DNA from: Pseudoxanthomonas sp. PXM02
GTDB taxonomy: Bacteria; Pseudomonadota; Gammaproteobacteria; Xanthomonadales; Xanthomonadaceae
Direction: 5' to 3'
DNA: 64,000 bases
Assembly (NCBI RefSeq): GCF_014851805.1
Contig: NZ_JACVAK010000001.1
Span: forward strand, 1,736,001-1,800,000
The position numbers were made by a program, and so were the translations under genes. Shown here in pieces: positions 1 through 64,000 of the stretch (positions are counted from its first letter, which is position 1; each line of letters starts with the position of its first letter). The notes under the pieces were generated by a model that saw nothing but the letters and a program-made list of their open reading frames with translations, was not told where the DNA came from and made no database searches.

Positions 1-1805
1 GCACGCACTTCCTCGAACGCGACGCCGCCGTTGCCGCTGACGTACAACCGGCCACTGATCGCATCGAAGCCGTAGTAGATGCCTTCGTCGACACGGTCGG
101 CTTCCACCACCGCCGTCTTCGGCAACCCTTTCACCGCTTGCCAGCGGCCGCCCATGTCCGCGGTGATCCAGTGGTGTTCGCCATTGCGCGGGCGCCAGAT
201 CGCCCGCTTGCCGTCGGCGGCGAGCGTGATCTGCCCGGCGCCTTCACCGTCCGGCGGCTCGCTCGCAAACGCGGTCCACGTGCGACCGCCGTCGTTCGAC
301 CAGGCACCGCGCACCGCGCCTTCCGGGCGGTTGTGGAAGTAGCCCGTGCGCACCATCAGCTGCGGCGCGCGACCGGCGAATGCAAGACTCTCGGTATTGG
401 AGAAGCGCACACCGGCGAAGCGCTGCTGCGACACGTCGAGCGAGTCGTGCACGAAGCCGTCCACATCGCCCAGCCCGCTGACCAGGTGCGCGCCTTCCGG
501 CGGGCTGGCCAGCGCCAGTGGCACGGTCTCTTCGAAACCGGCCTGCTCGAAACGCCATTGCATGTCCGCACCGCCGTCGAAGGCGCGCGCATTGGTGGAC
601 GCCCACACACCGTAGCCGGTCACGAACAGCAGGCGATCCGGTTCGAACGGATCGATCTCGATGTCCGCCATCCAGTGCGGCTTGGCATCCGACGTCCAGG
701 GGGCGGACGAGTGATCGAACTGCGAACGCGGGAACAGCGCCGTCCACGTGCGGCCGCCATCGAGACTGCGATAGATATCGTCGTGCGGCTGATAGCGGCG
801 GAACGTGCTGGCGATGATGACGTCCGGATTGTCGGCCTGCACCGCGACCGCGCCCCAGCCGAAACCGGCATCGGTCTTCGCGCGCCGTACCGGCGTGATG
901 TCTTCCCAGCGATCGCCGGCCGGATCGAAGCGCCACACCGCGCCATCGGCCATGTTGTTGGGGCCGGGCTCGTCGCCGTAGCTGAGCAGCCAGCGTCCGC
1001 GTGCGTCCCGCACCATGTGGCTGGGCCGCAGACCGACCGGCTGGCCGGGGACGGCTTCCCAGTTCGCGCCGCCATCGCGCGAACGGAACAGGCTGGTCTC
1101 TTTCGTGGACACACCGGCGTACAGCGTCTTCGAGGGCGCGCCACGCGCACCACTCGCCGGATCGAACACCACGAAGGCGATCCCGACCGGCCGAAGGTCA
1201 CGCCAGCCTGCGGCCCACGCCGAACGCGATTTCGCGACAGCAGGGAAACCCTTCACTTCGCGCCACTGCGCACCGGCGTCGTCACTGCGCCATAGACCGT
1301 CGGCGCGCGTGCCGAACATCAGCACGCGGCCATCGTTGGGATCGACGGCGAGGCGTTCGCCGTTGCCGCGGCCCTGTTCGTTGCCACCGAACTTGAACGG
1401 CAGCGCGGTCCGCTGGAACGTCGCACCGCGGTCGCTCGAACGCAGGATCGCGCCGTCCTGTCCACGCTCGTGCAGGTAGGTGCCGACCGCGAGGTAGAGG
1501 CGGTCGGGATCGGACGGATCCAGCGCCAGGCTCTCCACGCCGAAGCGGCCGCTGTCCTCGTGCCCCATCCAGTCCATCAGCGGCTGCCAGCGCCGCTCGG
1601 CCGGCGACCAGCGGTACGCGCCACCGATATCGGTGCGCGCATACAACAAGCCCTTCTCGTGCGGATGGAACACCAGCCCGCTGACGAAGCCGCCTCCGCC
1701 TACCGCGACGTTGCGCCATTGGTAACCGGTGACGTCATCCTTCGCCGCCGCGCCGGGCACCAGCAGGAAAACGGAAAGCGCGAGGATCAGGCGAAGCGTG
1801 AGCAC
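1..1805 (-). CDS. GH74 xyloglucanase (C-terminus outside window)
   Basis: This is the first 601 codons of a secreted glycoside hydrolase family 74 enzyme, which cleaves the beta-1,4-glucan backbone of xyloglucan. The start is GTG at 1805 with AGGAGA just upstream, followed by a Sec signal peptide (hydrophobic LILALSVFLLVPGAAA). The mature N-terminus has the GH74 motifs VAVGGGGFVSGLVFHP, YARTDIGGAYRW (the Asp matches a catalytic Asp of the family) and FKFGGNEQGRGNGERLAVDP. Repeated BNR-type blades (LALDPSDPDRLYLAVG, ILRSSDRGATF, GLWRSDDAG) are what a double seven-bladed beta-propeller requires. It is read in the same direction as the TonB receptor 100 nt upstream and is probably co-transcribed with it. 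Related BNR-repeat proteins exist, but the N-terminal motifs favour GH74 strongly. Family members are usually over 700 residues, so the end lies left of the window. Confidence 0.88.
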   Translation of the reverse strand, partial: MLTLRLILALSVFLLVPGAAAKDDVTGYQWRNVAVGGGGFVSGLVFHPHEKGLLYARTDIGGAYRWSPAERRWQPLMDWMGHEDSGRFGVESLALDPSDPDRLYLAVGTYLHERGQDGAILRSSDRGATFQRTALPFKFGGNEQGRGNGERLAVDPNDGRVLMFGTRADGLWRSDDAGAQWREVKGFPAVAKSRSAWAAGWRDLRPVGIAFVVFDPASGARGAPSKTLYAGVSTKETSLFRSRDGGANWEAVPGQPVGLRPSHMVRDARGRWLLSYGDEPGPNNMADGAVWRFDPAGDRWEDITPVRRAKTDAGFGWGAVAVQADNPDVIIASTFRRYQPHDDIYRSLDGGRTWTALFPRSQFDHSSAPWTSDAKPHWMADIEIDPFEPDRLLFVTGYGVWASTNARAFDGGADMQWRFEQAGFEETVPLALASPPEGAHLVSGLGDVDGFVHDSLDVSQQRFAGVRFSNTESLAFAGRAPQLMVRTGYFHNRPEGAVRGAWSNDGGRTWTAFASEPPDGEGAGQITLAADGKRAIWRPRNGEHHWITADMGGRWQAVKGLPKTAVVEADRVDEGIYYGFDAISGRLYVSGNGGVAFEEVR

Positions 1806-1905
1806 GGTATCTCCTGTCGGGAGGAACAGCCGGTGCGCCGGCAGGATGCGCACCCCCTGCGACGGAACGGCCGGGAAACGTCCGGCCGCTCCGTTCGGTA
1901 CAGCG

Positions 1906-4857
1906 TCAGAACGTGAAGCGCAGCGTCGCGGCGTAGCGACGGTCGTTGACGTACCACGACGTGATGCGCTTGCCGGCACCGTTCTGGTCCATCAGCGTGC
2001 GCTGCTCGGCGTTGTTGAGGTTGTTCATCTCGATGCCGAGCTGCACGTTGTCGGAGAAGCGGTAGAAGATCGAACCATCCAGCTGGCCGAAGCTGTCGCT
2101 GTACACCGGCAGCTTCCACGGGATGCCGCCATCGCCGCCGTTGTAGCCGTTCGGTCCGATCGACAGCAGGTACTCGCTGCGCCAGTTGTAGGCCAGGCGC
2201 ACCTGCCACGGACCCTTCTCGTAGAACGCCGCGACGTTGTAAGAATTCTTCGACAGGCCGTCGGCGGGCAGGTCGTTGAACAGCGAGCCATCGGTGTCTA
2301 CCGGCACCGCGTTCGACGCTGCCGGAATCCGGGTCGAGCTGTCGATGTAGGTGTAGTTGGCCGACATGCCGAAGCCATCGAACGGCGCAGGCAGGAAGTC
2401 GAAGAACTGGTTCCAGCCGATCTCCGCGCCCTGGATCTTCGCCTTGCCGACGTTCACCAGGCGCGAGACGCGGTAGTCGTACTCGTTGCCGTCGACGCCG
2501 GGATAGGCGAGCAGCTCGGTCTGCTGGCGGAAGTAGTCCTTGATGTCCTTGTAGAAGAAGTTCACCCAGGCCATGCCGCCGCGGTCCGGCGCGAAGTACC
2601 ACTCCAGCGACAGGTCGAACTGGTTGGCCTTCATCGGCGTCAGGTACGGGTTGTCGGTGGAGCTGCCCGTGAGCTCCAGGTCTTCCGGCCCCAGTTCGTC
2701 GCCCGGTTGCGGATTGACGCCGTCACGAACGGCCACGCTCAGCACTTGGTAGGCCTGCATGTCGCTGAAGGCCGGACGGGCCACCGCTTTCGACGCGGCG
2801 AAGCGCACGATCCAGTTCTCGGCCGGCTCCCACTTCAGGTTCGCGCTGGGCAGCACGTCGGTGTAGGAGTTCTCCGCCGAGATCGGTTCGGACTGGCCAC
2901 TGCCCAGGTAGGGTGCGAACGCGTTGTTCGGATAGACCAGGTAACCATCGGCGCTGTTCTCGGTACGCACGACGCGCACGCCGACGTTGCCGTCGATACG
3001 CGCATCGTCCATCGCGAAGTTCAGCATCGCGTAAGCCGCGTAGGTCTTCTCGTTCTGCACGTTGCCCCACTGCGGATCGGCGAGGTTGCGCGGGGTGATC
3101 TGGCCATAGCAGCAGGTGTAGTACGGAGCCGCCGCGCCATGGATGTCGAGGTAGCTGTTCGGGAAGCCAAGTGCCGTCGCAAGCACGGGCGAGTAGAACG
3201 ATCCGGGCGTCGACGCGCCGCCGCGGTAGAAATTGTCGAACGTGATCAGGTTGGTGAGGCTGGAATTGACGGTGCCGTTGAGGTCGAGGCCCGGCAGCGG
3301 CACGCCGCCCGGCAACGCCCACCACTGCATCCACGGCTGGAACACGGGCTGCCAGTCGTAGCCGGTGTCGATGCTGTGGGCATCGCGGTCGGTGACGCGC
3401 ACGCCGACCTTGAAGGAATCGAAGAAGTTGCTGTCGAAGCTGTGCTTCAGGTCCGCGCGCCACGCGATCTCGTCGGCCGTGTTGTCGTCCTGGTGGTCCA
3501 TGGTGAACCCCCAGTAGTAGTTCGCGGGGTTCGCGGTGAACTGGTTGTCCACGCCGATGCGCGGCACGCCATGGCCCAGGTCGATGTCGATGTACGGCAC
3601 GTTGAGGCCCAGCGACACGGTGGAATCCAGTGCCTCGGTGTTCGCCTTGATGTACTGCAGGTCGGTCGAGAATTCGGTGCGGTCGCTGACCAGCCACTTC
3701 AGGCCGAACGAGTAATCGGTGGTGTCGGACTTGCGGTGCGAGGCACGGATGTCGGTGCCCATCGGGATATCGCCGTTCGAGCGCAGGCGGCCGGAGACGA
3801 AGACGTTGCCGTCCAGTTCGTACGGCTCGCTGGCATCGATACGCACCTGCAGAGGATCGTTGGAGACAAAGATCGCGTCCTCGTACCAGAGCTCGTCGTA
3901 GCGGCTTTGGAAGGCCGTGGCGAACAACTCGAGGTCGTCGTTCGGGCGCCACTGCAGCGCGACATATGCGCCCTGGCGCTCGCGTTCGTACTCCAGCGTG
4001 CGCCAGTCGGCACCACGCGGCAGCCAAAGACTCTCGTTGGTGCCGTCGTTGTTGAGGTCGGAGTTGGCGGTGTTGAAGAACGGCCGCACGAACATGCCGT
4101 CGGTACGCGTGGCCAGTTCGGAATGGGCGAGGTTGACCAGGATGCCGAACTCGCCTGCGTCGGTGTCCCAGCGGTTGCTGAAGAGCACCGAGCCCGCGGG
4201 CTTCACCTTCTCGGCGAAGTCGCCACGGTTGGCGCTGAACGACATGCCGAACCGGCTGCCCTCGATGTCGAACGGCATGAAGGTGCGCAGGTCGACGCTG
4301 CCGCCGAGGCCGCCTTCGATCATGTCGGCCTTCTGGTTCTTGTAGACGTCCACGCCCGCCATCAGCTCGGCAGGCACGTCCTGGAAGCTGAGCGCACGAC
4401 CGCCCGAGGCGGAGAAGCTGTCGCGGCCGTTGAGTTCGGAGCGTACCTGGGTCAGGCCGCGCACCTGCACGCCACCGCCTTCGGCGGAGAAGTGTTCCGG
4501 ATCACCGACGGTCAGGAAGCGGTCGATGGTGACGCCGGGAATGCGCGACAGCGTCTCGGTGACGCTGCGATCGGGCAGCGCGCCGATGTCGAGTGCGGTG
4601 ACCGAATCGACGAAGGTGTCGGCGTCGCGCTTGATGTCCTGCGCCCGGTACACCGAACCGCGGATGCCGGTGACGACGACGGCATCGAGTTCGGTCGCCT
4701 TCTCTTCATCCTGCTTGGGCGCAGCGGCGTCCTGGGCGTACGCGGGCGCCGCCAGCATCAGGGCGATGCCGAGCGCGAGCACAGTGGGTTGCAGCTTGCG
4801 GCCTTCGGAACGGCCGGCACGAACGGCCGCCGTAGGGCGACGCTGGAGCGTTGACAT
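1906..4857 (-). CDS. TonB-dependent receptor, probably for xyloglucan oligosaccharides
   Basis: 983-residue outer-membrane TonB-dependent transporter of the large carbohydrate type found in xanthomonads. The start is ATG at 4857, preceded by GGGAGGGA; the longer in-frame reading upstream lacks a signal peptide at its start. Residues 1-41 form a signal peptide ending AYA. A TonB box follows (LDAVVVTG, about 58-65), then a plug domain (ALPDRSVTETLSRIPGVTIDR). The C-terminus is a typical final beta-strand ending RRYAATLRFTF. Substrate is inferred only from the neighbours: GH74 100 nt downstream, two GH43 enzymes and galactose catabolism on the other strand. It would import xyloglucan fragments into the periplasm. 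Confidence 0.93.
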   Translation of the reverse strand: MSTLQRRPTAAVRAGRSEGRKLQPTVLALGIALMLAAPAYAQDAAAPKQDEEKATELDAVVVTGIRGSVYRAQDIKRDADTFVDSVTALDIGALPDRSVTETLSRIPGVTIDRFLTVGDPEHFSAEGGGVQVRGLTQVRSELNGRDSFSASGGRALSFQDVPAELMAGVDVYKNQKADMIEGGLGGSVDLRTFMPFDIEGSRFGMSFSANRGDFAEKVKPAGSVLFSNRWDTDAGEFGILVNLAHSELATRTDGMFVRPFFNTANSDLNNDGTNESLWLPRGADWRTLEYERERQGAYVALQWRPNDDLELFATAFQSRYDELWYEDAIFVSNDPLQVRIDASEPYELDGNVFVSGRLRSNGDIPMGTDIRASHRKSDTTDYSFGLKWLVSDRTEFSTDLQYIKANTEALDSTVSLGLNVPYIDIDLGHGVPRIGVDNQFTANPANYYWGFTMDHQDDNTADEIAWRADLKHSFDSNFFDSFKVGVRVTDRDAHSIDTGYDWQPVFQPWMQWWALPGGVPLPGLDLNGTVNSSLTNLITFDNFYRGGASTPGSFYSPVLATALGFPNSYLDIHGAAAPYYTCCYGQITPRNLADPQWGNVQNEKTYAAYAMLNFAMDDARIDGNVGVRVVRTENSADGYLVYPNNAFAPYLGSGQSEPISAENSYTDVLPSANLKWEPAENWIVRFAASKAVARPAFSDMQAYQVLSVAVRDGVNPQPGDELGPEDLELTGSSTDNPYLTPMKANQFDLSLEWYFAPDRGGMAWVNFFYKDIKDYFRQQTELLAYPGVDGNEYDYRVSRLVNVGKAKIQGAEIGWNQFFDFLPAPFDGFGMSANYTYIDSSTRIPAASNAVPVDTDGSLFNDLPADGLSKNSYNVAAFYEKGPWQVRLAYNWRSEYLLSIGPNGYNGGDGGIPWKLPVYSDSFGQLDGSIFYRFSDNVQLGIEMNNLNNAEQRTLMDQNGAGKRITSWYVNDRRYAATLRFTF

Positions 4858-5143
4858 GGATGTTCCCTCCCAGGACACATGACAAGCGATTGAGTTTTGG
4901 TCCCGACCCGCGGATGTCTGTGCATCGCGTGACCGGATGAAGCGTCCGGCGATGGCGGCCCCCGGCCGTGCTCGTCGGTGTTGCGGTCGCCTCCGTGGCG
5001 GATGTCGCGCCGGCTCCGGGCGATCAACCGGTGGCCGTGGGACCACCGTTATGTGACTGCGGCGGGAGCATAGGCGGCGCTGACATGCCGGACCAATGAA
5101 ATATTGATCGCCAGCTATATCGAACGCGCATACATGGCCAGCG
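4858..5143. promoter_or_regulatory. Intergenic region with candidate TonB-receptor promoter
   Basis: 286 nt with no gene lie between the LysR 3' end and the TonB receptor start. On the minus strand a TTGGTC (5095-5090) and a TATGCT (5071-5066) are separated by 18 nt and form a plausible sigma-70 promoter. That would give a leader of about 200 nt. The area around 5095-5125 is the most AT-rich part. No operator can be assigned with confidence. Confidence 0.3.
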
Positions 5144-6145
5144 TCAGTCGCCGGCCCCTTCGCCCACGAGGGGTGCTTCGCCGGCCCGGGAGGGATCGGG
5201 CTCGGCATACAGCCGGCGGGCCGTGGCCCGCAGCGCGTCCAGCACGCGCTCGGCCCCCGGCGACAGCAGCTGGTCGCGGCGGCGGATGATGCCGAAGAAC
5301 TCCATGCGCACGCCCAGCTCGATCGGCAGCACGCACATCTGCCCGGTCTGCAGGTACGGGCCGACCGACTCGGCCGGCAGCGCGGTCAGCAGGTCGCTAT
5401 GCCGCAGCAGATGGATGATCACGGGCAGCGACGCGGTTTCCACGATGTTCTGCGGCGGCGGCTGGCCGTGCTCCAGGAACACCGCATCCAGTCGCGAGCG
5501 CAGCACGCTGGCGGCCGGCGGCATGATCCAGCCGTAGTCGGCCAGATCGGCATGGGTGATGCGCGGACGCCGGGTGAGCGGATGGCCGGCGCGCACGATG
5601 ACCGCGTGCGGCTCGTCGGCCAGCGGTTCGAAATCCAGTTCGCCCGCACCTTCCGGACCCATGATGCGGCCGACCACGATGTCGAGTTGGCCATCCAGCA
5701 GCTTGGCGACCAGCGGCCGGCTGTAGTCCATCTCCACACGGATCAGGATGTCCGGGAAGTCGCGCTTCACCGCGGCGATGGCCTGCGGCACCAGGTTGGT
5801 CCCCGGATTGACCACCGTGCCGATGGCGGCCTGGCCCATCCGTCCACTGCGCAGCGCGGCGATCTCGTCATGGGCGCGGCCGATTTCCGACAGCGCCGAA
5901 CGCGCCCGGCGGATCAGGACCTGGCCGTACCACGTGGGTTCCACGCCGCGCGCATGGCGCTCGAACAGCGGCACGCCGAGCAGGCTCTCCATCTCCGCCA
6001 GCAGCTTGGACGCGGCGGGCTGGGTCATGTTGGCGGCTTCGGCAGCGCGCAGGACCGAGCGCTGTTCGTACAGGTGCAGCAGCAGCGTCAGATGGCGGGT
6101 CTTCAGGCGGGTGGCGCCGAACCAGCCGGTGGTGGGATGGACCAT
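5144..6145 (-). CDS. LysR-family transcriptional regulator
   Basis: 333-residue LysR-type regulator. The N-terminal winged HTH is clear (LKTRHLTLLLHLYEQRSVLRAA..MTQPAASKLLAEME). It is followed by a two-lobed effector domain of the GbpR/Cbl-like subgroup, which responds to sugars or sugar acids in related bacteria. The start is ATG at 6145 with GGAGG six nt upstream. The gene is divergent from the dgo-type operon and lies behind the TonB receptor promoter. This is the classical position for a regulator of both, with galactose, galactonate or a xyloglucan fragment as an inferred ligand. A palindrome in the intergenic region (6187-6217) is a candidate binding site. Confidence 0.93.
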   Translation of the reverse strand: MVHPTTGWFGATRLKTRHLTLLLHLYEQRSVLRAAEAANMTQPAASKLLAEMESLLGVPLFERHARGVEPTWYGQVLIRRARSALSEIGRAHDEIAALRSGRMGQAAIGTVVNPGTNLVPQAIAAVKRDFPDILIRVEMDYSRPLVAKLLDGQLDIVVGRIMGPEGAGELDFEPLADEPHAVIVRAGHPLTRRPRITHADLADYGWIMPPAASVLRSRLDAVFLEHGQPPPQNIVETASLPVIIHLLRHSDLLTALPAESVGPYLQTGQMCVLPIELGVRMEFFGIIRRRDQLLSPGAERVLDALRATARRLYAEPDPSRAGEAPLVGEGAGD

Positions 6146-6186
6146 GGAAGCCTCCGCGTGGGTGACCTATTCGTGTGCGGAATAGC

Positions 6187-6217
6187 CTATGACAAAAATT
6201 TCATTTGTCGTACATAG
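6187..6217. promoter_or_regulatory. Candidate LysR operator/promoter between divergent genes
   Basis: An AT-rich island in otherwise GC-rich DNA carries the inverted repeat GACAAA (6191-6196) and TTTGTC (6204-6209) around a 7-nt centre. CTAT (6187-6190) and ATAG (6214-6217) flank it imperfectly. It lies 42 nt upstream of the LysR start, the usual place for an autoregulatory LysR site. Function is inferred from position and symmetry only. Confidence 0.45.
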
Positions 6218-6359
6218 ATGCCCACGCGAGGCTATGCCACGCTTCAAACGCGGCCCGGCGGCGACATCCCGCCGACCGCGAGGGGATGCCCCGGGGACGG
6301 CCGGCACAGGTCCGCCACGGGAGATCCCCGCATCCGATCCACGCCGGGAGGAGGGTCCC

Positions 6360-6440
6360 ATGGCGACACCGCAGTTCGACGGCACCCCGCGTGCCGCCGC
6401 CCACGTCGCGTCCACGCCGCCCGGCGACCCGCGCCCGTGA
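6360..6440 (+). CDS. 26-codon leader ORF coupled to the galactose dehydrogenase gene
   Basis: A short reading frame begins with ATG at 6360 behind the strongest Shine-Dalgarno in the area (GGGAGGAGG, about 5 nt spacing). It ends at TGA 6438-6440, overlapping the GTG start (6437-6439) of the SDR gene as GTGA. The product would be a Pro/Ala-rich 26-residue peptide with no recognisable domain. The SDR start itself has no good ribosome site, so translation of the SDR probably depends on ribosomes finishing this ORF. It could also be the remnant of a longer N-terminus after a frameshift. SDR proteins normally begin just before the Rossmann motif, which argues against that. Confidence 0.4.
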   Translation: MATPQFDGTPRAAAHVASTPPGDPRP

Positions 6441-7177
6441 GCACGCGCCTCTCCGGCAAGATCGCCATCGTCACCGGCGCCGCCAGCGGTATCGGCGCGG
6501 CGACCGCGCGCCTGTTCGCGCACGAAGGCGCCACCGTCATCGGCCTTGATCGCCAGCCTGCGACCGCGGGCGACGACGGCGTGATCCACCACCTCGCCGA
6601 CATCACCGATGCGGCCGCGGTCGATGCCGCCGTGCGCGAGGTTCGCGAACGCCATGGCCGCATCGACGTGCTGGTCAATAACGCGGGCGCGGATGTGTTC
6701 GCCGATCCGCTGTCGTTGCCGGACGAAGAGTGGGAACGCTGCCTTGCACTGAACCTCAAGGGTGCGTGGCATGTCTGCCGCGCGGTGCTGCCGGCGATGC
6801 TGGCGCAGGGTGCAGGCTCCATCGTCAACATCGCATCGGTGCACGCGCACAAGATCATCGCCGGCTGCTTCCCGTATCCGGTCGCGAAGCATGGGCTGAT
6901 CGGACTGACCCGGTCGCTCGGCATCGAGTACGCCGCGCATGGCATCCGGGTGAACTCCATCTCGCCCGGGCTGATCCTGGTACCGCGCATCGAGGCGTGG
7001 TTCGAACGCGAACCCGGCACCCGCGAGAAGCAGACCGCGCTGCTGCCGCCACAACGCATCGGCACGCCCGAGGAGGTCGCGTACACCGCGCTGTTCCTCG
7101 CCAGCGACGAAGCGCGCTTCATCAACGCCACCGACATCACCATCGATGGCGGTCGCTCGCAGGTCTACCACGACTGA
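6437..7177 (+). CDS. SDR-family dehydrogenase, probable D-galactose 1-dehydrogenase
   Basis: 246-residue short-chain dehydrogenase/reductase with a TGAASGIG cofactor motif near residue 12, NNAG, a catalytic Ser in IVNIASV, and the YPVAK (YxxxK) pair. The start chosen is GTG 6437 because it puts the Rossmann motif where the family has it. It is the first enzyme of an operon with dgoA, dgoD, a lactonase and dgoK. The expected step is oxidation of galactose (or a closely related sugar) to its lactone with NAD(P). The substrate is inferred from the operon. SDRs of the same type also act on L-fucose, arabinose and sugar acids. Confidence 0.88.
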   Translation: MSTRLSGKIAIVTGAASGIGAATARLFAHEGATVIGLDRQPATAGDDGVIHHLADITDAAAVDAAVREVRERHGRIDVLVNNAGADVFADPLSLPDEEWERCLALNLKGAWHVCRAVLPAMLAQGAGSIVNIASVHAHKIIAGCFPYPVAKHGLIGLTRSLGIEYAAHGIRVNSISPGLILVPRIEAWFEREPGTREKQTALLPPQRIGTPEEVAYTALFLASDEARFINATDITIDGGRSQVYHD

Positions 7178-7181
7178 TTGC

Positions 7182-7805
7182 ATGGACGCGCCCGCCCTTC
7201 CCTTCGCCCTGCCGCTGATCGCGATCCTGCGCGGCATCACGCCGGCCGACGTGCCGGCGCACGTGGACGCACTGGTGGAAGAGGGCTACGACGCGATCGA
7301 GATTCCGACCAACTCGCCCGAGTGGCAGCGCAGCGTGCGCGTGGCGGTGGACATGTTCGGCGCCCGCGCGATGATCGGTGCGGGCACCGTGCTGACGACC
7401 GCGGACGTCGATGCGCTGGTCGCCGCCGGCGGTCGCCTGATGGTGAGTCCGAATACGCGGCCGGCGGTGATCCGTCACGCCGTCGATCGCGGCCTGCACG
7501 TCGCCGCCGGTTTCGCTACCGCGACCGAGGCCTTCGACGCGCTCGACGCCGGCGCGCAGACGCTCAAGCTGTTTCCCGCTTCCCTCTACGGACCGGCGAT
7601 GGTGCGCGCCCTGCGCAGCGTGCTGCCGCCCGTTCCCCTCTTCGCCGTCGGTGGCGTCACGCCCGACACCCTATCCGGCTACCTCTCAGCCGGCTGTCAG
7701 GGCGCCGGCATCGGCGGCGAACTTTACAAGCCCGGCCAGGCGGTCGAGCACACGCGCGACCACGCGCGGCGCTTCCGCCAGGCCTACCTGGACCACGCCG
7801 CATGA
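7182..7805 (+). CDS. dgoA: 2-dehydro-3-deoxy-6-phosphogalactonate aldolase
   Basis: 207-residue class I aldolase of the KDPG/KDPGal family. It splits 2-keto-3-deoxy-6-phosphogalactonate to pyruvate and glyceraldehyde 3-phosphate in the cytoplasm. Visible motifs are IAILRGITP, the active-site stretch [18 protein letters not shown], the Schiff-base lysine in LKLFPAS, and AVGGVTP near the C-terminus. The TNSP variant is typical of DgoA rather than Eda. It starts 4 nt after the SDR stop and overlaps dgoD by ATGA. It is the last chemical step of the pathway encoded here. Confidence 0.95.
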
Positions 7806-8953
7806 AGATCGTCCGCCTCACCACCTACCACGCGGCACCGCGCTGGCTGTTCCTCAAGGTGGAAACCGACGAGGGCGTCACCGGCTGGGGCGAACCGGTC
7901 ATCGAAGGGCGCGCCGATGCGGTGCAGGCGGCGGTGCATGAACTGGCCGACTATCTGGTCGGCCAGGATCCCGCGCGCATCAACGACCTGTGGCAGGTGC
8001 TGTATCGCGGCGGTTTCTACCGTGGTGGCGCAATCCTGATGAGCGCCATCGCCGGCATCGACCAGGCGCTGTGGGACATCAAGGGCAAGGCGCTCGGCGT
8101 GCCGGTGTACCAGCTGCTGGGCGGACTCGTGCGCGAGCGCATGAAGACCTATCGCTGGGTCGGTGGCGACCGTCCTGCCGACATCGTTGCGCAGATGCAG
8201 CGCTACCGCGCGCAGGGCTTCGACACGTTCAAGTTCAACGGCACCGAAGAACTGAAGCTGATCGACAGCCCGCGCGCGATCGACGCCGCCGTCGCCAAGG
8301 TCGCGGCGATCCGCGAGGCGATGGGCGACCGTGTCGACTTCGGCATCGACTTCCACGGCCGCGTCAGCGCACCGATGGCGCGCGTGCTGCTGCGCGAACT
8401 GGCACCGTTCAAGCCGCTGTTCGTCGAAGAGCCGGTGCTGCCGGAACAGTGGGAGTACTACCGCCCGCTGTCCGACGCGACTTCGATCCCGCTCGCCGCC
8501 GGCGAACGCATGTACTCGCGCGCGGAGTTCAAGCCCGTGCTGGCGGCCGGTGGACTGGCGATCCTGCAGCCCGACCTGTCGCATGCAGGCGGCATCACCG
8601 AGTGCGTGAAGATCGCCGCGATGGCCGAAGCGCACGACGTGGCGCTGGCGCCGCACTGCCCGCTCGGCCCGGTGGCGCTGGCCGCCTGCCTGCAGGTGGA
8701 CTTCGTCGCGCACAACGCGATGCTGCAGGAACAGAGCATCGGCATCCATTACAACGAAGGCGCCGACCTGCTGGATTACGTCGTCAACAAGGACGACTTC
8801 CGTTGCGACGACACCGGCAGCATCGCCGCGTTGCCGAAGCCCGGTCTGGGCGTGGAGATCGACGAGGATCGCCTGATCGCCGCGAACCGGCAGCCGCCGC
8901 GTTGGCGCAATCCGCTGTGGCGGCATGCCGATGGCAGCGTGGCCGAGTGGTGA
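7802..8953 (+). CDS. dgoD: D-galactonate dehydratase
   Basis: 383-residue enolase-superfamily dehydratase converting D-galactonate to 2-keto-3-deoxygalactonate. Landmarks are the mandelate-racemase N-cap ([20 protein letters not shown]) and metal ligands in DFHGR, EEPV and GERMYSR. The C-terminal half carries [13 protein letters not shown] and APHCPLGP, matching DgoD closely. ATG 7802 overlaps the dgoA stop. Length equals the family norm of about 382. A gluconate-type specificity is less likely given the adjacent DgoA and DgoK. Confidence 0.95.
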
Positions 8954-8957
8954 TCGC

Positions 8958-9857
8958 GTGAGCGCGGCGCTGGCGACCCTGGCCGTCGACAGCCGTTGCA
9001 CGCTGGGCGAAGGCATCCTGTGGTGCGGTCGCCAGCGCGTCCTGTACTGGACCGATATCCTCGCCGCCGAACTGTGGCGACACGATCCCGCGAGCGGCCA
9101 CACGCACACGTGGTCGCTGCCCGCGCCGCTCGGCTGCCTCGCGCTGGGCGAGGACGGCCGTCTGCTGCTCGGCCTGGCCAAGGGCCTGTACGCGAGCGAC
9201 GTCGAATCCCAGTTGGGAACACGCACGCTGGCGATGACGAAGCTGGCCGACGTGGACGCGGACGAACCGATGACCCGCATCAACGACGGCCGCGCCGACC
9301 GTCACGGCGGCTTCGTGTTCGGCACCAAGAGCGAACATGCCGACCTGCATCCCATCGGCCGCTTCCATCAGTACACCGCGGCACACGGACTGCGCGAGTT
9401 GGCGTTGCCACGCGCCGCCATCCCGAATTCGATCTGTTTCGATACGGACGGCACGCGGATGTACTTCTGCGACTCGGTGACACCGCAGATCCTGCAGTGC
9501 CGCTACGACGCGGCGAGCGCGACCGTCTCCGACATCACGGTGTTCGTCGATCTGGACACGCCCGGCGCGGAGCCCGATGGCGCCATCGTCGACAACGAAG
9601 GCGCACTGTGGAACGCGCAATGGGGCGTCGGCCGGGTGGTGCGCTATCTGCCGGACGGGCGCATCGACCGCGTCGTGCACATCCCGGCGCCGCAGCCATC
9701 CTGCTGCGTGCTGCGCGACGACACGCTGTACATCACCAGTGCACGGGTGGGACTGGATGCCGACGCACTGGCCGCGCATCCGTTGTCGGGCGGCGTATTC
9801 GCACACCGCAACGAACGGTCGCTCGCGCGCGCCGAAGACCGGGTTCGCCTGCCATGA
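8958..9857 (+). CDS. SMP-30/gluconolactonase-like sugar lactonase
   Basis: 299-residue six-bladed propeller of the SMP-30/LRE family. It begins with the family's metal-ligand motif LGEGILW (residues about 15-21) and includes MTRINDGRADRHGGFVFGT, IPNSICFDTDGTRMYFCDS and EPDGAIVDNEGALWNAQWG. Those carry the conserved Asn and Asp metal ligands. GTG 8958 is used; it lies 4 nt after the dgoD stop. In this operon it should hydrolyse galactono-lactone to galactonate, between the dehydrogenase and DgoD. Exact lactone preference cannot be read from sequence. Confidence 0.9.
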   Translation: MSAALATLAVDSRCTLGEGILWCGRQRVLYWTDILAAELWRHDPASGHTHTWSLPAPLGCLALGEDGRLLLGLAKGLYASDVESQLGTRTLAMTKLADVDADEPMTRINDGRADRHGGFVFGTKSEHADLHPIGRFHQYTAAHGLRELALPRAAIPNSICFDTDGTRMYFCDSVTPQILQCRYDAASATVSDITVFVDLDTPGAEPDGAIVDNEGALWNAQWGVGRVVRYLPDGRIDRVVHIPAPQPSCCVLRDDTLYITSARVGLDADALAAHPLSGGVFAHRNERSLARAEDRVRLP

Positions 9858-10762
9858 TCGCGATCGACTGGGGCACCAGCAGCCTGCGCCTGTACCGCAT
9901 GGCCGACGACGGCCAGGTGCGCGAGCGGCGTCGCAGCGACCAGGGCGTGCTGGCCTGCGATGGCCGCTTCGGCGAGGTGCTGGCGCGCGAGATCGCGGGC
10001 TGGGACGACACCGACATCCTGCTGTGCGGCATGGTTGGCGGACGCGGTGGCTGGCACGAGATGCCGTACCTGCCCTGCCCCGCTGGCAACCACGCACTCG
10101 CGCTCGGCATGCAGCGCTTCCAGCCACCGGGTTTCGACGAACGCGCGCTCTGGCTGGTGCCGGGACTGCGCGACAACGATTCGGACAGCGTGCCTGACGT
10201 CATGCGCGGCGAGGAGACGCAACTGGCGGCGCTGCTCGACGTCCTCACCGGTGGCACGCATCTGGTCTGCCTGCCCGGAACCCACAGCAAGTGGGTCACG
10301 GTGCGCGACGGCCAGGTGCAGCGCATCGCCACCGCGATGACCGGCGAGCTGTATGCGCTGCTGCGCCAGCACAGCATCCTCGGCCGGCTGATGCCGGCCG
10401 GCGACGTGCGCTTCGATGGCTACGCGTTCGATGCCGGCCTGAAGCGCAGCGCCGATGGCGGTGGCCTGCTGCACCACCTGTTTGGTGTGCGCACGACGGG
10501 CCTGTTCCAGCAGTTCGCCGAACCGGCACTGCCCTCGTACCTGTCCGGCCTGCTGATCGGTCACGAACTGCGCGCGTCAGGCCTGTTCTCGCACGCACCG
10601 CGGCCGGCGCAGGTGCACCTGATCGGCAACGACCGGTTGCTGGCGTCGTACGCGCATGCGCTGACCACGCTCGGCGTCGGCGTGCAGCGCCATCCGGAAG
10701 ATCTGGCCGCGCGTGGCCTGCATGCGCTGTGGGCGCGACGCACGATCGCCGCCACGACCTGA
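9854..10762 (+). CDS. dgoK: 2-dehydro-3-deoxygalactonokinase
   Basis: 302-residue KDGal kinase, phosphorylating 2-keto-3-deoxygalactonate at O6. The N-terminal ATP-binding motif IAIDWGTSSLRLYRM, the MVGGRGGWHEMPYLPCPA stretch, MRGEETQ and CLPGTHSKWV are diagnostic of DgoK. The start ATG overlaps the lactonase TGA (ATGA). With the four upstream genes it completes galactose to pyruvate plus glyceraldehyde 3-phosphate. Confidence 0.95.
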   Translation: MIAIDWGTSSLRLYRMADDGQVRERRRSDQGVLACDGRFGEVLAREIAGWDDTDILLCGMVGGRGGWHEMPYLPCPAGNHALALGMQRFQPPGFDERALWLVPGLRDNDSDSVPDVMRGEETQLAALLDVLTGGTHLVCLPGTHSKWVTVRDGQVQRIATAMTGELYALLRQHSILGRLMPAGDVRFDGYAFDAGLKRSADGGGLLHHLFGVRTTGLFQQFAEPALPSYLSGLLIGHELRASGLFSHAPRPAQVHLIGNDRLLASYAHALTTLGVGVQRHPEDLAARGLHALWARRTIAATT

Positions 10763-10772
10763 GGAAGACACG

Positions 10773-12446
10773 ATGCTGATGCGGTGCGCAATGGCGCTGG
10801 TGATGGCGCTATCGATGGGCCCGGCCTGGGCGGGGGACGCGGTTTTCAGCGAGGTGCGTTATGCCGGCGACGATGGCGGCCCGGCCGTCTCCGCCGGGCA
10901 GTACCGCAACCCGGTCGTCGCGGGCTTCTATCCGGATCCGTCCGCGATCAGCGTCGGCGATGACTTCTATCTGGTCACCTCGACGTTCGGCTACTTCCCC
11001 GGCCTGCCGGTCTTCCACAGCACGGATCTGGTCTCGTGGACGCAGATCGGCAATGCGATCCATCGCCCCGGACAGATCAACTACGGCGAGAAGGAAGAAC
11101 TGACGCGCGGCCTGTTCGCTGCCACGCTGGCGCACCACGACGGCACCTTCTACGTCGCCAACACCTGTTTCTACTGCGATCATGGCAACTTCGTCGTCAC
11201 GGCGAAGGATCCGGCCGGGCCGTGGTCGGACCCGATCTGGCTCGATGTCACCGGCATCGATCCGTCGCTGTTCTTCGATGACGATGGCAGCGCGTGGGTC
11301 GTGCACAACGATGTCCCGGATGGAACGCTGCGCTACGACGGCCACCGCGCGATCTGGCTGCAGCGCTTCGACTTCGGCAAGCGCGAACGCATCGGCCAGC
11401 GCCTCCTGCTGGTCGATGGCGGCGCCGATCCGGCGAGCAAGCCGGAGCATGTCGAAGGTCCGCACATCTTCAAACACGATGGCTGGTACTACCTGACCGC
11501 AGCCGAGGGCGGCACCGGCGAACAGCATGCGCAGATGGTATGGCGCAGCCGCGCGCTCACCGGCCCGTACCAGCCCGCGCCCTCCAACCCGTCGCTGACG
11601 CAGCGCGACCTGGACCCGAAGCGTGCCGACCCGGTGACGTCCACCGGGCACGCGCAGTTCGTGAAACTCAAGGACGGGACGTGGTGGGCGGTGTTCCTCG
11701 CCACGCGTCCGTACCGCGGCAACCAGTACAACCTGGGGCGCGAAACCTTCCTGCTGCCGGTGACGTGGAAGGACGGCTGGCCCGTGATCCTGCCGCGCGG
11801 CGAGCGTGTGCCGATGGCGGTGAAGCGACCCGACCTGCCGCGCAGTCCGCAGCCCGTGCCGACCAGTGGCCCGATCAGCTGGACCGAACGCTTCGAGGCC
11901 ACGTCGCTGCCGCTGTCGTGGATGACGCTGCATCCGCCGAAGACGCCGTGGTACTCCACCGGTAAGCGAGGATTGACGCTGACACCCGGCGCGATGCCGC
12001 TCGGCGCCTTCGGCACGACACCCGGCCAGCCCGCCTACGTGGCCCATCGCCTGCAGCACCACAAGGCGACACTGGAAACCACGCTCGCAACCTTCGACCC
12101 GACGGTCGGCGAACTCGCCGGGCTCGCGCTGCTGCAGAACGAGTACGGTCACTACGTGCTCGGCATCGAACGCGATGCGCAGGGATTGGCGGTGTCGCTG
12201 TACCGGCGCAGTGGTCGCGACGGTGCGAAGGAAGGCAATCGCCTCGCACGCATTCACTTGCCCGAAGAACAGGGACCGGTCTCGCTGCGCTTCCGTCTGG
12301 ACGGCCCGCGCCTGGATGCTGACTACCGACTGGCATCAGGCGACTGGAAGACCGTTGCCACCGGACTGGATGCCAGCCTGTTGAGCGTGGAGACGGCAGG
12401 CGGCTTCATCGGCAACACCTTCGGCCCTTACGCGCTGCGTCGCTGA
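10773..12446 (+). CDS. Secreted GH43 beta-xylosidase/arabinofuranosidase
   Basis: 557-residue glycoside hydrolase family 43 enzyme. The start ATG 10773 has GAGGAAG upstream and opens a Sec signal peptide ending AWA (residue 20). The catalytic base is in FYPDPS (Asp55). GIDPSLFFDDDG supplies the pKa-modulating Asp and HVEGPHIFK the acid Glu. A second beta-sandwich domain from about residue 340 (WTERFEATSLPLSWMTLH) matches the C-terminal module of large GH43 xylosidases. It should release xylose or arabinose from side chains in the periplasm or outside. It lies 10 nt after dgoK and shares its operon. Confidence 0.92.
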   Translation: MLMRCAMALVMALSMGPAWAGDAVFSEVRYAGDDGGPAVSAGQYRNPVVAGFYPDPSAISVGDDFYLVTSTFGYFPGLPVFHSTDLVSWTQIGNAIHRPGQINYGEKEELTRGLFAATLAHHDGTFYVANTCFYCDHGNFVVTAKDPAGPWSDPIWLDVTGIDPSLFFDDDGSAWVVHNDVPDGTLRYDGHRAIWLQRFDFGKRERIGQRLLLVDGGADPASKPEHVEGPHIFKHDGWYYLTAAEGGTGEQHAQMVWRSRALTGPYQPAPSNPSLTQRDLDPKRADPVTSTGHAQFVKLKDGTWWAVFLATRPYRGNQYNLGRETFLLPVTWKDGWPVILPRGERVPMAVKRPDLPRSPQPVPTSGPISWTERFEATSLPLSWMTLHPPKTPWYSTGKRGLTLTPGAMPLGAFGTTPGQPAYVAHRLQHHKATLETTLATFDPTVGELAGLALLQNEYGHYVLGIERDAQGLAVSLYRRSGRDGAKEGNRLARIHLPEEQGPVSLRFRLDGPRLDADYRLASGDWKTVATGLDASLLSVETAGGFIGNTFGPYALRR

Positions 12447-12466
12447 CCGCGACGACGGGAGTCGAC

Positions 12467-14077
12467 ATGCCAGATACCTCGCGTCGCGCCCTGTTCAAGG
12501 CCGGACTCGCCGGTCTGGCCACTTGGCCACTGTCATCACGCGCCGCGACTTCTACAGCTTGCGCGCCAGAGCGGCCATCGCATGCGACCGGCATCGAAGG
12601 CCAGCGCAAGGCCGATCTAGGCGACGGCACCTACCTCAATCCCATCGTCGCCGGCGATCGTCCCGACCCCACGGTCCTCAAGGACGGCGACGACTACTAC
12701 ATGACGTTCTCGTCGTTCGACGCCTATCCCGGCCTGGTGATCTGGCATTCGACCGACCTGGTCAACTGGGCGCCGCTCGGACCTGCGCTGCGCACGAACG
12801 TCGGCACTGTGTGGGCGGTGGACCTGTGCAAGCACGGTGACCGCTACTTCATCTACCTGCCTGCGCTGGCACCGGGCGACGCATGGAAGATCCATGCGAT
12901 CTGGGCGGACGACATCCGCGGACCGTGGAGCGATCCCGTCGACCTGCACATCGATGGCTGCATCGATCCCGGCCATGCGGTGGGCGAAGACGGCAAGCGC
13001 TACCTGTTCGTCAACGGCATCCGTAAGGTGCGCCTGACCGACGACGGCCTGGCGACCGACGGCGCGCTCGAACCCGCCTATCAACCCTGGCGTTATCCGG
13101 ACGACTGGATCACCGAGAACTTCGCGCCCGAAGGCCCGAAGCTGATGCGCCGCGGCGACTGGTTCTATCTGGTCACCGCCGTTGGCGGCACTGCCGGCCC
13201 GGTGACGGGGCACATGGTGATCGCCGCGCGCTCGCGTTCGATCCATGGCCCGTGGGAACACTGCCCGCACAACCCGCTGGTGCGCACGCAGGATGTAGCC
13301 GAGCCCTGGTGGTCGCGCGGGCACGCGACGCTGGTCGAAGGCCCCGCGGGCGGTTGGTGGATGGTCTATCACGGCTACGAGAACGGCTATCGCACGCTTG
13401 GGCGCCAGGCGCTGCTGGAGCCGATCGAATGGACGGACGACGGCTGGTTCCGCGCCCGCGGCAGCGACCTGTCGCGACCGCTGCCTGTTCCACGCGGTGG
13501 CAAGGCAAGCATCGCTGGCGCTGCACTGTCGGACGACTTCTCGACGGACCGGTTCGGCACCCAGTGGGCGTTCCATGCGCCACGCCCCGACGAGATGCAG
13601 CGCGTGCGCTACGGACCGCGATCGCTGCGTCTCACCGTTGCCGGCACCTCGCCCGCCGATGGCAGCGCCCTGGCCTGCATCGTCGGCGACCGCGCCTACC
13701 ACGCCGAGGTCACGCTGACGCTGATCGACGGCGGCGAAGGCGGCCTGCTGCTGTTCTACAGCCCGAAGGCCTTCGTCGGCCTGGGCTTCACGCCCGACGG
13801 CCTGCGTGTGTTCCAGTACGCGGAGGAACAGACCTGGGCGCGGCAGGCGCTGCCGACGCGGCGCGTTCGCCTCCGTCTGACCAATGACCATCATGTGGTG
13901 ACCTGGCACCACTCGCACGACGACGGCCGCACGTGGACGCGGCTGGACACGCGCATGGAAGTGTCCGGCCTGCACCACAACGTGTTCGGCGGCTTCCTCA
14001 GCCTGCGCGTGGCGCTGTACAGCGCGGGCGCGGGTGCGGTGGAGTTCAGCGACTTCCGCTACCGCGCCCTCGCCTGA
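12467..14077 (+). CDS. GH43 enzyme with a Tat signal
   Basis: 536-residue GH43 family protein related to but clearly distinct from its upstream neighbour. The N-terminus SRRALFKAGLAGLATWPL is a twin-arginine signal (S-R-R-x-L-F-K), unlike the Sec signal on the preceding GH43. The catalytic base is in GDRPDPT (Asp67), the modulator in GCIDPGHA and the acid Glu in APEGPKLM. A C-terminal concanavalin-like domain begins near residue 355 (LSDDFSTDRFGTQWAFHAPRP). It is the last gene of the rightward operon and its stop lies 4 nt from that of the convergent flavoprotein gene. Substrate not resolvable beyond arabino/xylo side chains. Confidence 0.9.
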   Translation: MPDTSRRALFKAGLAGLATWPLSSRAATSTACAPERPSHATGIEGQRKADLGDGTYLNPIVAGDRPDPTVLKDGDDYYMTFSSFDAYPGLVIWHSTDLVNWAPLGPALRTNVGTVWAVDLCKHGDRYFIYLPALAPGDAWKIHAIWADDIRGPWSDPVDLHIDGCIDPGHAVGEDGKRYLFVNGIRKVRLTDDGLATDGALEPAYQPWRYPDDWITENFAPEGPKLMRRGDWFYLVTAVGGTAGPVTGHMVIAARSRSIHGPWEHCPHNPLVRTQDVAEPWWSRGHATLVEGPAGGWWMVYHGYENGYRTLGRQALLEPIEWTDDGWFRARGSDLSRPLPVPRGGKASIAGAALSDDFSTDRFGTQWAFHAPRPDEMQRVRYGPRSLRLTVAGTSPADGSALACIVGDRAYHAEVTLTLIDGGEGGLLLFYSPKAFVGLGFTPDGLRVFQYAEEQTWARQALPTRRVRLRLTNDHHVVTWHHSHDDGRTWTRLDTRMEVSGLHHNVFGGFLSLRVALYSAGAGAVEFSDFRYRALA

Positions 14078-14081
14078 CACG

Positions 14082-16148
14082 TCACGCCATCGGCGTCTCG
14101 TGATGGAAGTGGCGCTTGAACGGCACGTCACCGGTGCGTGGCGCATCGAGTTCCTGCGCGTAACGGTGGCCCGCGTACACCGCATGCGCGATCAGGCCTG
14201 GCGCCAGCGCGTCGCCGATGCAGGACACGCTGCGGATTCCCATTCCTTCCCACTCGGCTTCGCGCTGCCGGAGCGCCTGGTAGAGCGCATCGTCCGGCAG
14301 GCGCGCAGTGACCACGACCACCGCATCGCAGTCGAGCGACTTGCTGGCGCCGCTCCACACCTGCTCCAGCGCAAGCGTGGTGCCGGTGTACCCCGTGACC
14401 ATGTGCGAGACGCACTGCTGCACGCCGAGTTCGGCCATCCGCCACTGGATATGGCGGTAGTCCAGCGTGTTCGCGCTCCACGAGGCGAACGTGTCGTCGG
14501 GCGTCAGGCAGGTCACGTCGCAGCCGCGCAGCCGCAATGCCTCCGCAACGACGCTGGCGGTGTAGAAGTAATCATCGTCGTAGACCACCACGCGACCTTC
14601 CGGCCAGCGCCCGTCCATCAGATCGTCCGGCGTGAACACGCGCGGGTTGCCGATGAAGTCCGCGATACCCAACCCGTGCGTGCGACCGAACCCGTCCCGC
14701 CGCCAGTGGCAGCCGGTGGCGATGACGACATGGTCCGCGCCGAAGTCGAGCACGTCCTGCGCGGTGAGCGCGGAATCGAGATAGGTGCTGACGTTCGCCC
14801 GCTTGCCGATCTGTCCCAGCCGCCAGTCGCGCACGCGTGCCCATTCGGCCAGGCCCGGCAAGCGCGCCTCGCGGGTGACGCGTCCGCCGAGTTCGCGCCG
14901 CGCTTCGGCCAGGTGCACCTCGTAGCCACGCTGGCCGAGCGCGCGTGCCGCTTCCAGTCCGGCGGGACCGCCGCCGACCACCAGCACGCGCGCCTCACTG
15001 GCCTTCGTCGCGATGCGCTCCGGATGCCAGCCCTTGCGCCACTCCTCGCCCATGCTGGGGTTCTGCGTGCAACGGATCGGCGAGATGGTCATGTCGCCGG
15101 AGACGCAGATGTTGCAGCCGATGCATTCGCGGATGTCGTCGACGCGGCCTTCCTCGATCTTGCGCGGCAGGTAGGGATCGGCGATCGACGGGCGCGCCGC
15201 ACCGATCAGGTCGATCACGCCACGGCGGATCTGCGAGACCATCGTGTCGGGCGAGGTGAAGCGACCCACGCCGACCACCGGTTTGGTGGTCGTCTTGCGA
15301 ACGAAGTCGATGAAAGGTTCCTGTGCGCCTTCGCGGGCAAAGCGCGACGGCACCGAGTCGTTGTACCAGGCGGCGAGATTGACGTCCCATAGATCAGGCA
15401 ATTCGGCCAGCAGGCCGACGATGTCCTGCGCCTCGGCCAGTTCCACGCCACCCGGCCCCAGCAGTTCCTCGGTGGCGAAGCGCAGTGCGACCGCGCAGCG
15501 ATGCCCGACCGCTTCGCGCGTGTCCTGCAGCACCTCGCGCAGCAGGCGCACGCGGTTCTCCAGCGAGCCCCCATAGGCATCCGTGCGCTGGTTGCGGCGA
15601 CGCTGCAGGAAATGCATCGGCAACGACAGGTCATGCGCGGCGTAGACATAGATGATGTCCATGCCGGCCTTCATGCCGCGCACGGCGGCGTCGCGATGCC
15701 AGCGCCGGTACTCGGCGATGTCGTGCAGGTCCATCGCGCGCGCCTGCGACGGATAGCCGTACTTGGATGGCTGGTGCGACGGCGCGAGCAGCACTTCCCG
15801 CGAGTACAGGTTGGAGGCGGTCGGCCCGTTGTGCGACAGCTCCAGCGCGGCCAGTGCGCCGTGCGCGTGCACCTTGTCGCACATCAGTGCCAGCGCGGGG
15901 ATATCGCGATCGTCCCACAACCGCGCCTCGACGTACGGCGTCAGATCGCTGCTGGGGTGGATCTCGCACTCTTCGGTCGACACCACGCCCCAGCCGCCTT
16001 CGGCCTTCACTTCGCGCATCGCCGCATGCGCCAGCGGCATCGCGTGGCCCATGCCGTTGCAATGCGGCACCTGGAAGAAACGGTTCTTCGTCGTCACCGG
16101 TCCGATGCGGACCGGTTCGAACAGAATGTCGTAGCGCGGATCACGCAC
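14082..16148 (-). CDS. TMADH-type FMN/FAD/Fe-S demethylase (N-methylproline or dimethylglycine type)
   Basis: 688-residue member of the trimethylamine dehydrogenase / 2,4-dienoyl-CoA reductase family. Residues 1 to about 350 form an old-yellow-enzyme TIM barrel binding FMN (PHCNGMGHAMPLAH, ELSHNGP). A [4Fe-4S] cluster follows in CIGCNICVSGDMTISPIRC (about 355-375). The rest is a Rossmann pair (VLVVGGGPAGLEAARALG). Close relatives are DgcA and N-methylproline demethylases. The gene is third in an operon behind a Rieske oxygenase and a permease and overlaps the permease by 8 nt. The context fits stepwise N-demethylation of a betaine. Which methylated amine is used is unknown, and DgcA-type dimethylglycine use is equally possible. 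Confidence 0.82.
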   Translation of the reverse strand: MRDPRYDILFEPVRIGPVTTKNRFFQVPHCNGMGHAMPLAHAAMREVKAEGGWGVVSTEECEIHPSSDLTPYVEARLWDDRDIPALALMCDKVHAHGALAALELSHNGPTASNLYSREVLLAPSHQPSKYGYPSQARAMDLHDIAEYRRWHRDAAVRGMKAGMDIIYVYAAHDLSLPMHFLQRRRNQRTDAYGGSLENRVRLLREVLQDTREAVGHRCAVALRFATEELLGPGGVELAEAQDIVGLLAELPDLWDVNLAAWYNDSVPSRFAREGAQEPFIDFVRKTTTKPVVGVGRFTSPDTMVSQIRRGVIDLIGAARPSIADPYLPRKIEEGRVDDIRECIGCNICVSGDMTISPIRCTQNPSMGEEWRKGWHPERIATKASEARVLVVGGGPAGLEAARALGQRGYEVHLAEARRELGGRVTREARLPGLAEWARVRDWRLGQIGKRANVSTYLDSALTAQDVLDFGADHVVIATGCHWRRDGFGRTHGLGIADFIGNPRVFTPDDLMDGRWPEGRVVVYDDDYFYTASVVAEALRLRGCDVTCLTPDDTFASWSANTLDYRHIQWRMAELGVQQCVSHMVTGYTGTTLALEQVWSGASKSLDCDAVVVVTARLPDDALYQALRQREAEWEGMGIRSVSCIGDALAPGLIAHAVYAGHRYAQELDAPRTGDVPFKRHFHHETPMA

Positions 16149-17466
16149 CCTCTGCCTCTGCGCGACGCCGTTGCCCCAGCAGGAAGTACAGCGGCAGACC
16201 GGCCGCCATCAGCGCCAGCGCCAGCCAGAACGGCTGCGCGCCCATGCCGATGAAGGCGAACACCGTATACGCCACACCCAGCACGGCTGCGACCAGCAGC
16301 GTGCGTCCGGCGCCACGATGTCCCCGCCACCACAGCACGCCCAGCGCCAGCGAGCAGCCCAGGTAAAGCGGCAGGTTGGCGGCGGTCACCACCGTGCTGA
16401 GGAAGGTGAAGCCGGCCACCGCCGAACGGCTGTAGTTCATCAGCACCATCACGCTGGCGAGCAGGGCCGTCAGCACCAGCGCACCGGCCGGGGCGCCGAA
16501 CCGATTGGCCCGCGCGAACACGCGGGGCATCGTGCCGCTCTCGGCCATGGTGCGCATCATCTCGCCGCTCAGCAGCGTCCAGCCGTTCAAGGCACCCAGG
16601 CCGCTGACGACGACGAACAGCGCAATCCACCGCCCCGTGCCTTCGCCGGCGAAGCGCTCCATCACCAGCGCGAACGGTGCGCTGGACTGGGCGAGCTCGG
16701 CATGCGGCAACAACAGCAGCGGCACCGAAGAAACCACGAGATAGATCGCAGCGGTGATCCACGTGCCCGCCATGGTCGCCCTCGGAATGGTGCGACCGGG
16801 ATCCCTGACCTTCGACGCGGGAATCGTCGCCGACTCGATGCCCAGCATGGCGAACAGCGCCAGCGTCGACGCCGCCATCGCATCGCCCAGGCTGATCGGC
16901 CTGGCGGGCGGGTGCGCGGCGAACGACCCGGGTGACTGCAGCAGCATCCAGGCACCCAGTCCCGCCACGGCCAGCATCGGCAGCAACTTCAGGACCGTGG
17001 TGACCACCTGCACGCGCCCACCGCTGCGCACGCCCAGCAGGTTGACGCCGACAAAGGTCCACAGCGCGCAAAGGCCCAGCACCGCAGGCGGCACGCGCGC
17101 GAGCGACGGGAAGATCGATGCGGCGTAACCGGCCACGCCGGTGGCGAGCGCGGCGAGGGTGATCCAGTTCGACACCCAGTACGACCACAGCACCACGTAG
17201 GCCGGCAGGCGACCCAGCGTCTGCTGCACATAGCCATACGGTCCGTCCGCCTGCGGCAGCAGGCGCGCCAGCTGCGCGAGTACCCGGGCCAATGCCAGGC
17301 AGCCCAGCACCGTGATGCCCCATCCCAGCAGCGCGTTGTAGCCGAATGGCGCCAACGACGCGGGCAGCACGAAGATGCCCATGCCGATCGTGTTGCCCAC
17401 CACCAGCGCGGTGCAGGTCCAGAAGCCGATCTTGCGGCCATCGCGCGGCAGCGTGGCCGGGTTCAA
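16141..17466 (-). CDS. APC-family amino acid permease
   Basis: 441-residue inner-membrane transporter with about twelve hydrophobic segments. Its N-terminal GNTIGMGIFVLPASLAPFG is the unwound helix-1 motif of the APC superfamily. The likely start is TTG 17466, which overlaps the Rieske stop as TTGA; no ATG near this point would preserve helix 1. The 3' end overlaps the flavoprotein start by 8 nt, so all three genes are translationally coupled. It probably imports the substrate (or exchanges the product) of the demethylation pathway. Confidence 0.85.
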   Translation of the reverse strand: MNPATLPRDGRKIGFWTCTALVVGNTIGMGIFVLPASLAPFGYNALLGWGITVLGCLALARVLAQLARLLPQADGPYGYVQQTLGRLPAYVVLWSYWVSNWITLAALATGVAGYAASIFPSLARVPPAVLGLCALWTFVGVNLLGVRSGGRVQVVTTVLKLLPMLAVAGLGAWMLLQSPGSFAAHPPARPISLGDAMAASTLALFAMLGIESATIPASKVRDPGRTIPRATMAGTWITAAIYLVVSSVPLLLLPHAELAQSSAPFALVMERFAGEGTGRWIALFVVVSGLGALNGWTLLSGEMMRTMAESGTMPRVFARANRFGAPAGALVLTALLASVMVLMNYSRSAVAGFTFLSTVVTAANLPLYLGCSLALGVLWWRGHRGAGRTLLVAAVLGVAYTVFAFIGMGAQPFWLALALMAAGLPLYFLLGQRRRAEAEGA

Positions 17467-18509
17467 TACGCGGCCCTCAGCAGGTTGTGGAAATGCCACA
17501 CGCCGCTTTCGCGCTTGGGACACAGGCGGCCGGCGTCGTAGAAGCCGGAGGCCAGGCCACGCTGCACCGCTTCGCAGATGCGGATGTCCTCGTCCTGCAC
17601 GTCGTCGCTGAAGGCCTGGTCGTTGGCGATGCGCGCCTGCGCCGCGGCATCCGCCGCGTAGTAGTAGTCGAACTCCACCCGGCAGCGCTCCGGCCCCAGC
17701 GGCAGGATGCGGTTGGTCTGCAGCCGCCCCGGCATGATGTTGAGCATCACGTTGGGATAGACGAAGTAGTAGAACGCGTCGCCATCCCCATAGATGTCTC
17801 CACTGTCGCGCAGCGGCGAGTGCTGCAGCGAATGCCAGGGGAACAGCTCGGTGTCGTAGGCACGGTAATCCAGCACCTTCGACAGGCCGGGGTGCACGTG
17901 CGGCAGGTGGTAGCCCTCCAGGAAGTTGTCCACGTAGACCTTCCAGTTGCACGCGATGTCGTAATGATCACGGTGGTGGAAGCGAATCGCGGCCAAGTCG
18001 ATCGGTGCGATGCGTTCGGCGATGCCGCCGTAGACCTCGTCGAAGGCGGGCACGTCCTCGTGCAGGGCGACGAACACCAGTCCCTGCCACGCCTGCACAC
18101 GCAGCGGCGGTAGGCGGATGTCGCTCATGTCGAAATCGGCCGCGCCCTGCATCTCGGGCGCGCTGCGCAGCTGGCCTTCCAGCGTGTAGGTCCAGCCGTG
18201 GTACTTGCAGTGCAATGCGCGCGCGCCCTTGCCGTTGCAGAGCGCCAGCGGCCCGGCGCGGTGCCGGCACACGTTGGGGAAGGCGCGCAGCACGCCGTCC
18301 TGCCCGCGCACCACCAGCACCGGTACGCCACCCACCTGTTCGACGATGTGGTCGCCCGGTTCCGCCAGTTGCGCCAAGTGGGCGACCAGCTGCCAGCTGC
18401 GCTGGAACACCGCCGCCTGCTCCATCGCCAGCGTCGCCTCGCCGGTGTAATAGCGGGCGGGCAACGCGCGTGCGCGTTCCAGGGGAAGGAGGCTAGCGGT
18501 ATCCGGCAT
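17463..18509 (-). CDS. Rieske non-heme iron oxygenase (betaine/stachydrine demethylase-like)
   Basis: 348-residue alpha subunit of a Rieske oxygenase. The [2Fe-2S] ligands are Cys81-x-His83 and Cys101-x2-His104. The mononuclear iron site is in NWKVYVDNFLEGYHLPHVH (His201 and His206), with a late Asp as third ligand. It resembles GbcA and Stc2, which remove a methyl group from glycine betaine or stachydrine. The start is ATG 18509. These enzymes need a ferredoxin reductase partner, yet none is encoded next to it. The gene leads a three-gene overlapping operon with a permease and an N-demethylating flavoprotein, which supports quaternary amine catabolism. Confidence 0.87.
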   Translation of the reverse strand: MPDTASLLPLERARALPARYYTGEATLAMEQAAVFQRSWQLVAHLAQLAEPGDHIVEQVGGVPVLVVRGQDGVLRAFPNVCRHRAGPLALCNGKGARALHCKYHGWTYTLEGQLRSAPEMQGAADFDMSDIRLPPLRVQAWQGLVFVALHEDVPAFDEVYGGIAERIAPIDLAAIRFHHRDHYDIACNWKVYVDNFLEGYHLPHVHPGLSKVLDYRAYDTELFPWHSLQHSPLRDSGDIYGDGDAFYYFVYPNVMLNIMPGRLQTNRILPLGPERCRVEFDYYYAADAAAQARIANDQAFSDDVQDEDIRICEAVQRGLASGFYDAGRLCPKRESGVWHFHNLLRAAY

Positions 18510-18607
18510 GGCGTTCCCGTCAGTGGCAGCGCCGCGGACGACGCTGCCCAAGCCTACGCGCCGGAGCGGTCGCGGCACAGTGCCGAGTCACCCAGGCCCG
18601 GCAACGG

Positions 18608-18633
18608 AAAGCCCCGGTACGGACCGGGGCTTT
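18608..18633 (-). terminator. Hairpin terminator after cydX
   Basis: An 11-bp perfect stem (AAAGCCCCGGT / ACCGGGGCTTT) with a 4-nt loop lies 28 nt after the cydX stop and before the Rieske gene. Its U-tract is short (three T), so termination may be partial. Confidence 0.6.
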
Positions 18634-18661
18634 CGTGGCTGTGAGACGACGACCGGTGCCG

Positions 18662-18775
18662 CTATGGATCGCGTCCGGCCTCGCGATCGTTTTCGCGCAT
18701 TTCGTACCACATGCCATTGAGGATGGCGAAGCTCGCCGCCAGTCCGGCGCCCAGGATCCAGCTGAAGTACCACAT
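18662..18775 (-). CDS. cydX: Cytochrome bd oxidase small subunit CydX
   Basis: 37-residue single-span membrane protein beginning MWYFSWILGAGLAASFAILN, the CydX (YbgT) signature, with a short charged tail. It starts 10 nt after cydB ends and is read in the same direction. CydX stabilises the haem environment of bd oxidase and is needed for full activity in E. coli. Its presence points to a CydAB-type rather than a cyanide-insensitive CioAB-type oxidase. Confidence 0.92.
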   Translation of the reverse strand: MWYFSWILGAGLAASFAILNGMWYEMRENDREAGRDP

Positions 18776-18785
18776 GGCGTGCTCC

Positions 18786-19931
18786 TCAGTACGCGTTGGG
18801 ATTGCGCCCCATGCCGGTCTGGTCGACCTTGCCGCGCAGCACGCGGAAGACCCAGGCGGTATAGAGCAGGATGATGGGCAGGAACAACGCCGTCGCCAGC
18901 AGCATGATGAACAGCGTCATGTGGCTGGACGACGCATCCCAGACGGTCAGGCTGGAACCCGGCTGCGTCGACGACGGCAGCAGGAACGGGAACGTCGCCA
19001 GCCCTTCGGTCAGGATGATGCCGGCGATGCTGATCGACGAGGCCAGGAACGCGAGTCCCGCGCGCCCGGCCCGCAGTAGCGCCGCGCTCGCCAGCGCAGC
19101 CGCCACGCCGATCACCGGCAGCAGCCAGGTCAGCGGCCAGCGCGCGTAGTTCTCCATCCATGCGCCGGGCTGTGCCACCGCCACCTTGGCCAGCGGATTC
19201 GACGAGCCGGCCGGGTCCATCGCTACCTGAAGCGCATAGCCATCCAGACGCGCCACCCAGATGCCGGCGACGACGAACAGCAGCGCCGTGGCCAGGGCCG
19301 CGACGGTGCCGTAGCGGCGTGCACGTACGGCGATCTCGCCGGACGTCTTCAATGCCAGCATGTTGGCGCCGTGCATCAGCAGCATCGCCACGCTGACCAG
19401 ACCACACAACAGAGCGAACGGCGTCAGCAGGCCGAACAGACCGCCTTCGTAGAAGATCCGCAGCGTCTCGTCGAAATGGAACGGCACGCCGAGCAGCACG
19501 TTGCCCATCGCCACGCCGAACACAAGCGCCGGCACCAGCCCGCTGACGAACAGCGACCAGTCCCACGCCGCGCGCCAGCGCGGATCCGGCACCTTGCTGC
19601 GGAACTTGAAACCGACCGGCCGCAGGATCAGCGCGAACAGGATCAGGAACATCGCGATGTAGAACCCGGAGAAGCTGACCGCATACAACGGCGGAAACGC
19701 CGCGAAGATCGCGCCACCGCCGAGGATCAGCCACACCTGGTTGCCTTCCCACACCGGGCCGATGACGTTCAGCACGATGCGGCGCTCTTCGTCGGTGCGC
19801 GCCACCGCAGGCAGCAGCGTCGCGATGCCCAGGTCGAAGCCGTCCATCACCGCGAAGCCGATCAGCAGGATGCCCAGCAGCAGCCACCAGAGGAGGCGCA
19901 GCGTGGCGTAGTCGAGGGGAATCGTGTCCAT
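18786..19931 (-). CDS. cydB: Cytochrome bd ubiquinol oxidase subunit II
   Basis: 381-residue inner-membrane subunit with about nine hydrophobic spans. It opens with [29 protein letters not shown], contains [26 protein letters not shown], and ends with the conserved short cytoplasmic tail. ATG 19931 gives the usual length. It pairs with CydA 13 nt upstream. Confidence 0.97.
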
Positions 19932-19944
19932 GCGTCGTCTCCCG

Positions 19945-21513
19945 TCAGCCCGCCAGGGCCGGTTGCGGTGCCGGGGCATCGGGGGCGGGCTCGGACAGAT
20001 GCTCGGGCCCCTTCAGGATCAGCTTGCGCATCAGCCAGACTTCGATGATGGCGAGCACCGTGTAGATCAGCACGAAGCCGGTCAGCGTGATGATGATCTG
20101 GTGCAGCTTCAGCCCGGACGCGGCGAGGAACGTCGGCAGCACGCCGTCGATGATCCACGGTTGCCGCCCGTACTCGGCGATCAGCCAGCCGCACTCGATC
20201 GCCACCCACGGCAGCGGCAGGCTCCAGAACGCGACCTTGAGGAACCATCGGTATTTGTCCAGCCGCTGCCGGCTGGCTAGGTAGAACGCGACGGCGAAGA
20301 ACGCGATGAAGTAGAAGCCGAGCCCGGCCATCACCCGGAAGCTCCAGAACAGCGGCGCCACGTGCGGCACGGTGTCGTGCGCGGCACGGACGATTTCTTC
20401 CTCGGTCGCGTTGCCGATGTCGTCGCGGTAACGCTTCAGAAGCAGCGCATGGCCGATGTCGCGCCAGTGCGCTTCGAACACGTAGCGTGCCGTGCCGTCG
20501 TGCTTGTTCGCGCGCAGCTTCTGCAGCGCCTCGTAGCCCATCAGTCCGTTGCGGATGCGGCCTTCGGCGCGCTCGACCAGATCCAGGATGCCCGGCATCT
20601 CGGTATTGAACGAGCGCGTGCCGATCACGCCCATCACGTACGGGATATGCAGCGCGTAGTGGTTGGTCCGGTTCTGCTGGTCCGGGATCGCGAAAGCGTT
20701 GAAGCCGGCCGGGGCGGGCTCGGTCTCCCACATCGCTTCGATCGCCGCCAGCTTCATCTTCTGGTGCTCACTGGTGGCGTAGCCGCTCTCGTCGCCCAGC
20801 ACCACCACCGACAGCGCCGCGGCCAGGCCGAAGCTGGCCGCCACCGCCATCGAGCGCTTGGCGAAGTCGGCGTTGCGGCCGCGCAACAGGTAGAACGCGC
20901 TGATCGCCATCACGAACATCGCGCCGGTCACGTAGCCGGCCGAGACGGTGTGCACGAACTTGGCCTGCGCCACCGGGTTGAAGATCACCGCCATGAAGTC
21001 GGTGATCTCCATGCGCATGGTCTCGGGATTGAAGACCGCGCCGACCGGGTTCTGCATCCAGCCGTTCGCCACCAGGATCCACAGCGCCGAGAAGTTGGAC
21101 CCCAGCGCCACCAGCCAGGTCACCACCAGGTGCTGCACCTTGCTCAGCTTGTCCCAGCCGAAGAAGAACAGGCCGATGAAGGTCGCTTCCAGGAAGAAGG
21201 CCATCAGGCCCTCGATCGCCAGCGGCGCACCGAAGATGTCGCCCACGTAGTGGCTGTAGTAGGACCAGTTCATGCCGAACTGGAACTCCATCACGATGCC
21301 GGTGGCCACGCCCATCGCGAAGTTGATGCCGAACAGCGTGCCCCAGAACAGGGTCATGCGCCGCCAGATGTCGCGCCCCGTCATGACGTAGACGCTCTCC
21401 ATGATGGCGATCATGAAGGACAGCCCCAGCGTCAGGGGCACGAACAGGAAGTGGTACATCGCCGTCAGCGCGAATTGCAGACGGGACAGTTCGACGACGG
21501 TCATGTCCGGCAT
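19945..21513 (-). CDS. cydA: Cytochrome bd ubiquinol oxidase subunit I
   Basis: 522-residue haem-bearing subunit. It shows [23 protein letters not shown] with the axial His of b595 at about residue 21, [16 protein letters not shown] with the b558 His, and the quinol-site signature [12 protein letters not shown]. The long insertion between [26 protein letters not shown] and the next span is the long Q-loop seen in E. coli-type enzymes. The start ATG 21513 has GGGAG about 10 nt upstream; ATG 21504 is an alternative. It is divergent from ccoN, with 167 nt between the two starts. Confidence 0.97.
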
Positions 21514-21543
21514 GGCAGTGCGGCTCCCGGTTGTCTGACGGGG

Positions 21544-21549
21544 ATTCTA
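21544..21549 (-). promoter_or_regulatory. Candidate cydA -10 element
   Basis: On the minus strand the hexamer TAGAAT matches TATAAT at five of six positions and would place the start of cydA transcription near 21537, giving a 23-nt leader. The FNR box centre would then be at about -81.5, a known class I activator distance. No good -35 is present, as expected for an activated promoter. Inferred only. Confidence 0.4.
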
Positions 21550-21611
21550 GCCCCCGACATCCTGCCCGAGGCGCGACCGTCCGTCGCACCCCCGTTCGGG
21601 GGACGCCGGCC

Positions 21612-21625
21612 TTGATTCTGATCAA
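21612..21625. promoter_or_regulatory. FNR/ANR box between cydA and ccoN
   Basis: TTGATTCTGATCAA is a perfect match to the FNR consensus TTGAT-N4-ATCAA. Its centre (21618.5) is 41.5 nt upstream of a predicted ccoN start of transcription at 21660, behind the -10-like GAGAAT (21648-21653). This is class II activator geometry. It is the only such box between the divergent oxidase operons and may serve both. Confidence 0.85.
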
Positions 21626-21680
21626 TGCGGCCCGGCCGGTGGGTCCCGAGAATCCACCGTACCAGAATAGGAGAGGCCGC

Positions 21681-23120
21681 ATGCAAGGCGTCCAGGGGAC
21701 TTACAACGACAAGGTGGTGCGCCAGTTCACGGTGATGACCGTGGTCTGGGGCATCGTGGGGATGCTGGTGGGCGTGCTGATCGCCGCCCAGCTGTACTGG
21801 CCGGCCCTCAACTTCGACCTGCCGTGGCTCAGCTACGGACGGCTGCGGCCGCTGCACACCAACGCGGTGATCTTCGCGTTCGGCGGCTGCGCGCTGTTCG
21901 CCACCAGCCTGCACATCGTGCAGCGGACCAGCCACGTGCGGCTGCTCTCCGACAAGCTGGCGGCGTTCGTGTTCTGGGGCTGGCAGCTGGTCATCGTGCT
22001 GGCGGCGGTCACCCTGCCGTTGGGCCTGACCCAGGGCAAGGAATACGCCGAACTGATCTGGCCGATCGACATCCTGATCGCGGTGGTCTGGGTCGCTTAC
22101 GGCGTGCTGTTCTTCGGCACCATCGTCAAGCGCGCGGTCAAGCACATCTACGTGGCGAACTGGTTCTTCGGCGCCTTCATCATCGCCGTCGCGCTGCTGC
22201 ACATCGTCAACAGTCTGGCGCTGCCGAGCGGCCTGCTGCACTCCTATCCGGTCTACAGCGGCGCCGTCGACGCGATGGTGCAGTGGTGGTACGGGCACAA
22301 CGCGGTGGGCTTCTTCCTGACCGCCGGCTTCCTGGGAATGATGTACTACTTCGTGCCGAAGCAGGCCGGCCGCCCGATCTACTCGTACCGCCTGTCGATC
22401 GTGCACTTCTGGGCGCTGATCGCGGTCTACATGTGGGCCGGCCCGCACCACCTGCACTACACCGCGCTGCCGGACTGGGCACAGAGCCTGGGCATGGTGT
22501 TCTCGCTGATCCTGCTGGCGCCCAGCTGGGGCGGCGCCATCAACGGCGTGATGACGCTGTCGGGCGTGTGGCACAAGCTGCGCACCGATCCGATCCTGAA
22601 GTTCCTGATCGTCTCGCTGTCGTTCTACATGATGTCGACCTTCGAAGGTCCCATGATGTCGATCAAGACGGTCAACTCGCTGAGCCACTACACCGACTGG
22701 ACCATCGGCCACGTGCACGCCGGCGCGCTGGGCTGGGTGGCGATGATCACCATCGGCTCGGTCTACGCGATGCTGCCCAAACTGCTGGGCCGCGAGCAGA
22801 TGTATTCGGTCAAGGCGATCGACACGCACTTCTGGCTGCACACCCTGGGCGTGGTGTTCTACATCGCCTCGATGTGGATCGCCGGCGTGATGCAGGGCCT
22901 GATGTGGCGCGCCACCAACGCCGACGGCACGTTGACCTACAGCTTCGTCGAAGCGCTGAACGCCACCTACCCCTACTACCTGGTCCGCCTGGGCGGCGGC
23001 CTGCTGGTCTTCGTCGGCATGGTGCTGATGGCCTGGAATACCTGGAAGACCTTCCAGGCGGCCAAGTCCACCGCGCCGCAGCCGATCCTGCAGCCCGATG
23101 CCAGCCAAGCGCGCGCCTGA
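21681..23120 (+). CDS. ccoN: cbb3-type cytochrome c oxidase subunit I
   Basis: 479-residue catalytic subunit of the high-affinity cbb3 oxidase, with twelve expected spans. Visible signatures are [36 protein letters not shown] with a CuB His and the active-site Tyr region nearby, [14 protein letters not shown], and [29 protein letters not shown], which is diagnostic of CcoN. ATG 21681 has AGGAGAGG upstream. First gene of a long rightward operon controlled by the FNR box at 21612. Confidence 0.97.
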
Positions 23121-23130
23121 GGACCTGACG

Positions 23131-23751
23131 ATGAGCAACGGAAATTCGCACGAGAAGATCGAGAAGAACGTCGGCCTGATGGCCGTCCTGATCGCGGTGG
23201 CAGTGTCGTTCGGCGGCCTGGCCGAGATCGTCCCGCTGATGTTCCAGGCCGAGGCGATCAAGCCGCTGGAAGGCGTGAAGCCCTACCCCGCGCTGGAGCT
23301 GGCCGGACGCGACGTGTACATCCGCGAGGGTTGCTACAACTGCCACTCGCAGATGGTGCGCACGCTGCGCTTCGAATCCGAGCGCTATGGCCACTACTCG
23401 CTGGCGGGTGAATCGGTCTACGACCGCCCGTTCCAGTGGGGCAGCAAGCGCACCGGACCGGACCTGGCGCGCGTCGGCGGCCGCTACTCCGACGACTGGC
23501 ACCGCGTGCACCTGATCAATCCGCGCGACGTGGTGCCGGAATCGAACATGCCGTCCTTCCCCTGGCTGGAAAACGCCAAGGTCGACGGCGCCGAGGTCGC
23601 CCAGCGCATGAAGACGCTGCAGCGCATCGGCGACCCGTACACCGACGAAGAGATCAACACCGCGGCCTCCGACGTGGAAGGCCGCACAGAACTGGACGCC
23701 GTGGTCGCCTACCTGCAAGGGCTGGGCAAGGCCGCGCCGAGGGGAGGTTGA
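23131..23751 (+). CDS. ccoO: cbb3 oxidase monohaem cytochrome c subunit
   Basis: 206-residue membrane-anchored cytochrome c. One N-terminal span (about 15-35) is followed by the haem site Cys68-Tyr-Asn-Cys71-His72 and the family motifs [18 protein letters not shown] and [28 protein letters not shown] 23131 follows ccoN by 10 nt. It passes electrons from CcoP to CcoN. Confidence 0.97.
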
Positions 23752-23754
23752 GCC

Positions 23755-23895
23755 ATGGTTTCGGGGATCGTGACCGGCGTATTGCTGGTGCTGTTCATTG
23801 CCGGCTGGGCGTGGGCGTGGAGCCCACGCCGCAAGGCGGATTTCGAGAATGCGGCGCGCATGCCGCTGGGTGAGGAAGGGGAGAACAACCCATGA
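23755..23895 (+). CDS. ccoQ: cbb3 oxidase small subunit CcoQ
   Basis: 46-residue protein with one membrane span (GIVTGVLLVLFIAGWAWAW) followed by SPRRKADFENAARMPL, a common CcoQ tail. It sits 3 nt after ccoO and overlaps ccoP by ATGA. CcoQ stabilises the assembled complex. Confidence 0.92.
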   Translation: MVSGIVTGVLLVLFIAGWAWAWSPRRKADFENAARMPLGEEGENNP

Positions 23896-24827
23896 GCGCT
23901 GGCTGGATCGGATTCATCGTCGCGCTGGTCGTACTGAACATCCTGGGCTGCATGTGGCTGCTGTGGTGGACGGCGCGCCGCCGCCCCGGCGACCCGGCAC
24001 CGGAAGACACCTCGCACGTGTGGGACGGCGACCTCACCGAGTACAACAAGCCGTTGCCGAAGTGGTGGATCAACCTGTTCTACATCACCATCGTCTTCAG
24101 CATCGGCTACATCGCATGGTACGGCGGCCTCGGCGTCATTCCCGGCTACGCCAAGTGGTCGTCCGCCGGCGAGCACAACGAAGTGAAGGCCGTGCAGGAC
24201 AGGAAGCTGGAAGCCACGTTCGCGCCGTTCGCCAATCAGCCGATCGACGCGCTGGCCAAGGATCCGAAGGCGCTGGCGCTGGGCCGTTCGATCTTCAACA
24301 ACACCTGCGCCACCTGCCATGGTTCTTCCGGCCAGGGCGCGACCGGCTATCCCAACCTGACCGACGGCATCTGGCACTGGGGCGGCACGCCGGACCTGGT
24401 GTTGCAGACGGTGCTCGATGGTCGCGAAGGCGTGATGCCGGAATGGGGCACCGCGCTGACCAACATGGGCGGCGAGAACGCGGTGGATTACGTCATCGCC
24501 TACGTCAACGTGCTGAACAACCCGCAGGAAGGCATGGGCAACAACTTCATGGCCGCCCAGGGCAAGCCGCTGTACGACGGTCTGTGCGTCGCCTGTCACG
24601 GCGTCGACGGCAAGGGCAACCAGGAACTCGGCGCGCCCGACCTGACCGACGACTACTGGCTGTACGGCAACAGCAAGGACAGCCTGCGCACGACGATCAC
24701 GCGCGGCCGTCACGGCGTGATGCCCGCGCACCGCGAACTGCTGGGCGAAACGCGTGCGCGCCTGGTGGCCTCGTACGTCTGGTCGCTGTCGCACAAGGAA
24801 AGCCAGGCGGCCGCCGGCGCGCAATGA
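23892..24827 (+). CDS. ccoP: cbb3 oxidase dihaem cytochrome c subunit
   Basis: 311-residue CcoP. Two N-terminal membrane segments flank the conserved VWDGDLTEYNKPLPKWW. Two periplasmic c-type domains carry CATCH (residue 139) and CVACH (residue 232). Each is followed by its distal Met region (GREGVMPEWG and RHGVMPAH). ATG overlaps the ccoQ stop. Confidence 0.97.
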   Translation: MSAGWIGFIVALVVLNILGCMWLLWWTARRRPGDPAPEDTSHVWDGDLTEYNKPLPKWWINLFYITIVFSIGYIAWYGGLGVIPGYAKWSSAGEHNEVKAVQDRKLEATFAPFANQPIDALAKDPKALALGRSIFNNTCATCHGSSGQGATGYPNLTDGIWHWGGTPDLVLQTVLDGREGVMPEWGTALTNMGGENAVDYVIAYVNVLNNPQEGMGNNFMAAQGKPLYDGLCVACHGVDGKGNQELGAPDLTDDYWLYGNSKDSLRTTITRGRHGVMPAHRELLGETRARLVASYVWSLSHKESQAAAGAQ

Positions 24828-25120
24828 CCGACTTCACCGAGCCCCGCCTCGACCACCCGCCCCGGCCGCTCGTGCAGCGCGCCGGGGCCGTGTTATGGCC
24901 CAGCTTCTTCGCGGCCGGCGTGGCGACGATGGTGTTCTTCGCCTTCGTCGATCCGCTGACGCTGCGCGACATGACCTTCCCCGACCTAGCGATCAGCCGC
25001 GAACTCGGCTACACGCTGGGTTTCTTCATGTTCTGGCTGGCGACCGCGGCCAGCAGCCTGTTCACCTGGATCCTGCTGCGCCCCGCCAGCCGCTTCAACC
25101 GCGCGCTGAAGCCCGACTAG
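24824..25120 (+). CDS. Small two-span membrane protein of the cco operon
   Basis: 98-residue protein with two hydrophobic stretches (about 21-43 and 63-87: AVLWPSFFAAGVATMVFFAFV and TLGFFMFWLATAASSLFTWI). Its ATG overlaps the ccoP stop as ATGA. It has no enzyme or cofactor motif and I cannot assign a function. Placement between ccoP and ccoG in a tightly packed operon argues for a role in assembly or stability of the oxidase. It is too dissimilar to CcoQ, CcoS or FixH to be one of them. Confidence 0.75.
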   Translation: MTDFTEPRLDHPPRPLVQRAGAVLWPSFFAAGVATMVFFAFVDPLTLRDMTFPDLAISRELGYTLGFFMFWLATAASSLFTWILLRPASRFNRALKPD

Positions 25121-25194
25121 CGCCTGCGACAAACCGTCGCTCCCTTGCGCGCGCGCGCGGCGCGAGCATGACGCCAGCCAAGACAGAAGCTCCC

Positions 25195-26790
25195 ATGTCC
25201 ACGCCAGCCCCGCCTCCCTCCACCCCGCCCGACGCGTCGAAACGCCGCATTCCGTTGGACGTGGTCGATGCACACGGCAACGCGTTCTACGTCAGCGAGC
25301 GCAAGGTCTATCCGCGCGACGTGGCCGGCACGCTCAACCGCCTGCGCGTGGCCGCGGTGTGGTGGCTGCTCGGCATGTACTACGTGTTTCCGTGGCTGCG
25401 CTGGGACGATCGCCAGGCCGTCCTGTTCGATCTTCCCGCACGCAAGTTCTACGTGTTCGGCCTGGTGTTCTGGCCGCAGGACTTCCTGCTGCTGGCGGTG
25501 CTGCTGATCATCGCGGCGATGGCGCTGTTCTTCTTCACCGCGCTCGCCGGACGTCTCTGGTGCGGCTATGCCTGTCCGCAGACGGTATGGACGGAAGTGT
25601 TCCTGTGGATGGAGCGCTGGACCGAAGGCGATCGCAGCGCACGCATCAAGCTCGACGCTGCACCCTGGAACGCCAACAAGCTGCTGCGCAAGGGTGGCAA
25701 GCACGTGCTGTGGGCAGTGTTCGCGCTGTGGACCGGCTTCACCTTCGTCGGCTTCTTCACGCCCATCCTCGACCTCGGCACACGGCTGTGGCCGTTCGCA
25801 TGGGGTGGCTGGGAAACGTTCTGGGTGCTGTTCTACGCGCTGGCCACGTGGGGCTTCGCCGGCTTCCTGCGCGAGCAGGTGTGCAAGTACATGTGCCCCT
25901 ATGCGCGCTTCCAGAGTGCGATGTTCGACCGCAACACGCTGATCATCGCCTACGACCCGATGCGCGGCGAGCCACGCGGCCCGCGCAAGCGCGGCCTGGG
26001 CAGCGTGCTGGAACGCGCACGCGGCCTGCTGGAGAACACCGTCGCGTACGACTACGTGATGCGGGCGGCCGCGCACCCGAGCGCCGCCGACCAGCGCCTC
26101 GGCGCGCACGGCACCATCACCTTCGCCGGTGCCGGCGTGGTGGTCGAACCGCTGCCGAAGTTCGTGCCGGACCAGCTGGGCGACTGCATCGACTGCACGA
26201 TCTGCGTGCAGGTCTGCCCCACCGGCATCGATATCCGCAACGGCCTGCAGTACGAATGCATCGCCTGCGGCGCCTGCATCGACGCCTGCAACGACGTCAT
26301 GGACAAGATGGGCTATCCGCAGGGCCTGATCCGCTACACCACGCAGAACGCCATCGACGGCAGGCCCTCGAAGGTGCTGCGTCCGCGCATCTTCGTCTAT
26401 GGCGCCCTGCTGCTGGCGCTGGTCGCCGCCTGGGGCTGGGGCGTGTTCAACCGCGACGTGCTGATCGCGGAAGTCCTGCGCGACCGCAACGCGCTGTATC
26501 GCGAAGTGGCGGGCGACCGGGTCGAGAACAGCTACACGCTCAAGCTGGTGAACAAGGACCAGCAATCGCACCACTATGTCGTGACGCTGGCGTCGGACTC
26601 TCCCGGCATCGGCCTGCGCGACGGCGCGCTGGCGGTAAGCGCCGCACCTGAGGAAGTCCTCTCGCTGGCCGTTACCGCCACCGCGCCTTCCACCCTCCAC
26701 GGCCGCCATGCCGTGACCTTCACCGTCCGCGATGTCGACACCGGCACCGAGAAGACCGTGGACAGCAGCTACTACGGACCGATCCCATGA
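25195..26790 (+). CDS. ccoG: CcoG/RdxA Cu(II) reductase, Fe-S assembly protein
   Basis: 531-residue polyferredoxin needed for copper delivery to cbb3 oxidase. It has five expected spans and the motifs WCGYACPQTVWTEVF and CKYMCPYARFQSAMFD. Two [4Fe-4S] sites lie in CIDCTICVQVCPTGIDIRNG and ECIACGACIDACN. A C-terminal Ig-like domain ends YYGPIP. ATG 25195 has a weak AGAAG upstream. ATG 25168, nine codons earlier, is equally in frame and cannot be excluded. The 3' end overlaps ccoH by ATGA. Confidence 0.95.
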   Translation: MSTPAPPPSTPPDASKRRIPLDVVDAHGNAFYVSERKVYPRDVAGTLNRLRVAAVWWLLGMYYVFPWLRWDDRQAVLFDLPARKFYVFGLVFWPQDFLLLAVLLIIAAMALFFFTALAGRLWCGYACPQTVWTEVFLWMERWTEGDRSARIKLDAAPWNANKLLRKGGKHVLWAVFALWTGFTFVGFFTPILDLGTRLWPFAWGGWETFWVLFYALATWGFAGFLREQVCKYMCPYARFQSAMFDRNTLIIAYDPMRGEPRGPRKRGLGSVLERARGLLENTVAYDYVMRAAAHPSAADQRLGAHGTITFAGAGVVVEPLPKFVPDQLGDCIDCTICVQVCPTGIDIRNGLQYECIACGACIDACNDVMDKMGYPQGLIRYTTQNAIDGRPSKVLRPRIFVYGALLLALVAAWGWGVFNRDVLIAEVLRDRNALYREVAGDRVENSYTLKLVNKDQQSHHYVVTLASDSPGIGLRDGALAVSAAPEEVLSLAVTATAPSTLHGRHAVTFTVRDVDTGTEKTVDSSYYGPIP

Positions 26791-27305
26791 CCATGAAATC
26801 CGCTTCCGTCGCCCAAGGCCGCCCGTTCTGGAAAGAACCGATGGTGTGGCTCGTCTGGGGTCTGCCGCTCGCCTCCATCGTCGCCGGCGTCGGGCTGGTG
26901 GTGACCGCCGTGCGTGCCGGTGGCGCCGACGCCGTCATCGACGACGTGCAGCGCGTCTCGCAGATCCAGACCACCGACCTGGGCCCCGACGAACGCGCCG
27001 CGCAGCGCAGGCTGAGCGCCATCGTGCAGGTCCGCCCCGACCACGTGGAACTGACCGCGGTGACCGGCGAGTTCGAACGCGATGCCGGGCTGGTGCTGGT
27101 CATGACCCACCCGACCGAAGCCGCGCAGGACCTGCGCCTGCCGCTGGCGCTCACGACCACCGGCTGGACCGCGTCCGCCGAGATCGACACGCGGCACGAC
27201 TGGAATGTGCAGCTGGCGCCCGAGAACAACCATTGGCGTATCCGCGGTCGCCTGCAGAAAGACACGCAGGCCTCGCGCCTGGCGCCCGCGGTCGGGGACG
27301 GCTGA
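26787..27305 (+). CDS. ccoH: FixH/CcoH family protein
   Basis: 172-residue membrane-anchored protein with a basic N-terminus, one span (MVWLVWGLPLASIVAGVGLVV, about 19-39) and a periplasmic beta-rich domain. This is the FixH layout and the gene is in the canonical place between ccoG and ccoI. CcoH is needed for stable assembly of cbb3 oxidase. Sequence conservation in this family is low, so the call leans on context. Confidence 0.88.
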   Translation: MTMKSASVAQGRPFWKEPMVWLVWGLPLASIVAGVGLVVTAVRAGGADAVIDDVQRVSQIQTTDLGPDERAAQRRLSAIVQVRPDHVELTAVTGEFERDAGLVLVMTHPTEAAQDLRLPLALTTTGWTASAEIDTRHDWNVQLAPENNHWRIRGRLQKDTQASRLAPAVGDG

Positions 27306-27312
27306 GTCCGCC

Positions 27313-29685
27313 ATGGACGCGCCCGTGGTGTGCTGCCATCACTGCGGTGAGCCCGTCGCCGGTGGACACCCGGTGGTCGTGGGCGAGCACGCGTTCTGCT
27401 GCGAAGGCTGTGCCGCCGCCGCGGCGTGGATCGAAGATGCCGACCTCGGCAGTTACTACCGCCTGCGCAGCGCAAGCGCGAACCGGGTGCAGGCCGATCG
27501 CCTGGACCTGGAGAGCTGGGACCGCGCCGATCTGCTGGACGAACACAGCCGCGTAATCGAAGGCGGCCGCGAGATCGTGCTGCTGACCGACGGCATGCGC
27601 TGCGCCGCCTGCGCCTGGCTGATCGACCGCGCCCTCGCCCGCGAGACCGGCGTGCTCGACACCACCGCCAACGCCGTCACCGGTCGCATCCGCATCGCCT
27701 GGGATCCCGCACGCACGCCGCTGTCCGCCCTGCTGCACCGGCTGGCGATGCTCGGCTACCGCCCGTATCTCGCCACCGGCGATGCGCGCGAACAGGCGCG
27801 CCTGTCCGAACGCCGCCGCTGGCTGCTGCGGCTCGGCGTGGCGGGACTCGGTTCGCTGCAGGCCATGATGCTGGCCGAAGCGTTGTACCTGGACGTCAAC
27901 GCGACCATGCCGCTGCCGACACGCGACCTGTTCCGCTGGCTGACGTTCCTGGTCAGCACGCCGGTGGTGTTCTACAGCGGCTGGCCGTTCCTCGCCGGGA
28001 TGGCCCGCGAACTGCGCACACGCCATGTAGGTATGGACACGCTGATCGCCAGTTCCACCCTGCTCGCCTACGTCGCCAGCCTGGTCGAGACGATCCGGGG
28101 CGGCACGCATGTCTGGTACGACGCGGCGGTGATGTTCGTGTTCCTGCTGCTGGCAGCGCGCATGCTGGAACAGCGCGCGCGCAACGTCGCCACCGCACAG
28201 GTCGACGCGCTGGCGCGGGCGCAGCCGGTGTTCGCGATCCGCGAACGCGACGATGGCACGCGCGAGTCGGTGCCGCCGTCGGCACTGCGGACCAACGACA
28301 TCGTCTGCGTGTCCGCCGGCGACGGCGTGCCGGCGGATGGCGTGCTGCTTGATGGCGCGGCGGACTTCGAGGAAGCGCTGCTGACCGGCGAATCCCGCCC
28401 GGTGCGTCGTCATGCCGGCGAGACCGTCTACGCAGGCACCACATGCCGCGAACGGCCCGCGCGCCTGCGCGTGACCGCCACCGGTGCGTCGACACGCTTG
28501 TCGCAGCTGGCCGAACTGGTCGATCGCGCGCAGGGTCATCGGCCACCGCTGGCGCGCGTCGCCGACCGCGTGGGCCGGCATTTCGTGGTGTCCCTGCTGG
28601 TGCTGGCGGTGTGTGTCTACGCGGGCTGGCGGGTCTACCAGCCCGAGCGCGCGTTCGAGGTGACGCTCGCGCTGCTGGTGATCAGCTGTCCGTGCGCGCT
28701 GTCGCTGTCGGTGCCGGCGGTACTCGCCGCCGCGCATGGCGCGCTGGCGCGTTGCGGCGTGCTGGCCACGCGCCCGGAAGCGCTGGACACGCTAGCGCGC
28801 GCCACCGACGTGGTGTTCGACAAGACCGGCACGCTCAGCGATGGCCGTCCGGCCCGGGTCGCCGTGGAGGTATTCGACGGGCTGGAGGCGGACGCCGCCA
28901 CGCGCGTGGTCGCGGCGCTGGAGAAGGACAGCGGCCATCCGATCGCAACCGCGTTCGCCGATATCGACGTACCCATCACGGCCGACAACGTGGTGACGCA
29001 TCCTGGACTGGGCGTGGAAGGCGAGATCGACGGACGCCCCTGGCGATTCGGACGCGGCGACTGGGCCGCGGGTCGCGAGGATGATGGCGCGCTGTGGCTG
29101 GGCGACGGCACATGCGGCATAGCGCGCTTCACCCTTGACGAGAGGCCGCGCGACGATGCCGCCGCGACGATTGCGGCGCTGCGCGCGCAAGGCATACAGG
29201 TCCATCTTGCCAGCGGCGACGGCGACGGCGCGGTGCAACGGCTGGCGCAGGCGCTCGGCATCGCGTCGACGCTCGCCCGCCAATCGCCGGAAGACAAACT
29301 GAAGCGCGTGCGCCAGCTGCAATCCGAAGGCCGCATCGTCGCAATGGTCGGCGACGGCCTGAACGATGCGCCGGTGCTGGCGGGCGCCGACGTCTCGATC
29401 GCAATGGGCGAAGGCGCACCGCTGGCCCAGCGGGCGGCGGATCTCGTCGCCACGGGTCCGTCGCTGTTGCGCATCGCCGATGCCGTGCGTATCGCGCGCC
29501 TGTCGCGCCGACTGGTGAAGCAGAACCTCGCCTGGTCCGCCGGCTACAACCTGCTCGCCGTGCCGCTGGCGGCGGCCGGCCTGGTCACGCCGTGGATCGC
29601 GGCGCTGGGCATGGCGGTATCCTCGCTGGTGGTGACCCTCAATGCGCTCCGCCTGGCGCGCATCTCCACGGAGACGACGGCATGA
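27313..29685 (+). CDS. ccoI: Cu-translocating P-type ATPase CcoI/FixI
   Basis: 790-residue P1B ATPase that exports copper for cbb3 oxidase assembly. The N-terminus has a cysteine-rich metal-binding region (CCHHCGEP, FCCEGC) and an HMA domain with GMRCAACAW. The membrane CPC motif is ISCPCALSLSVP. The phosphorylation site is DKTGTLSDG and the hinge GDGLNDAPVLAGADV. It starts 7 nt after ccoH and overlaps ccoS. The N-terminal extra domain separates CcoI from CopA. Confidence 0.96.
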   Translation: MDAPVVCCHHCGEPVAGGHPVVVGEHAFCCEGCAAAAAWIEDADLGSYYRLRSASANRVQADRLDLESWDRADLLDEHSRVIEGGREIVLLTDGMRCAACAWLIDRALARETGVLDTTANAVTGRIRIAWDPARTPLSALLHRLAMLGYRPYLATGDAREQARLSERRRWLLRLGVAGLGSLQAMMLAEALYLDVNATMPLPTRDLFRWLTFLVSTPVVFYSGWPFLAGMARELRTRHVGMDTLIASSTLLAYVASLVETIRGGTHVWYDAAVMFVFLLLAARMLEQRARNVATAQVDALARAQPVFAIRERDDGTRESVPPSALRTNDIVCVSAGDGVPADGVLLDGAADFEEALLTGESRPVRRHAGETVYAGTTCRERPARLRVTATGASTRLSQLAELVDRAQGHRPPLARVADRVGRHFVVSLLVLAVCVYAGWRVYQPERAFEVTLALLVISCPCALSLSVPAVLAAAHGALARCGVLATRPEALDTLARATDVVFDKTGTLSDGRPARVAVEVFDGLEADAATRVVAALEKDSGHPIATAFADIDVPITADNVVTHPGLGVEGEIDGRPWRFGRGDWAAGREDDGALWLGDGTCGIARFTLDERPRDDAAATIAALRAQGIQVHLASGDGDGAVQRLAQALGIASTLARQSPEDKLKRVRQLQSEGRIVAMVGDGLNDAPVLAGADVSIAMGEGAPLAQRAADLVATGPSLLRIADAVRIARLSRRLVKQNLAWSAGYNLLAVPLAAAGLVTPWIAALGMAVSSLVVTLNALRLARISTETTA

Positions 29686-29867
29686 ACATCCTGCTGATGC
29701 TGTTGCCGATCAGCCTGGTCCTGTTGGCCCTGGCCATCGCCGCGTTCGCGTGGGCGGTGCGGAAAGGCCAGTTCGACGATCTCGACACCCCGGCGCTCGA
29801 CATCCTCGACGACGCGCCGGCCACACCACGTGCCCCGCGCACGCGCGAAGCCAACGATGGCCCCTGA
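29682..29867 (+). CDS. ccoS: cbb3 oxidase maturation protein CcoS
   Basis: 61-residue protein with one N-terminal span (MNILLMLLPISLVLLALAIAAFAWAV) followed by RKGQFDDLDTPALDIL, the hallmark of CcoS. It overlaps ccoI at its start and the next gene at its end. Needed for insertion of haem and copper into CcoN. Confidence 0.95.
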   Translation: MNILLMLLPISLVLLALAIAAFAWAVRKGQFDDLDTPALDILDDAPATPRAPRTREANDGP

Positions 29868-30582
29868 CGTTCCGGTGCTGCTCGCGGCGCTGCTGGCCGG
29901 CCTGGTGGGCAGCACGCATTGCGCGGTGATGTGCGGCGGCATCGCCACCGGCTTCTCTGCGGCGTCCGCCCGTCAAGGCTGGGGCAGTGCGCTGCAGCTG
30001 AATCTTGGACGCGTTGGCGGTTATGTACCGGCGGGTGCGCTGGTCGGCGCGTTGGGGAGTGGCCTGCTGTCACTGGCGCGGCACGAAACCGCAGTCCTCG
30101 CGATGCGCATCGGCGTCGGGCTGGCGTTGGTCGTGCTGGCACTGCGCCTGCTCGACCAGCGCGGTCGTCTCGACGTCCTCGCCCGTCCGGGCGCGAAGGT
30201 CTGGCAGGCGCTGCGCCCACTGCATGCACGCGTGCTGCCGGCGGACACACTGCCTCGCCGTTTGGTGGCCGGGGCCTTGTGGGGCTGGCTGCCGTGCGGA
30301 CTCAGCCTGAGCCTGCTGACGGTGGCATGGCTGCAAGCCAATGCACGCGATGCGGCGTTGACGATGGCGATGTTCGGCCTCGGCACGTTGCCGATGATGG
30401 TGGTGCTGACGTGGTCCGGCGCACGCCTGGGTCGTCACTGGCAGCGCGCGTCCGTGCGTCGCGTGGCCGCCGGCTTCGTGCTGTTCGCCGGTCTGCTCAC
30501 GATCGCCTCGCCGTGGCTGATGCAGCAGCCCGCGCTGCACGGCGTCCTCGCCGCGCTCGGCTGCCAGCCACTGCCGGCATGA
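29857..30582 (+). CDS. TauE/SafE-like (sulfite exporter / DsbD-type) membrane protein
   Basis: 241-residue inner-membrane protein with about six hydrophobic spans. Its N-terminal GLVGSTHCAVMCGG is typical of the copper/cytochrome biogenesis branch of the TauE/SafE family commonly linked to ccoGHIS. WGWLPCGLSLSLL provides a second conserved Pro-Cys. ATG 29857 overlaps ccoS by 11 nt and the stop overlaps cydD. Proposed to take part in thiol or copper handling during oxidase assembly. Confidence 0.85.
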   Translation: MAPDVPVLLAALLAGLVGSTHCAVMCGGIATGFSAASARQGWGSALQLNLGRVGGYVPAGALVGALGSGLLSLARHETAVLAMRIGVGLALVVLALRLLDQRGRLDVLARPGAKVWQALRPLHARVLPADTLPRRLVAGALWGWLPCGLSLSLLTVAWLQANARDAALTMAMFGLGTLPMMVVLTWSGARLGRHWQRASVRRVAAGFVLFAGLLTIASPWLMQQPALHGVLAALGCQPLPA

Positions 30583-32273
30583 CGGACAGCGCCACGAACA
30601 TGCCGGCGGGCACCACGGCGAAGGCTCGCCTTCATGCGCTTGGCGCCGTGGCACGCACGCCACTGAACGCAGCCGGCGCGCTCGCGGTACTGGGAGGCGT
30701 CCTGCTGGTGCCGCAAGCAGCGCTGATCGCGTGGTGCGTGCAGCGCGGCCTGGTCGAAGGCGCCGCCCCCGCTTCATTGCTTCCGCTGCTCGGCGGACTG
30801 TTGGCGACGTTGCTGCTGCGCGCGGTGATCGGCTGGCTCAGTCGCCGTCTCGCCGACCGCGCCGTCGAGCAGATCCGCGTGGACACTCGTGCCCGTCTCG
30901 CGCGCGGACTGGTCGCGCGCGGCCCGGTCTGGGTGCGCGCGCAGCAGAGCGGCGCACTGGCTGAGCGGATGGGCGCGCATGTGGATGCGCTGGAAGGCTA
31001 CTTCGGCGGCTTTATTCCGCTGCGGGCCGAAGTGGTGGGCGTGCCGCTGGCGATCCTGCTCGCGGTGTTCTTCGTCGACCGCACGGTCGGCCTGGTGCTG
31101 CTGCTGACGATGCCGCTGGTACCGGTGTTCATGATGCTGGTCGGTTGGGGCGCGCAGGCCGCCAGCCAGCGCCAACTGCAGGCGCTGACGCGCATGGGTG
31201 GCCACTTCGCCGATCGCCTGCGCGGCCTGGGCCTGATCCGCCTGTACGGGCGCGGCGAAGCGGAACTGCACGGCATCCGTGCCGCCGCCGAGGAACTGCG
31301 CGTGCGCAGCCTGCGTGTGTTGCGGATCGCCTTCCTGTCGTCGGCGGTGCTGGAGTTCTTCGCCTCGCTCAGCGTCGCGATGATCGCGCTGTACCTGGGT
31401 CTCACCTACCTGGGCATGCTCGACCTGCGCGGCGCGCCGCTGACGCTGGGCGCGGGCGTGTTCTGCCTGCTGCTGGCACCGGATTTCTACGCGCCGCTGC
31501 GGAAGCTGGCTACGCACTATCACGACCGCGCCGCGGCGCTGGCAGCGATGGACGAGATTGCGATCGTGCTGGACGGCGATACGCCGAACGTCTCCGACAC
31601 CCCCGTAACGGAAATCTCTACCGCCACGACGCCGACGCTGCTCAGCACGCATGGGCTTGCGCTACGTCATGCCGGTGGTGCGCGCGACGTGCTACACGAC
31701 GTCACGCTGGACCTGCAGCGCGACCAGCATGTCGCGCTGACCGGCGCCAGCGGCGACGGCAAGAGCACGCTGCTGGAAGCCCTGGCCGGTTGGCTGCCCG
31801 CGCAGGCGGGCACGCTGCAGCGTGCGCCCGGCCTGCGCATCGGCTACGCCCCGCAACGCCCCTTCCTGTTCGCCGGCAGCCTGCGCGACAACCTGCGCAT
31901 GGCACAGCCCGAGGCCAGCGATGCGGAGCTGGAGCAGGCCGCGGAGGCCGCACAGGTGATGCGCTTCGCTGCTCGCCTGCCCGAGGGACTGGATACGGTG
32001 ATCGGCGAGCGTGGCTTCGGCCTGTCCGGCGGCGAGGCGCGGCGCGTGGCGCTGGCGCGCGTGTTCCTGCGCGATCCCGATCTGCTGCTGCTCGACGAAC
32101 CCACCGCCTTCCTCGACCCCGATACCGAGGCCGACGTGCTGCAGGCGATCCGGCAGTTCGCGCGCGGACGCGCGCTGTTGATGGCGACCCACAGCCCGAT
32201 GGCGCAGGCAGCACTGCCGCAGACCTGGCGATTGCGCGAAGGCCGTCTGTATGTCGACGGAGGGAACCCATGA
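30579..32273 (+). CDS. cydD: Thiol reductant ABC exporter subunit CydD
   Basis: 564-residue half-transporter with six membrane segments in the first ~310 residues and a C-terminal ATPase. That domain has Walker A GASGDGKST, signature LSGGEARRVALAR and Walker B LLLLDEPTA. CydDC exports glutathione/cysteine to the periplasm and is required for bd oxidase assembly. ATG overlaps the preceding stop and the 3' end overlaps cydC. Here it is in the cco operon instead of following cydAB. Confidence 0.94.
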   Translation: MTDSATNMPAGTTAKARLHALGAVARTPLNAAGALAVLGGVLLVPQAALIAWCVQRGLVEGAAPASLLPLLGGLLATLLLRAVIGWLSRRLADRAVEQIRVDTRARLARGLVARGPVWVRAQQSGALAERMGAHVDALEGYFGGFIPLRAEVVGVPLAILLAVFFVDRTVGLVLLLTMPLVPVFMMLVGWGAQAASQRQLQALTRMGGHFADRLRGLGLIRLYGRGEAELHGIRAAAEELRVRSLRVLRIAFLSSAVLEFFASLSVAMIALYLGLTYLGMLDLRGAPLTLGAGVFCLLLAPDFYAPLRKLATHYHDRAAALAAMDEIAIVLDGDTPNVSDTPVTEISTATTPTLLSTHGLALRHAGGARDVLHDVTLDLQRDQHVALTGASGDGKSTLLEALAGWLPAQAGTLQRAPGLRIGYAPQRPFLFAGSLRDNLRMAQPEASDAELEQAAEAAQVMRFAARLPEGLDTVIGERGFGLSGGEARRVALARVFLRDPDLLLLDEPTAFLDPDTEADVLQAIRQFARGRALLMATHSPMAQAALPQTWRLREGRLYVDGGNP

Positions 32274-33943
32274 GCGCGCACCGGAGCGATCAGGCAACCA
32301 CGCTGCGCGAGGTGCTGGCGCGGCATCGCCCACGGATCGCGCTGGCCGTCGGTCTACTGCTGCTGACGCTGCTCGCCGGCACCGCCCTGCTCGGCCTGTC
32401 CGGGCATTTCCTCACCGCCGCTGCGCTGGCCGGCTCTGCCGCGATCGGCTTCAACTTCTTCGGCCCGTCCGCCGGTATCCGCGCACTGACCTTCGTGCGC
32501 ATCCTGTCGCGCTACGGCGAGAAGCTGTTCGGCCACGACGTAACGCTGCGGATCGCACGCGACCTGCGCGCCTGGTTCTTCCAGCGCGCGCTGCCGCTGG
32601 CGCCGCTACGACTGGGCCGCTTCCGCATCGGCGAGCTGATGGCGCGGCTGATGGCCGACATCGACGCGGTCGACGGCCTGCTGGTACGCGCGATCGGCCC
32701 ATTGCTGGCGCTGCTGTCGCTGTGCCTGCTGGCGACCGTGATCGCGATGGCGGTCCTGCCGCTCGCCGGCATCGTGCTGCTGATGGCGCTGGCACTGATC
32801 GCCGCACTGGCGCCGTGGCTGGCCGCGCGCAGCGTGGCCGCACTGGAAGACGAGCGCGCGGAGGCGCGGACACATCTGCGCGCCACCGTGCAGGAAGGCA
32901 TCGAGGGCCAGCAGGATCTCGTGGCGATGGACGCGACGATCGCGTGGCTGGCGGCGCTCGACGGCCGCAGCCGCGGTATCGCACACTGGGAAGATCGACG
33001 CAAGCAAAGGCTCGCGCTGGCGACCGCGGCGCATGGCGTCGTCGTTGCGTTCGCACTGCCGACGATGCTGTGGGTCCTGTTGTCGGGTGTCCATGCGGAA
33101 CGTATCAGCGCCGCTGCCGCGGGCGGTCTGTTCTTCATGACGGTCGCCGTGCTGGAAGCCTGCGCTGCCATTGCACCTGCGTGGCAGGCATGGCGTGCGG
33201 CGGCGGTCGCTGCGCAACGACTGCAGGCCGTGGTTGAGTTTCCCGTCCCGGGCCATCATGAAGTCGGCACGCACACGCCCGCCGTAAGTGGCGCACTGCA
33301 ACTACAGGACGTCGCATTCGCCTGGAACGGCACAACGCGCCGGGTGCTCGACGGCGCCTGCCTCCACGTCGCGCCCGGCGAGCGCGTGCTGGTCACCGGA
33401 GACAGCGGCGAAGGGAAGTCGTCACTGCTGGCCCTCGTCCTCGGTCTGGTGACACCGCAACACGGCACGGTGTCCTTCGCCGGCGAGGATCTGAGGGCAC
33501 TGGATCCGGTGCAATGGCATGCCCGCCTCGCGTGGCTGCCGCAGGACGCGCCCGTGTTCTCCGGTAGCGTGCGCGAGAACCTGTTGCTAGGCGATCCTGG
33601 GGCCGACGATGCACGCCTGTGGCAGGCGCTGGCGCAGGTGAAACTGGATGACCGCTTCCGCGATACCGGCCTGGACACCTGGGTAGGCGAAAACGGCGCG
33701 ACCTTGTCCGCCGGTCAGTCGCGCCGACTGGCACTCGCACGCGCCCTGCTGCGTGATGCGCCGCTACTGCTGCTTGATGAACCCACCGAAGGCCTGGACC
33801 AGGACACCGCCGATGCGCTGATGCGGGACGTCGCCGAGGCCAGCGAAGGTCGCAGCGTACTGATCATCAGCCATGCGGTTTTGCCGGACGGCGTGGTGGA
33901 TACACGCTACCGGTTACGCGACGGGAAGCTGCTGAAGGAGTGA
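32270..33943 (+). CDS. cydC: Thiol reductant ABC exporter subunit CydC
   Basis: 557-residue partner of CydD. The membrane half (about 1-320) includes LSGHFLTAAALAG and FGPSAGIRALTFVRILSRYGEKLFGHDVTLR, a CydC landmark. The ATPase half has GDSGEGKSS, LSAGQSRRLALAR and LLLLDEPTEGLD. Last gene of the cco-cyd run, followed by an inverted repeat. Confidence 0.95.
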   Translation: MSAHRSDQATTLREVLARHRPRIALAVGLLLLTLLAGTALLGLSGHFLTAAALAGSAAIGFNFFGPSAGIRALTFVRILSRYGEKLFGHDVTLRIARDLRAWFFQRALPLAPLRLGRFRIGELMARLMADIDAVDGLLVRAIGPLLALLSLCLLATVIAMAVLPLAGIVLLMALALIAALAPWLAARSVAALEDERAEARTHLRATVQEGIEGQQDLVAMDATIAWLAALDGRSRGIAHWEDRRKQRLALATAAHGVVVAFALPTMLWVLLSGVHAERISAAAAGGLFFMTVAVLEACAAIAPAWQAWRAAAVAAQRLQAVVEFPVPGHHEVGTHTPAVSGALQLQDVAFAWNGTTRRVLDGACLHVAPGERVLVTGDSGEGKSSLLALVLGLVTPQHGTVSFAGEDLRALDPVQWHARLAWLPQDAPVFSGSVRENLLLGDPGADDARLWQALAQVKLDDRFRDTGLDTWVGENGATLSAGQSRRLALARALLRDAPLLLLDEPTEGLDQDTADALMRDVAEASEGRSVLIISHAVLPDGVVDTRYRLRDGKLLKE

Positions 33944-33957
33944 GCGCTTCCGGCTGG

Positions 33958-34024
33958 TGTGGGAGCGACGCAAGTCGCGATGAGGCTTTACCGGTAGGTC
34001 ATTGCGACTTGCGTCGCTCCCACA
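33958..34024. repeat. REP-like inverted repeat (REPIN) between cydC and fnr
   Basis: Two perfect 21-nt arms face each other around a 25-nt centre. The left arm (33958-33978) starts TGTGGGAGCGACGCAAGTCG; the right arm (34004-34024) is its exact complement. Each arm has the GGGAGCGAC core common in REP families of xanthomonads and pseudomonads. It lies between two convergent genes, where it may also act as a transcription barrier. Confidence 0.75.
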
Positions 34025-34040
34025 GGAGACATCCCCCGCT

Positions 34041-34805
34041 TCAGGCGCGCGCCTCAGCCAACGCATCCAACCGCTTGCGATCGAGCAGTCGCACGTGGTG
34101 CGGGTCGTCGGTGGCGATGCTGCCTTCCTGGCGCAGGCGGGTGAAGCTGCGGCTGACGGTTTCCACGGTCAGGCCCAGATAGTCGGCGATGTCGGTGCGC
34201 GTCATCGGCAGGATCACTTCGGTGGCGTCCTGGCCCTGGCGCTGGCGACGCTGCGCCATGTCGACCAGGAAGCCGGCCAACCGCTCCATCGGATTCAGGC
34301 GCGCCAGCGCCATCAAATTGCCGCGGGTCGCGTCCAGCTCCACGCAAGCGCGTTCGAGCAGTTCGCGCTCCAGCTCGGGGTGGTCGTTGCAGAGGCCGCG
34401 CATGTCGGCCATCGAGAACTCGCACAGCGTGCTGTCGGTGATCGCCTCGATGGTGTGCTTGTAGTGCGAAGTGCCCGAGAAGCCGATGAAGTCGCCCGGC
34501 ATCAGGAACCCGGCCACCAGCCGGCGGCCGTCCGGCAACAGCCGGATGCGGCGCAGCGCGCCCTTGGTGACGGTGAACACGCCCCGCCGCGGTTCGCCCT
34601 CGCGGACCAGCGCCTCGGCCGCCTTCAGCCGGACGTCGTCGGCCAGGGACTCCATCGCGTGGGCCTTGGACACCGGCAGGGCGGCGCAGACCGCCAGATG
34701 CCGTACCAGGCAGCCGCTGCACCCGCGGGCGGCCTGGCACACCACGCCATCGGCGGGCGCAGGGCGCACCGGAGCGTCGTTCTGGCGGAGAATGCGAAGG
34801 CTCAT
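34041..34805 (-). CDS. fnr: FNR-type oxygen-sensing Crp/Fnr regulator
   Basis: 254-residue global regulator. N-terminal cysteines Cys29-x2-Cys32-x7-Cys40 plus Cys128 can hold a [4Fe-4S] cluster with the spacing I recall for FnrN-type proteins; Cys23 is extra. A cAMP-fold domain (PGDFIGFSG) and dimer helix follow. The HTH contains TRTDIADYLGLTVETVSRSF, whose recognition helix has the E-x2-S-R pattern that reads TTGAT. Two perfect TTGAT-N4-ATCAA boxes lie in this same window, upstream of ccoN and of fabA. Confidence 0.92.
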   Translation of the reverse strand: MSLRILRQNDAPVRPAPADGVVCQAARGCSGCLVRHLAVCAALPVSKAHAMESLADDVRLKAAEALVREGEPRRGVFTVTKGALRRIRLLPDGRRLVAGFLMPGDFIGFSGTSHYKHTIEAITDSTLCEFSMADMRGLCNDHPELERELLERACVELDATRGNLMALARLNPMERLAGFLVDMAQRRQRQGQDATEVILPMTRTDIADYLGLTVETVSRSFTRLRQEGSIATDDPHHVRLLDRKRLDALAEARA

Positions 34806-35205
34806 GGCGGTCGGCTACGTAGGTCTTCGAAGGGGATGATACGCCCGCGAAAACCGCTATTACGGCACTGCGACAATTGGTCGCAGACCCGACTTTCAGC
34901 GTCGATTCCCCCATTCAGGCCCGGATTCGGTTACAGTGCGCGCCGCTTGCCAGCGGCCGTTCGTTTCCCCAATGGTCCGCCGGCGCAGGGAATTCCCCGC
35001 GAGTTCCCGCGCCCGCCCCGCTCCGACTTCTTTCGTTGCGCAAGCCCGGATCCGCCGCGTTGGCGGCTCCGCACCCCCTCTCGCAGCGCGGTTTCAGGGA
35101 ACGCTTCGAGTCACGGTCTTACCGCATTCCGCGTGTCGTACGTTGCCGCACCCCAGGGTGCAGGCGTCGCGCGCGTGGTCGGCCGGCCGGTATTGGAGCT
35201 TCCAC
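34806..35205. other. 400-nt gene-free region: fnr promoter side and long rhlE leader
   Basis: No credible gene is visible here. A minus-strand TATCAT (34841-34836) is a possible -10 for fnr, and a perfect palindrome lies at 34868-34886. A plus-strand TACAGT (34932-34937) is the best -10 candidate for rhlE and would give a leader of roughly 260 nt. Long structured leaders are known for cold-induced helicase genes, but no family motif is recognisable here. Confidence 0.4.
34868..34886. promoter_or_regulatory. 19-bp palindrome, candidate operator upstream of fnr
   Basis: CTGCGACAATTGGTCGCAG has two perfect 7-nt arms around AATTG. It stands alone in the fnr/rhlE divergent region, about 48 nt upstream of the presumed fnr start of transcription. 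The cognate protein is unknown; it does not match an FNR box. Confidence 0.4.
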
Positions 35206-36573
35206 ATGAGTTTTGAAAACCTTGGCCTGGCGCCCGCCCTGCTGCGCGCGCTGGACGAACAGGGCTACACCCAGCCCACCCCCATCCAGGAACAGGCCAT
35301 CCCGCTGGCCCTGGCCGGCCACGACCTGCTGGCCGGCGCGCAGACCGGCACCGGCAAGACCGCCGCGTTCGGCCTGCCGCTGATCCAGTACCTGGCCACC
35401 ACCCCCCAGGAAGTGCAGCGCGGCGGACCGCGCAAGCCGCGCGCGCTGGTGCTGACCCCCACGCGTGAACTGGCCGTGCAGGTGCACGACAGCCTGCGTG
35501 GTTACGGCAAGTACCTGCGCATCCCCAGCACCACCATCTACGGCGGCGTCGGCATGGGCAACCAGCTGGACGCACTGCGCCGTGGTGTGGACCTGGTGAT
35601 CGCCTGCCCGGGCCGCCTGATCGACCACCTCGAGCGCCGCAGCGTGGATCTGTCCGGCATTGAAGTGCTGGTGCTGGACGAAGCCGACCGCATGCTCGAC
35701 ATGGGCTTCCTGCCGTCGATCAAGCGCATCCTGGCCAAGCTGCCGCGCCAGAACCGCCAGACCATGCTGTTCTCCGCCACCTTCGCCGACCCGATCCGCG
35801 AGCTGGCGCTGGAGTTCATGCACGATCCGAAGCAGATCCAGGTGACCCCGCGCAACACCGTCGCCGAGACCATCACCCACCGCGTGCACCCGGTCGACGG
35901 CAGCCGCAAGCGCGACCTGCTGCTGCACCTGCTGGCGCAGGACAGCCGCCTGCAGACGCTGGTGTTCGCCCGCACCAAGCACGGCAGCGACAAGCTGGCG
36001 ACGTTCCTGGAGAAGAGCGGCATCAAGACCGCCGCGATCCACGGCAACAAGTCGCAGGGTGCGCGCCAGCGCGCGCTGAGCGACTTCAAGGCCGGTCGCA
36101 TCAACGTGCTGGTCGCCACCGACATCGCCGCGCGCGGCATCGACATCGACCAGCTGCCGCAGGTGATCAACTTCGACCTGCCGATGGTGGCCGAAGACTA
36201 CGTGCACCGCATCGGCCGCACCGGCCGCAACGGCTCGACCGGCCAGGCGATCTCGCTGGTGGCGCAGGACGAAGCGAAGTACCTGCGTGCGATCGTGCGC
36301 CTGCTCAACCGCGACATGGACATCCGCGACGTGCCGGGCTTCGAGCTGCAGACCCCGATCCGCTGGGGCAACAGCGCGCCGGGCAAGGCCGAGCAGCCGG
36401 GCGGCGAACGCACGCCCCGTCGCAACAACGGCGGCCACAAGCACGCCCGTCGTCCGCACGGCGACGCCCCGCGCCACGCCCACGCCGGCCCGAAGAAGCA
36501 TGGTGGCGGACAGCGTCGCGACGGCGGCCGGTCTGGCGGCGCCCGCCAGGGCCAGTCCCGCCCCGCCCGCTAA
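35206..36573 (+). CDS. rhlE: DEAD-box ATP-dependent RNA helicase RhlE
   Basis: 455-residue RNA helicase. Q-motif region YTQPTPIQEQAIP, motif I AQTGTGKT, Ia PTRELAVQV, II VLDEADRMLDMGF, III SATF, V ATDIAARGIDI and VI HRIGRTGRNG are all in order. The last ~75 residues form a basic, Gly/His/Arg-rich tail (HKHARRPHGD), typical of RhlE. The start ATG 35206 has TTGGAG upstream. Involved in ribosome maturation and RNA turnover, often cold-induced. Confidence 0.96.
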   Translation: MSFENLGLAPALLRALDEQGYTQPTPIQEQAIPLALAGHDLLAGAQTGTGKTAAFGLPLIQYLATTPQEVQRGGPRKPRALVLTPTRELAVQVHDSLRGYGKYLRIPSTTIYGGVGMGNQLDALRRGVDLVIACPGRLIDHLERRSVDLSGIEVLVLDEADRMLDMGFLPSIKRILAKLPRQNRQTMLFSATFADPIRELALEFMHDPKQIQVTPRNTVAETITHRVHPVDGSRKRDLLLHLLAQDSRLQTLVFARTKHGSDKLATFLEKSGIKTAAIHGNKSQGARQRALSDFKAGRINVLVATDIAARGIDIDQLPQVINFDLPMVAEDYVHRIGRTGRNGSTGQAISLVAQDEAKYLRAIVRLLNRDMDIRDVPGFELQTPIRWGNSAPGKAEQPGGERTPRRNNGGHKHARRPHGDAPRHAHAGPKKHGGGQRRDGGRSGGARQGQSRPAR

Positions 36574-36636
36574 GCAACAACCTGCGCGCGGCGTCCTCAG
36601 TGGCGCCGCGCGCTCCAACGATCCGGAAAACGACGC

Positions 36637-36993
36637 ATGGACATCTTCAAGGTCTTCACCGTGGAAGCCGCGCACCGCCTGCCGCACGTGCCGGAAGGCC
36701 ACAAGTGCGCGCGCCTGCATGGCCACTCGTTCCGCATCGAGCTGCACCTGTCCGGTCCGGTCGATCCGCAGGCCGGCTGGGTGATGGACTTCGCCGACGT
36801 GAAGGCCGCCTTCAAGCCGATCTACGACCGGCTGGACCACCACTATCTCAACGACATCCCCGGCCTGGAAAACCCGACCAGCGAGCAGCTGGCGAAATGG
36901 ATCTGGGACCAGACCAAGCCGGCGCTGCCCCTGCTGAGCACCGTCGTGGTGCACGAAACCTGCACCTCGGGCTGCCGCTATTCCGGCAGCTGA
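36637..36993 (+). CDS. queD: 6-carboxy-5,6,7,8-tetrahydropterin synthase
   Basis: 118-residue member of the PTPS/QueD family, second step of queuosine synthesis. The zinc ligands are His13, His28 and His30 (ARLHGHSF), the catalytic Cys is Cys24, and LDHHYLND supplies the catalytic His/Asp. The end has [12 protein letters not shown]. It follows rhlE by 63 nt. Length equals E. coli QueD. Confidence 0.95.
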
Positions 36994-37080
36994 GGGCTGG
37001 AACCGGTTTCATTCCGGGCCATACAAGCGTTTGATTTTTAACGGCTCCTGACCGTTCGTCGGATTTCCATACGCCCGTTA

Positions 37081-37091
37081 TTGCACTGCAA
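37081..37091. promoter_or_regulatory. Palindromic TTGCACTGCAA upstream of the phasin gene
   Basis: A perfect 5-1-5 inverted repeat lies 58 nt upstream of the phasin start. TGC-rich palindromes of this type are bound by PhaR repressors at phasin genes in other proteobacteria. No phaR gene is present in the window, so the assignment is a guess from motif and position. Confidence 0.4.
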
Positions 37092-37148
37092 CATGGACAG
37101 GTTTATGCTGCGTCGCAACAGATGGAAATCCCTTTTCAGGAGCACGCC

Positions 37149-37541
37149 ATGACCACGCAATTCAACGAAAGCTTCAGCCAGTTCACGCACCAGTTCGCCG
37201 CCGCTGCCTCGCGCGCCAACCGCCTGGCCCTGGAAAGCGCCGAGACCGTGTTCGGCGTGCAGCTGAAGACCTTCGAAAAGAACGTCGACGCCACCACCGC
37301 CTTCTTCGGCGAGCTGGCCGAGACTCGCGACCTGGACGGTTACAAGACCCTGTGGCCGAAGGGCCTGCAGGTCGCCAAGGACAACGCCGAGCGCGTCGTC
37401 GCCGCCAGCCAGGAAGTGTTCGGCCTGAGCCTCAAGACCGGTGAAGCCTTCGGCCAGCTGGTGAAGACGCAGTTCGAGACCGCGACCGACAACGTCCAGG
37501 CCTCCGTGGCCAAGGCGACCAAGGCCGCCAAGGGCAAGTAA
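37149..37541 (+). CDS. Phasin family protein
   Basis: 130-residue amphipathic helical protein with the phasin layout: FNESFSQFTHQFAAAASRANRLALESAETVFGVQL, then FFGELAETRD and an Ala/Lys-rich tail VAKATKAAKGK. Phasins coat polyhydroxyalkanoate granules. The start ATG 37149 has CAGGAG upstream; an in-frame ATG at 37122 lacks one. No PHA synthase gene is in the window, so a granule role is not proven here. Confidence 0.88.
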   Translation: MTTQFNESFSQFTHQFAAAASRANRLALESAETVFGVQLKTFEKNVDATTAFFGELAETRDLDGYKTLWPKGLQVAKDNAERVVAASQEVFGLSLKTGEAFGQLVKTQFETATDNVQASVAKATKAAKGK

Positions 37542-37607
37542 GGCCCGCTCACGAGAGCAGCGGTTCACCGTTTATTGCGCGGTTCCCCCTCCCTCCGCGC
37601 AGACCGA

Positions 37608-37639
37608 CCCGGCAGCCCCCACGCTGCCGGGTTTTTTAT
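37608..37639 (+). terminator. Rho-independent terminator after phasin
   Basis: An 8-bp stem CCCGGCAG / CTGCCGGG with an 8-nt loop is followed by six T (37632-37637). It lies 66 nt after the phasin stop and just before the end of the convergent bioD gene. Confidence 0.9.
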
Positions 37640-37654
37640 TGCGCGTGATCGGCG

Positions 37655-38332
37655 TCAGGGCACCGAGAGGTGCTTGGCCATCGCACGTGCATCGCCATCG
37701 GGCGCATGCGGCAGGCGCCCCCAGCATGGCACCGGCATGCGCGCCGACAGCAGCGCGAAGTTCTCGTCGCGGCGCTCCATATCCGGATCCACTTCGTTCG
37801 CGATCCAGCCCACCAGCCGCGCACCGTCGTCCTGGATGGCGCGCGCACTGAGGCGCGCATGGTTGATGCAGCCCAGCCGCATACCGACGACCAGCACCAC
37901 CGGCAGGCGCAGCTCCTGCGCCAGGTGTCGCTGATCCAGCGTCGCGGTCAGCGGCGCCGCCCAGCCCCCGACACCTTCCACGAGCACCAGGTCGGCCAGC
38001 GGGTGCAACCGCTCGAACGCCGAGATCAGTACGCCGAGTTGCACGTCCATGCCGGCATCGCGCGCCGCGATCTCCGGCGCCAGCGGGGCGGGCAGCGCAT
38101 AAGGATTGAGGTCGTCGTAAGGCGGTACGGGATCGCTTGCCGCCTGCAACGCCAGCGCATCGTCGTTGCGCCAGCCGTCCGGCGTCGCCAAGCAACCGCT
38201 GGCGACCGGCTTCATGCCGACGGCACGCAGCCCGCGCCCACGGAACGCATGCAGCAGCGCTGCGCTGGCCACCGTCTTGCCAACGCCGGTATCGGTGCCG
38301 GTGACGAACAGCCGGTCCATCGCCCTATCCAT
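37655..38332 (-). CDS. bioD: Dethiobiotin synthase
   Basis: 225-residue ATP-dependent dethiobiotin synthetase, the penultimate step of biotin synthesis. The P-loop FVTGTDTGVGKT, MKPVASGC and VEGVGGWAAPLT are typical. The start ATG 38332 has GGAG at good distance and overlaps the upstream gene by 8 nt; ATG 38320 is a second possibility. No other bio gene is adjacent. Confidence 0.95.
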   Translation of the reverse strand: MDRAMDRLFVTGTDTGVGKTVASAALLHAFRGRGLRAVGMKPVASGCLATPDGWRNDDALALQAASDPVPPYDDLNPYALPAPLAPEIAARDAGMDVQLGVLISAFERLHPLADLVLVEGVGGWAAPLTATLDQRHLAQELRLPVVLVVGMRLGCINHARLSARAIQDDGARLVGWIANEVDPDMERRDENFALLSARMPVPCWGRLPHAPDGDARAMAKHLSVP

Positions 38333-39050
38333 CCGTACGCTCCGGCCAGCGCCAGGCGCCCCAGCGTCGCCCGCGCACGTGCACGAGCCCCGCGAACGAC
38401 AGCAGGAAGTACACGCAGCCCGGCAGCGCGACCTGCCACGACCGGGATTGATCGCTCAGCAGCAGCGCGATCAACACCGAGACCAGACTGACGAACACGA
38501 AGTAGGCATGCGAAGCCACTTCACCCGCCGCGTTGGACGCAGCGTCGCCATCAAGACCCAGCCGGCGGCGCGCACGCCACGCCAGCACATACAGGCCACC
38601 GATGCAGGCGGACATGGACGCGAACGCCAGCCCGTAGAAGACGAACATGAAGGCCAGCGGACGCGGCCCGTTCGCATCGGACAGCGGCATCGGCAGCCAG
38701 CCGCCCGTGATCCAGCCGAAGAAGGTACCCAGCAGCAGCCGCAGCGGATACACGTAGACCAGCACCAGGAACACCAGCAGCAGGCTCAGCAGCGTCGCCG
38801 GCACGCTGCCCAGGCGATAGCGGCGACTCCAGCGCACGTGGGCGTACCAGAACATCGCCACCATCGCGAAACTCGCCGCGAAGGCGGGGACGTTCTTCAA
38901 CGCCTGCAGCAGACCGGCCATGCTGTCGGGAATGCGCTCGACCGAGATCACCAGCAGGGTGACCGCGAACGCGAAGGCGGCATCAACGAATGCTTCCAGC
39001 CGCGTCACGCCGTGGCCGCGCCACCCTGCTACCGCGTCGTCATCGCCCAT
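38325..39050 (-). CDS. TMEM175-family (DUF1211) membrane protein
   Basis: 241-residue protein with about six hydrophobic spans. Helix 1 carries RLEAFVDAAFAFAVTLLVIS, a variant of the RxxxFSD signature of prokaryotic TMEM175 potassium channels, with Val replacing the Ser of FSD. That substitution in the pore-lining motif may mean altered conductance. It overlaps bioD at its 3' end and would be co-translated with it. Confidence 0.8.
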   Translation of the reverse strand: MGDDDAVAGWRGHGVTRLEAFVDAAFAFAVTLLVISVERIPDSMAGLLQALKNVPAFAASFAMVAMFWYAHVRWSRRYRLGSVPATLLSLLLVFLVLVYVYPLRLLLGTFFGWITGGWLPMPLSDANGPRPLAFMFVFYGLAFASMSACIGGLYVLAWRARRRLGLDGDAASNAAGEVASHAYFVFVSLVSVLIALLLSDQSRSWQVALPGCVYFLLSFAGLVHVRGRRWGAWRWPERTDG

Positions 39051-39138
39051 GCCGGCACTCCCCCGTGGCCCGTTCAGGGCTGCTTTTGCGACACATCATA
39101 TCGGGCCGCCCAACAGGCACGGGGAGTAGAATCGAGCC

Positions 39139-39624
39139 ATGTCATTCGCCTCCCAAACGCTGACCGGCAGCAAGCCGGAACAATACGCACAGCTGGCCGA
39201 ACAGGCCCGTGCCCTGCTGGCCGGTGAACCCGACCGCATCGCCAACGCGGCCAACCTGTCGGCCCTGCTGTACCACGCCCTGCCCGACTTCAACTGGGCG
39301 GGTTTCTACTTCTTCGATGGCCGGGAATTGGTGGTCGGTCCGTTCCAAGGACTACCAGCCTGCGTGCGGATCCCGTTGGACAAGGGGGTCTGCGGAGCCG
39401 CCGCACGCACCCGCCAGACCCAGCGCGTGGACGATGTGGAAGCCTTCCCGGGACACATCGCCTGCGATTCGGCTTCCCGCTCGGAACTGGTGGTCCCGCT
39501 GGTGAAAGGGGACGAACTGGTCGGTGTGCTCGACCTGGACAGCCCACGCCTGGCGCGCTTCGATGCCGACGACCAGGCGGGCATGGAACGCATCGCCGCC
39601 ATCTTCGTGGATTCGCTGACATGA
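39139..39624 (+). CDS. msrC: Free methionine-(R)-sulfoxide reductase
   Basis: 161-residue single GAF domain protein. Cysteines 75, 85 and 109 have the same spacing as the catalytic triad of yeast fRMsr (91, 101, 125), and WAGFYFFDGRELVVGPFQG, KGVCGAAA and HIACDSASRSELVVPL match the family. It reduces free Met-R-sulfoxide. The 3' end overlaps the next gene by ATGA. Confidence 0.93.
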   Translation: MSFASQTLTGSKPEQYAQLAEQARALLAGEPDRIANAANLSALLYHALPDFNWAGFYFFDGRELVVGPFQGLPACVRIPLDKGVCGAAARTRQTQRVDDVEAFPGHIACDSASRSELVVPLVKGDELVGVLDLDSPRLARFDADDQAGMERIAAIFVDSLT

Positions 39625-39989
39625 CAGGCACCAAGCTGCGCAACATCGGCCCCAAGTCCGCCGCCTGGCTCCGCCAGGTGGGCCTGCGTACGCAGGAGGA
39701 CCTGGAGGGCGTGGGCGCGGTCGAGGCCTTCATCCGGGTGAAGCGCGCGGGGTTCCGCCCCAGCCTCAACCTGCTCTACGCGCTGGAAGGCGCGCTGCTG
39801 GACTGCCACTGGCAGCAACTGCCCGAAGATCGCCGCAGTGAACTGCTGGTCGCTTACGACGCCGCCGCAGCCCTGTTGCCCCCGCCGCGCGGCCGCCCCG
39901 CCGCCGGCCCGGTGACCACCACGCACACCGAGCGTGAAGAAGACACGGGGCCATCGTTGAACCTGTTCGATTCGCGCGGCGACGACTGA
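39621..39989 (+). CDS. TfoX/Sxy C-terminal domain protein
   Basis: 122-residue protein whose first ~85 residues form the TfoX C-terminal helix-hairpin-helix-like domain (LRNIGPKSAAWLRQVGLRTQEDLEGVGAVEAF). The TfoX N-terminal domain is absent, and the rest is a Pro-rich, acidic tail. Such stand-alone domains are common in xanthomonads. A competence role cannot be inferred from this domain alone. Coupled to msrC by ATGA. Confidence 0.85.
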   Translation: MTGTKLRNIGPKSAAWLRQVGLRTQEDLEGVGAVEAFIRVKRAGFRPSLNLLYALEGALLDCHWQQLPEDRRSELLVAYDAAAALLPPPRGRPAAGPVTTTHTEREEDTGPSLNLFDSRGDD

Positions 39990-40003
39990 TCCGCCCCATC
40001 CCG

Positions 40004-40009
40004 TATACT
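40004..40009 (+). promoter_or_regulatory. -10 element of the btuB riboswitch transcript
   Basis: TATACT lies 7 nt before the expected transcript start near 40016, immediately upstream of the riboswitch. No clear -35 is visible. Confidence 0.5.
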
Positions 40010-40017
40010 GCGCGCGC

Positions 40018-40212
40018 TTTCAGGTGACCCGCGGCATTCCTGCCGGGGTTGAAACGGGAAGCCGGTGACCCGCGCAGGCGGCATTCCGGCGCTGCCCCCG
40101 CAACGGTAGGCGAAGACAACCGCGGCATCGGCCACTGTGCGATCACGCATGGGAAGGCGCCCCGGCAGCGTGCATTGCGCACACCTTCGCAAGCCCGGAG
40201 ACCGGCCTGGAA
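40018..40212 (+). ncRNA. Cobalamin riboswitch
   Basis: This leader contains the conserved cobalamin aptamer pieces in order: the GGTGACCCGCGGCATTC opening, GAAACGGGAAGCCGGTG, the L5/J6 core GCTGCCCCCGCAACGGTA, and the closing AAGCCCGGAGACCGGCCT. It precedes a BtuB-type receptor. With adenosylcobalamin bound, such elements shut expression. About 139 nt lie between the aptamer and the btuB start; a GC-rich hairpin there (about 40238-40261) may be the expression platform. Confidence 0.96.
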
Positions 40213-40351
40213 GTCCACTGGTTGCGATGCGGAGGGCGTCGCGGCGTGCCGCGCCGCCGTTCGCCTGCTGCGCTGTCCGCAACGCTCCCTCTCCGTCACC
40301 GCAACTCCACGCCTAGTAATGCGCGCGGGGCGCGCGATGGAGTCGAGTCCG

Positions 40352-42235
40352 ATGTACAGCCGTCATTCCCTTTCCCTTCTCGCCGCTGCGGTCGCCCTGG
40401 CGCTGCCATTCGTCGCAAGCGCGCAGGAAGCCACCGACCTGGACGAGATCGTCGTCACCGGTACGCGCACCGACGTCGCCGTGCGCGACAGCCTGGCGCC
40501 GGTGCAGGTCATTGGCCGCGAGGAGATCGAGCGCAGCCAGTCGCGCTCGCTGATCGATCTGCTCAAGGGCCGCGCCGGCATCGGCTTCACCAACCAGGGC
40601 GGCCTGGGCAAGCTGAGCACCATCAACATCCGCGGCACCGAGTCCGATCACGTGCTGGTGCTGGTCGATGGCATCCGCATCGGCTCGGCAACCGCCGGCC
40701 TGGCCTCGTTCCAGGACTTGCCGGTCGACCAGATCGAGCGCATCGAAATCGTGCGCGGTCCGCGGTCGAGCCTGTACGGCTCGGAAGCGATCGGCGGCGT
40801 CATCCAGATCTTCACCCGTCGCGGAGCGCAGGGCCTGTCGCGTGAACTGCGCATCGGTGGCGGCAGCAACAATCTGCGCGAGGCCAGTGGCGGCTTCGCG
40901 TACGGCGGCGAGCGCGGCTGGATCGGCGCGAACGCAGCGTACCAGGAGACCGACGGCATCAACGCCTGCCGCGGCTCGGGCGCGCTGTTCCAGGGCTGCT
41001 TCACCGACGAACCGGACGACGACGGTTACCGCAACGTCTCGCTCAACGTCCGCGCCGGCTACAAGCTGACCGATACGCTGACGCTGGAAGGCCACGCGCT
41101 GAACGCCGACGCCTTTAACGAATTCGACGGCAGCATCTATGGCGGCAACGAAGCCGACAACGTGCAGCAGGTGCTGGGCAGCAAGCTGACGTGGAAGCCT
41201 TCCGGCGCCACCACGCTCACCGCGCAGGTCGGCCGTGCTTCCGACAAGTCGGACAACTACTTCGCCGATGTCGCCAACGACACGCGCACGTTCGTAAGCA
41301 CGTTTGATACCCGTCGCGACACCGCATCGCTGCAGGGCGATTTCGCATTCGGCGAACAGCACCTGCTGACCGCCGGCGCCGACTGGCAGCGCGACGAGGT
41401 GACCAGCACGGTGACCTTCGTCGATGGGCAAATGGCGCCGATCGAGAGCCGTGACAACACGGGCGTCTTCGTCGAGTACCAGGGCCGCTTCGGCGCGCAG
41501 CAGGTGCAGGCCAGCGTGCGCAACGACGATAACGACCAGTTCGGCAACCACGTGACCGGCAACCTGGGTTGGGGCCTCGGTTTCGGCAGCGGCTTCAAGT
41601 TGACGGTCAATGCCGGCACCGGCTTCAAGGCGCCGACGTTCAATGACCTCTACTACCCCTGGTCCGGGAATCCGCTGCTGGAGCCGGAGCGTTCGAAGAC
41701 GCTCGACATCGGCCTGGCGCAGTACGGCGACGCGTGGAACTGGGGCGTCAACGTCTACGAGACCCGTATCGAGGACCTGATTGCGCTGGACATCAACTGG
41801 CTGCCGGCGAACACCGAAGAAGCCCGCATCCGCGGCGTCGAACTGACCGGCGCGGTGACGTTGGCCGGTTTCGACATTGCCGCGCAGGTCAGCCACACCG
41901 ATCCGCGCAACCACACGACCGGCCTGAACTACGACAACCTGCTGGCACGCCGCGCGCGAAACACCGCGCGCATCGACGTTGACCGCGCGTTCAGCGACTT
42001 CCGCATTGGCGTGACCGGCTACGGCGCTAGCCACCGCTACGACAACGCCGCCAACAGCGTCCGACTGGCCGGCTACGGCACGCTGGACCTGCGCCTGGAG
42101 TACGCCATCACCGACGAGTGGTCGGTACAGGCGCGCGCCAGCAACGTATTCGACCGCGAGTACGAAACGATCGCCTGGTACAACCAGCCCGGTCGCGAGT
42201 ACGGCCTGAGTCTGCGCTACAGCGCGCGCGACTGA
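40352..42235 (+). CDS. btuB: TonB-dependent vitamin B12 receptor
   Basis: 627-residue outer-membrane receptor. Residues 1-24 are a signal peptide ending ASA, the TonB box is DLDEIVVTGTR (about 29-39), the plug has LLKGRAGIGFTNQGG and ERIEIVRGPRSSLYGSEAIGG, and the barrel ends EYGLSLRYSARD. ATG 40352 is chosen for signal peptide fit; in-frame ATGs at 40337 and 40319 would lengthen it slightly. The cobalamin riboswitch upstream supports B12 (or another corrinoid) as ligand. Confidence 0.94.
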   Translation: MYSRHSLSLLAAAVALALPFVASAQEATDLDEIVVTGTRTDVAVRDSLAPVQVIGREEIERSQSRSLIDLLKGRAGIGFTNQGGLGKLSTINIRGTESDHVLVLVDGIRIGSATAGLASFQDLPVDQIERIEIVRGPRSSLYGSEAIGGVIQIFTRRGAQGLSRELRIGGGSNNLREASGGFAYGGERGWIGANAAYQETDGINACRGSGALFQGCFTDEPDDDGYRNVSLNVRAGYKLTDTLTLEGHALNADAFNEFDGSIYGGNEADNVQQVLGSKLTWKPSGATTLTAQVGRASDKSDNYFADVANDTRTFVSTFDTRRDTASLQGDFAFGEQHLLTAGADWQRDEVTSTVTFVDGQMAPIESRDNTGVFVEYQGRFGAQQVQASVRNDDNDQFGNHVTGNLGWGLGFGSGFKLTVNAGTGFKAPTFNDLYYPWSGNPLLEPERSKTLDIGLAQYGDAWNWGVNVYETRIEDLIALDINWLPANTEEARIRGVELTGAVTLAGFDIAAQVSHTDPRNHTTGLNYDNLLARRARNTARIDVDRAFSDFRIGVTGYGASHRYDNAANSVRLAGYGTLDLRLEYAITDEWSVQARASNVFDREYETIAWYNQPGREYGLSLRYSARD

Positions 42236-42250
42236 TTCGGACGGACGAAG

Positions 42251-42289
42251 AAGGCCGGCAATGGACTGTTCCGTTGCCGGCCTTTTTGT
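42251..42289 (+). terminator. Rho-independent terminator after btuB
   Basis: An 11-bp stem AAGGCCGGCAA / TTGCCGGCCTT with a 12-nt loop runs into TTTTTG. It lies 15 nt after the btuB stop and separates it from the DUF2218 gene. Confidence 0.92.
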
Positions 42290-42341
42290 TGCCCGCGGGC
42301 GGAGGTACACAGGAAGTCCCTTCTCCCGCGATTCCCCTCCC

Positions 42342-42635
42342 ATGCAACCTGCTTCCCACGTCACCGTCGCTCCCACCGATCCCGCCAAGCTGCTGCGCAC
42401 GCTGTGCAACCATTGGCGACACAAATTCGAGATCGAACGCCCGGACGACGCCCACGCCCGCATTCCGTTCGGCGACCTCGGCCCGGCTGACTTTGCGGCG
42501 GAAGGCGACGCGCTGCTGGTCACGCTGTACACGCCCGATGCAGAAGCACGCACGCGCCTGCAGGACGTGATCGCCTCGCACCTGCGCCGTTTCGAGCGCA
42601 GCGAAGACCTAGCCTTCGACTGGCAGGCGGCCTGA
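42342..42635 (+). CDS. DUF2218 family protein
   Basis: 97-residue cytoplasmic protein matching the DUF2218 pattern: KLLRTLCNHWRHKFEIE near the start, then ARIPFGDLGPADFAAEGDALLVTLYTPD and a final helix with LRRFERSEDLAFDWQ. Members are often found near TonB receptors and iron genes, but no biochemical role is known to me. It is separated from btuB by a terminator and convergent with dinB. Confidence 0.82.
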   Translation: MQPASHVTVAPTDPAKLLRTLCNHWRHKFEIERPDDAHARIPFGDLGPADFAAEGDALLVTLYTPDAEARTRLQDVIASHLRRFERSEDLAFDWQAA

Positions 42636-42641
42636 GCGCGC

Positions 42642-43715
42642 CTACGCTTCCTGCGGATCGAACAGGCCGGCCTGCACGACGGTCTCTTCACGATCGCGGA
42701 AACCGGAAAGCCCGACGCCAACCAGGCGATAACGCGTCGCGACCGGCAGGTCCACGCGCTCGCGCAGTGCCCGCGCGATGTCGATGAACTCCTGCGCCGA
42801 CGCCGGCGGCGACTCCGGCGTGAAGCTGCGCGTCAGGATGCGGAACTGCGATGTCTTGAGCTTCAGTACCACCGTTCGGCCCACACGCTCGGTCTTGCGG
42901 CTGGCCTGCCATGCCTTCTCCGCGATGCGAACGATGTGCGGCTCCAGTTCGGACAGGGGCAGATCAGTGGCGAATGTGTCCTCGGACGAGATCGACTGCA
43001 CCGGCTGGTCCGGTTCCACCGGCCGCTCGTCGATGCCGCGCGCGCGCCGGTACAGGCTGCCGCCGAAGCTGCCGTAGCGCGCTTCCAGCTCGTGCTGCGA
43101 GTGCTCGCGCAGATCGCCGACGGTGCGGATGCCGTCCGCATTGAGCTTGCCCTGCATGACCTTGCCCACGCCGGGAATGCGCTCTACGGGCAGCGGCGTG
43201 AGGAATGCTTCCACCTGGTGCGGCCGCAGCACGAACTGGCCGTCGGGCTTGCGCCAGTCGGACGCGATCTTGGCGAGGAACTTGTTCGGCGCCACGCCCG
43301 CCGATGCGGTCAGCTGCGTCTCTTCGCGGATCTGCGCGCGGATCGTTTCGGCGACGGCGGTGGCCGTTGGCAGGTCGGACTTCGGCGCGGTGACGTCGAG
43401 GTAGGCCTCGTCCAGCGACAGGGGTTCGACCAGATCGGTATGGCGCAGGAAGATCTCGCGCACCTGTCGCGACACGGCCTTGTAGCGGATGAAGTCGGGC
43501 GGCACGAACACCGCCTGCGGACACAGCCGCTCCGCACGCACCGCCGGCATCGCCGAGCGCACGCCGAACACGCGCGCCTCGTACGAGGCCGCGCAGACCA
43601 CCGAACGCTCACCGCGCCATGCCACGACCACCGGCCGCCCACGCAGCGATGGATCGTCGCGCTGTTCCACCGACGCGTAGAACGCGTCCATGTCGATGTG
43701 GATGATCTTGCGCAT
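42642..43715 (-). CDS. dinB: DNA polymerase IV
   Basis: 357-residue Y-family polymerase for translesion synthesis. Catalytic motifs are IHIDMDAFYASVE (first metal-binding Asp) and PLSLDEAYLDVT (Asp-Glu pair). SAGVAPNKFLAKIASDWRKPDG and the HhH region VERIPGVGKV follow, then a little-finger domain ending near RYRLVGVGLSGF. The C-terminus QAGLFDPQEA includes a beta-clamp binding motif QAGLF. ATG 43715 is the family start. No clear LexA box is visible upstream. Confidence 0.96.
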   Translation of the reverse strand: MRKIIHIDMDAFYASVEQRDDPSLRGRPVVVAWRGERSVVCAASYEARVFGVRSAMPAVRAERLCPQAVFVPPDFIRYKAVSRQVREIFLRHTDLVEPLSLDEAYLDVTAPKSDLPTATAVAETIRAQIREETQLTASAGVAPNKFLAKIASDWRKPDGQFVLRPHQVEAFLTPLPVERIPGVGKVMQGKLNADGIRTVGDLREHSQHELEARYGSFGGSLYRRARGIDERPVEPDQPVQSISSEDTFATDLPLSELEPHIVRIAEKAWQASRKTERVGRTVVLKLKTSQFRILTRSFTPESPPASAQEFIDIARALRERVDLPVATRYRLVGVGLSGFRDREETVVQAGLFDPQEA

Positions 43716-43860
43716 CACGCGATGATATCGGCCGCCGTACGCGATCGCATGGATGCGTGAAGAAACGATACGGCTGCGTGTGGAGTCGCGGACAAAGTGC
43801 GCCAAACCCTTGCCGCAATTGCAGTTCGTCGATGGTACGCAGGCGTATGGAAAAACCCGC

Positions 43861-43874
43861 TTGATTTGCATCAA
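43861..43874 (+). promoter_or_regulatory. FNR/ANR box upstream of fabA
   Basis: TTGATTTGCATCAA is a perfect FNR consensus. A -10-like CATTAT (43897-43902) puts the transcript start near 43909, exactly 41.5 nt from the box centre, the class II activator distance. The leader would be 20 nt. Activation of fabAB by FNR at low oxygen is inferred. Confidence 0.8.
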
Positions 43875-43928
43875 GACAAGCGTATGCACATGTGTGCATT
43901 ATTTGCGCCTCGCAAAACGGACGACGCA

Positions 43929-44444
43929 ATGAACGCCCCCGCTTCCTTCTCGCGCGAACAGCTGCTGGCCAGCGCGCGCGGCGAACTGTTCGGCCCCGAC
44001 AGCGGCCGACTGCCCAACGACCCGATGCTGATGTTCGACCGCATCACCGAGATCCGCGAGGACGGTGGCGCGCATGGCAAGGGCATGATCCGCGCCGAAC
44101 TCGATATCCACCCCGACCTGTGGTTTTTCCAGTGCCACTTCCTCGGCGATCCGGTGATGCCGGGCTGCCTGGGCCTGGATGCGATGTGGCAGCTGACCGG
44201 CTTCTTCCTGACCTGGATCGGTGCACCCGGTCGCGGTCGCGCGCTTGGCTCGGGCGAAGTGAAATTCACCGGCCAGGTATTGCCGACCGCGAAACGCGTC
44301 AGCTACGAGATCGACATCAGCCGCGTGATCAACCGCAAGCTGGTGCTGGCAGTGGCCGACGGCCGCATGCTGGTGGACGGCCGCGAGATCTACACCGCGC
44401 GCGACCTGCGCGTGGGTCTGTTTACCTCGACGGAGAATTTCTGA
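43929..44444 (+). CDS. fabA: 3-hydroxydecanoyl-ACP dehydratase/isomerase
   Basis: 171-residue hotdog-fold enzyme that introduces the cis double bond in anaerobic-type unsaturated fatty acid synthesis. Catalytic His70 ([14 protein letters not shown]) and Asp84 (LGLDAMWQ) fall at the same numbers as in E. coli FabA. ATG 43929 gives the usual length; a longer in-frame reading upstream runs through the promoter. Followed by fabB after 2 nt. Confidence 0.97.
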
Positions 44445-44446
44445 CC

Positions 44447-45655
44447 ATGCGTCGTGTCGTCATCACCGGCCTGGGCATCACCTCCTGCCTGGGCAACGAC
44501 GCGGACACCGTGTCGGCCGCGCTGCGCGAAGGCCGTTCGGGCATCCGCCACATCCCGCAGTACGCCGAACTCGGCTTCCGTAGCCAGGTCGGCGGCGCAC
44601 CCGAGATCGATCTCGATGCGCAGATCGACCGCAAGCAGAAGCGCTTCATGGGCGACGCCGCGGCGTTCGCGCACATCGCGCTGCGCGATGCGATCGCCGA
44701 TGCCGGCCTGGATGAAGCGCTGGTCAGCCAGCCGCGCACCGGCCTGATCGCCGGTTCCGGCGGCGGCTCCGCCGAATGGCAGATCGAAGCCGCCGACCTG
44801 CTGCGCCAGCGCGGCATCCGCAAGGTCGGTCCGTACATGGTCCCGCGCACGATGTGCTCGACGGTGTCGGCCACGCTGGCCACCGCGTTCAAGATCAAGG
44901 GCGTCAGCTATTCGATCTCCGCCGCCTGCGCGACCTCCGCACACTGCATCGGCGCCGCGGCGGACCTCATTCGTGCAGGCCGCCAGGACATCGTGTTCGC
45001 CGGTGGCGGTGAGGAACTGCATTGGGCGCTGACAATGATGTTCGACGCGATGGGCGCCCTGTCGAGCAAGCGCAACGACGATCCGACCCATGCCTCGCGC
45101 CCGTACGACGCCGATCGCGATGGCTTCGTTATCGCCGGCGGCGGTGGCATGTTGGTGCTGGAGGATTACGATCACGCAGTGAAGCGCGGCGCGCGCATCC
45201 ATGCGGAACTGCTGGGCTACGGCGTGACGTCCGACGGCGCCGACATGGTCGCGCCCTCGGGTGAAGGCGCCGTGCGCTGCATGCAGATGGCGCTGGAAGG
45301 CGTCACCGCGCCGCTGGACTACCTCAACACCCACGGCACCTCGACGCCGCTGGGCGACGTGATCGAGCTTGAGGCCATCCGCAACGCGCTGGGCGACACG
45401 CTGCCGCCGATTTCGTCCACCAAGGCGCTGTCCGGCCATTCGCTAGGCGCGGCCAGCGTGCACGAGGCGATCTATTGCCTGCTGATGATGCGCGATGGCT
45501 TCATCGCCGGCTCGGCCAACATCGAGACGCTGGACGAGGGTGCGGCCGCGTTCCCCATCGTGCAGACGAGCCGCGACGCGACGTTGAACACCGTCATGTC
45601 GAACAGCTTCGGTTTCGGCGGCACCAACGCCAGCCTGGTGTTCGGCAAGGTGTGA
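44447..45655 (+). CDS. fabB: 3-oxoacyl-ACP synthase I
   Basis: 402-residue condensing enzyme that elongates the cis-decenoyl product of FabA. The Cys-His-His triad is visible in [24 protein letters not shown] and [12 protein letters not shown]. The ending [13 protein letters not shown] is conserved. Its 2-nt spacing from fabA shows a bicistronic fabAB operon under the FNR-box promoter. Confidence 0.96.
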
Positions 45656-45661
45656 TGTAAC

Positions 45662-46747
45662 TCAGCGGGCGTCGACCGCACGACGCCCCAACGCCGGATC
45701 GTCGGTGAAGAAGCCGCCGATCCCCAGCGCCAGATAGGCGCGGATCTCCGCAACGGATCCCGCCTCGCTGCGCGTGCGTGGGTCCTCGCCTTCGCGCAGC
45801 GCTTTCGGCAGGAAATGATTCTCGGGCCGGAACGTGTAAGGCCAGACCTGCAGGCCAGCAGCGCGCGCGTCCGCCATCAGTGGCGTGGCGTCGCCGAACG
45901 TGCCGTCTTCCGCCACGGGCATCAGCAGGCGCGTCCACGGACCGATGATGTCGGCGTAGCCCGCGATGTCCTTCAGCCCGGCCGGCTTCATCAGGTCGGC
46001 ATAACGGGTCGGCTTGCCTGCCGCCAGCGCATCACCGGGCTGCGCATCCGGCGACCCGAGCAGCTGCAGCAGGCGGATGTTCTTGTTGGGCGGTGCCAGA
46101 TGATCGCGCAGCGCGCGCAGGTTGGCCTGCTCGAACGACTGGATGACGACCGGCGCCTCGCGCGTGTAGGCGTGCGCAGCGAGCGTCTTGAGTAAACGTT
46201 CCTCCATCGGCAGGCCGATGCGCTGGAAGTGGCTGGGGTGCTTGATCTCCGGGATCAGACCGATGGTGCGGCCGGTGCGCACGGTCTGCTCCGATGCCAG
46301 TTCGATCACTTCGTCCAGCGTCGCGATTTCGTAGCGTCCGTCGTGCGACGTGTCACGCAGCTCGGGCAGCCGCTCGCGTGCGCGCAACGTTTTCAGTTCG
46401 GTGAGGGTGAAGTCTTCGGTGAACCAGCCCTCGAATGTCTCGCCATCGATCACCTGGCTGCGCTTGCGCGCGGCGAACTCCGGCCGCTGCGCGACATCGG
46501 TGGTGCCGCCGATCTCGTTCTCGTGACGCGCCACCAGCACGCCGTCGCGGGTGGCGACCAGATCCGGCTCGATGTAGTCGGCGCCGTCGGCGATCGCGCG
46601 CGCGTACGCAGCCAGCGTGTGCTCGGGCAGGTGCGCACTGGCGCCGCGATGGCCGATGACCAGCGGCGTGGTCGGCGCCTCGCCAGCCAAAGCGGACGGA
46701 ACGGCCATCACGGCGATGAAGAAGGACAACAGGCGGCAGCAGGGCAT
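45662..46747 (-). CDS. glpQ: Periplasmic glycerophosphodiester phosphodiesterase
   Basis: 361-residue GDPD-family enzyme that releases glycerol 3-phosphate from glycerophosphodiesters. A signal peptide ends SALA (about residue 22). The catalytic motifs IGHRGASAHLPEHT and YIEPDLVATRDGVLVARHE lead the mature domain, and LIPEIKHP and GFFTDDP follow. ATG 46747 has GAGGAT upstream. Convergent with fabB (6 nt apart). Confidence 0.95.
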   Translation of the reverse strand: MPCCRLLSFFIAVMAVPSALAGEAPTTPLVIGHRGASAHLPEHTLAAYARAIADGADYIEPDLVATRDGVLVARHENEIGGTTDVAQRPEFAARKRSQVIDGETFEGWFTEDFTLTELKTLRARERLPELRDTSHDGRYEIATLDEVIELASEQTVRTGRTIGLIPEIKHPSHFQRIGLPMEERLLKTLAAHAYTREAPVVIQSFEQANLRALRDHLAPPNKNIRLLQLLGSPDAQPGDALAAGKPTRYADLMKPAGLKDIAGYADIIGPWTRLLMPVAEDGTFGDATPLMADARAAGLQVWPYTFRPENHFLPKALREGEDPRTRSEAGSVAEIRAYLALGIGGFFTDDPALGRRAVDAR

Positions 46748-46803
46748 CGACGGATCCTCATGTGGGCCAGCATGCCATGGGCCGCGCACGCTCCGGAAAG
46801 CAC

Positions 46804-46827
46804 GAAGCCCGGCATCGACCGGGCTTC
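46804..46827. other. Hairpin in the glpQ/yjfI divergent region
   Basis: GAAGCCCGG and CCGGGCTTC form a perfect 9-bp stem with a 6-nt loop. There is no U-tract on either strand, so it is unlikely to be a simple terminator. It lies about 57 nt upstream of glpQ and may be in its leader. Confidence 0.35.
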
Positions 46828-46948
46828 GCCGCAACGCGGGAGGAGAGAGGGACCTCGTTGCTGGCGCCATTGTCCGCGCAGCGTGTTACACGCAGGCGAC
46901 AGCCGTCATCGACCCGTCACCCGACACCCGCCGGCGCCGCGCTGCCGC

Positions 46949-46977
46949 TTGACAACATTACATGTAAGCAATAAGTT
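46949..46977 (+). promoter_or_regulatory. Promoter of the PspA/flotillin operon with internal palindrome
   Basis: A consensus -35 TTGACA (46949-46954) and a weak -10 TAAGTT (46972-46977) are 17 nt apart. The spacer holds the perfect palindrome TTACATGTAA (46958-46967), a good place for a repressor. The start of transcription would fall at about 46984-46985, on the ATG itself, implying a leaderless mRNA. No sigma-54 type element is seen, unlike classical psp operons. Confidence 0.5.
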
Positions 46978-46984
46978 CGATTTC

Positions 46985-47626
46985 ATGACAGCCTCCCGCC
47001 CCGCGATCAAGGCCTCCACGTTGCACGTCCGCAACTACCGCGAGCGCATGCGCGAGCAGGGCCTGGTCAAGAAGGACGTCTGGATCCGGCCCGAGTACGC
47101 CGAAGAGCTGGCGTCCATCGAGAAGTCGATGCGCGAGGCGGCCCGCGAGTCCGGCATCCCCTACCTGCCGACGCAGTCCACCGAGGCCGGCTGGACGGTC
47201 GCCGCGATCCGGCACGCGCTGCAGCAGGCCAGCACCGTGCGCGACGGCCTGATCAGCCTGGAAACCATCGAGGGCGCCGAGCCCAGCCTGCACCTGGTGA
47301 TGCACGAGTACGGCGACCTGTCGGTCTTCCTGGCCGTGGGCGGCGAGCAGATCCTGGTCGAGGCCTACCTGTGGCCGGTGGAAGACGTGGCCGATGTGGC
47401 GGCCTTCAACGCCCACGTGCTCAGCACGCATGTATTGCTGCCCCTCTCGACCATCGGCATGCAGCGCATCGGCGGCGTGGCCGGCTACACCATGTTCGGC
47501 GCGCTCGATACGCACTCCAGCCTGGCCAACGTGATGTTCGAGATCGAGACGCTGGCCGAGAACGTCATCAACGCGACCGAAGCCTATCGACCGTTCCTGC
47601 GCACGGGCATCCGGAGGAAAGCCTGA
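46985..47626 (+). CDS. yjfI: YjfI/DUF2170 family protein
   Basis: 213-residue cytoplasmic protein. An N-terminal basic segment (STLHVRNYRERMREQGLVKKDVWIRPEY) resembles a small DNA-binding or adaptor region. A two-layer DUF2170 domain follows (LISLETIEGAEPSLHLVMHEYGDLSVFLAVGGEQILVEAYLWP). In E. coli yjfI likewise precedes the PspA-like yjfJ. No ribosome site precedes ATG 46985, in line with leaderless translation. The stop overlaps the next ATG (TGATG). Function unknown; proposed partner of PspA. Confidence 0.85.
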   Translation: MTASRPAIKASTLHVRNYRERMREQGLVKKDVWIRPEYAEELASIEKSMREAARESGIPYLPTQSTEAGWTVAAIRHALQQASTVRDGLISLETIEGAEPSLHLVMHEYGDLSVFLAVGGEQILVEAYLWPVEDVADVAAFNAHVLSTHVLLPLSTIGMQRIGGVAGYTMFGALDTHSSLANVMFEIETLAENVINATEAYRPFLRTGIRRKA

Positions 47627-48285
47627 TGCCCGACACGCTGAAGACCCTGTTCAAGCGGATCCAGGAAGGCATGGAAGGCCTGGCCGGCGCCGTGATGGGC
47701 GATCGCGCCGAACGCCTGCTGGATGAGGAGATCCGCAGCATCGACGACGCCCTGCACGGCGCGCGAGGCGAGCACGGAGCCGCGAAGGCACGCCGCATCG
47801 CCAATGAACAGCATCAGGCAGCGCTCGCGACCCGCATCGGCGAGATCGAGGCCAAAGTGGAAACCGCGTTGCGGCAGAACCGCGCCACGCAGGCTCGCAC
47901 GGCGGCGGATGATGTTGTCCGCCTGCAGGCCGAGCGTGCCCAGCGGATGGAGGAAGGCCACGACCTGGCCACGCAGGAGCGGCAGTTCGCGCACGTGGTC
48001 GAACAGCTAGAGGGACGTCTGCGCCGGCTCAAGCATCAGCTGGACATCCTGCGCGCTTCCAACAGCCTGCAGCGCGCACAGGCCACCGTCGCGCGTCGCC
48101 AGCCGGGCGACGCGCTGTACCCGGAACCCGCTTTCGCTTCCGCCGCACGGATGAAGCAACGCCGCACCTCAGCGCCGGAAAGCGGCACCACACAGCGCAC
48201 GAACAAGAAAGACACCGTCGATCCTGCACAGGCCGTGCTGGACCGCGCGCGCAAGCGCATCACGTCATCCGCGCGCAAGCGCTGA
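47626..48285 (+). CDS. PspA/IM30 family protein
   Basis: 219-residue, almost entirely alpha-helical protein. It starts TLKTLFKRIQEGMEGLAGAVMGDRAERLLDEEIR and continues with long heptad stretches (residues about 30-150), matching the YjfJ branch of PspA/IM30. Such proteins polymerise on damaged inner membranes and slow proton leakage. The basic tail after residue 160 (KQRRTSAP, KKDTVDPAQAVLDRARKR) is an extension. Coupled to yjfI by 1-nt overlap. Confidence 0.87.
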   Translation: MPDTLKTLFKRIQEGMEGLAGAVMGDRAERLLDEEIRSIDDALHGARGEHGAAKARRIANEQHQAALATRIGEIEAKVETALRQNRATQARTAADDVVRLQAERAQRMEEGHDLATQERQFAHVVEQLEGRLRRLKHQLDILRASNSLQRAQATVARRQPGDALYPEPAFASAARMKQRRTSAPESGTTQRTNKKDTVDPAQAVLDRARKRITSSARKR

Positions 48286-48301
48286 ACCAGGGGGAGCCAC
48301 G

Positions 48302-48937
48302 ATGATCGAGTTCCTGAATACCACCCTGACCTTCCCCACGCTGCTGTACAGCGTGCTGCTCGCGTTCTGCACGGTGTATTGGCTGCTGGCTGCGACCGGG
48401 ATCGTCGACTTCGACGCCGTCGACGGCTGGCTGGTCACCGACGGCGATGGCGCCGAACCCACCGCGATCGCCGGCATGCTCGCCAAGCTGGGCCTGTCCG
48501 GCGTGCCGCTGATGCTGGTGCTGACGGTGTTGGCCATCTTCGGCTGGCTGATCACTTACTTCGCACATCTGTGGCTGCTGCAGCACCTGCCCGACACCGT
48601 GCGCTGGATCACCGGCGCCGGCGTCCTGGTCGCCGCGCTGCTGCCCGGCATGCTGGTCACCTCGGTGCTGCTGCGCCCGCTGGCCAGCGTGATTGCTCGC
48701 CTGCGCCCGCCGGTCCTGCCATCGGTGCTGGGACGCGCCGGTGCGGTGATCTCGCCGCACGTGGACCACGCCGGCGGTCGTGCGCAGTTCGACGACGGTG
48801 GCGCCGGCTTGATTCTGCAGGTCCGCGCGTTGCCCGGCGAGCGCTTCGGCCGTGGCGACCGTGTCGTCCTGATCGAACACCTCGAATCCGAAAACACCTA
48901 TCGCGTCATTTCAGAAGCCGCCTTCCAGCAACAGTAA
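48302..48937 (+). CDS. yqiJ: YqiJ-like membrane protein with C-terminal OB fold
   Basis: 211-residue inner-membrane protein. Hydrophobic segments lie at about 10-32, 65-95 and 100-125. The C-terminal ~75 residues form a beta-rich domain of the NfeD/YqiJ type (RAGAVISPHVDHAGGRAQFDDGGAGLILQVRALPGERFGRGDRVVLIEH). These proteins pair with flotillins. It is directly upstream of one here, 30 nt away. Confidence 0.86.
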   Translation: MIEFLNTTLTFPTLLYSVLLAFCTVYWLLAATGIVDFDAVDGWLVTDGDGAEPTAIAGMLAKLGLSGVPLMLVLTVLAIFGWLITYFAHLWLLQHLPDTVRWITGAGVLVAALLPGMLVTSVLLRPLASVIARLRPPVLPSVLGRAGAVISPHVDHAGGRAQFDDGGAGLILQVRALPGERFGRGDRVVLIEHLESENTYRVISEAAFQQQ

Positions 48938-48967
48938 GCCAGCACGTCGCCTACAAGGAGTTCCGCC

Positions 48968-50941
48968 ATGGATATGTCCAACCTCATCCCCTTCCTCGTC
49001 ATCCTCGGCATCGTGCTGGTGATGGCGTTCGGGTTCATCGGCATCTTCAAGGCCTTCTACAAGAAGGTCGAACAGGGCACCGCCCTCATCGTCAACGACA
49101 TGAGTTCGCACCCGAAGGTGCACTTCACCGGCGCGCTGATCATCCCGGTGCTGTACAAGGCCGAGCTGATGAAGATCAGCCTGATCACCCTGCAAGTAGA
49201 CCGCCGCGGCAAGGAAGGCCTGGTCTGCAAGGACAACATGCGCGCCGACATCGCGGTGGCGTTCTACCTGCGTGTCAACGAGACGCCGGCCGACGTCCTG
49301 CGCGTGGCCAAGGCGATCGGCGCCGACCGCGCGTCCGACAAGCACGCCGTGGACGAACTGTTCAACGCCAAGTTCTCCGAGGCGCTGAAGACGGTGGGCA
49401 AGAAGTTCGACTTCACCGAGCTGTTCGACAAGCGCCAGGAATTCCGTGACGAGATCGTCGCCGTCATCGGCCAGGACCTCAACGGCTACGTGCTGGAAGA
49501 CGTCGCCATCGACTACCTGGAGCAGACGCCCAAGCACCTGCTCGACCCCAGCAACATCCTGGACGCCGAAGGCATCCGCAAGATCACCGAGCTGACCGCG
49601 CGCCAGAACGTGCAGACCAACGAACTCGAGCAGAACGAGAAGCTGGCGATCACCAAGAAGAACACCGAAGCCCGCGAAGCCCTGCTCGCGCTGGAACGCC
49701 AGCAGGCGGAGGCCGAGGCTCGCCAGCAGCGCGAGGTCGAGACCGTGCGCGCCCGCGAAGCCGCCGAGACCGCCAAGGTGATCGAGGAGCAGCGCCAGGT
49801 GTCCGAGCGTGCGCGCCTGGAGACCGAAGAGCAGATCAAGATCCGCGAGCAGGAGCAGCTGCGCCAAGTAGAAGTGGCCGAGCAGAACCGTCGCCGCGCC
49901 GTCGCCATCGAGCTGGAGCGCGTCGCGCGCGCCGAGCAGCTGGAGCGCGTCAACACCAACAAGGAAGTGCAGATGCAGGAAGTCGACCGCGACAAGGTGG
50001 TCGAGCAGGGCCGCATGGAAGTGGCCAACGTCGTGCGCGAGCGCACCCAGATCGAGCAGACCGTCGCCGTGGCCGAGGAGAAGATCAAGGAGACCCGCGA
50101 GGTCGCCGAGGCCGACCGCGCCAAGCAGGTGACCATCCTGGCCGCCGAAGCCGCCGCGCAGGAAACCCTGGTCAAGGACGTCAAGGCCGCTGAAGCCGCC
50201 GAGCAGGCCGCGCGCCACCGCGCGATCGAACTGACCGTGCTGGCCGACGCCGAGCTGCAGGCCGCCGGCAAGCAGGCCGAAGCCAAGCGCGTGATGGCCG
50301 ACGGCGTGCGCGCCGAAAGCGCTGCGCCCGGCCTGGCCGAAGCGCAGGTGCAGGAAGCCAATGCCGTGGCGATGGAGAAGACCGGCCTGGCCGAAGCGCG
50401 CGTGCTGGAAGCCAAGGCGGATGCCACCTACAAGCAGGGCAACGCCGACGCCCGCGTGCTGACCGAGCGCCTGAGTGCGGAAGCCGACGGCGCGCAGAAG
50501 CTGGGCCAGGCCAACGCCAGCGCCACCCAGGCGATGGGCGATGCCGAAGCCAGCAACATCGCCAAGAAGATGTCGGCCGAAGCCGAGGGCCTGACCTCGA
50601 AGTTCGACGCGATGGGCAAGATGAGCCCGGATGCGCGCAGCCACGAGGAGTTCCGCATGTTGCTGGAGACGCAGCTGCGCCAGCTGCTGGCGTCGATCGA
50701 CGCAGGCAAGGCGATCTCGCGCGAGAACGCCGAGGTGCTGGCCAGCGCGCTGAAGAACGCCAACATCGAGCTGATCGGCGGCGACGGTGGCGTGTTCAAC
50801 GCGCTGACCAAGGGCGTGTCGCTGGGCAAGGCGCTGGAAGGCATCGTCGGCGAAAGCCCGATCGCCGCGCAGCTGCTCGGTCGCCTGGCCGGCAACGGCC
50901 TGCCGCTTGCCGGGCGCCAGGCCGAAGCGACCGACGCCTGA
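48968..50941 (+). CDS. yqiK: Flotillin-like SPFH protein (YqiK)
   Basis: 657-residue membrane scaffold. One N-terminal span (LIPFLVILGIVLVMAFGFIGIF) is followed by an SPFH/band-7 domain (about 30-210). A very long Glu/Ala/Arg/Gln coiled coil runs from about 215 to 560, and a C-terminal domain after that. Flotillins organise membrane microdomains and oligomerise through the coiled coil. It is longer than E. coli YqiK (about 550). ATG 48968 has AAGGAG upstream; ATG 48974 is a near alternative. Confidence 0.93.
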   Translation: MDMSNLIPFLVILGIVLVMAFGFIGIFKAFYKKVEQGTALIVNDMSSHPKVHFTGALIIPVLYKAELMKISLITLQVDRRGKEGLVCKDNMRADIAVAFYLRVNETPADVLRVAKAIGADRASDKHAVDELFNAKFSEALKTVGKKFDFTELFDKRQEFRDEIVAVIGQDLNGYVLEDVAIDYLEQTPKHLLDPSNILDAEGIRKITELTARQNVQTNELEQNEKLAITKKNTEAREALLALERQQAEAEARQQREVETVRAREAAETAKVIEEQRQVSERARLETEEQIKIREQEQLRQVEVAEQNRRRAVAIELERVARAEQLERVNTNKEVQMQEVDRDKVVEQGRMEVANVVRERTQIEQTVAVAEEKIKETREVAEADRAKQVTILAAEAAAQETLVKDVKAAEAAEQAARHRAIELTVLADAELQAAGKQAEAKRVMADGVRAESAAPGLAEAQVQEANAVAMEKTGLAEARVLEAKADATYKQGNADARVLTERLSAEADGAQKLGQANASATQAMGDAEASNIAKKMSAEAEGLTSKFDAMGKMSPDARSHEEFRMLLETQLRQLLASIDAGKAISRENAEVLASALKNANIELIGGDGGVFNALTKGVSLGKALEGIVGESPIAAQLLGRLAGNGLPLAGRQAEATDA

Positions 50942-51028
50942 CGCAACACGCCTGAGCCGGGCCGGCGGCGAACGCCGTCGGCCCCGATTTCCGCATCGAC
51001 CGCCCAGGACGGGCGAGGATGAGGTCCG

Positions 51029-54000
51029 ATGTCCTATACGCCTAAGTCCGAAGTTCCCACCACCGACACGCAGGTCGACCAGGCCGTCGCCCAGGGCGGC
51101 GCCTACGACGTGCTGCGCCGTCGCCTCGACGAGCAAGGCGCACGGCTGCGCACCGTCGTGGAGGCAATCAACACGCGTCGCCTGCAGGAATTCGGCGACA
51201 GCCGGATGGAAGCCATCGGCCGGCTGCGCATCCGCACCGAGCACAACTCCGTCGGCCGCGACATCGTGCAGGTCGGCGACCTGCTGCTGTTCGGCTTCAA
51301 CGTCTACATGGGCCTGAAGGCGACCACGTCGGTCGCCGACGTGTTCGGCATCTATCGGCTGGTGGAGGCGGGCGAGGGCTACGACGTGGCCCCGGTCGAC
51401 ATCGCCGCGAGCTTCCTCGCCGATGGTGCGTTCCAGCGCGACTTCAGCGAGCTGTACAGCTACTACAAGGACGCACGCCTGCTGCAGCTGATCGTGCGCG
51501 ACGGCCGCCTGCTGATGGCCTTCCAGATCGGCCTGAAGTCCACCGACGTGCGCGTATTCCGCTGGACCCTGACGTCCGAGGGCGAGGTGAACTACCTCGA
51601 CGCACGTGGCGAGCGCGACATCGTGCTGCCGCCGCCCTTCGATTTCGAATGGACGCGCGCCACCAAGGACATGGAAGTCAGCGGCCGCCATCCGCACCTG
51701 AACATCCTCGACACGCTGTTCGTCGAGACCATCGGCGGCGACCTGACGCTGAAGGTGGAGAACAACACCGAGACAGGTGCCGGCGTGTACAGCGAGCCGG
51801 TCGAGGACCGCACGCAGTCGCTGGACGATGCGCAGATCGAGTTCGCACGCGTCGGTTCGCTGATCCTGCTGAAGGTGCTGCCGTACCGCGAGAGCGCCTG
51901 GCGCGGACTGGTCTACAACACCCAGACCGGCAAGGTCACGCGGCTGGACGCCATCGTGCAGGCCTGCATCCAGCTGCCCGAAGACCACGGCATCATCTTC
52001 CCCGGCGGTTACTACCTGCAGAACGGCGAGCACAAGGCGTTCGATGCCGCCGTGCAAGACATGCAGTACAAGCGCACGATCCGCTCGCCCAACGGCGAGG
52101 ACGTGATGTACGTGTTCTACGAGCGCGAGACCGGCCAGGCCGCGCTGCTGGTCTACAACCTGGTGCAGCGCCGCCTGCAGCCGCCTGTGCTCGCGCACGG
52201 CTACGCGCGCCTGCACGACGGCCGCATGGTGCTGTTCCGCGCCGAGAACGACGACCCCACCCGCGTGCATTCGATGCAGGTGTGGCAGACGCCTTTCAGT
52301 TCGGACGAATTCGCGGCCACACGACCCGCCGGTACGTCGTTCATGGCCCGACTCGGCAATGCCGAGCTGGTGCGTGCGGTCTCCAACCTGTTCGACCTCG
52401 CCCGCGAGATTGAACGTCCCGACGTGTCCGCGCAGCGCTACCAGCTGCTGACGCATTGCACCCGCCGCCTGTTCGACCTGCACCACTGGATCGACGACAC
52501 GCAGTGCGATGGACTGGCCACGCTGCTGCACGAGATCGCGGGTACCGGCGAATCGGTGCTGGACGAATACGAGAAGGTGCAGGAGATCCGGCGCCAGTCC
52601 GAGACCTCGATGGCGCAGGCGCAACGCGACCATCGTGCCCTGCTCGGCCGCCTGCAGCCGGAGGGCTGGAACGGCATCGCCGAGTTCGTCGAAGCCCTCG
52701 GTGCCGTCTCGCGTCTGCGCGGCCACCTGCTGACGCTGCGCGACTACCGCTATATCGACACCGCCGCCATCGATGCGATGACGGCCGCGCTGCAGGAGGC
52801 GCACGAGCGCGTCGGCACCGCGACCGGCCAGTTCCTCGCCGGCGAGAAGGCGCTGGCGCCCTTCCAGCAGCGCCTCGTCGAACTCGACGCCCGCGCACAG
52901 AAAGCGGCGAGCGCCCGCGAACTGGCGGAAGCCATCGAGGCCATGCAGGGCATGGCCGGCGAGCTGGACATGCTGTCCGAGCTGATGGCAACGCTGCGGG
53001 TCGACGACGCCACCCAGCGCACCCGCGTGGTCGATGCGTTGTCGGCCATCTACGCGAAACTCAACCAGACCCGTGCCCGCGCGACCCAGCGTCGCCGCGA
53101 ACTCGGGTCGGCCGAGGCCGTGGCGCAGTTCGGCGCGCAGTTCACCCTGTTCGGCCAGGCGGTCAGCAACGCGCTGGCGATGGCGACCACGCCCGAGCGT
53201 GCGGACGAACAACTCTCGCGCCTGATGGTGCAGCTGGAGGAACTGGAGAGCCAGTTCGGCGAGCACGAACAGTTCCTCGGCGACATCCTGTCCAAGCGCG
53301 AGGAGATGCTGGAGGCGTTCGAGGCGCACAAGCAGGCACTGCTGGACGAACGCCAGCGCAAGGCGCAGTCGGTGCAGGAAGCGGCCAACCGCATCCTGGA
53401 AGGCCTCGGCCGTCGCACCGAACGCTTCACCTCACCGGACGAACTCAATGCCTTCTTCGCCGGCGACGCACTGATCCTGAAGCTGCGCGAGCTGGCCGGT
53501 CGCCTGCGCGAGCTGAAGGACTCGGTGAAGGCGGACGACATCGAGGCGCGCATCAAGGGCGCACGCGACCAGGCCGTGCGCGGCCTGCGCGACCGCAGCG
53601 ACCTGTTCGAGGACGCCGGCAACGTCATCCGGCTGGGGCCGCGCCACCGCTTCAGCGTCAATACGCAACCGCTGGACCTGACACTGATTCCGCGCGGCGA
53701 CACGCTCGCCGTGCACCTGACCGGCACCGACTACCTGGAGCCGCTGCAGGAGCCTGCGCTGGACGCGTTGCGCGCGTACTGGGACGTTACCCTCGAGTCC
53801 GAGTCACCCACGCTGTACCGCGGCGAGTACCTCGCCTGCCGCCTGCTGCAGGACGCATTGGCCGGTGAGGGCGGACTGAGTGCGGAGCAACTGGATCATG
53901 CGCTGGCCGATCCGGAAGCCCTGGACAGGATCGTCCGCGACTACGCCGCACCGCGGTATCGCGAGGGCTACGAGAAGGGCATCCACGACCACGACGCAGC

Positions 54001-56350
54001 TGCCATCCTGCGCAGCTACCTGCCGCTGCGGCAGGCGGCGGGCACCCTGCGGCATGCGCCCGCCGCACGCGCACTGGCCGTGGCCTGGTGGTGCCGCGGC
54101 GATGCGACGCCACAGGATGTCATCGACCGGATCCGCGCGGCACGCGCCATCGATGCCCTCTCGCCCGCGGGCAGGGCGCTGCAGACGTTGCGCGACGAGC
54201 TGGCGACCGCACTGATCGAGTGGGTGCAGCGCGATGCGCTGCCCTTCCCCACCACGGATGCTCAGGGCGCGGCGGCTTTCATCGTGGACACCGTCACGTC
54301 GGCAACGCCGACGTTCCGCTTCACCCACTACGCCGAAGCGCTGGTCGCCGCGTTCCGTGCCCGCCTGACCGACGACGCCGGTGGCGGCGTGCTCGCCAGT
54401 GCATTGCAGCGCCTGGACGCACGCCCGGCCGCGGCCTGGTCGCTGCTGCGGCAGGCACTGGACGCGCTGACGGCACTACCGGAGCAGGCCCACCTGGCAT
54501 CGTACGTGCCGGAGGCGATTGCGCTGTACCGCCATGGATCGCAGCTGACCCACGTGGTGGAGCACGTGACGCTGATGAACACCGTCGACGGCCTGCTGGG
54601 CGAACATCCGCGCATCCGCGAGGGACGCCTGTCGCTGGCGGTGGACGACCTGCCCGCACGCTTCGCCGCGCATCGCGACGACTTCGTGCCCGCATGGCAG
54701 CGTTACCAGACACTGCGTGGCGAAGTCGCTCAGCGCGAACGCAGCGCGATGCGCCTGTCGGAATTCAAGGCACGCCCACTGACCTCATTCGTGCGCAACA
54801 AGCTGATCAACGACGTCTATCTGCCGGTGATCGGCGACAACCTCGCCAAGCAGATGGGCACTGTCGGCGAGAACAAGCGCAGCGACCTGATGGGCCTGCT
54901 GATGATGATTTCACCCCCCGGCTACGGCAAGACCACGCTGATGGAATACGTGGGGCACCGCCTGGGCCTGGTCTTCATGAAAATCAACGGCCCGGCCCTC
55001 GGCCATGAGGTGCGCTCGCTGGATCCGGCGCAGGCGCCGGACGCCACGTCGCGACAGGAACTGGAGAAGCTCAACCTCGCACTGGAGATGGGCAACAACG
55101 TGATGCTGTACCTGGACGACATCCAGCACACGCATCCGGAGTTCCTGCAGAAGTTCATCTCGCTGTGCGACGGCACGCGCCGCATCGAGGGCGTCTGGCG
55201 CGGCAAGACCAAGACCTACGACATGCGCGGGCGCAAGTTCGCGGTGGTGATGGCAGGCAATCCGTACACCGAGTCCGGCGAGGTCTTCAAGATCCCCGAC
55301 ATGCTCGCCAACCGTGCGGACATCTACAACCTGGGCGATGTGCTGGGCGGCATGGAGGACGCGTTCCTGCTGAGCTACGTGGAGAACTGCCTGACGTCGA
55401 ACCCGGTGCTCGCACCGCTCGCAACCCGCGACATGGCCGACCTCTATCTGCTGGTCGACAAGGCGCGCGGCAAGGATGTCAGCACCAACCAGCTGTCGCA
55501 CGCCTACAGCGGCGCGGAGATCGGCGAGATCGTCGCGGTGCTGCAGCGGCTGCTGACCGTGCGCGACGTGGTCTACCGCGTCAACCAGCAGTACATCACC
55601 AGCGCCGCGCAGGCCGACAAGTACCGCGTGGAGCCGCCGTTCCGACTGCAGGGCAGCTATCGCAACATGAACAAGCTGGCGGAGAAGATCTCGCCGGTGA
55701 TGAACGCCGCGGAGTTGCAGCAGATGATCTCGGACCATTACCTGGGCGAGGCACAGCTGCTGACCACCGGTGCGGAAGAGAACCTGCTGAAGCTCGGTGA
55801 ACTGCGCGGCACGTTGGCGGCCGACGAGCTGGCCCGCTGGAACCAGATCAAGGCCGACTTCCTGCGCAACAAGGCCATGGGCGCCGAGGATGCCGATGTC
55901 GGCGGACGCGTCGTCGCGCAACTGGCCGACATCGCCGTCGGCCTGCAGCGCCTGGGCGAACCGGCGCCGGTTGACGCGGCACCGCCTGCGCCGTGGGAGG
56001 CGCTGCTCGCGGCCCTGCAGTCGCTGCGCGCGCCGGAGCCCGTCGCCACGCCGGTCGCGCCTGCGCCTGCACCTGCGCTCGACACCGCCCCGGTACTGGA
56101 AGCTTTGCAGCAGACGATGGCGCGGCAGGACCAGCTCAACGCAGCGCTCGTCGCACTCGCGCAGGCGATGCGCAGCAATGCGACCGCGCCCGTCCCGGCA
56201 GCGGCACGCAAGGCGAAGACACGCACGCCACGTGAGGCCGAGTTCGACCAGGTGATCGCCAGCCTCGCCTTCAAGGAAGAGCGTCCGACGCCGACGCTGG
56301 ATGTGTCTCCGTCGGCACCGGATGACGACACGGGAGACCTCCCGCGGTGA
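51029..56350 (+). CDS. Giant AAA+ ATPase of the flotillin/TelA operon (DNA repair ATPase-like)
   Basis: 1773-residue cytoplasmic protein. The N-terminal ~430 residues form a beta-rich region with repeated YxxxxGxxxxL strands, of the type annotated as DNA-repair ATPase / DUF3686. Residues about 430-880 are mostly coiled coil, and a further helical part reaches ~1250. A single AAA+ module follows with Walker A PPGYGKTTL (about 1296-1304), Walker B VMLYLDDIQH (about 1355) and sensor-1 VVMAGNPYTESG. The tail after ~1640 is Pro/Ala-rich and disordered. The role is unknown. Its operon suggests chaperone-like remodelling of PspA, flotillin or TelA assemblies. The 3' end overlaps the next gene. Confidence 0.85.
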   Translation: MSYTPKSEVPTTDTQVDQAVAQGGAYDVLRRRLDEQGARLRTVVEAINTRRLQEFGDSRMEAIGRLRIRTEHNSVGRDIVQVGDLLLFGFNVYMGLKATTSVADVFGIYRLVEAGEGYDVAPVDIAASFLADGAFQRDFSELYSYYKDARLLQLIVRDGRLLMAFQIGLKSTDVRVFRWTLTSEGEVNYLDARGERDIVLPPPFDFEWTRATKDMEVSGRHPHLNILDTLFVETIGGDLTLKVENNTETGAGVYSEPVEDRTQSLDDAQIEFARVGSLILLKVLPYRESAWRGLVYNTQTGKVTRLDAIVQACIQLPEDHGIIFPGGYYLQNGEHKAFDAAVQDMQYKRTIRSPNGEDVMYVFYERETGQAALLVYNLVQRRLQPPVLAHGYARLHDGRMVLFRAENDDPTRVHSMQVWQTPFSSDEFAATRPAGTSFMARLGNAELVRAVSNLFDLAREIERPDVSAQRYQLLTHCTRRLFDLHHWIDDTQCDGLATLLHEIAGTGESVLDEYEKVQEIRRQSETSMAQAQRDHRALLGRLQPEGWNGIAEFVEALGAVSRLRGHLLTLRDYRYIDTAAIDAMTAALQEAHERVGTATGQFLAGEKALAPFQQRLVELDARAQKAASARELAEAIEAMQGMAGELDMLSELMATLRVDDATQRTRVVDALSAIYAKLNQTRARATQRRRELGSAEAVAQFGAQFTLFGQAVSNALAMATTPERADEQLSRLMVQLEELESQFGEHEQFLGDILSKREEMLEAFEAHKQALLDERQRKAQSVQEAANRILEGLGRRTERFTSPDELNAFFAGDALILKLRELAGRLRELKDSVKADDIEARIKGARDQAVRGLRDRSDLFEDAGNVIRLGPRHRFSVNTQPLDLTLIPRGDTLAVHLTGTDYLEPLQEPALDALRAYWDVTLESESPTLYRGEYLACRLLQDALAGEGGLSAEQLDHALADPEALDRIVRDYAAPRYREGYEKGIHDHDAAAILRSYLPLRQAAGTLRHAPAARALAVAWWCRGDATPQDVIDRIRAARAIDALSPAGRALQTLRDELATALIEWVQRDALPFPTTDAQGAAAFIVDTVTSATPTFRFTHYAEALVAAFRARLTDDAGGGVLASALQRLDARPAAAWSLLRQALDALTALPEQAHLASYVPEAIALYRHGSQLTHVVEHVTLMNTVDGLLGEHPRIREGRLSLAVDDLPARFAAHRDDFVPAWQRYQTLRGEVAQRERSAMRLSEFKARPLTSFVRNKLINDVYLPVIGDNLAKQMGTVGENKRSDLMGLLMMISPPGYGKTTLMEYVGHRLGLVFMKINGPALGHEVRSLDPAQAPDATSRQELEKLNLALEMGNNVMLYLDDIQHTHPEFLQKFISLCDGTRRIEGVWRGKTKTYDMRGRKFAVVMAGNPYTESGEVFKIPDMLANRADIYNLGDVLGGMEDAFLLSYVENCLTSNPVLAPLATRDMADLYLLVDKARGKDVSTNQLSHAYSGAEIGEIVAVLQRLLTVRDVVYRVNQQYITSAAQADKYRVEPPFRLQGSYRNMNKLAEKISPVMNAAELQQMISDHYLGEAQLLTTGAEENLLKLGELRGTLAADELARWNQIKADFLRNKAMGAEDADVGGRVVAQLADIAVGLQRLGEPAPVDAAPPAPWEALLAALQSLRAPEPVATPVAPAPAPALDTAPVLEALQQTMARQDQLNAALVALAQAMRSNATAPVPAAARKAKTRTPREAEFDQVIASLAFKEERPTPTLDVSPSAPDDDTGDLPR

Positions 56351-57051
56351 ACCCGTCGACCGCCATGGACGCCGATGCCCCCGGCCTGGCCGAGCACGCC
56401 GCGGCGATCCGCGCGATGGCACAGGCCGGCGCCGGCGACCTGCAGGGCACCCTGCGCGACCTGCGCACCGTCCTGCTGTCGGCCGACCCGCGCGCATTGC
56501 GTCGCAGCGTCGGCTTCTGGGGACGCCTGATCGGCCGCGACATCCGCCTCGCCGCCGAAGCGCGGTCGCTGCGCGAACGTAGCGGGATCCTGCTGCGGCA
56601 GGCCGGCTTCGAAGCGACACGACTGCGCCACCAGCACGAGACGCTCGCCGCGCATGCGCAGCGGCTGCGCGATGCCTGCGCGCACCTGCAACAGGAGATC
56701 GACGGCCTGGCACGCCAGCAGGCGACGGCGGAAGGCGGCACGCCTGCCGGCACCTCGCGGCTTGCGCACCTAGTCACCCTGCGCAGCGCGTACGAGATCA
56801 CCGCCAGCCAGCTGGACCTCGTCGCCGCCAACGCACTCGCCATCGCCGAGCGGCATGCACTGCAACTGCCCCGGCTTTCCGTGCTGCTCTGCCAGCAGCA
56901 GGGCGTCGCCGCCGGTGCCGGGCATGGAATGCAGCTATCCTCCGCCATGCGGACGATCGATGAGCTGGAAGCCCACATCGAACATCTGCCCGCACCGCCC
57001 GCCACACCGGCGGTGGCCGCGCAGCAAACCAACACCCAGGAGGCCCCATGA
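56347..57051 (+). CDS. Coiled-coil protein of unknown function
   Basis: 234-residue soluble protein, mostly helical (FWGRLIGRDIRLAAEARSL, then heptads from about 75 to 130 and a second helical pair to 215) with a Pro/Ala tail. I recognise no family. GTG 56347 overlaps the AAA+ stop as GTGA; ATG 56365 is an alternative. The stop overlaps telA by ATGA, so it is translated with both and probably bridges the ATPase and TelA. Confidence 0.72.
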   Translation: MNPSTAMDADAPGLAEHAAAIRAMAQAGAGDLQGTLRDLRTVLLSADPRALRRSVGFWGRLIGRDIRLAAEARSLRERSGILLRQAGFEATRLRHQHETLAAHAQRLRDACAHLQQEIDGLARQQATAEGGTPAGTSRLAHLVTLRSAYEITASQLDLVAANALAIAERHALQLPRLSVLLCQQQGVAAGAGHGMQLSSAMRTIDELEAHIEHLPAPPATPAVAAQQTNTQEAP

Positions 57052-58148
57052 CGACGAATTCCGAACAGACGCTGGTTCCCGCGGCGCTGTCGCCGCAGCT
57101 GCTGACCGACCTGGGCCTGGAAAGCGCCGACATCCCGCGCATCCAGGAAGCCGCGAAGGCACTGCAGGACATCGCGCCCGGCAACCTGCACACCTACGGT
57201 CGCGAAGCCACCACCAAGACCAGCGCCTTCAGCACGCAGCTGCTGGACAAGGTGCGCAACGCCGACCTCGACAGCAGCGGCGACAAGCTCGGCGAAGTGG
57301 TGCGCATCGCACGCTCGCTGAACCTCGAATCGTTCCACGGCCGCTCCAAGCTGCCGATCCTCGGCCCGCTGATCGACAAGATGCGCGCGACCAAGGATGA
57401 CCTGGTGCAGCGCTACAGCTCGACCAACCGGCAGATCGACCAGCTGATGGCGGATGTCGGCAAGACCCAGCAGATCCAGCAGCAGCGCGTGCGCGAGTAC
57501 GACCAGATGCACGACATCGTGCTGGACGAGCGCCGCGAGCTGGGCGTGCACGTCGCCGCGGGTCGCGTCCGCATCAGCGAACTGGAAGCGGATCTCGCGT
57601 CGCTGTCGGGCCTGGAAGATCCCGAATCGCGCACCCGCCGTGCGGCGCTGGACACCGCGCTACGCCTGATCGACAAGCGCGTATCCGACCTGCAGGTGCT
57701 GCAGCACGCGGCCGATCAGACGCTGCCGATGATCCGCCTGATCCAGGCCAACGCCATCCAGCTGATCGAGAAGTTCAGCGCGGTGCGCGACGTCACCATC
57801 CCGATGTGGCGCAACCAGTTCGCCATCCAGTTGTCGCTGGCCGACCAGCGCAATGCCGTCGAGCTGGCGAACGCCATCGATGACGCCAGCAACGAGCTGA
57901 TGCGCAAGAACGCCGAACTGGTGCACTCCACCGCGGTCGGCACCGCGCGCGCCAACCAGCGCTCGGTGATCGATATCGAGACGCTGCGCACCGTCAACGA
58001 CACGCTGATCCGTACCGTCGAGGAAGTCCGCGAGATCCATCGCGAAGGCATGGCCAAGCGCAAGCAGCTGTCCACCGAACTGGTCGGCATGCGCGAAGAC
58101 CTCGAAAAGCGGCTGGCCCTGCCGACGGCGGGTAACGCGACGGCCTGA
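57048..58148 (+). CDS. telA: TelA family protein (toxic anion resistance)
   Basis: 366-residue helical protein with the TelA pattern: LDKVRNADLDSSGDKLGEVV, then LPILGPLIDKMRATKDDLVQRYSSTNRQIDQL, IPMWRNQFAIQLSLADQRNAV and RANQRSVIDIETLRTVNDTLI. TelA proteins are associated with tellurite and antibiotic tolerance and with membrane stress, with unknown biochemistry. Last gene of the operon, followed at 27 nt by a strong hairpin. Confidence 0.9.
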   Translation: MTTNSEQTLVPAALSPQLLTDLGLESADIPRIQEAAKALQDIAPGNLHTYGREATTKTSAFSTQLLDKVRNADLDSSGDKLGEVVRIARSLNLESFHGRSKLPILGPLIDKMRATKDDLVQRYSSTNRQIDQLMADVGKTQQIQQQRVREYDQMHDIVLDERRELGVHVAAGRVRISELEADLASLSGLEDPESRTRRAALDTALRLIDKRVSDLQVLQHAADQTLPMIRLIQANAIQLIEKFSAVRDVTIPMWRNQFAIQLSLADQRNAVELANAIDDASNELMRKNAELVHSTAVGTARANQRSVIDIETLRTVNDTLIRTVEEVREIHREGMAKRKQLSTELVGMREDLEKRLALPTAGNATA

Positions 58149-58170
58149 TCGGCAACAGCGCTTCCACCTC

Positions 58171-58209
58171 AAAAAAGAACGGGCCGCCCCAGGGCGGCCC
58201 GTTCTGTTT
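58171..58209. terminator. Strong hairpin after telA, right U-tract interrupted
   Basis: A 14-bp perfect stem (AGAACGGGCCGCCC / GGGCGGCCCGTTCT) has an A-run on the left (58171-58176), making a good terminator for leftward transcripts. The matching T-run expected on the right is broken: the stem is followed by GTTTCC. This is where the foreign, lower-GC DNA starts. Confidence 0.85.
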
Positions 58210-58215
58210 CCTGGT

Positions 58216-58357
58216 GATTAGCAATAGATAGTCCAAACGCAGCCTAGCAACTCCAAGGGATTCAATGTCGGGCCTACCGATTTGGTCACGAGAAATTAGC
58301 CCAAACGAGCCAAATACGCTTCTCCGAGATCGTCGACGCGAGAAAAGTTGGCTCAAC
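58216..58357. repeat. Candidate TnsB-binding repeats in the left end
   Basis: Two related direct copies are visible: TAGTCCAAACGCAGCC (58229-58244) and TAGCCCAAACGAGCC (58297-58311). A third, weaker one, CGAGAAAAGTTGGCTCAAC (58339-58357), resembles the extended second copy CGAGAAATTAGCCCAAAC (58289-58306). Several imperfect ~20-bp repeats within ~150 bp are typical of Tn7-like ends. The match is by eye and modest. Confidence 0.4.
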
Positions 58358-58430
58358 AGTTTATTCCTTGGCAGACGATCTTCACGCCGTGAAACGTGCT
58401 TAACTGATCGGCCCGGAGGAAGTCTTGGCC

Positions 58431-59909
58431 ATGTCAGCCATCCTGCCGCTTCTCCTCGCAAATCAGACCCTTTACAGCTGGTGTAGCCACGCGCACCAGC
58501 TGAACTGCAGCACTTCTGCACATCAGACCAGCGACCAGCTCTTTGGCACGCCACATTCCGCTCTATGCCATGACTTCCCAGCACATCTTCGGACGTTGAC
58601 GCAGAGGACTCGTGGTCAGTTGGGCCCGCCTCGCGAACTAGCACTCCGCCATACACTCTTGGGCTACTTCCTGCCCACCATCGATGACAAAAAAGCAGAA
58701 GAAACAATAGACCTCATTACTGAAGGGGCCATCCCTAGTTTGAAGATGCGGCTGGGGATCACGGCTAGCCGGGTGGGCGGCTACCATCCGCTCAAGCTAT
58801 GTTCTGACTGCGCTGGCGAAGAGCAAGAGCGGCTTGGATATTCGTACTGGCATATCGAGCACCAGTTTCCTTCAAGCTTTGTTTGCCTGAAGCACGCTCG
58901 GCCACTGGTCTTTCTCCGAGACGCTATTACGCCCGTCCATCGACGCTACTGGGTGACTCCGGCGGACCCCCAGGATTGCAAACTAATCGAGGTACAAGTT
59001 CCCAGCGAAACCGCAATGGCGACTCTTTCTCGGCTCGCTCGCGATTCCCTGTACTTGGCGATGCTTCCGCCTGGTGGCCTTTCAACTGCGCGTGCTGCTG
59101 GCGGGTATCAGCGCCTGCTTCGCGGACGAGGACTGGCGACCAGTCACGGAAACTTGCGCATTGAAAAGCTCGTCTCCCTGATTCGTGAACGTTATCGGGG
59201 CCTGGAGGGGCTGCCGGGAATGGCGCCGCTGGAATCAGTCGGTTACGAATGGCCGGGTTTGGCGGCTTCACTCTCCAGAAGAAGTCCCCAACCCGGACAC
59301 CCGCTGAAGCATCTCCTCCTTGTCGGTGCGATCACCGATAGCTGGGAGGAGTTTGTGCAGGCCTGCGAATCTGGCTGCGATAGCGCGCCCCTCGAACACC
59401 AGACCAATCCGCGACCACTGAAAGAGCGGGATCTCACACGATTCAAACAACTCGTAGCTGAAGGAGGTATGTCGATCTCAGGAGCGTCAAAGATTGTTGG
59501 CGTCTCTACAACAACCGGCGTGCAGTGGGCAACGCGATTCGGGATTCCATTCATCAGCCGAAGCAAGTCTGTGACCCCCGCATTGGTTGGTGAAATCCGG
59601 AGACTGCTGGCGAAAGGAGAACCCGTCGGGTCGATAGCTGTGTCCTCTGGCGTTTCTTCCTCCGTCGTCAATCGCATTCTCGGCGCGGATGAGCGCCTAA
59701 AAGCACTACGAAGCCGTTCCACGTTCTCCCACAGGAAGTTTGTTTCACGCACCAAGTTCTCGCATCTCTGTAAGCGCTACGCCCACCTTCCTCTATCTGA
59801 ACTTAGAGGACTGCCGGGAAACGGCTACGCGTGGCTCTACAGAAATGATCGACCATGGCTTACTAAAGCACTGCGCCGCCTCGGACGGCTGCCCAGCAGC
59901 GGCTCCTGA
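58431..59909 (+). CDS. tnsD: TnsD/TniQ-family target selector 1
   Basis: 492-residue TniQ-domain protein. The N-terminus LPLLLANQTLYSWCSHAHQL plus QLFGTPHSALCHDFPAHL is the TniQ start. A zinc site is formed by Cys124-x2-Cys127 and Cys152-x2-His155 around YSYWHIEHQFPSSF. A C-terminal helix-turn-helix (MSISGASKIVGVSTTTGVQW) and the late motif GYAWLYRNDRPWL are typical of full-length TnsD proteins that recognise a fixed chromosomal site. ATG 58431 has GGAGGAAG upstream; TTG 58425 is an alternative. It is next to the element's left end, facing tnsC. Confidence 0.88.
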   Translation: MSAILPLLLANQTLYSWCSHAHQLNCSTSAHQTSDQLFGTPHSALCHDFPAHLRTLTQRTRGQLGPPRELALRHTLLGYFLPTIDDKKAEETIDLITEGAIPSLKMRLGITASRVGGYHPLKLCSDCAGEEQERLGYSYWHIEHQFPSSFVCLKHARPLVFLRDAITPVHRRYWVTPADPQDCKLIEVQVPSETAMATLSRLARDSLYLAMLPPGGLSTARAAGGYQRLLRGRGLATSHGNLRIEKLVSLIRERYRGLEGLPGMAPLESVGYEWPGLAASLSRRSPQPGHPLKHLLLVGAITDSWEEFVQACESGCDSAPLEHQTNPRPLKERDLTRFKQLVAEGGMSISGASKIVGVSTTTGVQWATRFGIPFISRSKSVTPALVGEIRRLLAKGEPVGSIAVSSGVSSSVVNRILGADERLKALRSRSTFSHRKFVSRTKFSHLCKRYAHLPLSELRGLPGNGYAWLYRNDRPWLTKALRRLGRLPSSGS

Positions 59910-59919
59910 GGTCAACCCG

Positions 59920-61158
59920 GTGTCACAGGTCACATTGGGCTATGTTCCCTCTCTTCGCCCTGGGGCTTTGCTATTCACGCTAGCTGCGTTTCGATACTTT
60001 CAAACAGGAAGCAGAGGCAAGAGTGCGATCCTCGTCGATCTCTATGGCACTACCGGTGGCCGAAAACGAAACCTATTTGGAGAGAGCGTCGCCACCATTT
60101 CCAAGCGCGCTTTTGGGGACTTGGTCCCCCCGAGGGATGTCTTACTCAGGCACACATTCTTCGGCGTCTATTCGAGAGCGATGTCGCCGGCAGCCTCAGC
60201 CGCGTGGAGTGACGCGCTCATCGCTGGAGATCGATCACACAGGGCACAAAAGGTCCTTCGCAATTTCAATTCTAGGCAGTTCCATTTGGTTACCCGGAGT
60301 CTCCGATCCTGTCCTCAGTGCGTAGCCGATGACATCAACGCCTACGGATTTGGGCAGTGGCGCATTCTCCACCAGATCCCTGCACTTCTTTGCTGCCCCG
60401 AGCACGGCCTCGCATTGAACGATGAAGTATCCGGGGGAATCGCTGGAAACCTTGGGCAGTACGCCCTTCCACGCGGCAAGATTTCAACTCCCGCCAACAG
60501 AATTCCTTGGGCGGCATCCGACGGGCACTCGACGTACCTCTATCTCTGGACGCAGCTGCTGGAAGGCAAGCTGCCTGTCGTCACAAGTCACGCATGGGCA
60601 GCCTACATGGACGTTGTCGTATCTAGGTTCGGCGGCATAGCTTCTGCCCAGGCTGAGATTGAATCCACTATCCGGCGAACTTGGTCGACGGGCATTGCGA
60701 ACATCACATCCCGAACCGGGCGCCATATCATGGAGAACTTTATCCACGCCGAGCTTTCTCACAACTCAGCACCGGGCAGGCTTGCTCAAAAACTAGTTGT
60801 CCTCGGCGCAGTTTCCGCCTTGGGAATCGATCTGCCCACGGCTGGAGATTCATCTCAGTTGAGGCTCGACCTAAGCTCGAAACTCAATGAAGACTCTGAG
60901 CCGCCATTGCAGGAGCAATTGCGTCGGTTCCTCCTTGACGTCGCACTCCCCGGATCACTGGCACCATTTCTTCTGACTGATCGGAACATCACACAGACCG
61001 CCAGAGAAGCCGGCGGTAATCGTCGCCACGTCTGGAAAGCAATGCAGAAGATCCCCGATCGACTTCTCGAGGAAATTGCCGCTACGCAAAGGTGGTCGGC
61101 CAAGTCCTGGGTCACGATTGAGCTAAAAAGACGCATGGGGACCGGCCGCGACTCCTAA
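59920..61158 (+). CDS. tniQ: TnsD/TniQ-family protein 2
   Basis: 412-residue second TniQ-family protein. GTG 59920 follows the first gene by 10 nt with TGAGG upstream; ATG 59845 would overlap the preceding gene by 65 nt. The TniQ N-terminus (LGYVPSLRPGALLFTLAAF) and zinc site Cys131-x2-Cys134 ... LLCCPEHGLAL are present. The C-terminal region after ~300 is shorter than in TnsD 1 but has a possible HTH (ITQTAREAGGNRRHVWKAM). Presumably it works with, or as an alternative to, TnsD 1 in target choice. Its partner requirement is unknown. Confidence 0.82.
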   Translation: MSQVTLGYVPSLRPGALLFTLAAFRYFQTGSRGKSAILVDLYGTTGGRKRNLFGESVATISKRAFGDLVPPRDVLLRHTFFGVYSRAMSPAASAAWSDALIAGDRSHRAQKVLRNFNSRQFHLVTRSLRSCPQCVADDINAYGFGQWRILHQIPALLCCPEHGLALNDEVSGGIAGNLGQYALPRGKISTPANRIPWAASDGHSTYLYLWTQLLEGKLPVVTSHAWAAYMDVVVSRFGGIASAQAEIESTIRRTWSTGIANITSRTGRHIMENFIHAELSHNSAPGRLAQKLVVLGAVSALGIDLPTAGDSSQLRLDLSSKLNEDSEPPLQEQLRRFLLDVALPGSLAPFLLTDRNITQTAREAGGNRRHVWKAMQKIPDRLLEEIAATQRWSAKSWVTIELKRRMGTGRDS

Positions 61159-61175
61159 CGCTCCAGACTTGTTTC

Positions 61176-62612
61176 TTAAATGTCGAGCTCACCCTGATGC
61201 GCCTGCTCACCGGCAAACCTAGCATGTGCATCCGCACCTCTCCGAAGGTCATCCTCAGATAGATTCTTCCGAGCAGCCATATCCTGCTCCTTCTTCTTCT
61301 GTTTCCTCGATTCTTGCTGTTTGACCTGGCGTGAAATTCGGCTCAACGCTTGGCCAGCTTCCTCCGGCCTCGTCGCCATCGGGCCCCCAATGCTTCCTTG
61401 GTTTGGTGCCCTTGGCTGCTGAGGAATGTCATCAAACCTGGAGCTCGCATTTCCGGTTGATACGGCTCGGGCAATTTCCAGGAGCTTCGCGACGTTGGGA
61501 CTCGAGGCGGCGGCCTTGAGGTCTTCTACTGTGAGACGAGCGGCGCCCCCCGCTCGACGCAGTGCGATCTTCTGCCCCTCCTTCCAGACGGCCACGAATG
61601 TGCCCGGAATCCCCCCATCTACTCCAGATGTTGCGTCTTGTATCTCATCGATCGAAGGAGCTTCCTCGCAGAGGGTGAATCGTGTCGCCCCAAGTAGAAA
61701 CTGATTTGACCACCAGGAGTCGGCACCCTGCCTCGCGGGACTCAAGACATGCCACCCATGCGTGACAAATCGACGGAGCAACTGCGCACTCGCATCTAGT
61801 TCGCTAAATGCCAACGGATTCCCCATCAAAAGAACCGGAATACCAAGGTTCATCAATCCGAGGAAGTACTGGATGAACTCGTCGCCCCACACGTTCTCTG
61901 CCAGCGTGTTTGGCTGATTCTCGTCGATGGCCAGCAATCCGACTCTGTGGAACGATAGGACTTTAGCCACAAACACCATGGCCTCATCGAGGTTCTTCTG
62001 GCGTTTTAGGTCTGCCGCGTAGTCTGTGCTAAGCAGTGCATCCAGCGCCCCGATGATTGCCGCGAATAATCCCCTCCTTGTCGCATTGCTAGGCGCATTC
62101 ACAATGAGATACGTCACTTGCGTGAGTACCGACCAGCCACAATCCCGCCTTTCTCTATGGACGACGAACTGTTGAGGTGCCAGAACCGACAACACGCGTT
62201 CTACAAGCGTCGACTTCCCCAGCCCCGTGATTGCCGCCAAGACTGAGCCCCCAGCCCTTTTTCTCAGGGATTGGAGTTGAACTCTGTTCACACTGTCTGC
62301 CAACGCCAGCATGTTGATGCGGCGTTGCTCCTCTAGGGACATTGGATTCCTTTGCATCAATCCGGACCGAAGCATAAGTTGGATCTCAGCAGCCACATGC
62401 ACATGGGGAGATATTGGCCAGTAGTGATCATCGGAGAGCCCTAGAAGCGATTCCCGTTGCTCAGGTGGCAGGCTACGCCAGTCAACATTGGCTAGCGGCT
62501 CCCTTCGAAGCGCCGCTGGAATATCTTTCACCGGCAGGAACGGAGCGAGGGCCTCGAGCAGGGGATTGGGACCCAACGCCAACTCAGGATGATCGCGTCG
62601 CTGGTTGCTCAT
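61176..62612 (-). CDS. tnsC: TnsC-like AAA+ transposition regulator
   Basis: 478-residue AAA+ ATPase. Walker A is AITGLGKST (residues about 127-135; Ala replaces the first Gly of the classical motif), and Walker B is VGLLAIDENQ. The region FIQYFLGLMNLGIPVLLMGNPLAF matches the TnsC sensor region. A charged C-terminal tail (KQQESRKQKKKEQD) may contact TnsB/TnsA. ATG overlaps the tnsB stop by 4 nt. It converges with tniQ 2, with 17 nt between stops. TnsC forms filaments that bridge target selector and transposase. Confidence 0.9.
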   Translation of the reverse strand: MSNQRRDHPELALGPNPLLEALAPFLPVKDIPAALRREPLANVDWRSLPPEQRESLLGLSDDHYWPISPHVHVAAEIQLMLRSGLMQRNPMSLEEQRRINMLALADSVNRVQLQSLRKRAGGSVLAAITGLGKSTLVERVLSVLAPQQFVVHRERRDCGWSVLTQVTYLIVNAPSNATRRGLFAAIIGALDALLSTDYAADLKRQKNLDEAMVFVAKVLSFHRVGLLAIDENQPNTLAENVWGDEFIQYFLGLMNLGIPVLLMGNPLAFSELDASAQLLRRFVTHGWHVLSPARQGADSWWSNQFLLGATRFTLCEEAPSIDEIQDATSGVDGGIPGTFVAVWKEGQKIALRRAGGAARLTVEDLKAAASSPNVAKLLEIARAVSTGNASSRFDDIPQQPRAPNQGSIGGPMATRPEEAGQALSRISRQVKQQESRKQKKKEQDMAARKNLSEDDLRRGADAHARFAGEQAHQGELDI

Positions 62613-64000
62613 GCAGCAACTTCTTTCATGAAGGCCTCCATGGCCTCGGATGCAGCATCGCCACGTTCGACGACAGCTTCCACAGCGTCCGTAGGTAAGG
62701 CTTGTTTCTCTGCAGCTGCGCTCGGACCGCTCGCCGACTTGAGCGCCTGCATTTCCTCGTCACGGTTCTTGCGCAAGCCGCCTACCATGCTCTTCTGTGA
62801 GGGCTTTTTCTCTTGCGCCGCGAGCTCTTTCGTCAGCTCGGACTTACCGTGATTCGTTGTCGCCTGACGACGCAGAAGTTTACTCAAAGCCTTCTGATCC
62901 TCGTCACCCCGTTGTACGTCCCTGACCAAATCACGCTCTTCGACCCATTGGACGAAGTCGACGACGGTCCCCCTTTCTTTCATGTCCACATCGGAACTGA
63001 CGTTAGGTATGCTGGTCAGCCCTTGATCTGGAAGTGCAAACCAGACACGACTAGTGTCGGTTTCGCTTTGTCGAATCGTGATGCTCACCGCGCTATCTTT
63101 GGCGACCGCCTCTTTGAACTGAGCAGAGCTCTGCAATGCTGGCGCGTAGAACCGAAGGTCTGGGACATGGCGCCGTCCATCTGGCATCAGCAGCCTGATT
63201 CCGCGCTTGGTCATTACGGCCTTGGTTGGCGGCATGGTGAAGGCCCGCAGCCGCTCCAAGTCGTACGGAAGGTCTGCCCGCATGTTCTTCTCCATCATCC
63301 ATTTCAGGATGTTGATGCGCGTAGGCCGCACGCCCTCCTCCAGCATTGCCGTGGGCGCCAGGCGTGCCACTTCCTCGTTGTTGTACTCAATGACCATCAG
63401 CAGGAATTCGTGCATGTACTCGGCGTAGTTCCATATCGCCTCCAATGCTGGATGTCTTTCTCCGCGCTCCCGCCGCTTCCCGCGTGTCGTCCCCGGCAAC
63501 TTGTGGTTTAGCTCTTTGTGATGGGTGTGGTGCTGCGTTTCGACGTCCGACTTGCTCTGCCCGCTCCAGGACTTGGTGTACTCCACAGCGAAGCGAAACT
63601 CCTCCTCCGCGGCTGTTGTGGTTTTTGACTTCAGCTCCCCATTGTCGGCGATGATCAACTTGCAGAGCAGCGATGGCCAATCTTCATCGGCAATCGTGAT
63701 TCCGAATCGCGCGCAGATCTCGACCTTACTCTCCGCTCCGCACAAGATCGCCTGATGGGCCGTCCAAGTGCTTGGCGACTCCCAACCCACATAGAAGCCG
63801 ATCACGACAGTCGATCGAACTTCTTTCAGAATCGTGATGTGCATCGGCGGCAGCTTCCTGAGCCGCGAGAACATGGACGTCAGGTAGGCATCGTTGGTCG
63901 TGGAGTCGAGCATCGCCATCTGGCCAACAGTGGACACTTGATCTTGCGTGCTTCCCGGCGTTGGCTGCACGGTCAAACGATCCAAACCGATGCGCCGCTT
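62609..64000 (-). CDS. tnsB: TnsB-like DDE transposase (N-terminus outside window)
   Basis: The visible 464 codons hold the catalytic core and C-terminus of a Tn7-type transposase; the frame stays open to the right edge, so the true start lies beyond. Numbering from codon 63985, the triad is Asp27 (AMLDSTTND), Asp114 (IIADNGEL) and Glu149 (SDVETQHH). The 87 and 35 residue spacings match TnsB of Tn7 almost exactly. FYVGWESPS and LNHKLPG are further family marks. The C-terminal ~100 residues are Lys/Gln/Ala-rich, the region that contacts TnsC. Confidence 0.9.
   Translation of the reverse strand, partial: KRRIGLDRLTVQPTPGSTQDQVSTVGQMAMLDSTTNDAYLTSMFSRLRKLPPMHITILKEVRSTVVIGFYVGWESPSTWTAHQAILCGAESKVEICARFGITIADEDWPSLLCKLIIADNGELKSKTTTAAEEEFRFAVEYTKSWSGQSKSDVETQHHTHHKELNHKLPGTTRGKRRERGERHPALEAIWNYAEYMHEFLLMVIEYNNEEVARLAPTAMLEEGVRPTRINILKWMMEKNMRADLPYDLERLRAFTMPPTKAVMTKRGIRLLMPDGRRHVPDLRFYAPALQSSAQFKEAVAKDSAVSITIRQSETDTSRVWFALPDQGLTSIPNVSSDVDMKERGTVVDFVQWVEERDLVRDVQRGDEDQKALSKLLRRQATTNHGKSELTKELAAQEKKPSQKSMVGGLRKNRDEEMQALKSASGPSAAAEKQALPTDAVEAVVERGDAASEAMEAFMKEVAA

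Follow-up and report, generated by a model that had tools for sequence, protein, structure and literature searches.

What does a Tn7-like transposon do with two different TniQ-family target selectors, both of which face tnsC? The question is raised by the right-hand part of the DNA analyzed here, a stretch of 64,000 nucleotides from Pseudoxanthomonas sp. PXM02 that we call the window (G000:C4:1736001-1800000, where G000 is the PXM02 genome; unprefixed positions are window positions). A sequence-only reading had proposed a Tn7-like transposon with two TniQ-family genes convergent to tnsC-tnsB, and the open frames, the Pfam and PDB matches and the transposon ends all agree with that description. 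There is no support for regarding two selectors as unusual in themselves: in the portion of Faure 2023 (PMC10293859) used here, 1,048 dual tniQ-tnsD loci stand against 2,905 single ones. Dual loci are common and glmS homing is classical; the PXM02 layout is a rearranged variant on these known themes.

Positions 58212-64000 hold the left end and the greater part of the transposon core (Table 1), where the sequence-only reading had begun the element at 58205, 7 bases off the left end. The frames of tnsD, tniQ2, tnsC and tnsB are all four open in the part that it indicated. Pfam assigns TnsD (E 9e-22) and TniQ (E 1e-9) domains to the frame 58425-59909, a TniQ domain (E 8e-12) to 59740-61158, and AAA_22 and TniB to 61176-62612. 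TnsB has no Pfam match, either as the window fragment or at full length, but the full-length sequence does match Tn7 TnsB in the PDB (E 8e-34). The rightward extension that had been suggested for tnsA led to a gene whose product matches Pfam TnsA-like_N at E 0.0012, below the curated cut-off. Both TniQ genes point toward tnsC, and 17 bases separate the stop of tniQ2 from that of tnsC. TniQ2 probably starts at GTG 59920 rather than at TTG 59740; an alternative ATG at 59845 would give a protein of 437 aa and an overlap with tnsD.

Table 1. Features of the PXM02 transposon and its telA flank
Feature	Position	Strand	Evidence and remarks
telA, toxic anion resistance family, host gene	57048..58148	+	Pfam TelA E 3e-70; same-genus matches
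Target site duplication, TTTCC on + (GGAAA read from glmS)	58207..58211		
Left end, begins TGGTGATTAGC	58212..58430	+	G290 alignment begins here
tnsD	58431..59909	+	492 aa; TniQ and TnsD domains; Pfam; PDB Tn7 TnsD E 3e-14
tniQ2	59920..61158	+	412 aa from probable GTG start 59920; Pfam TniQ, alignment A1, dN/dS
tnsC	61176..62612	-	478 aa AAA+ ATPase; Pfam AAA_22/TniB; PDB Tn7 TnsC E 1e-22
tnsB, C-terminal part	62609..64000	-	whole gene extends to C4:1800858, 749 aa
tnsA	C4:1800837-1801742		just beyond right edge of window
Shared gene beyond tnsA: XRE-type regulator			HTH_31, below curated cut-off
Shared gene beyond tnsA: 204-aa protein			no Pfam match
Shared gene beyond tnsA: Band_7/SPFH protein			
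Shared gene beyond tnsA: 311-aa protein			no Pfam match

Where does this element reside? The left end sits in the gap between telA and glmS, which is attTn7, and the other end adjoins glmS on contig C7. The right end that the sequence-only reading had called for was found there, starting at G000:C7:255437 next to a GGAAA (G000:C7:255432-255436) that matches the duplication on the telA side. On the glmS side of PXM02, the glmS stop is followed by 17 bases, then by GGAAA and TGGTACGAGCTAATAGTTGGTCCAACT; on the telA side, again read from glmS, GGAAA adjoins TGGTGATTAGCAATAGATAGTCC, with spaced putative TnsB-like sites. Three such putative sites occur in the left end, near 58223, 58295 and 58343 (the first two found by pattern and the third by eye), and three more lie 20 and 34 bases apart in the glmS end of both PXM02 and G290, a genome from another genus of Xanthomonadaceae. 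A three-site layout also precedes TnsD in the genome G911, with every site at 3 mismatches. Throughout the 80 kb of PXM02 and 52 kb of G290 that were scanned, AATAGWTGGTCCAACT at up to 3 mismatches is confined to the ends.

The empty site provides a further view of the insertion. Stretches around telA were fetched from seven same-genus genomes, five of which have telA followed by a convergent glmS, and the joined PXM02 flanks align with the empty telA-glmS gap in all five; in G689 and G695, the remaining two, different genes come after telA and glmS is absent from the fetched stretch. Window sequence on the left side of the element is collinear with the G699 chromosome save for one 4.6-kb stretch without a G699 counterpart, at 14078-18680. 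Tn7 itself inserts about 20 bp past the glmS stop with a 5-bp duplication and its dense end beside glmS, according to the parts of PMC2918618 and PMC11406308 drawn on here, and the latter adds that the dense end tends to face glmS in Tn7-like elements. The PXM02 element has the same hallmarks: a dense end facing glmS, a duplication that begins 17 bases past the glmS stop (18 in G290), the 5-bp length of that duplication, and paired ends with repeated putative sites of TnsB type, along with tnsA, tnsB, tnsC and a TniQ/TnsD selector.

The relative in G290 has both ends on one contig (C1:1119346-1153379, 34,034 bp), with a TTTTT duplication and the same five-gene layout. Identity between the PXM02 and G290 proteins is 84% for TnsD, 77-79% for TniQ2, 90% for TnsC, 84% for TnsB and 81-82% for TnsA. 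Four genes beyond tnsA are also common to the two elements (Table 1). Two of these, encoding the XRE-type regulator and the protein of ~205 aa, adjoin tnsA (L004:10360-11381), and their relatives likewise adjoin tnsA in G290, G785, G013 and G888; a conserved regulatory pair of such elements is possible. The G290 cargo includes Gabija-type GajA/GajB, an RT_UG5-nitrilase-type reverse transcriptase gene and type I restriction-modification subunits. PDC-S52 is also present among the defence cargo (L013, L075).

The interior of the PXM02 element is harder to read, and its lack of contiguity in the assembly counts against our preferred explanation of the locus. Contigs C4 and C7 each end between the two transposon ends, without mutual overlap. 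The DNA to the right of the core (C4:1806478-1816940) and that behind the right end (C7:256208-262681) match the G699 chromosome about 158-230 kb from telA, and one 9.5-kb inner piece matches, at least partly, all 37 other same-genus genomes searched. Either the element has taken in chromosomal DNA, or a rearrangement has split it. A size of ~72 kb, considered once both ends had been matched, was rejected because the inner DNA beside both ends is chromosome-like. The C4 and C7 contig ends resemble what we take to be pieces of an IS30-type transposase gene, which may be the reason that the assembly broke inside the element. Simple k-mer and repeat searches for a right end within ~5 kb of tnsA gave nothing convincing. 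The PXM02 copy could conceivably be a dead, split remnant, as the chromosomal matches of the two inner stretches and the separate contigs would allow; the intact state of both ends, of the duplication and of all five genes speaks against this, and we regard it as rather doubtful. Such a remnant would in any case be compatible with the readings of how the whole element works.

Among known systems, Tn7 of E. coli is alike in its TnsA, B, C and D relatives and in the glmS site, 5-bp duplication and dense end at glmS (as described in the text portions cited above). The arrangement of the genes is unlike that of Tn7. In PXM02, tnsD and the second TniQ gene are inverted at the left end and face tnsC, and tnsA is set apart from the right end by accessory genes and cargo. 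Because the selectors are convergent and genes intervene between the right end and tnsA, the co-directional tnsABCDE layout, read from the right end, of Tn7 sensu stricto is not what we find here. Pfam TnsE has no match among the nine PXM02 core proteins and eight G290 cargo proteins scanned.

The sequence-only reading had also noted the absence of CRISPR arrays and Cas genes from the part visible to it, and this was borne out in a larger region. No CRISPR-like repeat array occurs in the PXM02 core (L004:2200-13400) or in the whole G290 element; the sole direct-repeat family in the scan is a two-copy 23-nt match, 3.3 kb apart. Likewise, no Cas effector has a Pfam match among the nine PXM02 core genes or the scanned G290 cargo genes; PADLOC gives weak Cas4 labels (E 1e-6) to a helicase-nuclease and RT/Cas1_IIIb labels to the reverse transcriptase in the G290 cargo. 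The genes and DNA scanned thus lack the cas effector genes and CRISPR array that mark a CAST. The PXM02 core differs in this respect from the type I-B1 CAST, which otherwise offers a parallel in its combination of a TnsD directed to glmS with a shorter TniQ (PMC11406308, in part). With two tniQ/tnsD genes and one tnsC, one selector a long TnsD and the other a shorter TniQ, PXM02 resembles the dual loci of Faure 2023 (PMC10293859); the portion of that paper used here reports no convergent pair, and PXM02 differs further in that no Cas effector was found. The literature passages that we covered, some of them from PMC8649781, contain no description of a convergent selector pair with accessory genes and cargo between the right end and tnsA.

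How different are the two selectors? TnsD carries the motif GYAWLYRNDRPWL, in keeping with the full C-terminal recognition region ascribed to it from the sequence, and TniQ2 is the shorter protein, as had also been noted (412 versus 492 aa). Pfam finds no TnsD domain in TniQ2, and its match to the PDB structure of Tn7 TnsD is weak, covering 39 residues (E 6e-4). When the profiles of the two proteins are compared, the alignment is confined to the N-terminal 157 columns (hhalign probability 98%). Single-sequence AlphaFold models were unusable, with mean pLDDT values of 38 (TnsD) and 36 (TniQ2). By the NG86 method, dN/dS is 0.27 for TniQ2, the highest of the five, 0.20 for TnsD and 0.14-0.20 for TnsABC; YN00 gives 0.37 for TniQ2 and 0.25-0.26 for TnsD. 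The zinc-finger Cys and His residues are invariant in all four aligned proteins. With its 412-aa open frame and signs of purifying selection, TniQ2 cannot be called a decayed duplicate of TnsD; such decay was one of the outcomes that the sequence-only reading had named as fatal to its proposal. The tandem of TnsD and TniQ2 occurs in three genomes: PXM02, G290 and G911. In G911, no tnsABC genes lie in the 3 kb from TniQ2 to the contig end, and this genome is not one of the six that matched TnsB among 395 of the family, in a draw that may not have included it.

A survey of relatives covered 28 stretches, picked mainly by TnsB or TniQ2 similarity and so not an unbiased sample, of which 22 have tnsC and TniQ matches and the other six are without tnsC, TniQ or both. 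The selectors face tnsC in 3 of the 22 (PXM02, G290 and G785). Two TniQ genes are present in nine, and in seven of these they are co-directional with tnsC. The elements of G313, G527 and G666 are alike in having tnsABC with a small and a longer TniQ and unlike in that all five genes are co-directional and the small TniQ falls on another branch. The trees leave out 2 of 34 TniQ and 2 of 25 TnsC matches, belonging to the other PXM02 element and to the fragment G633. A TnsC clade unites PXM02, G290, G785, an Acidovorax plasmid and an Azonexus plasmid (support 100/99). A TniQ2 clade joins PXM02, G290 and G911 to the selector of G785 and the small TniQ of Acidovorax, at a support of 94/98 that is below the tree program's own star mark, with several long branches flagged.

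In G785, a TniQ2-type gene convergent to tnsC is the sole selector found beside tnsABC, so that the two TniQ genes are not always paired. It lies on contig C64; glmS is on C12, with no tns match in the 2.2 kb after glmS. The protein has 21% identity and a long branch, and it groups with TniQ2 at 91/64. The ends of the G785 element were searched for and not found, and no cluster of TnsB-like sites appeared in the Acidovorax and Azonexus plasmid stretches. In place of TniQ2, the Azonexus member of the TnsC clade has a 598-aa selector that falls on another branch. Its plasmid (Azonexus hydrophilus, L098) carries two co-directional TniQ/TnsD genes, whose products have 598 and 493 aa, and tnsB is separated from tnsC by an IS21-type insertion. 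Conversely, the TnsD-type selector that lies at or close to glmS in G013, G888 and G103 is unaccompanied by TniQ2. The PXM02 layout is not alone in having DNA that separates glmS from tnsA, since G013 and G103 also have such DNA (9.5 and 18 kb, respectively). In G888 (C1:631421-664807), one glmS is followed by two different tnsABCD sets, apparently stacked Tn7-like elements. PXM02 also has a second, different tnsB-tnsC-TniQ element (L007:12090-16870, on G000:C6; 820, 328 and 443 aa), with no separate tnsA match. A tblastn search of 72,556 plasmid records with TniQ2 found nothing at 1e-5, although it missed the small Acidovorax plasmid TniQ as well; scans of genome contigs (TnsB, TnsC) and viral contigs (TniQ2, TnsC) confirmed no relative.

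We lean, with restrained confidence, toward a Tn7-like, tnsA-containing transposon resident in attTn7, in which TnsD provides glmS homing and TniQ2 is a separate selector or adaptor, most likely for a second target class. By analogy with Tn7, the C-terminal part of TnsD would bind the end of glmS and its TniQ domain would load TnsC; TnsA and TnsB would then cut and join, presumably in a cut-and-paste reaction, inserting the element about 20 bases past the glmS stop. The site, the 5-bp duplication and the orientation with the dense end nearest glmS are as observed. TniQ2, which keeps the TnsC-contacting TniQ domain and has a C-terminal half unrelated to that of TnsD, would be a working selector or adaptor and could send the element to a second class of targets, giving it a double life between a home site and other sites. 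Such a double life is known from Tn7 and from CAST elements. In several CASTs, dual selectors serve two pathways (PMC11406308, in the part consulted). Our best guess, that TniQ2 runs a second target pathway, comes from G785, a member of the same TnsC clade in which the sole selector found is of TniQ2 type and is encoded on a contig other than that of glmS. Weighing against it are the missing plasmid match for TniQ2, the weak kinship and unfound ends of G785, and the different selector of Azonexus; moreover, both complete two-selector copies (PXM02 and G290) are at glmS, and no insertion with TnsD and TniQ2 outside glmS was found among the loci examined.

The position of those two copies would suit a heteromeric selector, in which TnsD reads the DNA at glmS and TniQ2 helps to load or cap TnsC. 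The GTG of TniQ2 lies 10 bases past the TnsD stop on the same strand (or the genes overlap, from the ATG), and the pair is kept in PXM02, G290 and G911. It is difficult to reconcile an obligatory partnership with a TniQ2-type gene without TnsD in G785 and with the TnsD-type selectors that do without TniQ2 in G013, G888 and G103, and Tn7 TnsD requires no partner TniQ; we therefore consider the heteromer improbable. Perhaps TniQ2 is instead no selector at all: it could inhibit TnsD, act as a regulator or be a host-range relic. In favor of this are the lack of any known insertion directed by TniQ2 and a dN/dS above those of the other four; the conserved zinc-finger residues and the solitary TniQ2-type selector beside tnsABC in G785 point the other way, and we give this idea little credence. 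Returning to TniQ2 as a separate selector, a bolder and quite tentative extension is that a selector lineage with a distinct C-terminal half begins with it and guides elements of this TnsC clade, independently of CRISPR and TnsE, to a target other than glmS. In that case the convergent TniQ2-tnsC block, alone in G785, would be ancestral, and TnsD would have been added in front of it for glmS homing.

The PXM02 element is a glmS-homing transposon without a CRISPR array whose two selectors have only the TnsC-contacting domain in common. Together with its TnsC-clade relative that has a single selector, it makes up a clean natural set bearing on the role of the second TniQ in dual tniQ-tnsD elements, and on how transposons swap their selector genes.
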